41,165 nt of DNA from Bacillota bacterium (GTDB lineage Bacteria > Bacillota > DSM-12270 > Thermacetogeniales > Thermacetogeniaceae). The notes below the pieces were generated by a model. The model did no database searches, was not told where the DNA came from, and worked only from the letters and a program-made list of their open reading frames with translations. The DNA lies in contig JARYLU010000026.1 in assembly GCA_029907475.1 (NCBI GenBank), forward strand, positions 1-41,165, read 5' to 3'. A program made the position numbers and the translations under genes. Shown here piece by piece: positions 1-41,165 of the stretch; positions within the stretch are counted from its first letter, which is position 1, and every line of letters starts with the position of its first letter.

Positions 1-344
1 GAGAGCACGAGGCTGGTGTGACTGGCAAGTTCCGCTATTCCGTGCGCCAGGCACTCCTTCAAGAAAACGACCAGCCTTTTGTTGAAGCGGTCGTAAAAGG
101 AGGACGGAACGAGGGTCTCGGCCGATGCCGTCTCATAAGCCCGCCTCAGCGAGGCGAGGGTGCGCTGCGCTCCAACTCCAAAGCCGAGCACCAGGACCCA
201 GAACAGGATCACCGGGTCGATCTTCCGGTTGCGCTTCACGCAGCCGACTTTGGCTGCCGTGGTTCTCAGCCACTCCGGAGGGAACATTTTGTTCATTACT
301 TTCTCTATCTCATACGGTTCAATCTTACCGGGAAGCAGAATCAA
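1..344 (-). mobile_element. IS4-type transposase, N-terminal part (cut by window edge)
   Basis: About 114 codons of a leftward gene running off the left edge. The start is TTG at 344-342, with a strong AGGAGGT ribosome binding site at 351-357. The product begins ILLPGKIEPYEIEKV, then MFPPEWLRTTAAKVG, and has the hydrophobic stretch ILFWVLVLGFGVGAQRTLAS followed by LRRAYE and SFYDRFNKRLVVFLKE. This is the N-terminal pattern I associate with IS4-family DDE transposases of anaerobic Firmicutes. The catalytic DDE residues would lie outside the window. The family call is from memory of such proteins, so it is good but not certain. No terminal inverted repeat could be identified between 345 and 462. 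Confidence 0.7.
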
Positions 345-462
345 TGTTGAACCTCCTCTAAACTATTAGTTTGGAGGAGAATTCCACACAGGGAGGGGCC
401 CTTTCCTCTTTTTTTAAACAACAATTTTAATTTTAAGCAGTTATTTTACCAGGGATAATACA
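345..462. other. Intergenic region flanking the transposase
   Basis: A/T-rich DNA holding the transposase ribosome binding site (351-357) and an oligo-T stretch (about 408-415). It should contain the outer end of the insertion sequence, but without the other end in the window I cannot define the inverted repeat or the target duplication. Confidence 0.4.
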
Positions 463-723
463 CTATCTTTGGTGATTTATGGTATATTTCGGTCTTAACC
501 GAACACGAATGGAGAGGTTGCGCACCTTAATATCTTCGACGCAGACAATGGGTGTAACCGGGCCGCCGCACTCCTCAGGAGGAGCAATGCAAAGTTGCTT
601 GGGAGTCTTCTGCCCGTTAACAAGATCATAGACAATCTGCTCGTCCCGCTGGATATTTTTAGCTTTAATCACCTTGGCCCACAGGTCCAGGCGGCAAGGA
701 TATTCACACCTTAACTGTGCCAT
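463..723 (-). CDS. Small conserved-looking protein of unknown function
   Basis: An 86-residue protein starting at ATG 723 after a GGGGGGATAATGA ribosome binding site (about 730-735). It contains three cysteines (C6, C10 and one in the LCIAPPEECGG segment gives more), a basic N-terminal half (LWAKVIKAKNIQRDEQIVYDL) and a beta-rich C-terminus (IKVRNLSIRVRLRPKYTI). No signal peptide or membrane segment is visible. It lies 162 bases downstream of the next unknown gene on the same strand. The alternating hydrophobic pattern is loosely like SPOCS/DUF3794 spore-coat-associated domains, but I do not recognise it firmly and assign no function. Confidence 0.55.
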   Translation of the reverse strand: MAQLRCEYPCRLDLWAKVIKAKNIQRDEQIVYDLVNGQKTPKQLCIAPPEECGGPVTPIVCVEDIKVRNLSIRVRLRPKYTINHQR

Positions 724-885
724 TCATTATCCCCCCTTTTTTAATAATTTGAAATTGTACATTTTCGTTACAAACTTTCGCCGGGTGGAATCTGGCAACC
801 GAGATCCATTTCTCTTGATATGTTATGTAAAAAGAGACTGAAGTGTTCCTGTTGAATCCATTTTTTTCCTTACGGGGGACTTGGT

Positions 886-1455
886 TTACGGTGCTTTGAA
901 CTGGTTGGCACCCACAACCAGTTCTTCCTCACTATAAGTAAAGCCGGGGAAAAGAACTTCTTCCTTCTGAAGAAGGCGTACAGTAACATCGGCAATTACA
1001 CGCAACGCAATTTCGCTTTCCACAAAACCGCGCCCGCCGGCTGTTGTGTCAAATACTCTCCCCTCATATGCAACATCGTTTAAAATTAGATTCACCTCAT
1101 CTATTTTCCGGGCGCTGGAACACTCCAGGGGAGGGGAAAATTCTCTTAAGCCTACTGCCCGCCAATAAGGGACGAAAATTTCCCCGTAAAAATATTGTTC
1201 GCGAAGGGTTAAGACGATAAGGCGCAAGCTCAAAAGGGCCTGCAAAATAAGGCGGTCTTTGGCAAGAAAATACCGGCTTTCTTTAACCGAGGCAGCAAGG
1301 CGTTCGATGGCAACAACCGGGTCCCCAAAAGTACCTTCAAAGGCAATGGTGCGCATGAGAAAAGGCTGGTGCAGGCTTTCCCCGGGAACCAGGTTTTCCC
1401 TCGTAAGATAGCGCACAGCCCGTACTACCGGCACCCAAATTTTAGTTGCGGACAT
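886..1455 (-). CDS. Unknown protein, probably sporulation-associated
   Basis: A 189-residue protein from ATG 1455. The sequence is rich in beta-prone hydrophobic segments (LQALLSLRLIVLTLREQYFYGEI) with no signal peptide, no clear membrane helix and no catalytic motif I know. The end (EEELVVGANQF) is faintly like SPOCS/DUF3794 spore proteins, which is only a hint. Two regulatory features support a real gene: a sequence matching a mother-cell sigma-E promoter (minus-10 CATACATT at 1495-1488 and ACATTT 15 bases upstream), and a hairpin AAATCAC-GCGAG-GTGATTT at 1478-1460 that overlaps the GAGGTGAT ribosome binding site. Its neighbour upstream is veg, separated by a terminator. Confidence 0.6.
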   Translation of the reverse strand: MSATKIWVPVVRAVRYLTRENLVPGESLHQPFLMRTIAFEGTFGDPVVAIERLAASVKESRYFLAKDRLILQALLSLRLIVLTLREQYFYGEIFVPYWRAVGLREFSPPLECSSARKIDEVNLILNDVAYEGRVFDTTAGGRGFVESEIALRVIADVTVRLLQKEEVLFPGFTYSEEELVVGANQFKAP

Positions 1456-1459
1456 TCAG

Positions 1460-1478
1460 AAATCACCTCGCGTGATTT
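1460..1478 (-). promoter_or_regulatory. Hairpin sequestering a ribosome binding site
   Basis: Perfect 7-bp inverted repeat AAATCAC / GTGATTT with a 5-base loop. The 3' arm contains most of the GAGGTGAT Shine-Dalgarno sequence of the gene starting at 1455, so translation could be limited by this structure. On the plus strand the same hairpin is followed by a T-run and would look like a terminator, but no plus-strand gene precedes it. Confidence 0.45.
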
Positions 1479-1487
1479 TTTTAACAA

Positions 1488-1516
1488 AATGTATGACTGC
1501 GCGGCCCCGGAAATGT
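1488..1516 (-). promoter_or_regulatory. Candidate sigma-E promoter of the 886-1455 gene
   Basis: On the minus strand, ACATTT (1516-1511), a 15-base spacer and CATACATT (1495-1488). The minus-10 element matches the known sigma-E pattern CATACANT; the minus-35 element is a partial match. It ends 33 bases upstream of the start codon. Assignment is by pattern only. Confidence 0.45.
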
Positions 1517-1570
1517 TGACCCTTCGCTTCCATCCATTTTATTCCTAAAAAAGAAGAAGGGTGCCGGTTT

Positions 1571-1617
1571 TAAAAAAAGAAAACCCTTCGGAAAATCCGA
1601 AGGGGAAATTTCTTTTT
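1571..1617. terminator. Rho-independent terminator after veg (bidirectional in form)
   Basis: Stem CCCTTCGG (1584-1591) / CCGAAGGG (1597-1604) with a 5-base loop, flanked by T-rich tracts on both strands. On the minus strand it follows the veg stop codon by about 30 bases. Confidence 0.8.
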
Positions 1618-1634
1618 TACAAGGAATTTTCAGG

Positions 1635-1910
1635 TTAACCTCGTGCCGCGAAAATCTTCACATCTCCACTCTCACCACATACAGTCAGTTCTACACTTTC
1701 TGTTAACACATCAGTGTAACTGAACGAAACACGCCGCTGTACCCTTTTTTCGTCCAGTTTAACCACAAAAATATTGGGGTAGGTGCGCTCCAATACCCCC
1801 TCCCGCTCAACGACCTTGTTTCGTCCTTTATAGGACCTGAGCTTGACCCGGGTCCCTATAAAAGTCTCAAGATCTTGCCTGATTTCAGCAAGCGCCTCTT
1901 TGGTCGCCAT
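1635..1910 (-). CDS. veg: Veg family protein
   Basis: A 91-residue protein, the usual length of the Veg family (about 85-90 residues). Characteristic features are LRSYKGRNKVVEREGVLERTYPNIFVVKLD and SFSYTDVLTESVELTV, which parallel the Bacillus protein segment by segment. Veg is a small cytoplasmic protein reported to stimulate biofilm matrix gene expression in Bacillus; its role in clostridia is unknown. Start ATG 1910 follows AAGGTGAT. In Bacillus veg lies directly after yabG; here a metal-efflux block of about 5.4 kb lies between them. It has its own near-consensus promoter and is followed by a terminator, so it is monocistronic. Confidence 0.92.
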   Translation of the reverse strand: MATKEALAEIRQDLETFIGTRVKLRSYKGRNKVVEREGVLERTYPNIFVVKLDEKRVQRRVSFSYTDVLTESVELTVCGESGDVKIFAARG

Positions 1911-1990
1911 CTTAAATCACCTTCTTTTATTGAAAATTCCTGCCCACCCCTTAAAGCAAACTCGTTTTTTCCTAAAAAATACTTCATGAT

Positions 1991-2019
1991 ATTATACCAG
2001 TTCTCCCCTTTTTGGTCAA
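1991..2019 (-). promoter_or_regulatory. Strong sigma-A promoter of veg
   Basis: On the minus strand TTGACC (2019-2014), a 17-base spacer and a perfect TATAAT (1996-1991). Strong veg promoters are known from Bacillus. The untranslated leader would be roughly 75 bases. Confidence 0.85.
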
Positions 2020-2043
2020 TACCCCGCGATCCTGAGTGTTATA

Positions 2044-2170
2044 GTTCTGTGATATTGTCACCCTGCAGGCGGTCTGAAAAAATGTCACACCCGGACAATG
2101 CTGTCTTTGTCCAGGCAGACCACTACGCCGCCTCCGGCAGCACCATCGAAAGAATGAAAATAGTGCAAGT
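2044..2170. repeat. Intergenic segment carrying copy 1 of a dispersed 24-bp repeat
   Basis: Bases 2140-2163 are identical to 26459-26482 in the same orientation, and weaker similarity continues upstream through a small GCCG-CCTC-CGGC hairpin (2127-2138). Just to the left, GGACAA (2095-2100) and TTGTCC (2109-2114) form a hairpin which, on the minus strand, is followed after nine bases by a T-run and could terminate the P-ATPase transcript. No gene is recognised here. Confidence 0.65.
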
Positions 2171-4114
2171 TCAACCGGAGTACGGGAGCGAGCGCAAAGA
2201 TAAATCGGGACATATTTTCATGGCGGATGTAATGGTATTGCCGTTTTCATTCCGGGGCCGGAACGCGATCAGACGGACCGAGTTTAATACCACCAGCACG
2301 GACCCGAAGTTATGGACGACCGCCCCCGCAATCGGATTTAAGAAGCCTGATCCTGACCCGATCAAAGCCAGGGCGTTAAACACGACGGCAAAGGCAATGT
2401 TAAAGTTAATGGTGTTGATGGTGGCCTTGCCCAGGCGTAAAAGATACGGCAGCCTGGTAAGGTCGTCGTTCATCAGAGCGATGTCTGCCGCTTCCATGGC
2501 CACATCCGTCCCCATTGCTCCCATGGCAATGCCGATATCCGCCGCGGCCAGAGACGGAGCGTCGTTGATTCCGTCACCGACCATCGCCACTCTCTGGCCT
2601 TTGTCCTGGTATTCCTTGATCTGCTTCAGTTTTTGCTCCGGAAGGAGCCCGGCACGATACTCCATAATACCGCTTACCCCGGCAATATGAGCCGCCACCG
2701 CGTCATCATCTCCGGTTAACATCTGCACTTTTCTAATACCGGCCTCCTGCAGAGACTTGACCAGGGCGGGAACTTCCGGGCGCAGTATATCCTGAAGGTA
2801 GATGACACCAATAATGAAGCCGTTTTCTTTTACAACCAGGGCCTTTGTTCCTCTCTGCGGCTCCAATGCAATGAGTTTTTCCGGTTCTGACGCTTCACCC
2901 GGCATTGAACCGCCCACAAAGACACTTCTGCTATTTACCGATGCCTCTACGCCGATCCCAGGGAGGTTCTTAAACTTTTCGGGTTCCTCCAGCACTAACC
3001 CCCTTTGCTTAGCCGTATGCACAATGGCCCGGCCCAGAGGATGTTCAGAGTGTTTTTCCGCTGCGGCCGCTGTGGCAAGCACCTGCTCCTCGGAAGCGCC
3101 GTTCAGAGGCGTGATCGTGGTGACTACCGGCATCCCGGCAGTAAGGGTGCCGGTTTTGTCGAAGACCATCACGTCAACCCTGGCAACCTGCTCCAGGAAA
3201 GCGCCTCCTTTAATGAGAATGCCGTTGCGGGACGCGTTTCCCAGTGCCGCCACGACAGCCGTGGGAGCGGAAAGGATCAAGGCGCAAGGGCAGCCTACGA
3301 TAAGCACCGCAATGGCCCGGTGGATATCCCAGGTGAAAAGATACACTGCAGCACTGAGGCTCACAATAACCGGGGTAAAGTACCTGGCATAACGGTCCGC
3401 AATTCTAAGGATCGGGGCTTTCTGGCTTTCCGCGTCCTGCACCAGTTTGATTAACCTGCCCAGGGTCGTGGCCGCACCTACTTTCTGGGCTTCCACCACG
3501 ACCATGCCGGCATAACAGACCGACCCGGCGAAAACCGTATCTCCTGCCGTTTTTTCCACAGGCAGGCTTTCCCCGGTAAGGGAGGCTTCGTTAAAAGAAG
3601 CGTTGCCGTGGCTGACCTTACCGTCTACCGGAACCTTTTCTCCGGAACGAATGATGGCCCTGTCGCCCACCCGGATTTCCTCCACCGGAACGGAAACCTC
3701 GGCGCCGTCGCGCATGAGCGTGGCTTGCTCAGGGCTGAGCTGGATGAGGGCGTTAATGGCGGAACGGGATTTTTGGGCCATAAACTCCTCCAACAGCGAG
3801 CCCAAAACCATGATCAAAGCCACCACGGCAGCCTCCCCATACTCGCCGATGACCACTGAGGCGACGATGGCCAGGCTGACCAGTTCGTCTACGTTGAGTT
3901 CCCTGTTTAAAAGCCCCCTGGCGGCGCCGGTAACAATAGGTCCTCCCAGTATTACCAGGGCCAGCAACAACGACATGTCCGCCAGGAGCGGGTAAGCATT
4001 TTTGCCGAGCAAATAACCGGTCGCGATCAGCAAAACCCCTGCAAGAACCCTGGAGAATTCTTTCATTTGCAGCAATTCGCGGTACTTGTGAATGCCTGCA
4101 TACCTGCCAATCAC
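2171..4114 (-). CDS. Zn/Cd/Pb-type P1B ATPase (ZntA/CadA-like)
   Basis: A 647-residue heavy-metal-exporting P-type ATPase of the cytoplasmic membrane. Visible motifs: TGES actuator (about 180-183), CPC in the transport helix (275-277), DKTGT phosphorylation site (319-323), SEHPLG (about 356-361), [11 protein letters not shown] hinge and the C-terminal membrane motif HNFGSVLVVLNS, which I associate with the Zn2+/Cd2+ subgroup rather than the copper subgroup. There is no N-terminal HMA domain or cysteine/histidine tail, so it is a minimal form. Start GTG 4114 is fixed by AAAGGAGG eight bases upstream. It lies 30 bases downstream of the MarR-type regulator on the same strand, so both are probably one transcript. 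The exact metal is inferred. Confidence 0.9.
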   Translation of the reverse strand: MIGRYAGIHKYRELLQMKEFSRVLAGVLLIATGYLLGKNAYPLLADMSLLLALVILGGPIVTGAARGLLNRELNVDELVSLAIVASVVIGEYGEAAVVALIMVLGSLLEEFMAQKSRSAINALIQLSPEQATLMRDGAEVSVPVEEIRVGDRAIIRSGEKVPVDGKVSHGNASFNEASLTGESLPVEKTAGDTVFAGSVCYAGMVVVEAQKVGAATTLGRLIKLVQDAESQKAPILRIADRYARYFTPVIVSLSAAVYLFTWDIHRAIAVLIVGCPCALILSAPTAVVAALGNASRNGILIKGGAFLEQVARVDVMVFDKTGTLTAGMPVVTTITPLNGASEEQVLATAAAAEKHSEHPLGRAIVHTAKQRGLVLEEPEKFKNLPGIGVEASVNSRSVFVGGSMPGEASEPEKLIALEPQRGTKALVVKENGFIIGVIYLQDILRPEVPALVKSLQEAGIRKVQMLTGDDDAVAAHIAGVSGIMEYRAGLLPEQKLKQIKEYQDKGQRVAMVGDGINDAPSLAAADIGIAMGAMGTDVAMEAADIALMNDDLTRLPYLLRLGKATINTINFNIAFAVVFNALALIGSGSGFLNPIAGAVVHNFGSVLVVLNSVRLIAFRPRNENGNTITSAMKICPDLSLRSLPYSG

Positions 4115-4144
4115 CCTGCCAGCCTCCTTTGCACAGATAGGGAC

Positions 4145-4576
4145 CTAAAAGGTACCGGAATTTATCTTTTTGAGGATGGCCAGGAATTGCCTGATCTCAT
4201 CCTCGGAAAGGTTAGCGGCCATTTGTTCAGTCAAATGCAGGTGGTATTTGTGGTGTTCCTTAAAAGCGTCCTCTCCCTTCTCTGTTAAACTGATCAAGTT
4301 GACCCGCCTGTCTTCCCTGGTTGTTTCGCGCCGCGCGTAGTCCTTGTTCTCCAGCCTGTCCACCGTTACGGTGGTAGTCCCGGTGGTGACACCCAGCCTT
4401 TGCGCCAGGCTTTTCATATTCATTTTCCCGTGCTGTCCCAAAACCTCGATGGCGTGGGCCTCTGAAACCGTCAGGTCGCCGGCACGGATGACCGAGCTTT
4501 CCCAGGAGGCAAAACCGTTAAAAAAATGCAGCAGCTCGTCAGTCAACTCTTCAAGGATTTGTTCCATCGACTCCAT
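4145..4576 (-). CDS. MarR-family regulator, AdcR/ZitR-like zinc sensor candidate
   Basis: A 143-residue winged-helix protein. The DNA-binding part MKSLAQRLGVTTGTTTVTVDRLENKDY and the wing TREDRRVNLISLTEKG are typical of MarR. Start ATG 4576 is preferred because GAGAGGTGAT sits at ideal spacing; a GTG nine bases earlier would leave no ribosome binding site. Two positions match the zinc ligands of streptococcal AdcR and lactococcal ZitR: the histidine in LTVSEAHAIEVL and the EHxxxH motif (EHHKYH) in the fifth helix. The AdcR cysteine ligand is not obvious. Together with its place upstream of the Zn/Cd ATPase this suggests metal-responsive control; ligand and mode are inferred. Confidence 0.85.
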   Translation of the reverse strand: MESMEQILEELTDELLHFFNGFASWESSVIRAGDLTVSEAHAIEVLGQHGKMNMKSLAQRLGVTTGTTTVTVDRLENKDYARRETTREDRRVNLISLTEKGEDAFKEHHKYHLHLTEQMAANLSEDEIRQFLAILKKINSGTF

Positions 4577-4607
4577 AAACATCACCTCTCGTTAGATGTT
4601 ATTACTG

Positions 4608-4648
4608 TTTGATAATCAAATCATAGCATATGCAGGTTAGTTTAACAA
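4608..4648 (-). promoter_or_regulatory. Promoter and palindromic operator of the marR-ATPase operon
   Basis: On the minus strand TTGTTA (4648-4643), a 17-base spacer and TATGAT (4625-4620). Overlapping and directly downstream of the minus-10 is the palindrome TTTGATAATCAAA (4608-4620; reads TTTGATTATCAAA on the other strand), well placed as an autoregulatory MarR-type operator near the transcription start. Confidence 0.6.
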
Positions 4649-4690
4649 TCAAAATTTTAAGCCTTCGCTCACTAATCCTTTGAAATCTTC

Positions 4691-4719
4691 TTGACAAATA
4701 GGGTAGGGGGGTATACTAT
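4691..4719 (+). promoter_or_regulatory. CsoR-type operator overlapping the csoR-copA promoter
   Basis: TTGACA (4691-4696) is followed by TATACT (4712-4717, spacer 15) or TACTAT (4714-4719, spacer 17). The spacer contains ATAGGGTAGGGGGGTAT (4698-4714), whose complement ATACCCCCCTACCCTAT has the G/C-tract pseudo-palindrome known for CsoR operators. Apo-CsoR bound here would block RNA polymerase. Confidence 0.75.
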
Positions 4720-4742
4720 TTCCCTAAGGATGGTGAGGGACA

Positions 4743-5075
4743 ATGGACAAACTACAGGGAACAGATTGCCCAGGCTGTCAAACCGGGGGCAAGAAAGAAC
4801 GTACGATGCCGCACGACGACAAGACGATCAAGGAGCTTGTCAACCGCCTTAACCGCATTGAGGGGCAGCTGCGGGGCATCAGGGGGATGATTGAAAGACG
4901 CGTGTATTGCGATGATGTTCTGAATCAAATCGCGTCTGTAACCGCCGCTCTCCGGGGCGTGTCCAGGCTGTTACTGGAAAAGCACCTTAAGGCCTGTGTC
5001 AAGGAGCAGCTCCAGGCGGGTGATGACGAAGTGGTGGACGAGGTCCTCAATACGATATTCCGGATGATGAAGTAA
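4743..5075 (+). CDS. csoR: Copper-sensing repressor CsoR
   Basis: A 110-residue protein of the all-helical CsoR/RcnR family. Cu(I) ligands are visible as the cysteine of VYCDDVL and the His-x3-Cys of KHLKAC, the W-X-Y-Z pattern of true copper sensors. The family core starts around KTIKELVNRLNRIEGQLRGI. The 20-residue N-terminal extension contains an additional CPGC pair; a second ATG at 4806 would remove it, but the GGTGAGGG ribosome binding site precedes ATG 4743. It heads the rightward operon with copA, 26 bases upstream of it, and its own operator overlaps the promoter, so the pair is predicted to be induced by copper. Confidence 0.93.
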   Translation: MDKLQGTDCPGCQTGGKKERTMPHDDKTIKELVNRLNRIEGQLRGIRGMIERRVYCDDVLNQIASVTAALRGVSRLLLEKHLKACVKEQLQAGDDEVVDEVLNTIFRMMK

Positions 5076-5101
5076 GTTTAAGCTAGGGGGGGAGCGATCC
5101 A

Positions 5102-7522
5102 ATGGTCCAGCCGGCGGAAGTTGCGAAAGTCAATATAGCAAATCAGGAGAGGGAAACGCTAACCCTGCCTATTGCGGGGATGGCCTGCGCGGCTTGTTCA
5201 GCCAGGGTGGAAAAGGGGCTGAACAGAACGCCCGGCGTTTTGTCGGCTGCCGTCAACCTGGCCCTGCAAAAAGGAACTGTCATTTATGACCCAAGACAAA
5301 CCGCGCCCGGGGATATTATTGCCAGCATCCGCAACATGGGTTTTGATGTCCCGGTCGAAACTGTAGCACTCCTGATCTCCGGGATGTCCTGCGCAGCCTG
5401 CTCTGCCCGGGTGGAGAAGAGACTGAATGCTTTGCCCGGAGTAGAGGAAGCAGCCGTCAACCTGACCACCGGCAAAGCATACGTAAAACTCATTCCGGGC
5501 ATGATCACTGTTTCCGAAGTGCGGAAAGCGGTGGAGGCCCTGGGTTATCAGGCCCGCCGGGCAGCGGACGCCTCCATTGATGAGGAAGGAGCACAGCGGC
5601 AAAAAGAAATACGCCTGCAAATTGCCAGGTTTGTTCTTGCGGCTGTGCTCACCCTCCCCCTGGCCTGGATGATGCTGTCCCAGTTCGTCGGCTACCGGTT
5701 TATGCTTAGCCCATGGGCGCAACTGGTCTTGGTCACCCCCGTGCAGTTCGTTGCCGGCTGGCCGTTTTACCGCGGGGCTTTTCATTCCCTGAGAACCGGC
5801 GGCGCCAACATGGATGTACTGGTGGCGCTGGGCACTTCGGCAGCCTATTTTTACAGTTTGATTTCCCTGTTAGCTGGTTGGGATGTGTATTATTTCGAAT
5901 CGCCTGCCATGCTCATCACGCTAATTCTACTTGGGAAGCTCTTAGAAGCCGTGGCGAAAGGAAAAACGTCCGCAGCCATCAAGAGACTGATGGACCTGCA
6001 GGCCAAGACTGCCCGTGTCCTGCGTAACGGAGTGGAAGAGGATGTTCCCGTTGAGGAGGTCGAGGTCGGCGACATTGTTCTGGTACGGCCGGGAGAACGC
6101 ATCCCGGTGGACGGCACCATCCTGGAAGGCAGCTCCAGTGTGGATGAATCCATGCTCACCGGGGAAAGCCTGCCGGCGGAAAAACAACCGGGCGACGAGG
6201 TGGTAGGAGCCTCTCTAAACAAACAGGGAAGCTTCACTTTCAGGGCGACCAAAGTGGACAAGGATACCGCGCTGGCCCGAATCATCCGCCTGGTGGAAGA
6301 GGCCCAGGGCTCCAAGGCCCCCATCCAGCGCCTGGCGGACAAAGTCTCGGGCATCTTTGTACCCGTTGTCATAACCATCGCTTTACTTACTTTTGCCGGC
6401 TGGTACTTGGCCGGGGCCGGTTTCGCAGCAGCACTAATGCACATGGTTACGGTCCTGGTTATTGCCTGCCCGTGCGCGCTGGGCCTGGCGACCCCCACCG
6501 CGATCATGGTGGGAACAGGTGTTGGTGCTGAAAAGGGCATCCTGATCAGAGGGGGAGAGCATCTCGAACAAGCAGGCAAGGTTGATACCGTTGTTTTAGA
6601 CAAAACGGGAACCATTACCGTAGGGGCGCCCTCCGTAACAGATTGCCTGGCCCTGTCTCCCTTTGAAGAGAAAGAACTGCTGGCAATCATCGCCCCGGCC
6701 GAGAAGCGATCTGAACACCCCCTGGGTGAAGCAATTGTCCGGCGAGCCGGGGAACTTAATGCGCCGGAAAAAGAAATCAGCCACTTCGAGGCCCTCCCCG
6801 GACAGGGAATTCGTTTCCGCGTAGGAGACGAACTCTGGCACGTGGGCAATGAAGCCCTGGCCAAGTCTCAAGGGATAGATTTGTCCCCGGTACTGGCCCG
6901 GAAGAACCGCTGGGAAGAAGAAGGAAAGACCGTCATGATCGCCACAGCGGGTAAGACGCTGGCGGGATTGATCGCTGTGGCGGACACCGTGAAAGAGCAC
7001 GCGAAGGAGACAATTACCCAACTCCGGCAAATGGGACTTGAAGTTTACATGTTGACGGGAGACCAGCGGCAAACGGCGCGGGCCATAGCCCGGCAGGTCG
7101 GCATCAGCAATGTTCTTGCCGAAGTCCTGCCTGACAGAAAGGCGCAGGAAATCCAAAAACTTAAAAACACAGGCAAGGTGGTGGCCATGGTCGGTGACGG
7201 CATTAATGATGCGCCGGCACTGGCCACCGCACACGTGGGAATGGCCATCGGAACAGGGACCGACGTGGCCATGGAAAGCGCCTCCATCACCCTCATCCGC
7301 GGTGATCTGAGGGCCATTGTGTACGCCATCCGGCTGTCGCGCCAAACACTAAGCAAAATCCGGCAAAACCTTTTTTGGGCCTTTATCTATAACCTGATCG
7401 GCATCCCGCTGGCCATCTCCGGAGTGTTCACCCCCATCATGGGCGGTACAGCCATGGCCTTCAGCTCGGTATCGGTAGTAACCAATTCCCTGCTCTTAAA
7501 ACGCTACGACCCCGAACACTAG
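5102..7522 (+). CDS. copA: Copper-exporting P1B-1 ATPase CopA
   Basis: An 806-residue Cu+ efflux pump of the cytoplasmic membrane. Two N-terminal HMA metal-binding domains carry GMACAAC (C29, C32) and GMSCAAC (C97, C100); then come eight predicted membrane helices, the actuator TGES, the ion-binding CPC (456-458) in [12 protein letters not shown], the phosphorylation site DKTGT (D500), SEHPLG and [11 protein letters not shown]. The last helices contain YN and MxxSS ([13 protein letters not shown]), the signature of the copper subgroup. Start ATG 5102 follows GGGGGGGAG. It is co-transcribed with csoR. Length and domain order are normal. Confidence 0.96.
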
Positions 7523-7550
7523 AAATAAGCGCTTAAAGGAGGTGAAAGAA

Positions 7551-7610
7551 ATGAGCCAGACTCTACTCAAATACCGGGTTGGCCTTGCCGGCATCTCGCT
7601 TTCAGCTTAA
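7551..7610 (+). CDS. Possible 19-residue peptide downstream of copA
   Basis: AAAGGAGGTG at 7535-7544 is followed at ideal distance by ATG 7551 and a short frame encoding MSQTLLKYRVGLAGISLSA before TAA. The ribosome binding site is one of the best in the window, and the frame lies 28 bases after copA. It could be a real small peptide, or the remnant of a gene such as a copZ-type chaperone whose body was deleted; no metal-binding motif remains. Evidence is only the ribosome binding site and position. Confidence 0.3.
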   Translation: MSQTLLKYRVGLAGISLSA

Positions 7611-7677
7611 AGGTTTCAACCCTAAATGATATGGTAAATCAAGCTAATTCCGGGGGAGAGTTTTAATAATGCTTTGC

Positions 7678-7712
7678 GCAAAACGAAAAAGCGCCCCTGC
7701 AGGACGCTTGAG
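7678..7712 (-). terminator. Terminator of the 7726-8088 gene
   Basis: On the minus strand the stem AAGCG...CGCTT (7709-7705 with 7693-7689, extended by CC/GG) is followed by TTTTTCGTTTT, ending 15-40 bases after the stop codon. It may also serve as the boundary for convergent copA transcription, although no T-run follows on the plus strand. Confidence 0.7.
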
Positions 7713-7725
7713 ATAAGGCCGTGCT

Positions 7726-8088
7726 TTATTCTTTCAAAAACTGGACGATGAGGACCGCCATTACCTGCTGAAATTCGGGAGCTTTTAATAAATTCACAAA
7801 GAGTGCCGGGTTTGGCACGAGGCTAATCTGTTCAGCGGGAACCCCTTCAGGATAGTTCTGCTGTTGCAGCGAGGTCCGCGCTATCTCAATAACCCGCTCC
7901 AGGGCGGTTGCTGATTCACGGATGTATTCCGCCCAATGGCTGACATTTCCAAGCACCGTCGTTACATTCCCTTTGACCACGGACTCCCGGATGACGTCTT
8001 TCCCTCGCATAACCGGAATTTTTGGTAGACTGGCACCCGTTTCGTTCACGTAATTATTCCTTCCCCCGGAATTGTTGCCTTCCTCCAA
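7726..8088 (-). CDS. Unknown small protein next to yabG
   Basis: A 120-residue product if the TTG at 8088 is used; this start has a strong GGGAGGGGGG ribosome binding site six bases upstream, whereas the ATG at 8106 has none. The N-terminus is Asn/Gly-rich (EEGNNSGGRNNYVNETG), followed by a helical body (RESATALERVIEIARTSLQ) and a hydrophobic end (VMAVLIVQFLKE). No signal peptide or known domain is seen. It sits between yabG and the metal island and has its own terminator, so it may belong to the sporulation-related backbone. Function unknown. Confidence 0.55.
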   Translation of the reverse strand: MEEGNNSGGRNNYVNETGASLPKIPVMRGKDVIRESVVKGNVTTVLGNVSHWAEYIRESATALERVIEIARTSLQQQNYPEGVPAEQISLVPNPALFVNLLKAPEFQQVMAVLIVQFLKE

Positions 8089-8195
8089 GCTTATCCCCCC
8101 TCCCATTTGATTCGCCCGGGCGCTTTACTATTATATTCCCGCTTTCAAAAAAAGGTTTCCCCCGAAAAGATCAGTTCGCTTCTGTTACCCGGGTT

Positions 8196-9065
8196 TTAAT
8201 AGGGAGAACGGGGAAGGCCGAGGCGGAACTTGCCGCGGGTCTGAACCCCTCCGATCCCTTTTTGTCCCGTCACGGCGTGATCTAAAATTTCCGGTAAAAA
8301 TATTTTTTCGTAAATCGAGGTGAAAGCTATTTTCTCTGCGATAAAAACGGGATCGAGAACGTGGATCATCACCCGCTCGGGAGCACTGGCAAAGTTGGCA
8401 CCTGCTTCGATCAGCGCCTCGTAGTAAGACTGGCACCCCCCGGCGATGATTACGAGATCATCTCGACCCGGCTCATATTCCCGTGCCCGCCGGACTGCTT
8501 CGCAAAAATACTGCGAGTGCCGGTAGCTCTCCATGCTGCGATAATCCCGCTTCCCTTTTAAAAAGCCGTCGTGGCCGGTCAAAACGAGGATGTCGGGACG
8601 CTCTTCTCGCAGGTAACGATACACAAGGGCCGGTTGCTCTCGTTCCGGAACATGAAGGACGCGGCATGGAACATCCAATTGGAGGTAGGTATGGAGACAG
8701 AGTTCACGGTACTCGCGGTCCCCGTCTAAGTGGAGCACCCGACCCGGTAATTCAAAAAAATTTAAGCTCGCCTCTTTTTTGCCATTCCGGGCGATGGTTG
8801 CCTGCCTTAAATGCGATTGGCGGGTCCGCGCCTTGCGGATAAAGTCTCCCTGTTTTTTTAGGAACTCCCGCCGGCACAAGGTGACTTCGGTGATATTCTT
8901 TTTCTCAAGGTCGTCTACAGGGGCGTCTGCACAAAGCCGGACGTAAAGGCCTCTCAGCAAGGCGCAGGTTTTTGCGTCCACTTGAAAAAACGCTTCGACC
9001 CGAAAAAAAACATCTCCTCCGTAGGATTTTCGCGTCACGACATCTCCTATCCTCACCTCTTTCAC
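8196..9065 (-). CDS. yabG: Sporulation-specific protease YabG
   Basis: A 289-residue protein of the YabG family, peptidases that process spore coat proteins in the mother cell. The N-terminus (RIGDVVTRKSYGGDVFFRV) and GLYVRLCADAPVDDL are the family signature; further conserved blocks are RVLHLDGDREYRELC, DILVLTGHDG and YFCEAVRRAREYEP. Start GTG 9065 is chosen because AGGGGGTGAT lies just upstream; a TTG at 9089 has no such site. Length is as expected (about 290). It lies downstream of rsmA and the YkuK-like gene, as in Bacillus where yabG follows ksgA. Confidence 0.93.
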   Translation of the reverse strand: MKEVRIGDVVTRKSYGGDVFFRVEAFFQVDAKTCALLRGLYVRLCADAPVDDLEKKNITEVTLCRREFLKKQGDFIRKARTRQSHLRQATIARNGKKEASLNFFELPGRVLHLDGDREYRELCLHTYLQLDVPCRVLHVPEREQPALVYRYLREERPDILVLTGHDGFLKGKRDYRSMESYRHSQYFCEAVRRAREYEPGRDDLVIIAGGCQSYYEALIEAGANFASAPERVMIHVLDPVFIAEKIAFTSIYEKIFLPEILDHAVTGQKGIGGVQTRGKFRLGLPRSPY

Positions 9066-9174
9066 CAAATCACCCCCTAGTTCTTCCAATATTTCCCTGT
9101 CTCATCTTATGTTCGAAATCCTCAAAAGGTGCCAGGTGAACCCGGCCAAAAGGGGGAGATGGTGGAAAAAATAA

Positions 9175-9198
9175 GCGAAAACCCTCCCGGGGGGAAGG
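9175..9198 (-). terminator. Probable terminator after the YkuK-like gene
   Basis: On the minus strand CCTTCCC (9198-9192), a 3-base loop and GGGAGGG (9188-9182, one G-U pair) followed by TTTTC and a second T-run. It lies 37 bases past the stop at 9235. Confidence 0.55.
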
Positions 9199-9234
9199 TT
9201 AATTGCTTTTCCTGTTTAGTTTTATTTTGTGGCT

Positions 9235-9705
9235 TTATTTTGTGTGCTTATCCGCAACCTTGGATGCTCCGCAGGAATCCGGCTTGATTTTAGCGTCAAA
9301 ACCGCTGCCTACTATCATCCCGATAATTTCCCGAATCAGGTCCTTGGTTTCACCATTCCGGCCGATATCCAGGTGGATCTCCAGATCGAGGTCGGTAAAT
9401 CCTTGCCGGGCAACGCTCTCAGCCAGTTTACTGGCGACTTCGAGGCTGAGTGCTGCTTCATGAAAGATCTTCTGGCGCAGGCTCATGATCTTTTGATGTA
9501 CCTTGCGCCGGTAAAAATACCGCGCCCCTTTTCCCACCCGGTGCACGACCAGTGCCGTAACAAAGTGCGTTTCTTCGCGGACGTGCGAATCGGTCCCGAT
9601 GATGACTTTATAAGAAAAATTTGCGTCGCTTGTAACGTAATCAAGTAAGTCGTTAATCACTTCATCCCAGGTCATAACACCCTTGCTCGGACTAATAAAA
9701 CGCAT
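9235..9705 (-). CDS. YkuK/DUF458 family protein (predicted RNase H-like)
   Basis: A 156-residue protein starting at ATG 9705, one base after the rsmA stop codon, with its GGAAGG ribosome binding site inside rsmA; the two are translationally coupled. Features: FISPSKGVMTWDEVINDLLDYV, the conserved VIIGTDSHV, FVTALVVHRVGKGARYFYRR, and acidic positions in LDLEIHLDIGRNGETKDLI and GFDAKIKPDSCGASKVADK. These match the YkuK family, which is considered RNase H-like from its fold; activity is not established. This gene is not part of the Bacillus ksgA-yabG interval, so it is a lineage-specific insertion. Confidence 0.8.
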   Translation of the reverse strand: MRFISPSKGVMTWDEVINDLLDYVTSDANFSYKVIIGTDSHVREETHFVTALVVHRVGKGARYFYRRKVHQKIMSLRQKIFHEAALSLEVASKLAESVARQGFTDLDLEIHLDIGRNGETKDLIREIIGMIVGSGFDAKIKPDSCGASKVADKHTK

Positions 9706-9706
9706 T

Positions 9707-10588
9707 TTATACCTTCCTTTCCAGCACCCGGAGCAAAGCGTTTGATAAAGCAGCGAATTCAGCCAGTGAGAGAGTTTCCCCCCGCCGCTCGGGAGCAATG
9801 CAGGCCTCTCTGAAGGCTTCCTCCGCTTCCAAACCCGGCCTTAAAAGCCCCGCTTCGAGTAAAGCATTCCGTACCGTTTTACGGCGGTAGCGAAAAGCGG
9901 CTCTGAACAACTGAAAAAAGAATTCCTTGTCTTCTACTTCTGCCGGCGGTTTGAGGCGACGCCGGAGTCTGACGACCGCCGAAGCCACCCCCGGAGCCGG
10001 GAAAAAAGCCCGGGGAGAAACGGTAAATAACAGCTCCGGCTCCGCATGATACTGAACCGCAACGGAGAGCGAGCCGTAATCCTTCCCTCCCGGCCTCGCC
10101 GTGAGACGCATCGCTACTTCCCGCTGGACCATAAAAATGAGGAGCCCCGCCCGGAACCCCCCATCGAGTATACGCAAAATCAACGGGCTCGTCAAATAAT
10201 AAGGGAGGTTCCCTACCACCTTGTAGCGCCCCGTAAATTGGGGCGCGTAGCGGGCCACCAGTTCCTCGAAGTCCACCTTGCGTGCATCCCCCGCCACCAG
10301 CCGCACATTTCCGTATTCTCTTAGGGTTTCTTCCAGGAGAGGAAACAGGGCTGAATCTATCTCCACGCCGATAACCAATCCTGCCCGGCGCGCGCAGGCC
10401 GCAGTCAGAATTCCCAACCCGGGGCCGATTTCAATCACCACATCCCCGGCATCCAGCTCAGCAGCAGCGGCAATCTGCTCGACGAGCCCGGGGTGCCACA
10501 AAAAGTGCTGGCCGAGCCCTTTCTTGGGCCCCAATCCATAGCGGTTAAGCAGTGCCCGCAGGGCGGTTGGCGAGGTTGCCTGGAACAT
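9707..10588 (-). CDS. rsmA: 16S rRNA dimethyladenosine transferase RsmA (KsgA)
   Basis: A 293-residue SAM-dependent enzyme that dimethylates two adjacent adenosines near the 3' end of 16S rRNA during 30S maturation. Motifs: KKGLGQHFL at the N-terminus, SAM-binding EIGPGLGILT, GVEID, GDARKVD and the catalytic NLPYYLTSP. The C-terminal helical domain (AAFRYRRKTVRNAL) is complete. ATG 10588 is chosen because GGAGG stands seven bases before it; an ATG two codons earlier is too close. A promoter is present just upstream, so it is transcribed separately from the yabE-like genes. Confidence 0.96.
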   Translation of the reverse strand: MFQATSPTALRALLNRYGLGPKKGLGQHFLWHPGLVEQIAAAAELDAGDVVIEIGPGLGILTAACARRAGLVIGVEIDSALFPLLEETLREYGNVRLVAGDARKVDFEELVARYAPQFTGRYKVVGNLPYYLTSPLILRILDGGFRAGLLIFMVQREVAMRLTARPGGKDYGSLSVAVQYHAEPELLFTVSPRAFFPAPGVASAVVRLRRRLKPPAEVEDKEFFFQLFRAAFRYRRKTVRNALLEAGLLRPGLEAEEAFREACIAPERRGETLSLAEFAALSNALLRVLERKV

Positions 10589-10610
10589 ATTCATACCTCC
10601 GGTCATCTTT

Positions 10611-10640
10611 ATTATACTATAGAACGCTAAAACAGTCCAA
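10611..10640 (-). promoter_or_regulatory. Sigma-A promoter of rsmA
   Basis: On the minus strand TTGGAC (10640-10635), an 18-base spacer and TATAAT (10616-10611), ending 22 bases before the start codon. Confidence 0.75.
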
Positions 10641-10737
10641 ACCGAGCCCCTTGCAAGTCCTTTCACCCTGAAAACGTGACGGTAGCCCCGGCTGCCAAAT
10701 CAAAGCGAAGCGCGGCAAATAAGCCAGATAACGCTTT

Positions 10738-10757
10738 GAGCCGCCAAACGGCGGCTC
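10738..10757 (-). terminator. Hairpin after the first yabE-like gene
   Basis: Perfect 8-bp stem GAGCCGCC / GGCGGCTC with a 4-base loop, 60 bases downstream of the stop codon at 10817. No T-run follows, so it may be a weak terminator or an RNA 3'-end stabiliser. Confidence 0.45.
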
Positions 10758-10816
10758 CAGGAAAAGCAACAGGAGGGAATTTTCCCGGTACAGGTTCAAT
10801 TTTTCAAGATCTTCAA

Positions 10817-11800
10817 TCACTCCAGGATATATACCTTCACCCGGCGGTGCCCCCATTTCCGGCAGTCCGCCTCGGATTCAAAGAAAAGATCGATCCTGTT
10901 TCCTTTGATCGCGCCCCCGACGTCAAGGGCTCTGGCAAAACCGTAGCCTTCCACATAAAGCCGTGTCCCCAGCGGGATGATGCTGGGGTCAACGGCCACC
11001 ACCCCGTACTGCACGGGGTATCCGGTTGCCGTGTACTTCCCGGCCGACGGGCTATAAGCCGTGGCGTGAGCTTCAAGCACGCGCTGGAATCGAATTACAG
11101 AACCTCCCCGCGCCACCGTCCCCACCGTGCCGTAAGCAATAATCCGGTTTCGCGGGGGACGGAGCACCCTTTCCTCGAGAACCGTTCTTTTGATCTCCCG
11201 CCCGTCTTCATAAGTAACTTTAATGGTCCGCTCCCCCTCACCCGCTTCTCCGGCCCTGACGAGACGCAGCCTGCCCCGCTCCATCTGAGGATCGGGTCTT
11301 CTCTCTTCAGCGAACGGGAGGGAGTAGTTTTCCCTGAATATTTTTTCGCTCACCCTGGTTACCCTGACAACGGTATTTTTCGTTACAGTTGCCGTTAAGG
11401 GAAGACTTACCCGGTCTTGAGGCCCCAGCTTAATGCTTGCCAGCGCGAGCACTCTTCCAACCGGGGTTGGAGGCGTTAAAACAACCCTGGTCTGGCCGTC
11501 GGCGAAAACGCGCACCGGCACTGCCCGGTTCACTGTAACCTGCATGCCTCTTTTCACCGGTGTCGCGAGATCTGGAGATACCGCGTCCCGGGGGCCCACT
11601 TCCACCCCGGCCTCGGCCAGGGCGCCTCCCAAGGTGCGCTGCAGGGTCCTGTGTTCCACCACTTTACCGTCGATTTTGATCACGATCTTCTGCTGAGCGC
11701 CGGCGATCGTCCCCCACGCAAGGCCTCCGACGAGGCAGGAAACCAGTGCAGCACGGCCCGGAATAGAGTTTGACCATCCCCTCCGGATAAGTTTAAGCAT
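10817..11800 (-). CDS. YabE-like G5 and 3D domain protein (copy 1)
   Basis: A 327-residue exported or membrane-anchored protein. An N-terminal hydrophobic segment (AALVSCLVGGLAWGTIAGA) is followed by two DUF348-type repeats (VIKIDGKVVEHRTLQRTLGGALAEAGV; VRVFADGQTRVVLTPPTPVGRVLALA), a G5 domain (about 150-220) and a C-terminal 3D domain with ATAYSPSAGKYTATG, VAVDPSIIPLGTRLYVEGYG and ALDVGGAIKGNRIDLFF, including the three conserved aspartates. 3D domains are related to MltA-type lytic enzymes, and Bacillus YabE-like proteins resemble Rpf resuscitation factors; a cell-wall remodelling role is inferred. Start ATG 11800 follows GGGGGTAACGGG. Confidence 0.9.
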   Translation of the reverse strand: MLKLIRRGWSNSIPGRAALVSCLVGGLAWGTIAGAQQKIVIKIDGKVVEHRTLQRTLGGALAEAGVEVGPRDAVSPDLATPVKRGMQVTVNRAVPVRVFADGQTRVVLTPPTPVGRVLALASIKLGPQDRVSLPLTATVTKNTVVRVTRVSEKIFRENYSLPFAEERRPDPQMERGRLRLVRAGEAGEGERTIKVTYEDGREIKRTVLEERVLRPPRNRIIAYGTVGTVARGGSVIRFQRVLEAHATAYSPSAGKYTATGYPVQYGVVAVDPSIIPLGTRLYVEGYGFARALDVGGAIKGNRIDLFFESEADCRKWGHRRVKVYILE

Positions 11801-11996
11801 CCCGTTACCCCCTTTTCCCAGCCGGTTCCTGATTCTTAGTTCCTTTCTTTTCCAAACATCTTTCTTTAATTCTAAAATGTGTCATGGTAAGAAAAAACCG
11901 CGCTTATATTATATTCCACGCGGGGTGAAAATTTCCTCTTTATTTATCATTTAAAATCTTGAGGCCTGGTGAAGCCCGCCCCTTTCTTGCCCCGGT

Positions 11997-12986
11997 TTAT
12001 TCGAGGACGTAAACATCGACCTCGCGCTTTCCGAAGGCGAAACATTCCGCCTCGGTGTCAAAAAAGAGATCGATCCGGTTCCCCTTGATTAAGCCGCCGG
12101 TGTCCACCGCACGGGCAGGTCCGTAGCCCTCAACATATAACCTGGAGCCCAGCGGAATCACGTCGGGGTCTACCGCAACCCCTCCCACATAGGGCCAGAC
12201 TCCGGTTGCGGTTGGACTTCCGGTATGAGTGTAAGCGGTCGCGGTCATCTTGAGGACGCGCCTGGCCTCAGCCACAGGAGCCTCCCCGCGCGAGGCGGAG
12301 CGTTGTGCCGCCGATGAGTTCTGGGCGCCGTAGGCAATCACCCGGGGTTCAGGTTCCCGGAGCACCTCGGTCCCAAGTTCTTTCCTTGCTACCTCAACCC
12401 CGTTCTCAGTAGTAATCTCGGCCTTTTTCAAAAGAACCCCGGGCCGTCCCGGGGAGCGCACCTCGGTTTTTCCCGGGGTCAGGCGAGCATCCCGGACCCG
12501 CCGCACCGGGTAAGGGATCGACTCCTCCTCTGTAACAATCCGGCAGCGAACTCTGATTACATCGATTTCGGGGATTGCTTTATCTCCGGTCACGAGTCTG
12601 GCCTCGGCCCGGTCCCTGGCGCCCAACTCAATCCCGGCCCCCGCGAGAATCTTTTCAAGGGGGGGCAGGGGGGCGCGCGTCACAACGGTCGTGCCATCTA
12701 CCTGCACCTTCACAGGAGTATCTTCGAAAGTCTGAAGGGACAGTCCTGCTCCCTTCGTGTAGGTGATGCCGATTTGAACTACCCGGCGCGCCTCAGAAAG
12801 CGCCGGCCTGCCGAAAAAATCCTGCCAGAAAGCTGCGACTGCCGCAGGAACCTGCGCGCCAACGCTGCTTCCCTGAAGCAACAGGAAACCTAAAGCCAGG
12901 GCGGCAACACCGCTCCAGAAAGCCTTCCGCCGGAACCTCTTTTGCTTTTTCCCTACATCCAGAATCAAGATTTCGAGCTTCGTCAC
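11997..12986 (-). CDS. YabE-like G5 and 3D domain protein (copy 2)
   Basis: A 329-residue paralogue upstream of copy 1. It has an N-terminal cytoplasmic basic stretch, a hydrophobic segment (FWSGVAALALGFLLLQGSSVGA), a single clear DUF348-like repeat (VQVDGTTVVTRAPLPPLEKILAGAGIE), a G5 domain (about 150-215), and a 3D domain with MTATAYTHTGSPTATG, VAVDPDVIPLGSRLYVEGYG and AVDTGGLIKGNRIDLFFDTE. A linker rich in Ser/Ala separates G5 and 3D. Start GTG 12986 follows GGGGAGGG. The 3D domains of the two copies are close while the N-terminal parts differ, suggesting an old tandem duplication with specialisation. Confidence 0.9.
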   Translation of the reverse strand: MTKLEILILDVGKKQKRFRRKAFWSGVAALALGFLLLQGSSVGAQVPAAVAAFWQDFFGRPALSEARRVVQIGITYTKGAGLSLQTFEDTPVKVQVDGTTVVTRAPLPPLEKILAGAGIELGARDRAEARLVTGDKAIPEIDVIRVRCRIVTEEESIPYPVRRVRDARLTPGKTEVRSPGRPGVLLKKAEITTENGVEVARKELGTEVLREPEPRVIAYGAQNSSAAQRSASRGEAPVAEARRVLKMTATAYTHTGSPTATGVWPYVGGVAVDPDVIPLGSRLYVEGYGPARAVDTGGLIKGNRIDLFFDTEAECFAFGKREVDVYVLE

Positions 12987-13306
12987 GGCTAACCCTCCCC
13001 TCTGGGAACTGGTTCAATCACCATTATTTCCCTTTAATGGCCGAATTATACAGGGTGAAGTGCCCCTGGGTGATAACCGGTTGTGGGAATATTAATTGAA
13101 CAGTGGAGAACGGCAAAGTGAGGCTGGTGAGACCGGCTGGAGAGGGGATCAAGGTTGTTAAAGAAAGGAAAGAGGGGACAGGACAGGTAGAAGAGGACCA
13201 AGGAAAAGGGGGGCTTGAACGCGGGGTTCGCGAACAGGGCTGCTACGGAGTGGGAAGGCTAAAGAAGGGTGGGTGCCCTGCGGCGCAGGGTTTCGGGGAC
13301 AGGGTT
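12987..13306. other. Intergenic region between tatD and the second yabE-like gene
   Basis: 320 bases without a convincing gene. Near tatD there is a perfect CCCTGC-GGC-GCAGGG hairpin (13276-13290) without a T-run, and a near-direct repeat of CAGGGTTTC (13286-13294 and 13301-13309). Close to the yabE-like gene the minus strand has a good TATAAT (plus-strand ATTATA at about 13045-13050) with a weak minus-35, a likely promoter of that gene. The middle is strongly purine-rich on the plus strand. Confidence 0.5.
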
Positions 13307-14137
13307 TCAAGGGGCGGGAAGACGAAAAAGACAGCGGGCGTTGGCAGTCGTTGCTGCCGCCACTTCCGCAAGAGCGATTCCTTTAATGCGGGAAACCGCT
13401 CCGGCAACGGCCGTCAAGTAGGAGGGTTCGTTGCGCTTGCCTCGCCAGGGTTGGGGGGCAAGGTAGGGGCAATCTGTTTCCAAAAGCAACCGGCCCAGGG
13501 GGGCGACCCTGACCGCTCCGGTCAACTCCTCTGATTTCGGAAAGGTAACGGGACCCGCGATTCCAAGGTAGTAACCCCGCTTTAAGCACTCTTCCGCGAT
13601 CCGGGGGCCCCCGGAAAAGCAGTGAAAGACGATGCCGGGGAGGCCGGAAAACTCTTTTAAGACCGCAAGGGTCTCCCGGTGGGCAGCGCGGTCATGAATG
13701 ATCACAGGAAGGTTTAGCTCCCCGGCAAGCTGCAGTTGCCGCCGGAAAACCTCTTCCTGCACATCGCGCGGGGAAAGGTTGCGGTAAAAGTCAAACCCCA
13801 TCTCCCCCAGCGCCACCACCCGCTCGTTTTGGCAGAGAATCCGCAGGCCCTCCCAGGCGCGGGGGGTGACACCAGCGGCATCGTGGGGATGAAACCCCAC
13901 TGCCGCGTAGATGTCAGGAGAGGTCCCGGCAAGCCGGACCGCGAGCCGGGAGGAGGTAAGATCATACCCCACGCAAATGATTGCAGCTACGCCGGCCTCC
14001 CGCGCCCGGGCCCGGACCGCTGCCAGGTCCCGGGTGTACTTCGGGTCATTCAGGTGGGCGTGCGTGTCGACGAAAACGCAGTCTTTTGCCTGCATTAAAA
14101 ACTCCCTGGCCGCCGGGTCTGTTCTCGAAATCAGCAT
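13307..14137 (-). CDS. tatD: TatD family metal-dependent hydrolase
   Basis: A 276-residue TIM-barrel hydrolase (YabD/YcfH/TatD group) thought to act as a 3'-5' DNase or deacylase. Metal-binding residues are visible in FVDTHAHLND, the E of VALGEMGFDFY, VIIHDR, FHCFSG and the D of LLETDCPYLAP. The start codon overlaps the metG stop (TGATG), so translation is coupled; an ATG 14 codons further in (MQAKDC) is a possible alternative and would bring the length nearer to the usual 255-260. Order metG-tatD-yabE is the same as in Bacillus. Confidence 0.93.
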   Translation of the reverse strand: MLISRTDPAAREFLMQAKDCVFVDTHAHLNDPKYTRDLAAVRARAREAGVAAIICVGYDLTSSRLAVRLAGTSPDIYAAVGFHPHDAAGVTPRAWEGLRILCQNERVVALGEMGFDFYRNLSPRDVQEEVFRRQLQLAGELNLPVIIHDRAAHRETLAVLKEFSGLPGIVFHCFSGGPRIAEECLKRGYYLGIAGPVTFPKSEELTGAVRVAPLGRLLLETDCPYLAPQPWRGKRNEPSYLTAVAGAVSRIKGIALAEVAAATTANARCLFRLPAP

Positions 14138-16146
14138 CAGCGAACCGGGGTTCCGGGCGGGAGCTCCCGGTCCACCGTCAGGACGCCCAGCCCCTCTTCT
14201 CCCACAGCAGCTAAAATCATCCCGTGGGAGGTGACCCCCCGCAGTTTTGCCGGGGCAAGGTTTGCCACTATAACGACCCGCTTTCCGACCAGTTCCTCGG
14301 GGCGGTAAAACCGGGCGACTCCGGCCACAACCGTCCGGCTTTCCCCTCCCAAGTCCACTTCCAGCTTCAGGAGCCGGTCTGTCCCTTTAATTCTTTCTGC
14401 CGACTTTACCAGGGCGAGCCGGAGATCGAGTTTGGCGAAATCGGAAATCGTAATTTCCGCCTTTTGCTCCGTTTCTTGCTCCCCCTGGTCCGCTTTTTGC
14501 AAACAGGGAGCCTCTTCCGCATGCGGCGCTGGTACAGGTGCTGCTGCCGGTTCAACCTGCCGGGGCTGCAGGGCAGCGGCCCCTGCGCTTTCTTCCGGCT
14601 GCACGCGCGGGAAAAGCCCCGGGCCCCGGGTGATCTGCAGCCCGGCCGGCAACTGACCCCACTGCTCGGTGCTCTCCCAGGCATGGAGTTCCGGGCGGTC
14701 GTCGATCCCAAACTGCTCCCAGACGCGGGAAGGGAAAAGCGGCATAAAGGGGGAACACCAGATGGTTAAAATCCGGACCGCTTCACTCAAGTTGTAGAGA
14801 ACCGTCGCCAGCCGCGGACGGCCCCCGGGATCGCGCGCCAGGTTCCAGGGTGTGGTTTCATCTACGTAACGGTTGGCGCGGTGGACGAGCTGCCAGACTG
14901 CGGCCAGAGCATCGCCGAAATCAAAGCGTTCCAGCTGGCGCTCCAGCTCCCCCTTGGCGTCGCGGGCGCAGGCGATTAGATCTTCATCAGGGGGCTCCCG
15001 GCGGCCCGGCTCCGGAACGACTCCCTCCCAGTATTTTTCCAGCATTCCGAAGGTCCGGCTGATCAGGTTGCCCAGGTCGTTGGCAAGATCTGTATTGATC
15101 CGGGCCACTAAGCTCTCCTCGCTGTAATAACCGTCCCCCCCGTAGGGAAGCTCGCGCAGGAGGTAGTATCTTACCGCGTCTGCACCGTAGCGGTCGATCA
15201 GGATGAGGGGGTCGATCACGTTCCCCCTGGACTTCGACATTTTTCCCCCTTCCAGGAGGAGCCAGCCGTGGCCGAAAACCGTGCGGGGAGGTTCGATTCC
15301 GGCCGCCATCAAGATGATCGGCCAGATGACGGTGTGGAAGCGGACGATGTCCTTCCCCACCAGGTGCGCCACATGAGGCCAGTAATGCTCGAACCGGGGG
15401 TTATCCTCCTGCCAGCCGAGGGCGGAAATGTAATTGACAAGCGCATCAAACCACACGTAAATCACGTGCCGGGGGTCGAAGGGAACGGGAATGCCCCAGC
15501 TAAAGGTGGTCCGGGAAACGCAAAGATCCTCGAGCCCACCCTTGATAAAGTTAACCATCTCATTCCGGCGGGAGACGGGTTGGATAAATTCGGGGTGGTC
15601 CTCGATGTACCGCAAAAGCCGGTCCTGGTACTTGGAGAGACGGAAAAAGTAGCTTTCTTCCCGCAAAAGTTCGACCGGACGCCCGCAGTCCGGGCAGTTC
15701 CCCTCCTGCAGCTGGCGCTCCAGCCAAAATGTTTCGCAGGGGGTGCAGTACCAGCCCTCATAGGTGGATTTATAAATGTCCCCCTGATCGTAGATTTTTT
15801 GAAAGATCGCCCGAACCGCCGCCTTGTGGCGGGGCTCTGTTGTCCTGATAAAATCATCGTAGGAAATGTGGAGGCGCTGCCACAATTCTTTGAAACCTGC
15901 CACAATCCCGTCTACGTAAACCTGTGGATCAGTTCCCTTTTCCCGGGCCTTGCGCTCGATCTTCTGACCGTGTTCGTCAGAACCCGTTAAAAAGAGAACA
16001 TCATAACCCCGCAGCCGTTTGTAGCGCGCCAGGCAGTCGGCGGCAACGGTGGTATAAGCGTGCCCGATGTGGAGGTGATCGCTCGGGTAATAAATCGGGG
16101 TTGTCACGTAAAAAATCTTGTCACCCATAAACACGCCCGGCAGCAT
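14137..16146 (-). CDS. metG: Methionyl-tRNA synthetase
   Basis: A 669-residue class I synthetase that charges tRNA-Met. The HIGH motif is at 26-29, the zinc knuckle is CTPCETFW...GNCPDCGRP, and KMSKS is at 302-306. The C-terminal 110 residues form a tRNA-binding OB domain (ISDFAKLDLRLALVKSAERIKGTDRLLKLEVDLGG) used for dimerisation and tRNA binding. A Pro/Ala/Glu-rich linker (about 505-560) joins it to the anticodon domain. The first ATG (16146) is kept because a GGAG/GGGATGG region precedes it; ATG 16128 has no such site. No T-box leader is seen; a TATAAT lies at 16225-16220. Confidence 0.96.
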   Translation of the reverse strand: MLPGVFMGDKIFYVTTPIYYPSDHLHIGHAYTTVAADCLARYKRLRGYDVLFLTGSDEHGQKIERKAREKGTDPQVYVDGIVAGFKELWQRLHISYDDFIRTTEPRHKAAVRAIFQKIYDQGDIYKSTYEGWYCTPCETFWLERQLQEGNCPDCGRPVELLREESYFFRLSKYQDRLLRYIEDHPEFIQPVSRRNEMVNFIKGGLEDLCVSRTTFSWGIPVPFDPRHVIYVWFDALVNYISALGWQEDNPRFEHYWPHVAHLVGKDIVRFHTVIWPIILMAAGIEPPRTVFGHGWLLLEGGKMSKSRGNVIDPLILIDRYGADAVRYYLLRELPYGGDGYYSEESLVARINTDLANDLGNLISRTFGMLEKYWEGVVPEPGRREPPDEDLIACARDAKGELERQLERFDFGDALAAVWQLVHRANRYVDETTPWNLARDPGGRPRLATVLYNLSEAVRILTIWCSPFMPLFPSRVWEQFGIDDRPELHAWESTEQWGQLPAGLQITRGPGLFPRVQPEESAGAAALQPRQVEPAAAPVPAPHAEEAPCLQKADQGEQETEQKAEITISDFAKLDLRLALVKSAERIKGTDRLLKLEVDLGGESRTVVAGVARFYRPEELVGKRVVIVANLAPAKLRGVTSHGMILAAVGEEGLGVLTVDRELPPGTPVR

Positions 16147-16284
16147 AAACCATCCCGCTCCAAGAAGTTCTTTGCGACCAGGCTCTGCTCCTTTCTTTTG
16201 GCAATTTTCTCAAAGATTTATTATATCACAGAAATCCAAGAATTACCCTACCGCGTCACCCATACCCAGCGAAATCTATGCTCG

Positions 16285-16500
16285 TTACCTTAATAAATCT
16301 GCTAAAGGCTTAAACAGCGCCTCAATGGCTCTGGTGGGATCGGGCAGTTTAATTCCCACGGCCTGCGAAAAGATCAAGGCCATGCCGAGCAGCAGGTACA
16401 ACGAAAAGGCGGCCAGTTCCCGCCACATCTTTTTTTTCACCAAACCCGGCACCTCGAGGAGGATAATTCCGATGAACAACAAAATCAGCAGGGCGATCAT
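16285..16500 (-). CDS. Small two-helix membrane protein of the ger operon
   Basis: A 71-residue protein with two predicted membrane helices (MIALLILLFIGIILLEVPGLV and LAAFSLYLLLGMALIFSQAVG) separated by a basic loop KKKMWRE. ATG 16500 follows AGGAAGGAC. It lies 37 bases downstream of gerC on the same strand. Small membrane proteins (GerD-like or GerXD subunits) accompany germinant receptors in some Bacilli, so an accessory receptor subunit is plausible but inferred. Confidence 0.65.
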   Translation of the reverse strand: MIALLILLFIGIILLEVPGLVKKKMWRELAAFSLYLLLGMALIFSQAVGIKLPDPTRAIEALFKPLADLLR

Positions 16501-16537
16501 GTTTCTCGTCCTTCCTGAAAAATTTGGTCTTGTCCGG

Positions 16538-17740
16538 CTATTCTTCCGGAGCGCTCTCCTGTCTGGTTAAAAGACCGGTGTCCCGCACGCGCGCTTTCAC
16601 GCTGATGTTAACCTCCGCCCGGGTGAATTCCCTGTCCCACCGGTTTTTTAATTTCCGCCATTCCTTTTTGTACTTCCGGTGGAAAGCATCCCCAAAGCCG
16701 AAGATGTCCACGCCGTAAACCCGCTGGGCTTTCTCGAGAGCTCCGGTGGCTTTCTTTCTGATCTCCCCGGCCATCGCGCCTTCCAATGCTTTGATCTTCT
16801 CAGGTGTAGCCAGATCCTCGCGGCTCTGCTGTTCCAGCATATCCCCTTCTGCTTCAATTATCACATTAAAGCGCGGCCGCGCTCCGTCGTAATCCGGCAT
16901 GATCGTTGTCTTTGCCCGCCTGATTTTGATTGACGCCTCTGCTGCCGGCTCGCCCGGGGTGGGAACGACGACGACGTCTCTCCTTATTACCTCCCCCTTC
17001 AGCCAGAGCAGCCCCCTGGTCTCGTTTTCGTCCAGCCAGCCGATCAGTTTATCCTCCCTGAAGACCGCCACACCGGTCAGCACCACCTGTTTCTGTTTCG
17101 AGGGCTCCTTTTCCCCGCCCGGTCCCGGAGTAATTCCCGCTCTCTTCACCTCCACCCGGGTGGCTACCGGCTGGACCCCTTTGCTTGCCAGCATTTCGGC
17201 GAATTCTCTGGACTGAACGGAATAGCCGATTTTCATCCTCGCCAGAAAACCGGCGGCCTGCGCCGAAGTCTTCTCCAGAGCTGAATAGGCTTCCAAAAAA
17301 TCCTTAGCCTCTCCTTTGGCCACCATCAACCACGTGGTTTCTCGTGGTTGCCGGTTGCGGTGAAAGAAATCTGTCACCAGCCGTGTTCCTTTTCTTGCCA
17401 TATCTTCCCCGATGACCAGAATTATGCTGTGGCCCCAGTAGATCTCGCGGGGGACCTTCAGCGTCAGGTGCCTCCCGGCATCCTCAATCGTCTCCCCCTC
17501 CGCCCAGACCACCCAGCTGCCGGGAGCCTCCCCCCCGCCCCCGCCCCCGCCCCCGCCTGGGGCAAAAAAAGCACTGGGCCTGGCGATCTGCACCGTCAGC
17601 CGGATTCTGCCTTCAGACGTGCGGTCAACGCCGGCTCCCAGAACAATAGCCAGCTCGGCCAGTTCCCTGCGGTCCCAACAGCCTCCCAGGAGTCCGGTTA
17701 AAAAGATCAAGATCAGGAGAATAGACGTCTTTTTAATCAA
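16538..17740 (-). CDS. Germinant receptor lipoprotein, Ger(x)C family
   Basis: A 400-residue lipoprotein of the spore inner membrane, the C subunit of a GerA-type receptor. Signal peptide and lipobox are clear: ILLILIFLTGLLGGCWDRRE, with the lipidated cysteine at 21. Family features include AIVLGAGVDRT and the C-terminal domain ending in YKKEWRKLKNRWDREFTRAEVNISVKARVRDTGL. An oligoglycine stretch (nine Gly, about residues 63-71) comes from a tandem hexanucleotide. The start is TTG 17740, overlapping the gerB stop by eight bases, with GGAGG upstream, so translation is coupled. Confidence 0.93.
   Translation of the reverse strand: MIKKTSILLILIFLTGLLGGCWDRRELAELAIVLGAGVDRTSEGRIRLTVQIARPSAFFAPGGGGGGGGGEAPGSWVVWAEGETIEDAGRHLTLKVPREIYWGHSIILVIGEDMARKGTRLVTDFFHRNRQPRETTWLMVAKGEAKDFLEAYSALEKTSAQAAGFLARMKIGYSVQSREFAEMLASKGVQPVATRVEVKRAGITPGPGGEKEPSKQKQVVLTGVAVFREDKLIGWLDENETRGLLWLKGEVIRRDVVVVPTPGEPAAEASIKIRRAKTTIMPDYDGARPRFNVIIEAEGDMLEQQSREDLATPEKIKALEGAMAGEIRKKATGALEKAQRVYGVDIFGFGDAFHRKYKKEWRKLKNRWDREFTRAEVNISVKARVRDTGLLTRQESAPEE
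17530..17556. repeat. (CCCCCG)n hexanucleotide tract inside gerC
   Basis: About four tandem CCCCCG units encode the Gly run. The coding strand is GGGGGC-repeated, which satisfies the G-quadruplex pattern (four runs of five or more G with one-base loops). Slippage by one unit adds or removes two glycines without frameshift. Confidence 0.8.
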
Positions 17741-18830
17741 CTCTTCTCGCCTCCTTACCCCGGGCCAGGGCGACGATCAGCAGCACCAGCGGAATCCCCG
17801 CCTCGAAAAGGATCAGGGAATAGGGCGGAAAGACCCTGGCCAGAAAATCAAGTAGCACCACCAAATTCTCACAAAGGAGCGCTAAAGCCACCAGAATCAC
17901 TCCCACCGGCGCCACCAGGGGGCGGTACTCTTTGAGCCCAAGCAACTGGGCGCTGCCTAAAACAGCGGCGTAGTAAAATACCCCAATTTTTGCAAACCCC
18001 CCGAGCATCCAGACCGTCACAACAGCGGCCTCCATCCGTTCCAGAAAATTTGCGATAGAAACCACCCGGACCGCGTTGTAAGTGGGGAAAATCCAGGAGC
18101 GGGTCAGGTTGGGGCCGAAAACAGCCAGGGAAACCAGCACGCTTACCAGAAGGAAGAAGCCGGTGAAGAGAGTGGCCTGCGCCGCCACCCGGTAGGCTTC
18201 CTTTGGCCTGGTCAGAAAAGGAATGATCATTGAAAAGACAACAATTTCCCCCAGCCAGCTCGCGGGCGCAGCCGCCCCTTTCAAAATAGGGGCCAGGCCG
18301 GTATCCAGAACAGGCAGCAGCCTGACCACTTTCATATATTTGGCAGATAAAAGAAAAACGATAAACAGCAATCCCATAAGAGGTAGAAACAGCTGGGTGT
18401 ACCGGCCTAAAACCTCGAGCCCGCTTCGGACCGCGTAGGCGGCCACGACAGCCCCTATAATGAAAAAAACGATAGAAGGCGTGTTAGGTAAGATCCCGAT
18501 ACATAAAAAAGACCCGAACTCGTCCAGGACCAGGGCGTTTGTGTGCAAAAACCACCAGATGTACAAAATGCCGACAATTTTCCCCGGGACCCTTCCCAGA
18601 ATTTCCTCCGCGTACTCAAACAGGGTTTTCCCCGGGAAGCGGAGGTTCAAGCTCGCCACCAGGCGGGCAACCATGAGCCCTGCCAGGACAGCAGCGACGA
18701 CCGACAACCAGGCATCCTGTCTGGCATGCCTTACAATAACAGGAGGAAGGGTGAGGATGGCACTCGGCAAAACAAGAGCGATCATCAACATCACGGCCTG
18801 TTTGCCGTCAATTTTGCCCCGCTCCAACAT
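17733..18830 (-). CDS. Germinant receptor permease-like subunit, GerB family
   Basis: A 365-residue polytopic membrane protein of the spore inner membrane, the B subunit of a GerA-type receptor and a member of the amino acid/polyamine transporter superfamily. About ten hydrophobic helices are visible (for example AVMLMIALVLPSAILTLPPV, IVFFIIGAVVAAYAV, LFLPLMGLLFIVFLLSA). The family pattern RHARQDAWLSVVAA and FPGKTLFEYAEEILGRVPGK near the N-terminus is present. Start ATG 18830 follows AAGGGGG. It lies 12 bases from gerA and overlaps gerC. The germinant cannot be told from sequence. Confidence 0.93.
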   Translation of the reverse strand: MLERGKIDGKQAVMLMIALVLPSAILTLPPVIVRHARQDAWLSVVAAVLAGLMVARLVASLNLRFPGKTLFEYAEEILGRVPGKIVGILYIWWFLHTNALVLDEFGSFLCIGILPNTPSIVFFIIGAVVAAYAVRSGLEVLGRYTQLFLPLMGLLFIVFLLSAKYMKVVRLLPVLDTGLAPILKGAAAPASWLGEIVVFSMIIPFLTRPKEAYRVAAQATLFTGFFLLVSVLVSLAVFGPNLTRSWIFPTYNAVRVVSIANFLERMEAAVVTVWMLGGFAKIGVFYYAAVLGSAQLLGLKEYRPLVAPVGVILVALALLCENLVVLLDFLARVFPPYSLILFEAGIPLVLLIVALARGKEARRVD

Positions 18831-18842
18831 GGTGATACCCCC

Positions 18843-20477
18843 TTATCTTTCCGGCTCCGGGGGGGTTGGCTTTAACCCCGGGATCTGTCTTTTCTGATCC
18901 CGCCTGGCGATCAGGCGGGGGCGGGTGAACATCGCCCACAGCGGCGCCCGGAAAACCACGTCTTTCAGGTCAACGGCGGTGGTAGGAACGATGGGAGAGA
19001 GGTAAGGGACCCCGAAGGAGCGCAGCGTGCAGAGGTGGATGCCGATGACCGCAACCCCGCTGATCAATCCAAATAGGCCCAGGGCGGCTGAGAGGACCAT
19101 CAGGGTAAAGCGCAGCATGCGAAAGGCGATGCTGGCGCTGTAAGAGAAAGTAAAGGAGGCGATCCCGGTGAAGGCCACCACAATCACGGTTGCCGAGGCC
19201 ACGAGGCCGGCCCGGACGGCCGCCTCCCCGAGGACCAGCGCCCCGACGATGCTCACCGCCTGGCCGATCGGCCGCGGCAGTCGGATTCCGGCCTCTCTTA
19301 AGGTTTCAAAAATAAGCTCCATGACCAGTACTTCGACGAAAACCGGAAAGGGGACCGGCTCCCGCTGCCCGGCGATACTCAAAAGGAGCGGGGTGGGCAG
19401 CATTTCATGGTGGAAGCTGGTCACGGCAATGTAGAGCGCGGGCAGCGCAAGGGAAGCCATCATGACTGTAAACCGGACCAGCCTTACCGCCGAAGTAAAC
19501 AGGAAGCGCTCGTAATAGTCCTCGGGCGCGTGGAGATGCTCGACGAACAGGTTGGGTACGGTCAGGACAAAGGGGGTCCCGTCCACCACGATCGCCACTC
19601 TCCCTTCCAGCAGCATCGCCGCCACCCGGTCCGGCTTTTCGGTGTGGTTGACGGTAGGGAAGGGGCTCCAGGGGTTATCCTCGATCAATTCCTCGATGTT
19701 GCCGCTTTCCAGGATCCCGTCAATCTTAATTCTTTCCAGCCTGCTCTTTACTTCCGCCACCAGCTTGTTGTTGGCGATCCCTTCGATATAAAGTACGGCC
19801 ACATCGGTACTGGTGACTTCGCCGAGCGTCAAGATCTCGATTTTCAGATCAGGACTTTTTACTCTCCGCCGGACAAGCGATGTATTGATTCGTAAAGTCT
19901 CAACGAAAGATTCCCGCGGCCCCCTGACCGTCGGCTCCGCTACCGGCTCGTTAATAGAGCGCGTCTCCCAGCCCCTGGCCCCGTTGATGATGGCGGTAGC
20001 GTGCCCGTCCACCAGGAGAACTGTATCCCCCGACAGAATGGCGTGGACGACATCCCGCAGGTTCCCGGTTTCCTTAATCTGGTGCATGCACAGGCCGCGC
20101 CGTTTGATGAATTCCAGGGCCCGGCCTTTGGTGATCTCCCGGCCGTGTCCGGTCATGGCGACCTCCAGGGCAAGCGCCCGCATAATCTGGTCGCTGACCT
20201 GGGCCTTGTCCACCATGCCGTCCGTATAGATCAGGGCCAGCCTGATCTGCTCATTCTGGGCAAAAACAAACTCCCGGTAAATGACATCACCGCAGTTATT
20301 TAAAACCGATTTTAATTGCCGGAGGTTGTTATCCAGGTCCGGGGTCAAGAACCGGTCATTTAAAGGTTCACTGGAAAGGGTAGCGCCGCTCAGCTTGTTC
20401 GCCTTCCCCTGATCCCGGCTTTTGCCTGAACCCCGGGCCACGGCCCCGGGTCTGCGCGGCTTAATGAACCTGACCAT
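18843..20477 (-). CDS. Germinant receptor subunit, GerA family
   Basis: A 544-residue A subunit of a GerA-type receptor. A soluble N-terminal domain (to about 310) with LYIEGIANNKLVAEVKSRLERIKIDGILESGNIEELIEDNPWSPFPTV-type features precedes a C-terminal domain with several membrane helices (LVRFTVMMASLALPALYIAVTSF; VSIVGALVLGEAAVRAGLV; FTLMVLSAALGLFGLISGV). RPDRV and PNLFVEHLHAPEDYYERF are conserved family blocks. ATG 20477 follows AAGGTGATAAG. First gene of the leftward operon gerA-gerB-gerC-small membrane protein; forespore (sigma-G) expression would be expected, but I find no convincing sigma-G promoter in the leader. Confidence 0.95.
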   Translation of the reverse strand: MVRFIKPRRPGAVARGSGKSRDQGKANKLSGATLSSEPLNDRFLTPDLDNNLRQLKSVLNNCGDVIYREFVFAQNEQIRLALIYTDGMVDKAQVSDQIMRALALEVAMTGHGREITKGRALEFIKRRGLCMHQIKETGNLRDVVHAILSGDTVLLVDGHATAIINGARGWETRSINEPVAEPTVRGPRESFVETLRINTSLVRRRVKSPDLKIEILTLGEVTSTDVAVLYIEGIANNKLVAEVKSRLERIKIDGILESGNIEELIEDNPWSPFPTVNHTEKPDRVAAMLLEGRVAIVVDGTPFVLTVPNLFVEHLHAPEDYYERFLFTSAVRLVRFTVMMASLALPALYIAVTSFHHEMLPTPLLLSIAGQREPVPFPVFVEVLVMELIFETLREAGIRLPRPIGQAVSIVGALVLGEAAVRAGLVASATVIVVAFTGIASFTFSYSASIAFRMLRFTLMVLSAALGLFGLISGVAVIGIHLCTLRSFGVPYLSPIVPTTAVDLKDVVFRAPLWAMFTRPRLIARRDQKRQIPGLKPTPPEPER

Positions 20478-20671
20478 CTTATCACCTTAAGGCATTTTTT
20501 ACCTTAGGAGTATTCTTGATGGATCAGCCGCTTTTTATACCAACAAATTGCTACCAATCCGGTTATCCTGCGCTTGCTCCCGCCCGGCACTCAATGCCGG
20601 CTCTATCCAAACTGTTCGTACTGCTTCCTCAATAGCCACTCATGGTTCTGTAGATTTGGAAAATGACATTG

Positions 20672-20810
20672 AGTACTGGGCGAGGTTTTATTTGTAAAAG
20701 GCGGAATTTTAAGCGCGAGCAACCTTGCGGAAAATTACTCGCCCTTGACCGGGGGCAGCTAACGGCAGCCGGCTCATGCCGGCTCCTCGGGCAGGGAGTC
20801 AAGGGCGATG
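20672..20810 (+). ncRNA. Candidate structured RNA element upstream of abrB
   Basis: The CGCCC at 20740-20744 can pair either with GGGCG at 20678-20682 or with GGGCG at 20803-20807; the two stems exclude each other, as in attenuators or switches. The downstream stem is 10 perfect base pairs and contains an inner perfect hairpin. No known RNA family is recognised, and strand and transcription are not established. Confidence 0.35.
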
Positions 20811-20856
20811 GTGTCCATGGGAGGTGACATTTTTCAAAAAATTTCGCAGGAAATGG

Positions 20857-20885
20857 TTGACTTTTCTTGGAAGAGATGGTACGCT
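20857..20885 (+). promoter_or_regulatory. Promoter of the AbrB-like gene
   Basis: TTGACT (20857-20862), a 17-base spacer and TACGCT (20880-20885). The ribosome binding site AGGAGGGAG follows at about 20918-20926. Confidence 0.6.
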
Positions 20886-20932
20886 TTGCTTAAGAGAAAC
20901 TTGTCGAATTTTATCCAGGAGGGAGAGAAATT

Positions 20933-21181
20933 GTGAAGTCTACAGGTGTTGTCAGAAAAGTTGACGAACTGGGGAGGGTGGTAATTCCCATTGAGTTGCG
21001 GCGAACCCTCGGGATCGCGGAAAAGGACGCATTGGAGATCTATGTAGACCGGGAAAAGATTATCCTGAAAAAGTACGAACCGGCCTGCATTTTCTGCGGC
21101 AATGCAGAAAATGTCCAGCATTTCCGCGGTAAAAACGTCTGCCGGGAGTGCGCGATGGCAATGGCCCAGGAGGCTGTTTAA
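20933..21181 (+). CDS. AbrB/SpoVT-type regulator with C-terminal zinc-ribbon-like cysteines
   Basis: An 82-residue transition-state-type DNA-binding protein. Residues 1-50 form the swapped-hairpin AbrB domain (MKSTGVVRKVDELGRVVIPIELRRTLGI, ALEIYVD, IILKKY). The C-terminal third has CIFCGN and VCREC, two cysteine pairs that could bind zinc, a known arrangement in clostridial AbrB proteins. GTG 20933 follows AGGAGGGAG. It sits where abrB lies in the Bacillus order (between yabC and metS), and like that gene runs opposite to its neighbours. Targets are unknown. Confidence 0.92.
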   Translation: MKSTGVVRKVDELGRVVIPIELRRTLGIAEKDALEIYVDREKIILKKYEPACIFCGNAENVQHFRGKNVCRECAMAMAQEAV

Positions 21182-21234
21182 TTAGTTCTGCAAGTAGTCA
21201 AGCCCCCGGCGTTTTTGATTGCTCGTCCTCAAAA

Positions 21235-21270
21235 AAACCCCCGTTTTTGGAACAAGAAACGGGGGTTTTT
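21235..21270. terminator. Strong bidirectional terminator between abrB and rsmI
   Basis: A 12-bp stem AAACCCCCGTTT / AAACGGGGGTTT with a 10-base loop and T-runs on both strands. It ends abrB transcription rightward and the decarboxylase-to-rsmI operon leftward. Confidence 0.9.
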
Positions 21271-21334
21271 ATATGCCGCGGCGCCGCGAGGCGGGCCCGT
21301 CCTGAATACGGCAATTCATCGAAAGGTGGAATTC

Positions 21335-22177
21335 TCACTTTTTATGATAAGCGCGGTACGCTTCGCTTTTGGAGATCCCCAGCGCACGCGCCACAGCCTT
21401 GCAGGCAGCCTGAAGCTCTGCTCCGGCGCGGAGCAGGGACTCAACCGCGCTCCTGACGGCTCCCGGGTCCTCCGGAAGAGCGGGCGCCCCTCCCCTTTTG
21501 CCCTCCGTGACGAGGGTCAGTTCCCCCCGCGGGGGGTGGTCCGCGAAGTGGGCCGCCACTTCAGCAAAAGAGCCCCGGACCACCTCTTCAAACTGTTTCG
21601 TAAGCTCCCGGGCTACCGCCACCCGCCGCCCTTCTCCCCAAACCTCCCGGAAATCCTCCAGGGTTTTCCGGAGACGGTGGGGGGTCTCGTAAAAGACCCC
21701 GGTTCTGGTTTCCTCCTCAAGCTCCTTTAAAAATTCCCGCCTCGCTCCCCCTTCCCGGGGAAGAAACCCTTGAAAATAAAAGGGATAGGGTGGAAATCCC
21801 GAAACCACCAGGGCCGCAACAACAGCCGAAGGGCCCGGAACCACCGTCACCCGGTAGCCTTCCGTGAGGGCGCGCCGCACCAAAAGGTAACCCGGGTCCG
21901 CCAGTCCAGGCATTCCTGCGTCTGTCACCAGGGCCACCGACCTGCCCCTTGCCAGTTCCTCAAGTAAAAAGGGTACCTTTTCCCGCTGGTTGTGTTCGTG
22001 GAAACTGGTGAAGGGAACGCGAATCCCGTAGTGGGAAAGGAGTTTTCGGGTACAGCGGGTATCTTCGGCCGCGATCAGGGCAACCTCGCCCAGGGTCCGG
22101 AGCGCCCTCAGCGTAATATCCTCGAGATTTCCCAGGGGGGTCCCGCAGAGGTAGAGCACTCCCCTTCCTTCATCCAT
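21335..22177 (-). CDS. rsmI: 16S rRNA (cytidine-2'-O)-methyltransferase RsmI
   Basis: A 280-residue tetrapyrrole-methylase-fold enzyme that methylates the ribose of C1402 in 16S rRNA using SAM. Motifs: LYLCGTPLGNLEDITLRAL, AAEDTRCTRKLLSHYGI, SFHEHN, LVTDAGMPGLADPGYLLV, VVPGPSAVVAALVVSGF and FYETPHRLRKTL. A short helical C-terminal domain ends in GISKSEAYRAYHKK. ATG 22177 is fixed by GAGGGG six bases upstream; longer frames would run into ricT. It lies 16 bases after ricT. Confidence 0.95.
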   Translation of the reverse strand: MDEGRGVLYLCGTPLGNLEDITLRALRTLGEVALIAAEDTRCTRKLLSHYGIRVPFTSFHEHNQREKVPFLLEELARGRSVALVTDAGMPGLADPGYLLVRRALTEGYRVTVVPGPSAVVAALVVSGFPPYPFYFQGFLPREGGARREFLKELEEETRTGVFYETPHRLRKTLEDFREVWGEGRRVAVARELTKQFEEVVRGSFAEVAAHFADHPPRGELTLVTEGKRGGAPALPEDPGAVRSAVESLLRAGAELQAACKAVARALGISKSEAYRAYHKK

Positions 22178-22193
22178 CCCTGACCCCTCTTTC

Positions 22194-23045
22194 TTAAATC
22201 GTTTCTTTTCGTTCCTCTTCCCCGCAAGGAAATTCCGGTTCCTCGCTCCCTTCCGGCAACTCATCTTCACCCCCCGGAAGGGGTTTTCTTTCCTCAAGCT
22301 CTTCTTCCAGGCGAACCGGGCAGGATTCGTAACAGGGATTTTCATATTTCAGACAGCACATGAGCCGCCCGCAGATCCCGCTGATCTTGGTGGGGTTTAG
22401 AGAAAGGTTCTGGTCTTTTGCCATGCGGATGGAAACCGGCTCAAAATCCCCCAGCCAAGTGTGGCAGCAAAGCTCTCTCCCGCAGGGACCCAACCCTCCG
22501 AGGAACTTGGCTTCATCCCTCACCCCGATCTGGCGCAGTTCGATCCGCGTCCGGAAAATCGCGGCCAAATCTTTCACCAGTTCCCGGAAGTCGACCCTTC
22601 CCTCGGCGGTGAAATAAAACAGGATCTTCCCGACATCAAAGGTAAACTCCACGTCAATCAGCTTCATCGGCAGGCCGTGTTCGGCAATTTTTGCCTCACA
22701 AACCGCAAAGGCCTCCTTCGCACGCCGCCTGTTTTCTTCCACTTTCGCGCAGTCCCCGGGAGTCGCCTTCCGGATCACCTCTCTTAAGGGGGCTACGGTT
22801 TCTTCAAGCAGCACTTCCCGGGGACCCAAAACAACGGTGCCAAATTCGATGCCGCGCGCAGTTTCGACGATTACGGGGTCCCCTGGTTGAAGAGGGATTT
22901 CGCCAGGCCTGAAATAGTAAATTTTCCCGGCCCGCCGGAACCGGACCCCTACCACAACCACCTTACCGGCTTCCTGCGCACTTTCCTGCCTGACCTGAGT
23001 TTCTTCTCCCAATTCCTGGGCTTCATGATCGTTTTCCATGGTCAT
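22194..23045 (-). CDS. ricT: PSP1 domain protein RicT (YaaT)
   Basis: A 283-residue protein of the YaaT/RicT family, part of the RicAFT (YlbF-YmcA-YaaT) complex which in Bacillus affects mRNA processing by RNase Y and the sporulation phosphorelay. The PSP1 domain covers about 45-215 with KVEENRRRAKEAFAVCEAKI and GLPMKLIDVEFTFDVGKILFYF. Conserved cysteine motifs CGRELCC, CGRLMCC and the CYESC region are those that hold [4Fe-4S] clusters in the Bacillus complex. The acidic C-terminal tail (about 240-283) is low-complexity. ATG 23045 follows CGAGGA. Confidence 0.95.
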   Translation of the reverse strand: MTMENDHEAQELGEETQVRQESAQEAGKVVVVGVRFRRAGKIYYFRPGEIPLQPGDPVIVETARGIEFGTVVLGPREVLLEETVAPLREVIRKATPGDCAKVEENRRRAKEAFAVCEAKIAEHGLPMKLIDVEFTFDVGKILFYFTAEGRVDFRELVKDLAAIFRTRIELRQIGVRDEAKFLGGLGPCGRELCCHTWLGDFEPVSIRMAKDQNLSLNPTKISGICGRLMCCLKYENPCYESCPVRLEEELEERKPLPGGEDELPEGSEEPEFPCGEEERKETI

Positions 23046-23071
23046 TAATCCTCGCTTCCAAAAAGGTAACG

Positions 23072-24034
23072 CTATCGCTCAAGAGAATTTGATTCTGAAA
23101 TTAACGCCGGGGGGAGCTGCCGGAGCCGCCTTTGCACCCTGCGTAAAGTAAGGGCAAGCACCGGAGAAACCTGAGCATTTGCTTCGAGGAGAGAAAGGCC
23201 CCTCTCCAGGCTTACCAAACATTCCAGCAGGGATTCCAGCAGTTCAATCCCTGTTCGAGCGCGTTCCCGCTCCCCGGCACTGTACATAGTGCCGGGCTCC
23301 CGGCAAAACAGGTCCCGCCGGGCGCGGTAAACCTGTTCGAGATCCGCAACCAGAAATTTTAGCAGCTCCCGGGCCGCAGCCCGGTCCGGGCCGAAACGCC
23401 GGACTGCTCCTATCAATTCGGATTCCTTTCCTTCCCGGAGGAGCCGGGAAATCAAAGCGGCTTTTTCAGGAGCGGCAAAACCCTGCGAGCTCCGCCCCGG
23501 CGTTCTTTCCCCGGACCTGAAGACCACAAGCCGGCACCGGGATACAATCGTGGGTAAGAGGGCGCGGTAATCCCCGGTTAACAGGAGAAAGACGGTTTGG
23601 GGTAAGGGCTCTTCCAGCGCCTTTAAAAGGCTGTTGGCCGCCGGCGCCGTAAGGAGTTCGGGGCCCTCCAGGAGGAAAACCTGGCGCTTTCCGATCTGGG
23701 GGCGGTAATTAAAAAAGGGGCGCCAGAGCCTGATTTGCTCTACTTTCAGGGAGCTCCCGCTCGCCTCTAAGAGGTGAAAATCGGGGTGAGCCTGCCGCGC
23801 CCAGGCCCGGCAGGAGGGGCAGGTACCGCACGACTCTCCTCCTTCGAGGGCGGCGCAGAGAAGCGACCGGGCGAAAGATAACGCCGCTTCCCTTGTTCTT
23901 TCCGGAACGGGCCCGGAAAAAAGGTAGGCGTGGGCAATTTGAGCACCTATCAGGTCCTGGAGAAGCTGGCGCACAGCAGGCTCTTCCCCCCATTTCGAAA
24001 GGGATCCGCCCGGCGCCGGATTTTGGAATGTCAA
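23072..24034 (-). CDS. holB: DNA polymerase III delta-prime subunit
   Basis: A 320-residue clamp-loader subunit. The Walker A region is degenerate (FSGPVPERTRE), as in ATP-inactive delta-prime subunits; the zinc module CGTCPSCRAW is present, along with VFLLEGPELLTAPAANSLLKALEEP and LLPTIVSRCRLVVF (SRC motif). The C-terminal part is helical. The start is TTG 24034 with AGGGGGGTG eight bases upstream. The Bacillus neighbours yaaQ and yaaR between tmk and holB are absent, leaving about 80 bases. Confidence 0.93.
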   Translation of the reverse strand: MTFQNPAPGGSLSKWGEEPAVRQLLQDLIGAQIAHAYLFSGPVPERTREAALSFARSLLCAALEGGESCGTCPSCRAWARQAHPDFHLLEASGSSLKVEQIRLWRPFFNYRPQIGKRQVFLLEGPELLTAPAANSLLKALEEPLPQTVFLLLTGDYRALLPTIVSRCRLVVFRSGERTPGRSSQGFAAPEKAALISRLLREGKESELIGAVRRFGPDRAAARELLKFLVADLEQVYRARRDLFCREPGTMYSAGERERARTGIELLESLLECLVSLERGLSLLEANAQVSPVLALTLRRVQRRLRQLPPALISESNSLER

Positions 24035-24114
24035 GGTTTTTCACCCCCCTAACTCCCGCGCCCCGGCAGCTTACCGGGGGTCTCCCGGCTTGCTGTTTAG
24101 CCCCCGGCAAAAAC

Positions 24115-24765
24115 TCAAAAAGGGGCGCCCGGTTCGTTTCCTTCTAAAAAAGGAAGAATTAACATCCAGAGGCGCTGCTGGACCTCCTCCGGGGTCCCCC
24201 GCGCCTCCACAACCTTGATCCGGGCCGGGGCGGCGCGGGCGAGGGCGCGGTAACCTTCTCTGACCCGCCGGTGAAAAGAGATGTCCTCTTGCTCCAACCG
24301 GTCCCCGGCACGCCCCCCCCGGGAGCGCAGCAGGCCCTGTTCCGGCTCTAAATCGAACAAAATCGTATAAAAAGAACCTAAACTATTTAAAGCAAAGGCA
24401 TTGATTGCCCGCAGGAGATTCAAGTCAAGCCCCCGCCCGTACCCCTGGTAAGCCAGGCTGGAATCGACAAAACGGTCGCACAAAACAACCTGACCCGCTG
24501 CCAGGGCCGGTATCATGACCTCCCTGACCAGTTGGGCGCGCGCCCCTGCGTAAAGCAGGGCTTCCGCAGCGGGGGTCATTTCCCGGAAAGAGGGGTCTAA
24601 AAGGAGGCCGCGTACGGCTTCCGAAAGCCGGGTCCCGCCGGGCTCGCGCGTCACCAGGACGGAGTAGCCAGCTGCTTTCAGGGCAGCTGCCGTTAAATTT
24701 ACCTGGGTTGTTTTTCCGGCCCCATCGGGCCCCTCAAAGGTAATCAGCTTGCCTTCCGCCCCCAA
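24115..24765 (-). CDS. tmk: Thymidylate kinase
   Basis: A 216-residue dTMP kinase making dTDP. The P-loop is FEGPDGAGKTTQ (about residues 10-21), followed by the DR(E)-type motif TREPGGTRLSE, LLYAGARAQLV, CDRFVDSSLAYQGYGRGL and the LID region SRGGRAGDRLEQED. The length is standard. TTG 24765 is the start, four bases after the decarboxylase stop, with GGGAGTTGAGG upstream. It belongs to the operon decarboxylase-tmk-holB-ricT-rsmI. Confidence 0.95.
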   Translation of the reverse strand: MGAEGKLITFEGPDGAGKTTQVNLTAAALKAAGYSVLVTREPGGTRLSEAVRGLLLDPSFREMTPAAEALLYAGARAQLVREVMIPALAAGQVVLCDRFVDSSLAYQGYGRGLDLNLLRAINAFALNSLGSFYTILFDLEPEQGLLRSRGGRAGDRLEQEDISFHRRVREGYRALARAAPARIKVVEARGTPEEVQQRLWMLILPFLEGNEPGAPF

Positions 24766-24769
24766 AGCC

Positions 24770-26308
24770 TCAACTCCCTGCCACTATTTTAACCGTTCCC
24801 TTTTTTCGGCCGGGCCAAACCCCTCCCGCTTCCTGCCAGGCCGCGAGGTAAGCAAGCGCCTCCGGATTAATCTCCTCGCCTGGACAGATCAGCGGAACCC
24901 CGGGAGGGTAGGGGGCAACAACCTCGGCGGCGACCTTCCCCCGCGCCGCAGCCAGGGGGGCCTCGCGCTGGGGAGCGAAAAAGGCCTCCCGCGGCGTCAT
25001 TAACTGGCGGGGTAAAGGAAGGTCGGGGGGTTCCGGGTAGGTGCTCGCCTGCCACTCCCTTCCGAAATCAACTGCGCGCGCCAGTGCGCCCAGGCCCGCG
25101 AGGAGGTCGGGGACAAGGCCCGAATCGGCCGGGCTCAGGATGAATAAGATGTTTTGAAAATCGGCCAGTTCAACCTGGATGCGCCGTTCCCGGCGCAGCC
25201 AGGCGGCCGCGCCAAAACCGGTGATCCCCAACCCTCTCACGTTAACGATCAAACGCGCCGGGTCGAAAGAAACCACCCCGGGGACCTCTTTTAACTCCTC
25301 ACCGGGCGCAAAAAGGCCGGGGATCTGGGAAACCCTGTACCGGAGTTCCATCCCCAGGGAGGCAACCTCCTCCCACTTCTCTTTTTCCCGGCAAAACTGG
25401 TGCCGCGCCACATCGAGGGAGGCCAGCAAGAGGTAGGAAGGGCTGCTCGACTGGACGATCCGGAGGGCCTGCTGGAGTTTCCCGGGGTCCGGGAGGGTTC
25501 CCCGGTGGTGAAGAAAGGCTGCCTGCGTAAAAGCTCCGAGCACCTTGTGCGCTCCCTGGGCGACGAGATCCGCCCCCGCCCTGAGGGCAGGAACCGGATA
25601 AGAGGTCCCGGCACAAAAATGAGTGCCGTGAGCCTCATCTACCAGCGCCAGGAACCCCCGTGCCTGGACCTTCTGGATCTGGATTTCGAGTGCCCCGGTC
25701 AGCCCGTAATAATTAGGATGAAGAAAAACCGCAGCCCGTCCCCCGGCCGCTTCAGAGTCGAGGGCGCGCTCCAGCTCTTCCGTTTCCAAAGCCCCGGGTA
25801 GACCCCAGGCCGGGTGTGCCCGGACAGGCAAATAAACAGGACTTGCCCCGGTTAAAATCAAGCCGTGGATCACCGCCTGGTGGCAGGCACGGGGAACGAG
25901 CACCCGATCCCCGGGGCCGCAGGTGGCGAGGAGCATGGCCAGAATTCCTGCAGTTGTGCCGTTAACCAAAAAAAATGTCTCCTGGGACCCGAAGGCACGG
26001 GCTGCATCAGACGCCGCCGCGCGAATAATTCCCTCGGGAGCCTGGAGGTTATCGAGACCCGGGAGCTCCGTCAGGTCCAGCCGAAAGACTTCCTCTCCCA
26101 GGAGAGCGCGCCAGGGGCGCCAGGCTCCCGCGCCCTGTTTGTGCCCCGGGACGTGAAAACTTAAATAGTTTCGTCCGGCATGGGCAAGGAGGCCTGTCAC
26201 AAGAGGGGGCCAGCCCCCTCCCGCGCCTCCGCCGCCTTGCGAGAAATGTCCGACCACCCGGGCTCTTTCGATTCCTTGTTTAGAATGTTCCTTGTTGCCA
26301 TCCAACAA
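24770..26308 (-). CDS. Orn/Lys/Arg decarboxylase family protein (YaaO-like)
   Basis: A 512-residue PLP-dependent fold-type I enzyme. Conserved blocks: SFHVPGHKQGAG, DLTELPGLDNLQAPEG, FFLVNGTTAGILAM, HPNYYGLTG, ALVDEAHGTHF and the PLP lysine in QGAHKVLGAFTQAAFLH. The C-terminal domain begins near YPEPPDLPLPRQLMTPREAFFAP. This group acts on lysine, arginine or ornithine; the substrate cannot be decided by eye. Start TTG 26308 (GAGGT upstream) is moderately supported; the N-terminal 30 residues, including a Gly run, are poorly conserved. Its position before tmk matches Bacillus yaaO. Confidence 0.9.
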   Translation of the reverse strand: MLDGNKEHSKQGIERARVVGHFSQGGGGAGGGWPPLVTGLLAHAGRNYLSFHVPGHKQGAGAWRPWRALLGEEVFRLDLTELPGLDNLQAPEGIIRAAASDAARAFGSQETFFLVNGTTAGILAMLLATCGPGDRVLVPRACHQAVIHGLILTGASPVYLPVRAHPAWGLPGALETEELERALDSEAAGGRAAVFLHPNYYGLTGALEIQIQKVQARGFLALVDEAHGTHFCAGTSYPVPALRAGADLVAQGAHKVLGAFTQAAFLHHRGTLPDPGKLQQALRIVQSSSPSYLLLASLDVARHQFCREKEKWEEVASLGMELRYRVSQIPGLFAPGEELKEVPGVVSFDPARLIVNVRGLGITGFGAAAWLRRERRIQVELADFQNILFILSPADSGLVPDLLAGLGALARAVDFGREWQASTYPEPPDLPLPRQLMTPREAFFAPQREAPLAAARGKVAAEVVAPYPPGVPLICPGEEINPEALAYLAAWQEAGGVWPGRKKGTVKIVAGS

Positions 26309-26599
26309 TTCCGACCTCGACTTCCGGGCATCTTGACCATATATTTTGGTTTTATTTTACCACATCCTTTAATAAAGCAACATCCCAAGCCCCGCGTTCC
26401 GGCGCTCCAGGCTGATACGCCCTAATTCCTCAAAACAGACGCTCATACCGCCCAGGCGGCACCATCGAAAGAATGAAAATAGCGGCCTCGAAGCCAACAC
26501 CTAAAAATTCTTTTTTCACAGAAAGGGATCCCAGGGTATTTTGAAAGGAAAGGAAAGCGGGTCATGAACAACGGTAAACACGCGGGACAAAAAAGCAGG
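26309..26599. other. Intergenic region between gin and the decarboxylase
   Basis: About 290 bases. The half next to the decarboxylase contains a minus-strand TTGCTT/TAAAAT promoter-like pair with a short 15-base spacer (around 26355-26375). The middle carries copy 2 of the dispersed repeat (26448-26482). The remaining 120 bases toward gin show no recognisable feature. Confidence 0.5.
26448..26482. repeat. Dispersed repeat, copy 2
   Basis: A perfect small hairpin CCGCC-CA-GGCGG (26448-26459) abuts 24 bases (26459-26482) identical to 2140-2163. A small hairpin at the same relative place in copy 1 has a different sequence, so the hairpin shape rather than the sequence may be kept. Confidence 0.7.
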
Positions 26600-26833
26600 T
26601 TAGGGCTTCACACGTGCCCAAATTTTTTTAATTTTTTCTTTTAAATGGAAATAGCGGCTGTCTCCCACCTGGGCGCGCACGATTTCCTCTTCACAGGGGG
26701 CGCACAGGAAACGGCCCGAAACCAGGATCCCCCCTGCAATTCCTCGAGGCGGAGTTCGCTCACAAATCACACAAACAGGCAAGAGGATGCCCCTTTTTGC
26801 CGGGAAATGGGGTTTTAATTTTTCCGGAGCCAT
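26600..26833 (-). CDS. csfB: Anti-sigma-G factor Gin (CsfB)
   Basis: A 77-residue protein with two cysteine pairs, CVIC (C21, C24) and CAPC, matching the zinc-binding Gin family, followed by EEEIVRAQVGDSRYFHLKEKIKKIW. Gin inhibits sigma-G and sigma-E at the wrong time or place in Bacillus sporulation. Position upstream of the yaaO-tmk operon is as in Bacillus csfB. ATG 26833 follows AGGTG. Promoter-like TTGAAA and TATAAT are present upstream with a short spacer. Confidence 0.88.
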   Translation of the reverse strand: MAPEKLKPHFPAKRGILLPVCVICERTPPRGIAGGILVSGRFLCAPCEEEIVRAQVGDSRYFHLKEKIKKIWARVKP

Positions 26834-26869
26834 TTTCTAACACCTGCCTCATTCCACTCTCTAATATTT

Positions 26870-26896
26870 ATTATACGCGATAAGCGTTTTTTTCAA
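26870..26896 (-). promoter_or_regulatory. Promoter-like sequence of gin
   Basis: On the minus strand TTGAAA (26896-26891), a 15-base spacer and TATAAT (26875-26870). The spacer is short for sigma-A; in Bacillus csfB is expressed from a sigma-F promoter, which I could not recognise here. Confidence 0.4.
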
Positions 26897-26976
26897 CCCC
26901 CTTTTTCAATCCCTGTTCCTCTCTTTTTCCCTTCTCCTCTTCCAGGGACTTCCAACTACTGCTCTCCTGAAGGGCA

Positions 26977-27549
26977 CTACGCCACCCTCATCCCTGCTAC
27001 CAAATCGAACCCCACCTGGAGGGCGCGGAAATTCAGGTCGCGCAGTTCAGGGCTTTTTTCAAACTTGTAGCCGAGCCTTTTTTCGATGGCTTCCCGGGCC
27101 TTCTCCGGCGTCACGACCCCGGTTGCACCAATGACGGCGCCCATGATCAGCACGTTAAAGGCGCGCGGGTGGAGATCGCGGTTGGCCGTTTCCAGTGCCG
27201 GAATTGCAAGTACTTTCCGGGCGTTTTTGGGCAGATCTGCTTCGGCTCCCGGAATTGAGGTATCGTAAACGAAAATTGTCTCCGGCCCCACGTGCATTTG
27301 CACGCGGCGGACGGCCCGGTCACTCAGGGCAACCACAATGTCTCCGGTCCTGAACTTCGGCGAACCGATCCTTTCGTCCCCGATTTGCACAAAAGCAACG
27401 GAAACCCCGCCCCGCTGTTCGATCCCGAAGTTGGGGATGTACAGGGCCTCTTTTCCTTCCAGGGCGGCGGCCTCGGTTAAGATCTCGGCAACAGACTGGA
27501 TGCCCTGCCCGCCTTCCCCTGCAATGACAATTTTGACGGCTTCGCCCAT
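26977..27549 (-). CDS. 2-oxoacid:ferredoxin oxidoreductase, gamma subunit
   Basis: A 190-residue gamma subunit. The N-terminal IAGEGGQGIQS (residues 9-19) is the typical glycine-rich motif; IEQRGGVSVAFVQIG and NVLIMGAVIGATGVV are conserved blocks. The subunit helps form the CoA-binding part of these enzymes. ATG 27549 is three bases from the end of the beta gene. It is the last gene of the korA-korB-korC operon. Substrate specificity (2-oxoglutarate or a branched-chain 2-oxoacid) cannot be settled here. Confidence 0.9.
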   Translation of the reverse strand: MGEAVKIVIAGEGGQGIQSVAEILTEAAALEGKEALYIPNFGIEQRGGVSVAFVQIGDERIGSPKFRTGDIVVALSDRAVRRVQMHVGPETIFVYDTSIPGAEADLPKNARKVLAIPALETANRDLHPRAFNVLIMGAVIGATGVVTPEKAREAIEKRLGYKFEKSPELRDLNFRALQVGFDLVAGMRVA

Positions 27550-27552
27550 CTC

Positions 27553-28302
27553 CTATTCCTCCTTGCCACCGGGCACTTTCAGCTCGCCAGGCGGAAAATA
27601 TTTCGGCATCGTCTCCTCGAGAAACCCCCAGGTCTGCTCGGCATCGGTTCGCCAGTTCGTCGGGCAGGTTGAAAGAACTTCGACAAAAGAGAAGCCGCGC
27701 CCTGCCATCTGGTTCTCGATGGCTTTTCTCAGGCAGTTCTTCAGCTGCCGGAAACGGCCCACGCTCCCTCTTGCTACATAAGCCCCTGCGTGGGAAATCG
27801 CCGCCACCATTTCGGGGCCCAGCATGGGAGAGCCGGTTTCCTCGACATCTCTCCCATACGGGGTGGTTTCGGTTTTCTGGCCCGGTACCGTGGTGGGAGC
27901 CATCTGCCCCCCCGTCATGGCGTAGGTGGTGTTGTTGACCAGGATGCAGGTGATCAGGTCGTTGCGGGTGGCCGCGTTCACCAGGTGCTGGGAACCGATG
28001 GCATACCCTCCCCCGTCCCCCATATAAGCAACAGTGAGGAGTTCGGGCCGGGCGCGCTTGATTCCGACCATCACCGGAGTCGTCCTGCCGTGGTGGGTCT
28101 GGACGGTATCCACGTTAAAGAAATCCCAGGCCAAAAGGGAGCAGCCGATATCGCACCCGAAAACGAGGCGGTCCTGGACCCCCAGCTCATCTATCGCCTG
28201 GCCCAGCGCCTTTAAAACAAGGCCGTGCCCGCAGCCGGGACAAAATTTATGGGGCTTCGTGGCCGGATTCCAGCTCTTTGGCATTTTCGGTAAAATTTCC
28301 AC
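27553..28302 (-). CDS. 2-oxoacid:ferredoxin oxidoreductase, beta subunit
   Basis: A 249-residue thiamine diphosphate-binding subunit. CPGCGHG (about 21-27) supplies cysteines of the proximal [4Fe-4S] cluster together with FGCDIGCS; the ThDP motif is GDGGGYAIGSQHLVNAATRNDL...LVNNTTYAMTGGQ. Start GTG 28302 lies three bases after the alpha stop. TTVPGQKTETTPYGRD is typical of KorB/VorA-like proteins. It catalyses reversible oxidative decarboxylation of a 2-oxoacid to acyl-CoA with ferredoxin. Confidence 0.92.
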   Translation of the reverse strand: MEILPKMPKSWNPATKPHKFCPGCGHGLVLKALGQAIDELGVQDRLVFGCDIGCSLLAWDFFNVDTVQTHHGRTTPVMVGIKRARPELLTVAYMGDGGGYAIGSQHLVNAATRNDLITCILVNNTTYAMTGGQMAPTTVPGQKTETTPYGRDVEETGSPMLGPEMVAAISHAGAYVARGSVGRFRQLKNCLRKAIENQMAGRGFSFVEVLSTCPTNWRTDAEQTWGFLEETMPKYFPPGELKVPGGKEE

Positions 28303-28305
28303 GGC

Positions 28306-29409
28306 TCACCCTTCCTTTCCCGCCAGGAGGGCCCTGCATTTCTCGGCTACCTCTTCCGGGGTGATTCCCACTCCCGGGCGGAACAGCGTTCGGACCGGTA
28401 CACCGGACCCGTAAAGATTTTCCAGCACGAGCTTGTTTAACTGGCCGTACGCCGACTCTACCACCAGCAGTTGCTCTGCGCCCTGCGCCGCCTCCCGCAA
28501 CTGCGCCCCGGGAAAGGGGCGAAGCGTGATCGGGCGGAAATACCCGACCCTCTCCCCCTGATTTACCAGTTCCCTGACGGCCATCGCCACCGAGCGGAAA
28601 ACAATCCCGTGGGCGACCACCAAAAGGCCGGCTTCCCCGGCGTTAAAGGCATCTGCCTCGACAATTTCGGGAGCCGCCGCCTCGTATTCCTCAATATCCT
28701 TCCCCAGAGCGGCCAGGAGTTCTTCTTCGACGCTGAAGGCATTGCGCAGGTGGGCGGGAGGCCGGTCGGTTCCGGGCATTCCCGGCTTACCGACCAGCGG
28801 TTCGGACGGGACCATCTCGATCCCGCGTTCCGCGGGATCGTAAATCACCAGCGACTCCCGCATTTTTGCCTGGTAGCCGTCGGCCAGCACAAAGGTCGGA
28901 AAGCGGTATTTCCACGCCGCATTAAAAGCCTTGACGGTGTAGTCGAAGAGTTCCTGGTGGAAAGCCGTCGAGTAAACAAGCCGCAGTCCCTCTCCGTTGC
29001 CCCCGAAACAGGTCAGGGTTACCTCCTGCTGGGAGTAAATCACCGTTGCGGTCGAGGGGCCGCCCCGCTGCTGGACGACAACGACAACAGGAATCCGCAT
29101 CGCCTCCGCCATCGAAAGCGGCTCCTGCATGAGCACATTACCCGGGCCCGCGGTCGCCGTAAAGGCCCGCTTCCCGGCAAGAACCCCTCCGATCGTGGTA
29201 AATCCTGCCGACAGTTCATCTTCGGTTTGCAAGAATTTTTTTCCGAACCTGGGACCGAGCCGCGTCCAGTAGTGCATAATCTCGTTCTGAGGGGTGATGG
29301 GATACCCGTACATGATCTCAGCCCCGGCGGCAAGCGCTCCCCAGGCCACCACCTCGTTGCCGGTCATAAAGGTTTTCCTGGACCCCTCAACCGGTTTCGC
29401 GCCATTCAA
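28306..29409 (-). CDS. 2-oxoacid:ferredoxin oxidoreductase, alpha subunit
   Basis: A 367-residue pyrimidine/transketolase-type subunit. Conserved: GNEVVAWGALAAGAEIMYGYPITPQNEI, TEDELSAGFTTIGGVLAGKRAFTATAGPG, VVVVQQRGGPSTATVIYSQQEV, and in the C-terminal transketolase domain YFRPITLRPFPGAQL. The start is TTG 29409, preceded by GGGAGGTG and a T-run. It heads the kor operon. No ferredoxin-like delta subunit is encoded in this operon, unlike the por operon. Confidence 0.92.
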   Translation of the reverse strand: MNGAKPVEGSRKTFMTGNEVVAWGALAAGAEIMYGYPITPQNEIMHYWTRLGPRFGKKFLQTEDELSAGFTTIGGVLAGKRAFTATAGPGNVLMQEPLSMAEAMRIPVVVVVQQRGGPSTATVIYSQQEVTLTCFGGNGEGLRLVYSTAFHQELFDYTVKAFNAAWKYRFPTFVLADGYQAKMRESLVIYDPAERGIEMVPSEPLVGKPGMPGTDRPPAHLRNAFSVEEELLAALGKDIEEYEAAAPEIVEADAFNAGEAGLLVVAHGIVFRSVAMAVRELVNQGERVGYFRPITLRPFPGAQLREAAQGAEQLLVVESAYGQLNKLVLENLYGSGVPVRTLFRPGVGITPEEVAEKCRALLAGKEG

Positions 29410-29480
29410 AAAAAAACACCTCCCGGGAAAATAACCCCTCTCTCAGTTTTTCCCGGGCCCTGCTCTTTTCATTCACGCCC

Positions 29481-29508
29481 CTTATAAACTTTGAACAAAC
29501 TTTAGCAA
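29481..29508 (-). promoter_or_regulatory. Candidate promoter of the kor operon
   Basis: On the minus strand TTGCTA (29508-29503), a 16-base spacer and TATAAG (29486-29481), about 70 bases before the alpha start. Confidence 0.5.
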
Positions 29509-29599
29509 CCTGGCCTAAGAAGCGATTTTGCCACCTGTCTGGCCGGTAGCCGGAAGTCCAGGTTATATAGTGATAACGGCCTGAATCGTGCACAAATCA

Positions 29600-29625
29600 A
29601 GAGGCCCCGGATGAGCCGGGGCCCC
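29600..29625 (-). terminator. Hairpin between the por and kor operons
   Basis: Perfect 8-bp stem GGCCCCGG / CCGGGGCC (29603-29610, 29616-29623) with a 5-base loop, about 45 bases after the porB stop. On the minus strand it is followed by TCTTGATTTGT, a poor T-run, so termination may be partial. Confidence 0.6.
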
Positions 29626-29665
29626 TGGATACTTTATTATAGTGCAAGGAATAACCGTCTGCCGC

Positions 29666-30595
29666 TCAGCTTTTCCCGGCCAACTTGAGGAGGCGGTTCC
29701 AGCGCCGGTCGGTCTCCGCCTGCAGTTCCTCGATCAGGTGCTCGTTTCCCGGCCGGAAGAAGTGCTCAAAGCGGCCCTGGGGCTTCAGGTACTCGGTTAC
29801 AGGTAGTTTGTTTTTGGGGATGTAGTTAACCGTCCACTTTTCCCCCTGCTCTTCCACCTCGTAAAGGGGGAAGACGCAGGCCTCTGTAGCAAGCCGCGCG
29901 ATCTCGATGGTTTCTGAGGCAGGGTAGCGCCAGCCGCGCGGGCAGGGGGACTGGATGTTGATGAAAGAGGGTCCCTGGTGGTTCAGGGCCTTTTCCACTT
30001 TCCGCATGAGATCCCGCCACCTGTGGGGTGAGGCGTTTGCGGCATACGCCCCGTGCGCGGCGGCGATGCGAATCATGTCTTTCTGGTGCTGCTGTTTCCC
30101 TTTCTGGGCCTCGCCCACATGGCTCGTTGTGGTCCAGGCCCCAAAGGGGGTAGAGCCTGAACGCTGGATCCCGGTGTTCATGTAGGCGCCGTTGTCGTAG
30201 CAGATGTACAGGCACCTGTGGCCGCGCTCGAGCATTCCCGAGATCGCCTGGAGGCCGATATCGTAGGTGCCGCCGTCCCCCCCGACGGCAATGAGGCTGA
30301 TCTCCTGGTCTGCCAGCCTGCCTTTTCTCTTCAGGGCGCGGATGGCTCCCTCAACACCCGAGGCGACGGCAGCTGCGTTTTCGAAGGCAGAGTGGTAGTA
30401 AGGGATGCGCCACGAGGAGTAGGGGATGATTGCTGTTGTGATGTAGAGGCAGCCGGTGGCGTTGACGATAACCGGGCAGTGGGGCGCAGCCAGCAGGACC
30501 TGCCTGACGATGATCGGGGCGGCGCACCCGGCGCAGGTGCGCGTACCGCCGGTGATTTTTGCTTCTCTCGTGCTCAGTTCTTTTAAAGTGGCCAT
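29666..30595 (-). CDS. porB: Pyruvate:ferredoxin oxidoreductase, beta subunit
   Basis: A 309-residue ThDP-binding subunit. N-terminal RTCAGCAAPIIVRQ gives two cysteines of the cluster, with further cysteines in VNATGCLY and later CPRGWRYP; the ThDP motif is GGDGGTYDIGLQAISGMLERGHRCLYICYDNGAYMNTGIQRS, and the conserved STPFGAWTT follows. These are typical of four-subunit PorB. ATG 30595 is adjacent to the porA stop (TAGATG). Catalyses pyruvate to acetyl-CoA, CO2 and reduced ferredoxin, or the reverse in acetogens. Confidence 0.93.
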   Translation of the reverse strand: MATLKELSTREAKITGGTRTCAGCAAPIIVRQVLLAAPHCPVIVNATGCLYITTAIIPYSSWRIPYYHSAFENAAAVASGVEGAIRALKRKGRLADQEISLIAVGGDGGTYDIGLQAISGMLERGHRCLYICYDNGAYMNTGIQRSGSTPFGAWTTTSHVGEAQKGKQQHQKDMIRIAAAHGAYAANASPHRWRDLMRKVEKALNHQGPSFINIQSPCPRGWRYPASETIEIARLATEACVFPLYEVEEQGEKWTVNYIPKNKLPVTEYLKPQGRFEHFFRPGNEHLIEELQAETDRRWNRLLKLAGKS

Positions 30596-31795
30596 CTATT
30601 GCCACCCCCTCAGATCCAGGTAGTTGAGAATTCTGTCAATCCGCCCGGTTTCCGCGATTTGCTGCAGGTGGTTGTAAATCCTGGTGATGCTCTTGGGCGG
30701 GACATCCCGGCCGCCCAGGCCGGCGACGTAGCTGATCAGGCTGGCCTTTACGCCTTGATGGTAGAGGGCCCCGAGTACGTCAGAGAAGAGGGCGGGCCCC
30801 GGCGCACCCGGCGAGATGGCCTTCTCCAGGACGGCGGCTGCTTTCACGTTTTTCAGGGCGGCTGCCACGGCTTCGACGGGGAAGGGGCGAAAGAGTTTGA
30901 TTTTCAGCGATCCGGCCCTGATTCCTTCTTCCCGGAGCCTGTCGACGACAAACCTGGTCGTCCCGGCCAGGGAGCCCAGGGTGATGACCGCCACTTCTGC
31001 GTCATCGATCCGGTAGGCTTCGACGATACCGTAGCCCCGGCCGAACTTTGTCCCGAATTCCTGGTCGACTGCCGCGACCTTTTCCAGGGCGCGGTCAAGG
31101 GCGTATGACTGGGCATACCTGTGCTCGAAGTAGTACTCGGGCATGGCGGCCGCGCCCAGGGTAATGGGTTTGGTGAGATCGAGGAGGTTGGTGCGCGGCC
31201 TGAATTCCCCGATGAAGTCCTTGACCTCGGTGTCGGAGAGGAGCTCAAGGCGCTCCATGCTGTGGCTCAGGATGAATCCGTCCAGGCAGACCATCACCGG
31301 CAGCTGGACTTCGGGGTGTTCGGCAATCCGGATGCCTTGAATTGTGGTGTCGTAGACCTCCTGGACGCTTTCGCAGTAGAGTTGAATCCAGCCGGCGTCG
31401 CGCGAGCCGAAGGTGTCGCTCTGGTCGTTGTGAATGTTTAAGGGCGCCGAAAGGGCGCGGTTGACGTTGATCATGACGATGGGGAGGCGGTTGGCCGCCG
31501 TAATGTAGAGCATTTCGTGCATGAGGGCGAGGCCCTGGGAAGAGGTGGCGGTCATGGTGCGCGCCCCGGCGGCGGAAGAACCGCAGCAGGCGCTGATGGC
31601 GCTGTGCTCACTCTCCACGCAGATGAATTCTGTGTTCACCAGGCCCTCGGCAACGTACTCGGCGAATTTCTCCACAATTTCGGTCTGCGGGGTAATGGGG
31701 TAGGCCGCCACCACATCCGGATCGATCTGGCGCATCGCCTCGGCGGCAGCGCCGTCACCCGTCAGGCCGACTACTTTTCGCGTTAAGAGCTTCAC
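30596..31795 (-). CDS. porA: Pyruvate:ferredoxin oxidoreductase, alpha subunit
   Basis: A 399-residue alpha subunit. Motifs: LTGDGAAAEAMRQIDPDVVAAYPITPQTEIVEKFAEYV, FICVESEHSAISACCGSSAAGARTMTATSSQGLALMHEMLY, NVNRALSAPLNIHNDQSDTFGSRDAGWIQLYCES and MVCLDGFILSHSMERLE. GTG 31795 is used: earlier codons would overlap the ferredoxin gene, whose stop lies five bases upstream. Length is normal for PorA (about 390-400). Confidence 0.92.
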   Translation of the reverse strand: MKLLTRKVVGLTGDGAAAEAMRQIDPDVVAAYPITPQTEIVEKFAEYVAEGLVNTEFICVESEHSAISACCGSSAAGARTMTATSSQGLALMHEMLYITAANRLPIVMINVNRALSAPLNIHNDQSDTFGSRDAGWIQLYCESVQEVYDTTIQGIRIAEHPEVQLPVMVCLDGFILSHSMERLELLSDTEVKDFIGEFRPRTNLLDLTKPITLGAAAMPEYYFEHRYAQSYALDRALEKVAAVDQEFGTKFGRGYGIVEAYRIDDAEVAVITLGSLAGTTRFVVDRLREEGIRAGSLKIKLFRPFPVEAVAAALKNVKAAAVLEKAISPGAPGPALFSDVLGALYHQGVKASLISYVAGLGGRDVPPKSITRIYNHLQQIAETGRIDRILNYLDLRGWQ

Positions 31796-31799
31796 TTCC

Positions 31800-32129
31800 T
31801 CACTCTCCCTCCTTAAGAGGCCCGGCGCCCTCGGCCATCTTGATGGCCTCCTGCGGGCATTCGGTGCTGCAAATTCCGCAGCCTTTGCATAGAGACTCGT
31901 CAAATCCGGCCATCTTGCCGTCTTTTACCCGGATTGCGGAGTCGGGACAGTAGATCCAGCAAAAGAGGCAAGAGGTGCATTTTTCCGGATCGAGGACTGG
32001 GTGCTGGCTGCGCCAGCCTCCGGTTTTGAAATCGTCGGAACCCTCGGAAAGAAGCGCCCACCCCAGGGGTATTTCGTCCCAGGCGGGGAGCTTCGCTTTA
32101 TCGAGCTTCCTGATGGAGTCATCTTTCAT
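31800..32129 (-). CDS. porD: Pyruvate:ferredoxin oxidoreductase, ferredoxin-like delta subunit
   Basis: A 109-residue protein with two [4Fe-4S] motifs: CTSCLFCWIYCP (C51-C61) and CKGCGICSTECP (C81-C91). The N-terminal 45 residues (AWDEIPLGWALLSEGSDDFKTGGWRSQ HP) are the usual delta-subunit extension that contacts the other subunits. The ATG overlaps the porC stop (ATGA), so translation is coupled. It passes electrons from the ThDP site cluster to external ferredoxin. Confidence 0.94.
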   Translation of the reverse strand: MKDDSIRKLDKAKLPAWDEIPLGWALLSEGSDDFKTGGWRSQHPVLDPEKCTSCLFCWIYCPDSAIRVKDGKMAGFDESLCKGCGICSTECPQEAIKMAEGAGPLKEGE

Positions 32130-32692
32130 GCTTCCCGGACCTCCTCGTAAGCCCGCCTGATGGCGTTGAGATTTTGCCGGATCAGTTCCGGTTTAAAGCG
32201 CTGGGAAAACTGCTCTTCGAACTCAGAAAGGACGCTTTCCAGGCTGATCAGCCCTGTGACCTTGACCAGGGCTCCTGCCATCGGGGTATTGGGCATCACC
32301 CGCCCCAGTTCTTCGCGCGAGATCCGGTCGGCGTCTACTGCGAAGACTCTGCGCTGCGTACCGTTTTTCAGTTCTTGGGGAATGCCGGTGTGGTTCACGA
32401 TAGAAGTTCCGCCTGTTTTGAGGTTCTGGGTGACCTTAACAACTCCGAGAAGGCTGGGATCAAGGACGACAACGACATCGGGTTCTTCGATGGCACAGTG
32501 CAGGTTGATGGGTTCGTTGCTGATGCGGGTGAAGGCTACCACAGGCGCGCCCAATCTTTCGGGGCCGAAAAACGGGAAGGCCTGAAAGTAGAGGTTTTCT
32601 CTGATGGCTGAAGAAGCCAGAAAGCGGGAGGCCAGAACAACTCCCTGGCCGCCACGGCCATGCCACCTGATCTCAAGCATTTTACTCGACAA
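32126..32692 (-). CDS. porC: Pyruvate:ferredoxin oxidoreductase, gamma subunit
   Basis: A 188-residue gamma subunit beginning at TTG 32692 with GAGAGGGGGG eight bases upstream (ATG 32680 is an alternative four codons on). RWHGRGGQGVVLASRFLASSAI is the family N-terminus; FPFFGPERLGAPVVAFTRIS and TPMAGALVKVTGLISLE are conserved. Order porC-porD-porA-porB is the common four-subunit arrangement. Confidence 0.92.
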   Translation of the reverse strand: MSSKMLEIRWHGRGGQGVVLASRFLASSAIRENLYFQAFPFFGPERLGAPVVAFTRISNEPINLHCAIEEPDVVVVLDPSLLGVVKVTQNLKTGGTSIVNHTGIPQELKNGTQRRVFAVDADRISREELGRVMPNTPMAGALVKVTGLISLESVLSEFEEQFSQRFKPELIRQNLNAIRRAYEEVREA

Positions 32693-32767
32693 ATTCTTTA
32701 CCCCCCTCTCCCACTTTTTGCTTTTTTTTCTTTCGGAAACCCCGTAAGAGCTCCCGGAAATCACGTT

Positions 32768-33448
32768 TTACCAGAAAGCACGGGGCATAAACCGCCGGAT
32801 TACACGCACCGGGCGACCGAACCAATCGCGCTCCCCAACCAGAGGCGCAAGCTCCTCCATCACCGCCGTTGCTACAACCGGAACCCCCAGAATTTCCGCA
32901 GCAGCCGTCACGATGCCTGCGCCCTCCCGGACGAACGAGATCTCGGTGTCCTCGCCCAGGTGAGAATTATTAATCAGCCCGTCCACGCTCCCCAGGGCGC
33001 GCACGTGCTCCACGATGTCGGTTACGGTGGCGGTCAGGGGTCGGGCGATGTTGATTACGGCGTAAATTTTTAAATCGGGGTCCCTCCAAACCCCGTCCAC
33101 CAGATTGAGGACAGATACCCCGGAAGCACCGTACCCGGTATCGAGGATGACGTCACCCGGCCGGCGCAAAGCCCAGCGCACTTCGGGCCTTAAAATATTC
33201 CCCGCCTCGCCGAGCCCTTCTGTTTCCCGGGTTTCCCAGGCGAGCACCGTAACCCCGGCCGCCTCCAGTTCCCGCTTCAGGGGCCGCAGGGTATAAAAGG
33301 GTTCCACGAGATCCAGATCCGCAAGGGTAACCCTTCTCCCGAAACGGGTGAGCGCTAAAGCCCGGTTCACCGCATTTTCACTTTTACCGCTTGCATACTC
33401 TCCAACGTAAGCCTCGATCAAGCGGGGCGGAAGCTGTGAGGCAGACAA
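32768..33448 (-). CDS. Deviant P-loop protein (ParA/MinD-like) leading the por operon
   Basis: A 226-residue protein with IEAYVGEYASGKSENAVNRAL, a Walker A variant GEYASGKS, then TLADLDLVEPFYTLRPL (DxD in the switch I position) and VILDTGYGASG (Walker B-like). This order is that of SIMIBI P-loop NTPases such as MinD/ParA/CobQ, but the usual KGGxGKT is not seen. The start TTG 33448 has GAGGTGA at good distance; GTG 33457 is possible. It lies 75 bases before porC behind the operon promoter, so it is co-transcribed. Function unknown; a role in maturation or regulation of the oxidoreductase is only an idea. Confidence 0.75.
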   Translation of the reverse strand: MSASQLPPRLIEAYVGEYASGKSENAVNRALALTRFGRRVTLADLDLVEPFYTLRPLKRELEAAGVTVLAWETRETEGLGEAGNILRPEVRWALRRPGDVILDTGYGASGVSVLNLVDGVWRDPDLKIYAVINIARPLTATVTDIVEHVRALGSVDGLINNSHLGEDTEISFVREGAGIVTAAAEILGVPVVATAVMEELAPLVGERDWFGRPVRVIRRFMPRAFW

Positions 33449-33546
33449 TTGCGTCACCTCAAAGGAATCTCCAGGCAGGTCCGTTGCTAGCCAGGGGCCT
33501 CCCGACGAAAGGCGGGAAAAGAAAAACTAGTCCTCATTTTCATGAG

Positions 33547-33574
33547 TATATAACGAAACTAAAAATTTCGTCAA
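33547..33574 (-). promoter_or_regulatory. Promoter of the P-loop/por operon
   Basis: On the minus strand TTGACG (33574-33569), a 16-base spacer and TATATA (33552-33547). The untranslated leader is about 90 bases and contains a CCCG...CGGG imperfect hairpin (33507-33522). Confidence 0.65.
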
Positions 33575-33600
33575 GCTAAAATGTCTGATTTTTCATGGGG

Positions 33601-33864
33601 CTAGAAACCAAAGCATATTTTCAGGGCTCCCAGCAGGAGAAAACCCGGGAAACCCAAAAGTCCGACGGCGAAGGCACTGAGCGGGTTGATCCCAAAGCTC
33701 CAGCCCCACGTGCCCGCAATAAGGTTAAAAAGGTAAAGAACAGCGCCGCCGAGCAAAAAACGGAGGCCCATGCGCAAGAGCAACCGGAGCGGCCCCCATA
33801 AAGCCTGTCCCACGAGAAATAACAAAAAAAGCCCAAAGAGCACCCCCAGGATCGTCCCTGTCAT
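33601..33864 (-). CDS. bofA: Pro-sigma-K processing inhibitor BofA
   Basis: An 87-residue integral membrane protein. Two hydrophobic segments (GTILGVLFGLFLLFLVGQALW; RFLLGGAVLYLFNLIAG) are followed by the BofA-family C-terminal part GINPLSAFAVGLLGFPGFLLL, close to the family signature. BofA inhibits SpoIVFB-type proteolysis of pro-sigma-K. ATG 33864 follows GAGGGG. Order recR-yaaL-bofA is as in Bacillus. Confidence 0.93.
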   Translation of the reverse strand: MTGTILGVLFGLFLLFLVGQALWGPLRLLLRMGLRFLLGGAVLYLFNLIAGTWGWSFGINPLSAFAVGLLGFPGFLLLGALKICFGF

Positions 33865-33887
33865 CCGTTTTCCCCTCCGAATTCATG

Positions 33888-34118
33888 TTAAACTTTCTGG
33901 CGGGCCTTCTTCCAGAGGTAAATATACCGCTTCTCGGCGGCCTTCAGCGAATGAATTGCATAATCCACCAGATCGGGCTCTGTTGCAAAATCAAATAACT
34001 TCCGGGCCGCCATCCACTCACGGTGGGCCTCGGCGAGGATCTTGCAATCGTCGAGTCCTCTGTTTTTTTCCCGCAGCGCGCGGCAACGGCGGAGCCAGCT
34101 TGCCATCGGGCCGGACAT
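33888..34118 (-). CDS. yaaL: YaaL-like protein (DUF2508)
   Basis: A 76-residue, mainly helical, soluble protein. DCKILAEAHREWMAARKLFDFATEPDLVDYAIHSLKAAEKRYIYLWKKARQ is the family pattern. ATG 34118 follows GGGGGTGAC. It lies between recR and bofA as in Bacillus. Function unknown. Confidence 0.85.
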   Translation of the reverse strand: MSGPMASWLRRCRALREKNRGLDDCKILAEAHREWMAARKLFDFATEPDLVDYAIHSLKAAEKRYIYLWKKARQKV

Positions 34119-34144
34119 CGCGGGTCACCCCCTTCGGGTAAGCG

Positions 34145-34184
34145 TTTTTCCCTCTTCATAGTATATGAAAAACGAGGGAAAAAC
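34145..34184. other. Long inverted repeat between recR and yaaL
   Basis: GTTTTTCCCTC and GAGGGAAAAAC form an 11-bp perfect inverted repeat; inside it TTCATA-GTA-TATGAA forms a second hairpin, with four unpaired bases on one side. On the minus strand the inner part includes CATATACTAT, which resembles the sigma-E/sigma-K minus-10 pattern CATANNNTA and could drive yaaL-bofA in the mother cell. No T-run follows on the minus strand, so it is not a typical terminator. Confidence 0.6.
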
Positions 34185-34187
34185 TTG

Positions 34188-34796
34188 CTAAATTTCGTGC
34201 CTCCCGAGGAATGCCCGGCTCAGGGTCGCGGTATCGGCAAACTCCAGGTCTCCTCCTACCGGAAGACCGTGCGCGATTCTGGTTACTTTCAAACCCAGGG
34301 GTTTTAAAAGCTGGGCGAGGTAAAGGGCGGTGGCCTCCCCCTCGACGTTTGGGTTCAAGGCGAGGATGATTTCCCGGACCGTCCCCCCTTGCACCCGCTC
34401 CAGGAGCTCAGAGATCTTCAGATCTGCGGGGCCAATTCCGTCCATCGGGGAAAGAACTCCGCGCAGGACATGGTATAATCCCTTAAATTCCCTGGTGCGT
34501 TCCAGGGCAATAATGTCCCGCGGCCATTCCACAACACAGAGGACGGACCGGTCCCGGCTTTCGTCCCGGCAGAGGCAGCAAGGATCGGCATCTGTGAGGT
34601 TCCCGCAGGTGGAACAAAAAAAGATTTTTGCCCGAGCCTCAAGTAGCACCCGGGCAAGGGTCTCAGCCTCCTCCGGCGGGGCGTGCAAAAGATGTAAGGC
34701 AAGACGCTGCGCGGTTTTCGGCCCGATCCCCGGGAGCCTCCTGAAGGCCTCAATGAGAAAAGCTAAAGGTTCCGGATAGAGTAACAAGCCGCTCAC
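34188..34796 (-). CDS. recR: Recombination protein RecR
   Basis: A 202-residue protein of the RecFOR pathway. Helix-hairpin-helix LPGIGPKTAQRLALHLL, the zinc finger CSTCGNLTDADPCCLC, the TOPRIM segment VLCVVEWPRDIIALERT and the C-terminal GLPVGGDLEFADTATLSRAF are all present. The start is GTG 34796, with only a weak ribosome binding site. It lies 10 bases after the ebfC stop. Confidence 0.96.
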   Translation of the reverse strand: MSGLLLYPEPLAFLIEAFRRLPGIGPKTAQRLALHLLHAPPEEAETLARVLLEARAKIFFCSTCGNLTDADPCCLCRDESRDRSVLCVVEWPRDIIALERTREFKGLYHVLRGVLSPMDGIGPADLKISELLERVQGGTVREIILALNPNVEGEATALYLAQLLKPLGLKVTRIAHGLPVGGDLEFADTATLSRAFLGRHEI

Positions 34797-34806
34797 CTGC
34801 GTTTTC

Positions 34807-35124
34807 TTAGAAAACTCCTGGAATTTTTAAATCCCCGGTGATCTTTTCCATTTCCTGGGTTGCCGTTTCACGGGCCTTTTTCAGCACCTCGTTGACCGCG
34901 GTCAAGATCAGGTCCTCCAACAGTTCGGGGTCTTCAGGGTCGAGCGCCGCCGGGTCGACCTTGACCTTCACAAGTTCCTGGTGGCAGTTTGCCACAACCT
35001 GAACCGCGCCCCCGCCGGCACTTGCCTCTACGGTTTTATTGCCGAGCTCCTCCTGAACCCGGGCCATTTCCGCCTGTATTTTCTGGACCTGCTTCAGCAT
35101 TTTTTGCATATTCCCAAAACCCAC
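34807..35124 (-). CDS. YbaB/EbfC nucleoid-associated protein
   Basis: A 105-residue protein of the YbaB/EbfC (YaaK) family. MGFGNMQKMLKQVQKIQAEMARVQEELGNKTVEASAGGGAV is the family N-terminus. It forms dimeric DNA-binding tweezers in other bacteria. GTG 35124 follows the dnaX stop directly, so the two are coupled, as in many genomes (dnaX-ebfC-recR). Confidence 0.95.
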   Translation of the reverse strand: MGFGNMQKMLKQVQKIQAEMARVQEELGNKTVEASAGGGAVQVVANCHQELVKVKVDPAALDPEDPELLEDLILTAVNEVLKKARETATQEMEKITGDLKIPGVF

Positions 35125-36720
35125 TTAATCACCCTCCGCTTCCGCTTGAGTTATAATTTCCCCCTTAAAGAGGGATAACGCCATTCCTACCGGATCTCCC
35201 CCGGGATCCTCCTGGTCTTTTCGTGCTCCTGGTTTTTGTTCTCCTCTGTCAGGGGTTCCGGTCTGGTTTTTCCGAACTTGCTGGTGTCGTGCCCAGCCTG
35301 CTTCACTTTGAAATCCCGGTCCCTTGCTTTCCGCCCTTTCAGGAGAGAATTCGAGTCCCAGTGCCCCTCCTCCGCATTGTTTAACAACCTCCTGCAAAAC
35401 CCGGCGGTTTTCTTCTTTCTGCAGCAATCCGTGCGCAAAGGAAGAAGGAGGTGTTACCATTATTTTATTCCCTTCCCGCTCGAATTTACACCCGGTTAAA
35501 ACCTGGGCAAGCAAGGGCTGGTCTTGAAAGCGGGCGCACAAGATGCTCTTGAGAGCTTCGGGATCTTCCGCAGCCGCACCCTCCCCCTTTTTTGCAACCT
35601 GTTCCCTGTTTCTGCCCGGGACTCCGCCCTGCCGCCCCCGCCGCGCCTCTTTTCCGGCCAGGCCGGAAACATCCCCTGGCGGCGGATGAGTTTCCAATCT
35701 CTCCCCCGCAAGACGCAGCAGGGCCAGTTCTAAAATTAGATCGGGCCTGCTGCTCCCTTTCATTTCCCCTTCCGCAGCGGCGAGACCGCGCAGGAGGGCG
35801 GCGTATTTGTTGCCTTCCGGATCGAGGGTCCCGGCAGCAAAAAGAAGATCCCGGGCATAATCTGTCAATTGAAAAAGGAGCTGGCGGGGCTCGTACCCCC
35901 GCGTAAAAAGGGATTCCAGATGGTTTAAAAGGGTGGGGACATCGCCGCGCCCCACCGCTGAAACCAGGGCTTCCAGGAGATCCTCCCTGAGTGCCCCGGT
36001 GAGGGCTTCTACGTCCTCCCTTGTGATCCTGCCTCCTCCGTAACTGGCGGCCTGGTCCAGGAGGCCCAGGGCGTCCCGCAGGGCTCCCCCCGCCTGCCGG
36101 CTCAGGAGACTTAAGGCGCCCGCATCAACCTCCCACCCCTTCTCCCGGGCAACCCGTGCCAGGTGCGTCCTGATTGTTTCCCTTCCCAGCCGCCGGAAAT
36201 CGAAGCGCTGGCAGCGAGACGCGATTGTTGGCGGGACTTTATGCGCCTCGGTTGTGGCCAGGACAAACGCGGCATAACGGGGCGGCTCTTCTAAGGTTTT
36301 GAGGAGGGCGTTGAAGGCCTCTCCTGTTAACATATGAACTTCGTCAATGATATAAAACTTAAACTTCCCGGCAACCGGAGCAAAGCCGACCCTTTGTTTC
36401 AGATCCCGGATCTCTTCGATCCCCCGGTGGGAGGCGGCATCCATTTCCAGCACATCCAGGGCGGTGCCTGCAGTAATGCTCTGGCAAAGCACACACTGGT
36501 CGCAGGGTTCGCCCTCCCGGCCTTGAGGACAGTTGACCGCCTTCGCCAGAATGCGTGCTGTACTCGTTTTTCCCGTCCCGCGCGGCCCGCAAAAAAGGTA
36601 GGCGTGGGCAAGCCGCCCCTGCCGGACGGCGTTCTGCAGGGTCCGGGTGACGTGGTCCTGTCCCACCACATCCCGAAAAAACTGGGGGCGCCATTCCCGA
36701 TATAAAGCCAGGTGTTCCAA
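35125..36720 (-). CDS. dnaX: DNA polymerase III subunit gamma/tau
   Basis: A 531-residue clamp-loader subunit. Walker A is CGPRGTGKTS, the zinc motif CPQGREGEPCDQCVLC, then IIDEVHMLT (Walker B) and TIASRCQRFDF (SRC). Domain III follows at about 240-360; the C-terminal third is low-complexity and charged. TTG 36720 (LEHLALYREWRPQFF) is chosen because GGAGAG lies eight bases upstream; longer frames would enter the SRP RNA terminator. No obvious slippery A-run for a gamma frameshift product was seen. Confidence 0.94.
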   Translation of the reverse strand: MEHLALYREWRPQFFRDVVGQDHVTRTLQNAVRQGRLAHAYLFCGPRGTGKTSTARILAKAVNCPQGREGEPCDQCVLCQSITAGTALDVLEMDAASHRGIEEIRDLKQRVGFAPVAGKFKFYIIDEVHMLTGEAFNALLKTLEEPPRYAAFVLATTEAHKVPPTIASRCQRFDFRRLGRETIRTHLARVAREKGWEVDAGALSLLSRQAGGALRDALGLLDQAASYGGGRITREDVEALTGALREDLLEALVSAVGRGDVPTLLNHLESLFTRGYEPRQLLFQLTDYARDLLFAAGTLDPEGNKYAALLRGLAAAEGEMKGSSRPDLILELALLRLAGERLETHPPPGDVSGLAGKEARRGRQGGVPGRNREQVAKKGEGAAAEDPEALKSILCARFQDQPLLAQVLTGCKFEREGNKIMVTPPSSFAHGLLQKEENRRVLQEVVKQCGGGALGLEFSPERAESKGPGFQSEAGWARHQQVRKNQTGTPDRGEQKPGARKDQEDPGGDPVGMALSLFKGEIITQAEAEGD

Positions 36721-36832
36721 CGGCCCCACTCTCCTTACTGGATAACTTCGAACAAGCTCCAGGATCTTTAATTCGCTTTTGACGGGTCTTTTCCTGCAAT
36801 TAATTGGCCTTACCAGGCAGCCAGGTCTTATT

Positions 36833-36873
36833 AAAAAAGCTGGTGGAAATTCGCCAGCTTTCATCCCACCAGC
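36833..36873 (-). terminator. Terminator of the tRNA/SRP RNA unit
   Basis: On the minus strand GCTGGTGG (36873-36866) and CCACCAGC (36846-36839) form a stem followed by TTTTTT. It sits 25 bases beyond the SRP RNA 3' end. Confidence 0.85.
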
Positions 36874-36897
36874 ACCTCTTTTTCAAAATTAATTAAT

Positions 36898-37169
36898 TGG
36901 TCGTGCACCTGCCGTCGAATGCAACCTTCCGGGCGGTACCAGGGCAGTTAGCTCGATTCAGGCGCTCCCGCGGCACCCAAGAAACACCACTTACCGCTGC
37001 TTCCTCCCGGACCTGACGGGGTTCATGGGTTCTTGCTGCGCGGGACCCAAACGTCTTCACCACTTACCCTGGGCGGCCCCACAAGATTGACCCTCGGGCA
37101 GGAATTCGACCCCGCTCTAGCGGCTTGCGGGCTACAGGGCACCGCTACCTCCCCGTCTAGCACGACCAA
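36898..37169 (-). ncRNA. ffs: SRP RNA, large Firmicute type (scRNA/6S-type)
   Basis: About 272 bases. The 5' and 3' ends pair perfectly over ten bases (TTGGTCGTGC / GCACGACCAA). The 5' Alu part GTGCTAGACGGGGAGGTAGC and the S-domain helix 8 region CAGGTCCGGGAGGAAGCAGC with its GGAA loop and asymmetric bulge are classical. It scaffolds Ffh and the small SRP proteins for co-translational targeting. Position upstream of dnaX is the same as Bacillus scr. Ends are set by the terminal pairing and may be off by a few bases. Confidence 0.93.
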
Positions 37170-37196
37170 CCCTGGCTTCTTCTTTAAAGTTTGAAG

Positions 37197-37273
37197 TGGC
37201 GCGCCCAGAGGGACTTGAACCCCCAACCTACAGATCCGAAGTCTGTCGCTCTATCCGGTTGAGCTATGGGCGC
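37197..37273 (-). tRNA. tRNA-Arg (anticodon TCG)
   Basis: A 77-base tRNA with the acceptor stem GCGCCCA/TGGGCGC, discriminator G and encoded CCA. The anticodon loop CTTCGGA between ACAGA and TCTGT gives anticodon TCG, reading CGA (and likely other CGN codons). The T arm GGGGG-TTCAAGT-CCCTC is normal. Confidence 0.96.
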
Positions 37274-37299
37274 GTTTTTTAAGGCCCCGGAAAATATAC

Positions 37300-37395
37300 T
37301 GGCGGAGAGAGGGGGATTCGAACCCCCGAGGCGAGGTTTTGACCCGCCTACTCGCTTTCCAGGCGAGCGCCTTCGACCAACTCAGCCATCTCTCC
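37300..37395 (-). tRNA. tRNA-Ser (anticodon GGA)
   Basis: A 96-base class II tRNA. Acceptor GGAGAGA/TCTCTCC, discriminator G, encoded CCA; anticodon loop CTGGAAA between CTCGC and GCGAG gives GGA (codons TCC/TCT). The long variable arm AGGCGGGTCAAAACCTCGCCT is typical of serine tRNA. First gene of the tRNA-Ser/tRNA-Arg/SRP RNA unit. Confidence 0.96.
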
Positions 37396-37451
37396 GCGCA
37401 AGGTCTACACAGACTTTCTCCGCAAAGACATTTTCGTTTTCGGCAAACATA

Positions 37452-37479
37452 ATTATAACACAATCTTTTACAAAAGCAA
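37452..37479 (-). promoter_or_regulatory. Promoter of the tRNA/SRP RNA unit
   Basis: On the minus strand TTGCTT (37479-37474), a 16-base spacer and TATAAT (37457-37452), about 57 bases before tRNA-Ser. Confidence 0.75.
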
Positions 37480-37595
37480 ACACCGCGCGATCGCTCGGCA
37501 TTTCGCATTTCCTGGATAAATAATTTACACCTGTAAATAATTATTATTTTTAAAACCGGTACCTTCCGGAGACGCTTTGCTCAAAATGCATGAGG

Positions 37596-37982
37596 TCATT
37601 TCTTGAATACAAAATTCAGCTTGGGACCGGCGGTCTTTTTTCCAGCAGGCTTCTTCACGCCGGGAAAGCGGTTGCCACTTTGCGATTTACCGCCGTCCCC
37701 GGACCCAATTTTCACAAGCCTGCCTCCGTAATTTAAACCGATGTTGAGCACTCCGCTTTGTTCCTTAACATCAATGGTATCAATGTTGAATTCGATTTTT
37801 TCGGTGTTCATTTTCTCAATAATAACCCTGTCAATGGTCCAGGGCTTTTCAGCTAGCATCTGCTTCAACTCTGAGAGGATTTTTTCCAGGTTGCTAAGCC
37901 GTTTTTCGAGCTTTTTCGCGGCATCCTCGTCTTTCCTTCCCATTAAACCTCTCAAAAACCCTATTATTTTACCAGGTAGCAT
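37596..37982 (-). CDS. Small GerPC-like spore protein
   Basis: A 128-residue protein. After a short basic N-terminus comes a coiled coil (EDAAKKLEKRLSNLEKILSELKQMLAE, about 19-45), then NTEKIEFNIDTIDVKEQSGVLNIGLNYGG, which closely parallels the conserved IEKIEYxFDxLxIxxLxGTLNIG block of GerPC. GerP proteins are spore coat/cortex proteins that let germinants pass. The C-terminal 40 residues are Gly/Lys-rich. Compared with Bacillus GerPC (about 200 residues) it is short. ATG 37982 follows GAGGGGAG. The next gene upstream is GerPF/PA-like. Confidence 0.65.
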   Translation of the reverse strand: MLPGKIIGFLRGLMGRKDEDAAKKLEKRLSNLEKILSELKQMLAEKPWTIDRVIIEKMNTEKIEFNIDTIDVKEQSGVLNIGLNYGGRLVKIGSGDGGKSQSGNRFPGVKKPAGKKTAGPKLNFVFKK

Positions 37983-38068
37983 AGCTCCCCTCGCTTACTA
38001 CCAACCCATTATTGCCCGAAGCTGCCGTCGGGGCGCTTTTAAACTTAACCCGGCCCAACTGAACTTAC

Positions 38069-38323
38069 CTAAACGCCTTTGAGAATCGAAGGGCCCACAC
38101 TACCTTCAATATCCTGATCATTAATGGGGGAATCAATCACATCCGGGTCGTTGATGATGACTAAAGGGGCGATTACCGGAAGGGCATTGCCGGTAATACT
38201 AAACCCGTCATTGGTCTTGCTGTGAGAATCCCACCCTGCCTGGACATTTTCTCCGAAGAAGATCCCTGAGGAGCGCGATACGGAAGTAACCACGATCGCC
38301 CCAAAACTGGTGAAAACTGCCAT
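38069..38323 (-). CDS. GerPA/GerPF-like spore germination protein
   Basis: An 84-residue product starting at ATG 38323, seven bases after GAGGTG. GAIVVTSVSRSSGIFFGENVQ resembles the GerPA/PF N-terminus (small beta-rich segment followed by FGD), and INDPDVIDSPINDQ recalls the DPDxxDQ motif at its C-terminus. A longer frame starting eight codons earlier lacks a ribosome binding site. With the neighbouring GerPC-like gene this would be a reduced gerP cluster; a full six-gene cluster is not present in the window. Confidence 0.65.
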   Translation of the reverse strand: MAVFTSFGAIVVTSVSRSSGIFFGENVQAGWDSHSKTNDGFSITGNALPVIAPLVIINDPDVIDSPINDQDIEGSVGPSILKGV

Positions 38324-38409
38324 GCAGGTACACCTCTTTTGCCTCATTCATAGTAGTATAATACGCGGCTTGTATTCTTTTGGTGAGAAAATATCTGAGA
38401 TCAAGAGGC

Positions 38410-39471
38410 TTAATCAAGCCGGAAACCCTTATTGAAGAAAAGGCTCAGGCAGGCGTCCACCACCTCGGGATCGTACAAGGTCCCCCTGTTGCAGGCGATT
38501 TCCCTCAGGGCCTCGGCGATCGGGAAGGCGGGCCTGTAGGGCCTGTGCGAGGCCATCGCCTCGACAACGTCGGCAACGCCCAAAATCCTTGCTTCCAGGA
38601 GAATTTCCTGCCCCATCAGGCCGGAGAGATACCCGGTGCCGTTCATCCTCTCGTGGTGCTGGAGTACAATTTCCGCAACCGGCCAGGGAAATTCGATGGT
38701 TTTCAAAATTTCAAAACCGACCCGGGGGTGGGTTTTGATCAGGCTGAACTCGATCTCGTTCATCCGGCCCGGTTTGCTGAGGATTTCGGCGGGAATGGAG
38801 ATTTTACCGATATCGTGAATCGCAGCTGCCGTTTTTACTCCCTCGACCTGCTCCCTTGAAGCCCCCATTTCTTTCGCAATCGCGCAGGCAAGCTTCGCGA
38901 CCCGGGTGTGGTGGCAGGCCGTGTAGGGATCTCTGATTTCCACCGTTAGTGCGATCGCCCGGATGGTGCCCTCAATGCTCTTTTTCAGATTTTCGGAGCC
39001 GCTCCTGATCTTTTCCTCGGCCAGCCTTTGCGCAGTAACATCTCGAAAAATCCCCTGATACCCGAGGCTCATCCCTTTCTGGTCCCTCATGACGCAGGCT
39101 GTGGCCAAAACGCTAATCACCTTGCCGTCCTTTCTCTTGAGACTGACCGGGTAGTCCTTAACGAAATCCTGCCCTTTAACCAGGTCCAGAAACTCCCTGC
39201 CTGGAGGGTCGATGCAGAGGGCTTCTAGATTTGTGGCCAGCAGCTCTTCGCGCGTGTAGCCGAGGGTTTCCGCCAGAGCAGAATTGAATTGCAACAAATC
39301 CCCTTCAACTGAACTGAAATAGATCATATCCCTGGAGTTTTCGAAAAGGAACTGGTACTTCGCTTCACTTTCCTGCAAAGCCTCTTCCTTCTGCACTTGT
39401 CTGTGAGTCTCGCCGGCCACTGCGCAACCGGCAATGTCACGGTTTGTGCCACGAACAGACTGGTTTTTCAT
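38410..39471 (-). CDS. PAS and HD-GYP domain protein with altered GYP motif
   Basis: A 353-residue soluble protein. A PAS domain (about 35-155: YQFLFENSRDMIYFSSVEGDLLQFNSALAETLGYTREELL; GYQGIFRDVTAQRLAEEK) is followed by a short coiled linker and an HD-GYP domain (TVEIRDPYTACHHTRVAKL, AAAIHDIGKISIPAEILSKPG, IKTHPRVGFEIL, LQHHERMNGTGYLSG). HD-GYP proteins hydrolyse cyclic di-GMP; metal ligands (H, HD, H, HH) are kept, but the GYP tripeptide reads GYL, so activity is uncertain. No receiver domain or membrane segment. ATG 39471 is chosen because GGAGGAG lies six bases upstream. Confidence 0.9.
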   Translation of the reverse strand: MKNQSVRGTNRDIAGCAVAGETHRQVQKEEALQESEAKYQFLFENSRDMIYFSSVEGDLLQFNSALAETLGYTREELLATNLEALCIDPPGREFLDLVKGQDFVKDYPVSLKRKDGKVISVLATACVMRDQKGMSLGYQGIFRDVTAQRLAEEKIRSGSENLKKSIEGTIRAIALTVEIRDPYTACHHTRVAKLACAIAKEMGASREQVEGVKTAAAIHDIGKISIPAEILSKPGRMNEIEFSLIKTHPRVGFEILKTIEFPWPVAEIVLQHHERMNGTGYLSGLMGQEILLEARILGVADVVEAMASHRPYRPAFPIAEALREIACNRGTLYDPEVVDACLSLFFNKGFRLD

Positions 39472-39655
39472 CAACAACTCCTCCAATCACAGGTTTCGAG
39501 ACTGTTCAGAGGCTCCCCACAGACATTAAAGAGAGATTGGGAGAAAAAAATAGATCCCCGGGAAATAGAAGGCACAGGCAAAGATCTTTTCGATCCCGCC
39601 TGCGCCTTGAAAAAGTTAAAGTGCCGACCCATGAGAAATATGTTAATAGGTATAA

Positions 39656-39732
<77 letters not shown>

Positions 39733-39917
39733 CAAGAAGCGTGCCAGCCATTAAATCACCCCTGTCAGCCCGTGAAATTCCAATTAGGCCCGGCTGCCTA
39801 AAAAAAGGCTGGATATCTCGGAATATCTCCGGGTATCCCACAGAGTGGAAAACTATGCCAGAGATACTGGATCCAGCTTCGACATAAGTCCCTATTTTTC
39901 CTGCTGTTGTTCAAAAA

Positions 39918-39994
39918 TTTCACAAATAATTTAGGATTTAATGCCTATTATGTTGCAAATTAAGCGGTGGCGGGTCATGGCTGCGACAGCCCCC
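39918..39994. repeat. 77-bp direct repeat, copy 1
   Basis: Identical over 77 bases to 41089-41165. It begins TTTCACAAATAATTTAGG and ends GCTGCGACAGCCCCC; the end contains the small palindrome GGCTG-TCG-CAGCC on the minus strand. Confidence 0.97.
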
Positions 39995-40020
39995 TTGCGA
40001 GTCAACAAAAGCGTTTCGCA

Positions 40021-40281
40021 TTAGGACCTGAGAACGCGCTGGATCACGGCAAGAAGCTGGTCGGGCTGGAAAGGCTTGACGATCCACCACGTAGCCCCGG
40101 CCTTTTTCCCTTCCTCTTTTTTGTCTGCCTGCGATTCCGTTGTCAGCATCAGAATTGGAGTAAAACGATAACCCGGCTAGGCGCGCACGGCCTTGATCAG
40201 CCCGATACCAAAAGTAACCAGGGAAACTCCAAGTACCACCGGAACAAGATACAGCAATCGTTTTAATAAATACTTCTTCAC
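40021..40281 (-). pseudogene. Fused remnants: dppB-type permease N-terminus joined to cheY C-terminus
   Basis: A GTG start at 40281 with GAGGGG upstream opens a frame beginning KKYLLKRLLYLVPVVLGVSLVTF, the first membrane helix of a DppB-type peptide ABC permease. At about residue 25 the frame continues as GLIKAVRA, an amber stop (40179-40177), then PGYRFTPILMLTTESQADKK, AGATWWIVKPFQPDQLLAVIQRVL and TAA, the C-terminal half of a CheY-type receiver domain. Its conserved Thr (LTTES) and Lys (VKPF) remain; the phospho-acceptor Asp half is gone. The amber codon stands where CheY homologues usually have another residue, and GATWW replaces the usual GATGW. This is a deletion junction followed by decay. 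Confidence 0.8.
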
Positions 40282-40289
40282 CCGGCATC

Positions 40290-40362
40290 CCCTCTGGAAA
40301 AAATAAAGCCACGAATCCACCCCCCTGTTCCGGCAGGGTATGCGGCCTTCGTGGCCTGTTTC
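40290..40362 (-). promoter_or_regulatory. Terminator/attenuator-like structure upstream of the dppB remnant
   Basis: On the minus strand GCCACGAA (about 40358-40351) and TTCGTGGC (40316-40309) bracket an inner CCCTG-TTCCGG-CAGGG-type hairpin, followed by TTTATTTTTT and then the ribosome binding site of the GTG start. It resembles an intrinsic terminator in a leader, perhaps the relic of an attenuated transporter operon. Confidence 0.5.
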
Positions 40363-40451
40363 GTGAAACACTATTCTATGTTCTTATTCGTTCTTATTCG
40401 ACGTTGATCACCTGATTCCTGCATAATCCGGAAGAAATTTCTGCCGACCGG

Positions 40452-40500
40452 AGAACAGAAGTCTGTTCTGATTGACCGGTGGAAAAGCGGACTGTATAAT
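40452..40500 (+). promoter_or_regulatory. Promoter of the Uma2-type gene with upstream palindrome
   Basis: TTGACC (40472-40477), a 17-base spacer and a perfect TATAAT (40495-40500). Directly upstream is the perfect inverted repeat AGAACAG-AAGT-CTGTTCT (40452-40469), a possible operator. The start codon follows 21 bases after the minus-10, with GAGAGGTG in between. Confidence 0.85.
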
Positions 40501-40521
40501 GGCACTGAGAGGTGATGCCAG

Positions 40522-41076
40522 ATGGAAGCAACAAGACCGCACCTCAAGTTCACTTACCAGGACTACTGCCTGCTACCGGAAGACAGGAGGGTAGAGCTCA
40601 TCGGGGGGGATTTTTACTTGGTTCCTTCGCCAAGCGTTATTCACCAGAAGGTAGCCGCCAACATTGAAGACATCTTACGTAATTTTGTTAAGGAACATCA
40701 ACTGGGTGAAGTGCTTTTAGCCCCTCTGGACGTGGTTCTTTCACCCTACGACGTAGTGCAGCCGGACGTGATGTTTATTTCCAACACGCGGAAGCAGATC
40801 ATCACTGAAGCCAACATCCAGGGACCGCCCGACCTGGTGGTGGAGGTCCTCTCTCCGGGCACCGCCGAACGGGACCGGACGATCAAGAAAAAGCTCTATG
40901 CCCGGAGCGGCGTGCGGGAGCTCTGGCTGGTGAACACGGCCGCCCAGGTGATCGAGGTCTTCGACCTGGAAAAGGCCGAAGAAGAACAACCGGCCCTTTT
41001 TACCAGAGCCGGAAAAGAAACGCTTACATCTAAGGTTTTACCAGGCCTTCAGGCAGATCTGGATCAGATTTTTTAA
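40522..41076 (+). CDS. Uma2 family protein (DUF820, predicted PD-(D/E)XK nuclease)
   Basis: A 184-residue protein of the Uma2/DUF820 family, which has the fold of PD-(D/E)XK restriction endonucleases and is often mobile or multi-copy. Features: FTYQDYCLLPEDRRVELIGGDFYLVPSPSVIHQKVAANI, VVQPDVMFIS (catalytic-type Asp), PPDLVVEVLSPGTAERDRTIKKKLYARSGVRELWLV (the E-x-x and Lys positions). Length is normal. ATG 40522 has GAGAGGTG at good spacing and a strong promoter. It lies alone between two copies of a 77-bp direct repeat. Natural substrate unknown. Confidence 0.92.
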   Translation: MEATRPHLKFTYQDYCLLPEDRRVELIGGDFYLVPSPSVIHQKVAANIEDILRNFVKEHQLGEVLLAPLDVVLSPYDVVQPDVMFISNTRKQIITEANIQGPPDLVVEVLSPGTAERDRTIKKKLYARSGVRELWLVNTAAQVIEVFDLEKAEEEQPALFTRAGKETLTSKVLPGLQADLDQIF

Positions 41077-41088
41077 CCAGTTATCGGG

Positions 41089-41165
41089 TTTCACAAATAA
41101 TTTAGGATTTAATGCCTATTATGTTGCAAATTAAGCGGTGGCGGGTCATGGCTGCGACAGCCCCC
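41089..41165. repeat. 77-bp direct repeat, copy 2 (runs to the window end)
   Basis: Identical to 39918-39994 up to the last base of the window, so the true length is at least 77 bases. The two copies are 1171 bases apart in the same orientation. Confidence 0.97.

Follow-up and report, generated by a model that had tools for sequence, protein, structure and literature searches.

The question raised by this locus is what a MarR-type regulator senses when it carries residues known from AdcR and ZitR, which govern zinc uptake, and is followed by a metal-exporting ATPase. The window (the whole stretch of DNA analysed, 41,165 nucleotides) encodes the two genes on the same strand, with the ATPase 30 nt downstream of marR. 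The regulator may be a local, self-regulating metal-efflux repressor of the marR-ATPase operon with Zn(II) or Cd(II) as its inducer, a reading to which a probability of roughly 0.6 is given. The span 4145-4648, singled out in the preliminary description, consists of the marR gene and its predicted promoter. The two genes of the operon are as follows.

4145 to 4585, minus strand: FabT-like MarR regulator, 146 amino acids counted from the GTG at 4585
2171 to 4114, minus strand: P1B-type heavy-metal ATPase with CPC and HN motifs, P1B6-like and resembling CtpC of M. tuberculosis

The product of the ORF at 4145-4585 on the minus strand is a MarR protein (Pfam MarR_2, 5.6e-12; MarR, 5.9e-12), and its translation likely starts at the ATG at 4576-4574 behind GAGAGGTG. 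It belongs to the FabT-like superclade of MarR, with FabT a closer relative than AdcR and the other MarR proteins, because model scores, the best solved relative and profile comparison all favor FabT. It scores 86.6 bits (1.8e-24) with the FabT model NF050133 and 33.2 bits (5.4e-8) with the AdcR model NF038251, which places it under both curated cut-offs (200 bits for the FabT equivalog and 175 bits for AdcR/ZitR). The closest solved relative by sequence is FabT of S. pneumoniae (6jbx, 6e-14), which is likewise the top Foldseek match for the predicted structure, and profile comparison returned the FabT set at 99.9% and 2.3e-33 and AdcR at 9e-10. The VIA-align list for the AF2 model mixes all MarR subfamilies without discriminating among them. 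The tree is compatible with FabT kinship; its deeper order is unsettled, and AdcR sits on a long branch. A clade of 39 orthologues (support 98/92; 60-96% identity) includes Peptococcaceae-like lineages, Desulfosporosinus, Anaerosolibacter, Anaerovirgula, Sporomusa, Pelosinus, and others. The nearest of them (L005, 96%) comes from a MAG labelled Armatimonadetes (HOT.MB2.58); its contig is probably from a misbinned or misnamed Bacillota, or else reflects a recent transfer.

The regulator contains LTVSEAHAIEVL and EHHKYH. In AdcR, zinc site 1 is formed by E24, H42, H108, and H112. A profile alignment, with no gaps nearby, pairs H44 with AdcR H42, E110 with E107, H111 with H108, and H115 with H112, and the histidine and EHxxxH motif that the preliminary description had assigned to these AdcR residues therefore do fall on the AdcR metal site. 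A MAFFT multiple alignment adds E29, which pairs with the fourth ligand E24 and had gone unmentioned. By sequence alignment, all four site-1 ligands thus have counterparts in E29/H44/H111/H115. Of AdcR site 2 (C30, E41, and E107), E107 alone has a counterpart, E110; E41 pairs with A43, and the regulator contains no cysteine, so there is no C30 equivalent. AdcR membership was rejected because of these absent site-2 ligands together with the score (33.2 against 175 bits). The codons of the putative metal site are listed below.

4499 to 4501, minus strand: E29 (counterpart of AdcR E24), invariant in the clade; the AF2 loop that holds it is of low confidence
4454 to 4456, minus strand: H44 (aligns with AdcR H42), invariant in the clade
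4250 to 4258, minus strand: E110-H111-H112 (AdcR E107-H108-H109), E110 and H112 specific to the metal clade and H111 common to FabT
4241 to 4243, minus strand: H115 (AdcR H112), with no variation in the clade or in FabT

E29, H44, E110, H111, and H115 are invariant across 33 aligned clade orthologues with identity down to about 60%. The AF2 model has a pLDDT of 86, with the E29 loop below 50. One orthologue (L034:541-1017) carries a tandem 13-residue duplication (WESSVIRASDLTV) in this loop, which gives it two candidate E29 ligands.

Among 22 FabT-like proteins (6jbx and 21 more), 20 carry the same E/H/H/H set; two have Q at the E29 position, and all 22 have the three histidines. Many of the carriers adjoin fabH, acyl carrier protein, fabK, accB/accC, or degV genes. 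The three-histidine set was found in none of 29 other MarR proteins sampled from Bacillota genomes, the thirtieth protein drawn and sole carrier being a member of the metal clade. The set is far above chance and, on these alignments, is a mark common to FabT-like proteins and AdcR, not to zinc-uptake regulators alone. It had earlier been taken to mark the AdcR/ZitR type, an assignment that the scores and the presence of the set in FabT-type regulators of fatty-acid loci do not support. Because E/H/H/H also occurs in these FabT-type proteins next to fatty-acid genes, the residues by themselves do not predict zinc sensing. The H105Y substitution in S. pyogenes FabT weakens repression, and H105 may be one of the histidines of the set.

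This distribution bears on an alternative that is unlikely: the regulator would still repress metal efflux, with E/H/H/H as a structural network inherited from FabT and the inducer bound elsewhere (for example, through E17, E110, and H112), or with another metal-stress signal. The retention of the set in FabT-type proteins, many beside lipid genes, speaks for an inherited network, and E17, W28, E110, and H112, which are conserved and clade-specific relative to FabT, speak for a second site. However, a purely structural role is at odds with the lack of the three histidines in the other MarR proteins sampled and with the coincidence of the set's positions with the proven AdcR zinc site.

For the preferred reading, in which the regulator represses its own operon, the promoter region contains a plausible operator.

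4620 to 4648, minus strand: predicted marR promoter, TTGTTA-17-TATGAT with an extended -10 (TG), a consensus match only
4608 to 4620, no strand assigned: putative operator, a perfect 13-bp palindrome whose minus-strand sequence, TTTGATTATCAAA, is identical to the core of the FabT consensus ANTTTGATTATCAAATT

The palindrome TTTGATAATCAAA is exact at 4608-4620. In the promoter scan, its first base is the last base of the predicted -10, and it spans the start region. Overlap with the start region is the classic position of a repressor. The earlier observation that the palindrome differs from the AdcR box is borne out, its core being that of the published FabT consensus, which is the one used in S. 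pyogenes. The box TTTGANNNTCAAA was found in all 40 orthologue promoters, no more than 200 nt from the regulator gene, without mismatch in 22 loci and with one mismatch in 18. With at most one mismatch, it occurs in 1.5% of same-locus control stretches and about 2% of shuffled promoters; several FabT-type loci with fatty-acid genes carry the same box. The pattern TTTGATNATCAAA has one further site only in the whole 3.0 Mb genome, inside an apparent phenylalanyl-tRNA synthetase gene. A wider genomic regulon was considered and rejected: the remaining TTTGANNNTCAAAY matches are internal to ORFs, and none of them marks an evident fatty-acid operon. Because these other matches sit inside ORFs, the regulator likely works at a single local operator.

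The gene behind the regulator varies within the clade. A metal exporter is the next gene on the same strand in 35 of the 38 readable loci, and the 40 loci divide as follows.

28 of 40 loci: CPC-type P1B ATPase
3 of 40 loci: SPC-type P1B ATPase (L020, L022, L051)
4 of 40 loci: CDF exporter, zinc-type (L024, L027, L030, L034)
2 of 40 loci: FeoB_C/Gate protein (L052, L053)
1 of 40 loci: no transporter beside the regulator (L028)
2 of 40 loci: contig end before the next gene (L013, L035), hence 38 readable loci

The number of distinct loci is slightly under 40, as the regulators are identical in two locus pairs (L004/L021 and L015/L048). Partner type changed at least four times on the regulator tree. 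Because the regulator is constant while unrelated metal exporters are swapped behind it, it most likely senses what the exchanged exporters have in common. Outside the clade, 21 FabT-like loci gave no match to exporters of the clade's partner kinds. A fab gene was not seen adjoining the clade loci whose neighbours were read, and a zinc-uptake partner is absent as a rule, with only L035 divergent from znuACB among clade loci. The proposal that this protein regulates metal export is strongly supported by the recurrence of exporters of several types next to it in many genera.

Several loci depart from the common pattern. At L035:1505-5333, a Pelotomaculum MAG contig, 922 nt separate the regulator from the divergent znuACB; this regulator carries W28R and H112N, and its sequence is incomplete at the end of the contig. 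At L052:1930-3219 and L053:1970-3280, the gene after the regulator encodes a FeoB_C and Gate protein that lacks a GTPase domain and is possibly a metal transporter. The ATPase partner at L017:5571-6659 has an internal deletion that takes out the CPC and DKTG motifs, which probably leaves an intact regulator in front of a non-functional pump, or else is an assembly error.

The same surroundings weigh on the reading of the regulator as FabT proper, which would sense acyl-ACP or fatty acid and control the exporter as part of membrane homeostasis. FabT is its closest characterised family and has an identical DNA box, and no better FabT was found in the source genome. Yet its score lies far below the FabT cut-off, unrelated exporter families take the place of fatty-acid genes at the clade loci, and the relaxed box matches elsewhere in the genome lead to no fatty-acid operon, all of which makes this reading quite improbable.

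For a metal-responsive repressor of efflux, the partners offer the best indication of the metal. Canonical P1B-2 ATPases carry CPC in the transmembrane region and D-x-G near the C-terminus. The ATPase in the window has CPC, but close to its C-terminus it has the HN motif (HN-F-GS) in place of D-x-G. It lacks a heavy-metal-binding domain, and the candidate identity as a canonical ZntA/CadA protein was dropped. The preliminary description of a zinc/cadmium efflux ATPase thus stands as far as a P1B metal ATPase is concerned and falls short for the canonical ZntA/CadA type. The CDF partners have the HxxxD pair, which marks zinc-type CDFs. M. tuberculosis CtpC is a P1B6-like ATPase for which zinc export has been reported and manganese also proposed (PMC9374683). 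Because the CDF partners are of the zinc type and the ATPase shares the CPC/HN features of CtpC, a reported zinc exporter, the best guess for the common substrate class is Zn/Cd; the sensed metal could also be Co, Fe, or Mn.

In the proposed mechanism, a metal-free FabT-like dimer would bind the palindrome that overlaps the -10 end and the transcription start, repressing its own gene and the exporter behind it. Rising Zn(II), or Cd(II), would then bind E29/H44/H111/H115, and perhaps also E110 and H112, which are specific to the clade; the metal-loaded repressor would leave the DNA and allow the exporter to be made. We infer apo repression from the operator position; that the regulator binds metal directly, that this metal is zinc, and that binding relieves repression instead of causing it are likewise deduced. 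Read from sequence are the residues and their alignment, the operator, the common orientation of the two genes, and the conservation of the arrangement across exchanges of exporter type. In AdcR and FabT, DNA binding is strengthened by the ligand; since the partner here exports, the allosteric sign would be reversed. Several points run against this mechanism: the set is also present in FabT-type regulators of fatty-acid loci and need not be a metal site, C30 and E41 have no counterparts, the model has low confidence in the E29 loop, the sign has to be reversed, L028 has no exporter, and L052/L053 have the FeoB_C/Gate protein. The opposite regulatory use to AdcR/ZitR, as originally suggested, is nonetheless the best reading of the alignment and the tie to exporters.

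An AdcR/ZitR-type co-repressor, in which the metal-bound regulator represses the ATPase operon, would agree with the ligand alignment; it is very improbable, given the low AdcR score, the far closer FabT profile, and the physiological senselessness of an exporter repressed by its own substrate. A copper regulator acting with the divergent csoR-copA operon, which begins at 4743 on the opposite strand, 158 nt away, and has csoR/copA relatives near L008 and L010, is scarcely credible, as csoR/copA were not seen near the other loci of the same neighbourhood survey, CsoR already handles copper, and CDF partners are not known to export copper.

The csoR-copA operon spans 4690-7522 and encodes a CopA with two heavy-metal-binding domains; its csoR promoter (TTGACA-17-TACTAT) overlaps a G tract (GGGTAGGGGGGTATAC) resembling a CsoR operator. 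Elsewhere in the window are two adjacent sets of 2-oxoacid:ferredoxin oxidoreductase-like subunits (27553-32764) and two tandem RpfB/YabE-like proteins (10817-12986) that resemble each other and have a 3D-type C-terminus.

Reviews name AdcR for zinc uptake and ArsR and MerR proteins for zinc export, and Zur has also been described as controlling zinc export in Streptomyces. A literature search, with most subscription journals outside its coverage, found no MarR regulator of zinc efflux and no report of the clade. As far as found, a metal-efflux role for a FabT-family protein is previously unreported, and the clade is a candidate MarR metalloregulator that is related to FabT and dedicated to efflux. 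With at least three kinds of metal exporter as its conserved companions, such a MarR clade would bring a further protein family into the set of metal-excess sensors and offer a clean natural case of identical ligand positions with opposite allosteric sign. It also raises the question of why a lipid regulator retains four residues that bind zinc in AdcR. One speculative and rather doubtful answer is that the FabT-AdcR branch of MarR keeps a single ancestral E/H/H/H metal constellation, with which this clade senses metal excess and opens export and AdcR closes uptake, and that FabT too is a metalloprotein, so far unrecognised, whose regulation of lipid genes would either depend on metal status or report it.

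Among known systems, FabT (S. pneumoniae 6jbx and E. faecalis), best known as a controller of fatty-acid genes in lactic acid bacteria, is the best family and structure match, shares E/H/H/H and the box TTTGATTATCAAA, and also heads an operon thought to be under its own control. Unlike FabT, the regulator belongs to a separate clade (about 28-40% identity) with the additional conserved residues E17, W28, E110, and H112, a loop between E29 and helix 2 that is three residues shorter, and metal exporters rather than fab genes as partners. CzrA/SmtB (ArsR) and ZntR (MerR) resemble it in raising export upon sensing zinc excess, but their protein families are unrelated to the regulator. LdtR is a MarR protein released from DNA by Zn, and PefR is a haem-sensing MarR repressor of haem efflux; they show that a ligand can release a MarR protein from DNA and that a MarR sensor of a metal compound can control efflux, though their ligand residues and targets are different. 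AdcR and ZitR share the four aligned site-1 ligands (E24, H42, H108, and H112) and E107, whereas they form another family by score, have C30 and E41, and use a different box. They govern zinc uptake (adcABC/znuABC), while the clade partner exports, which would need the opposite allosteric sign.
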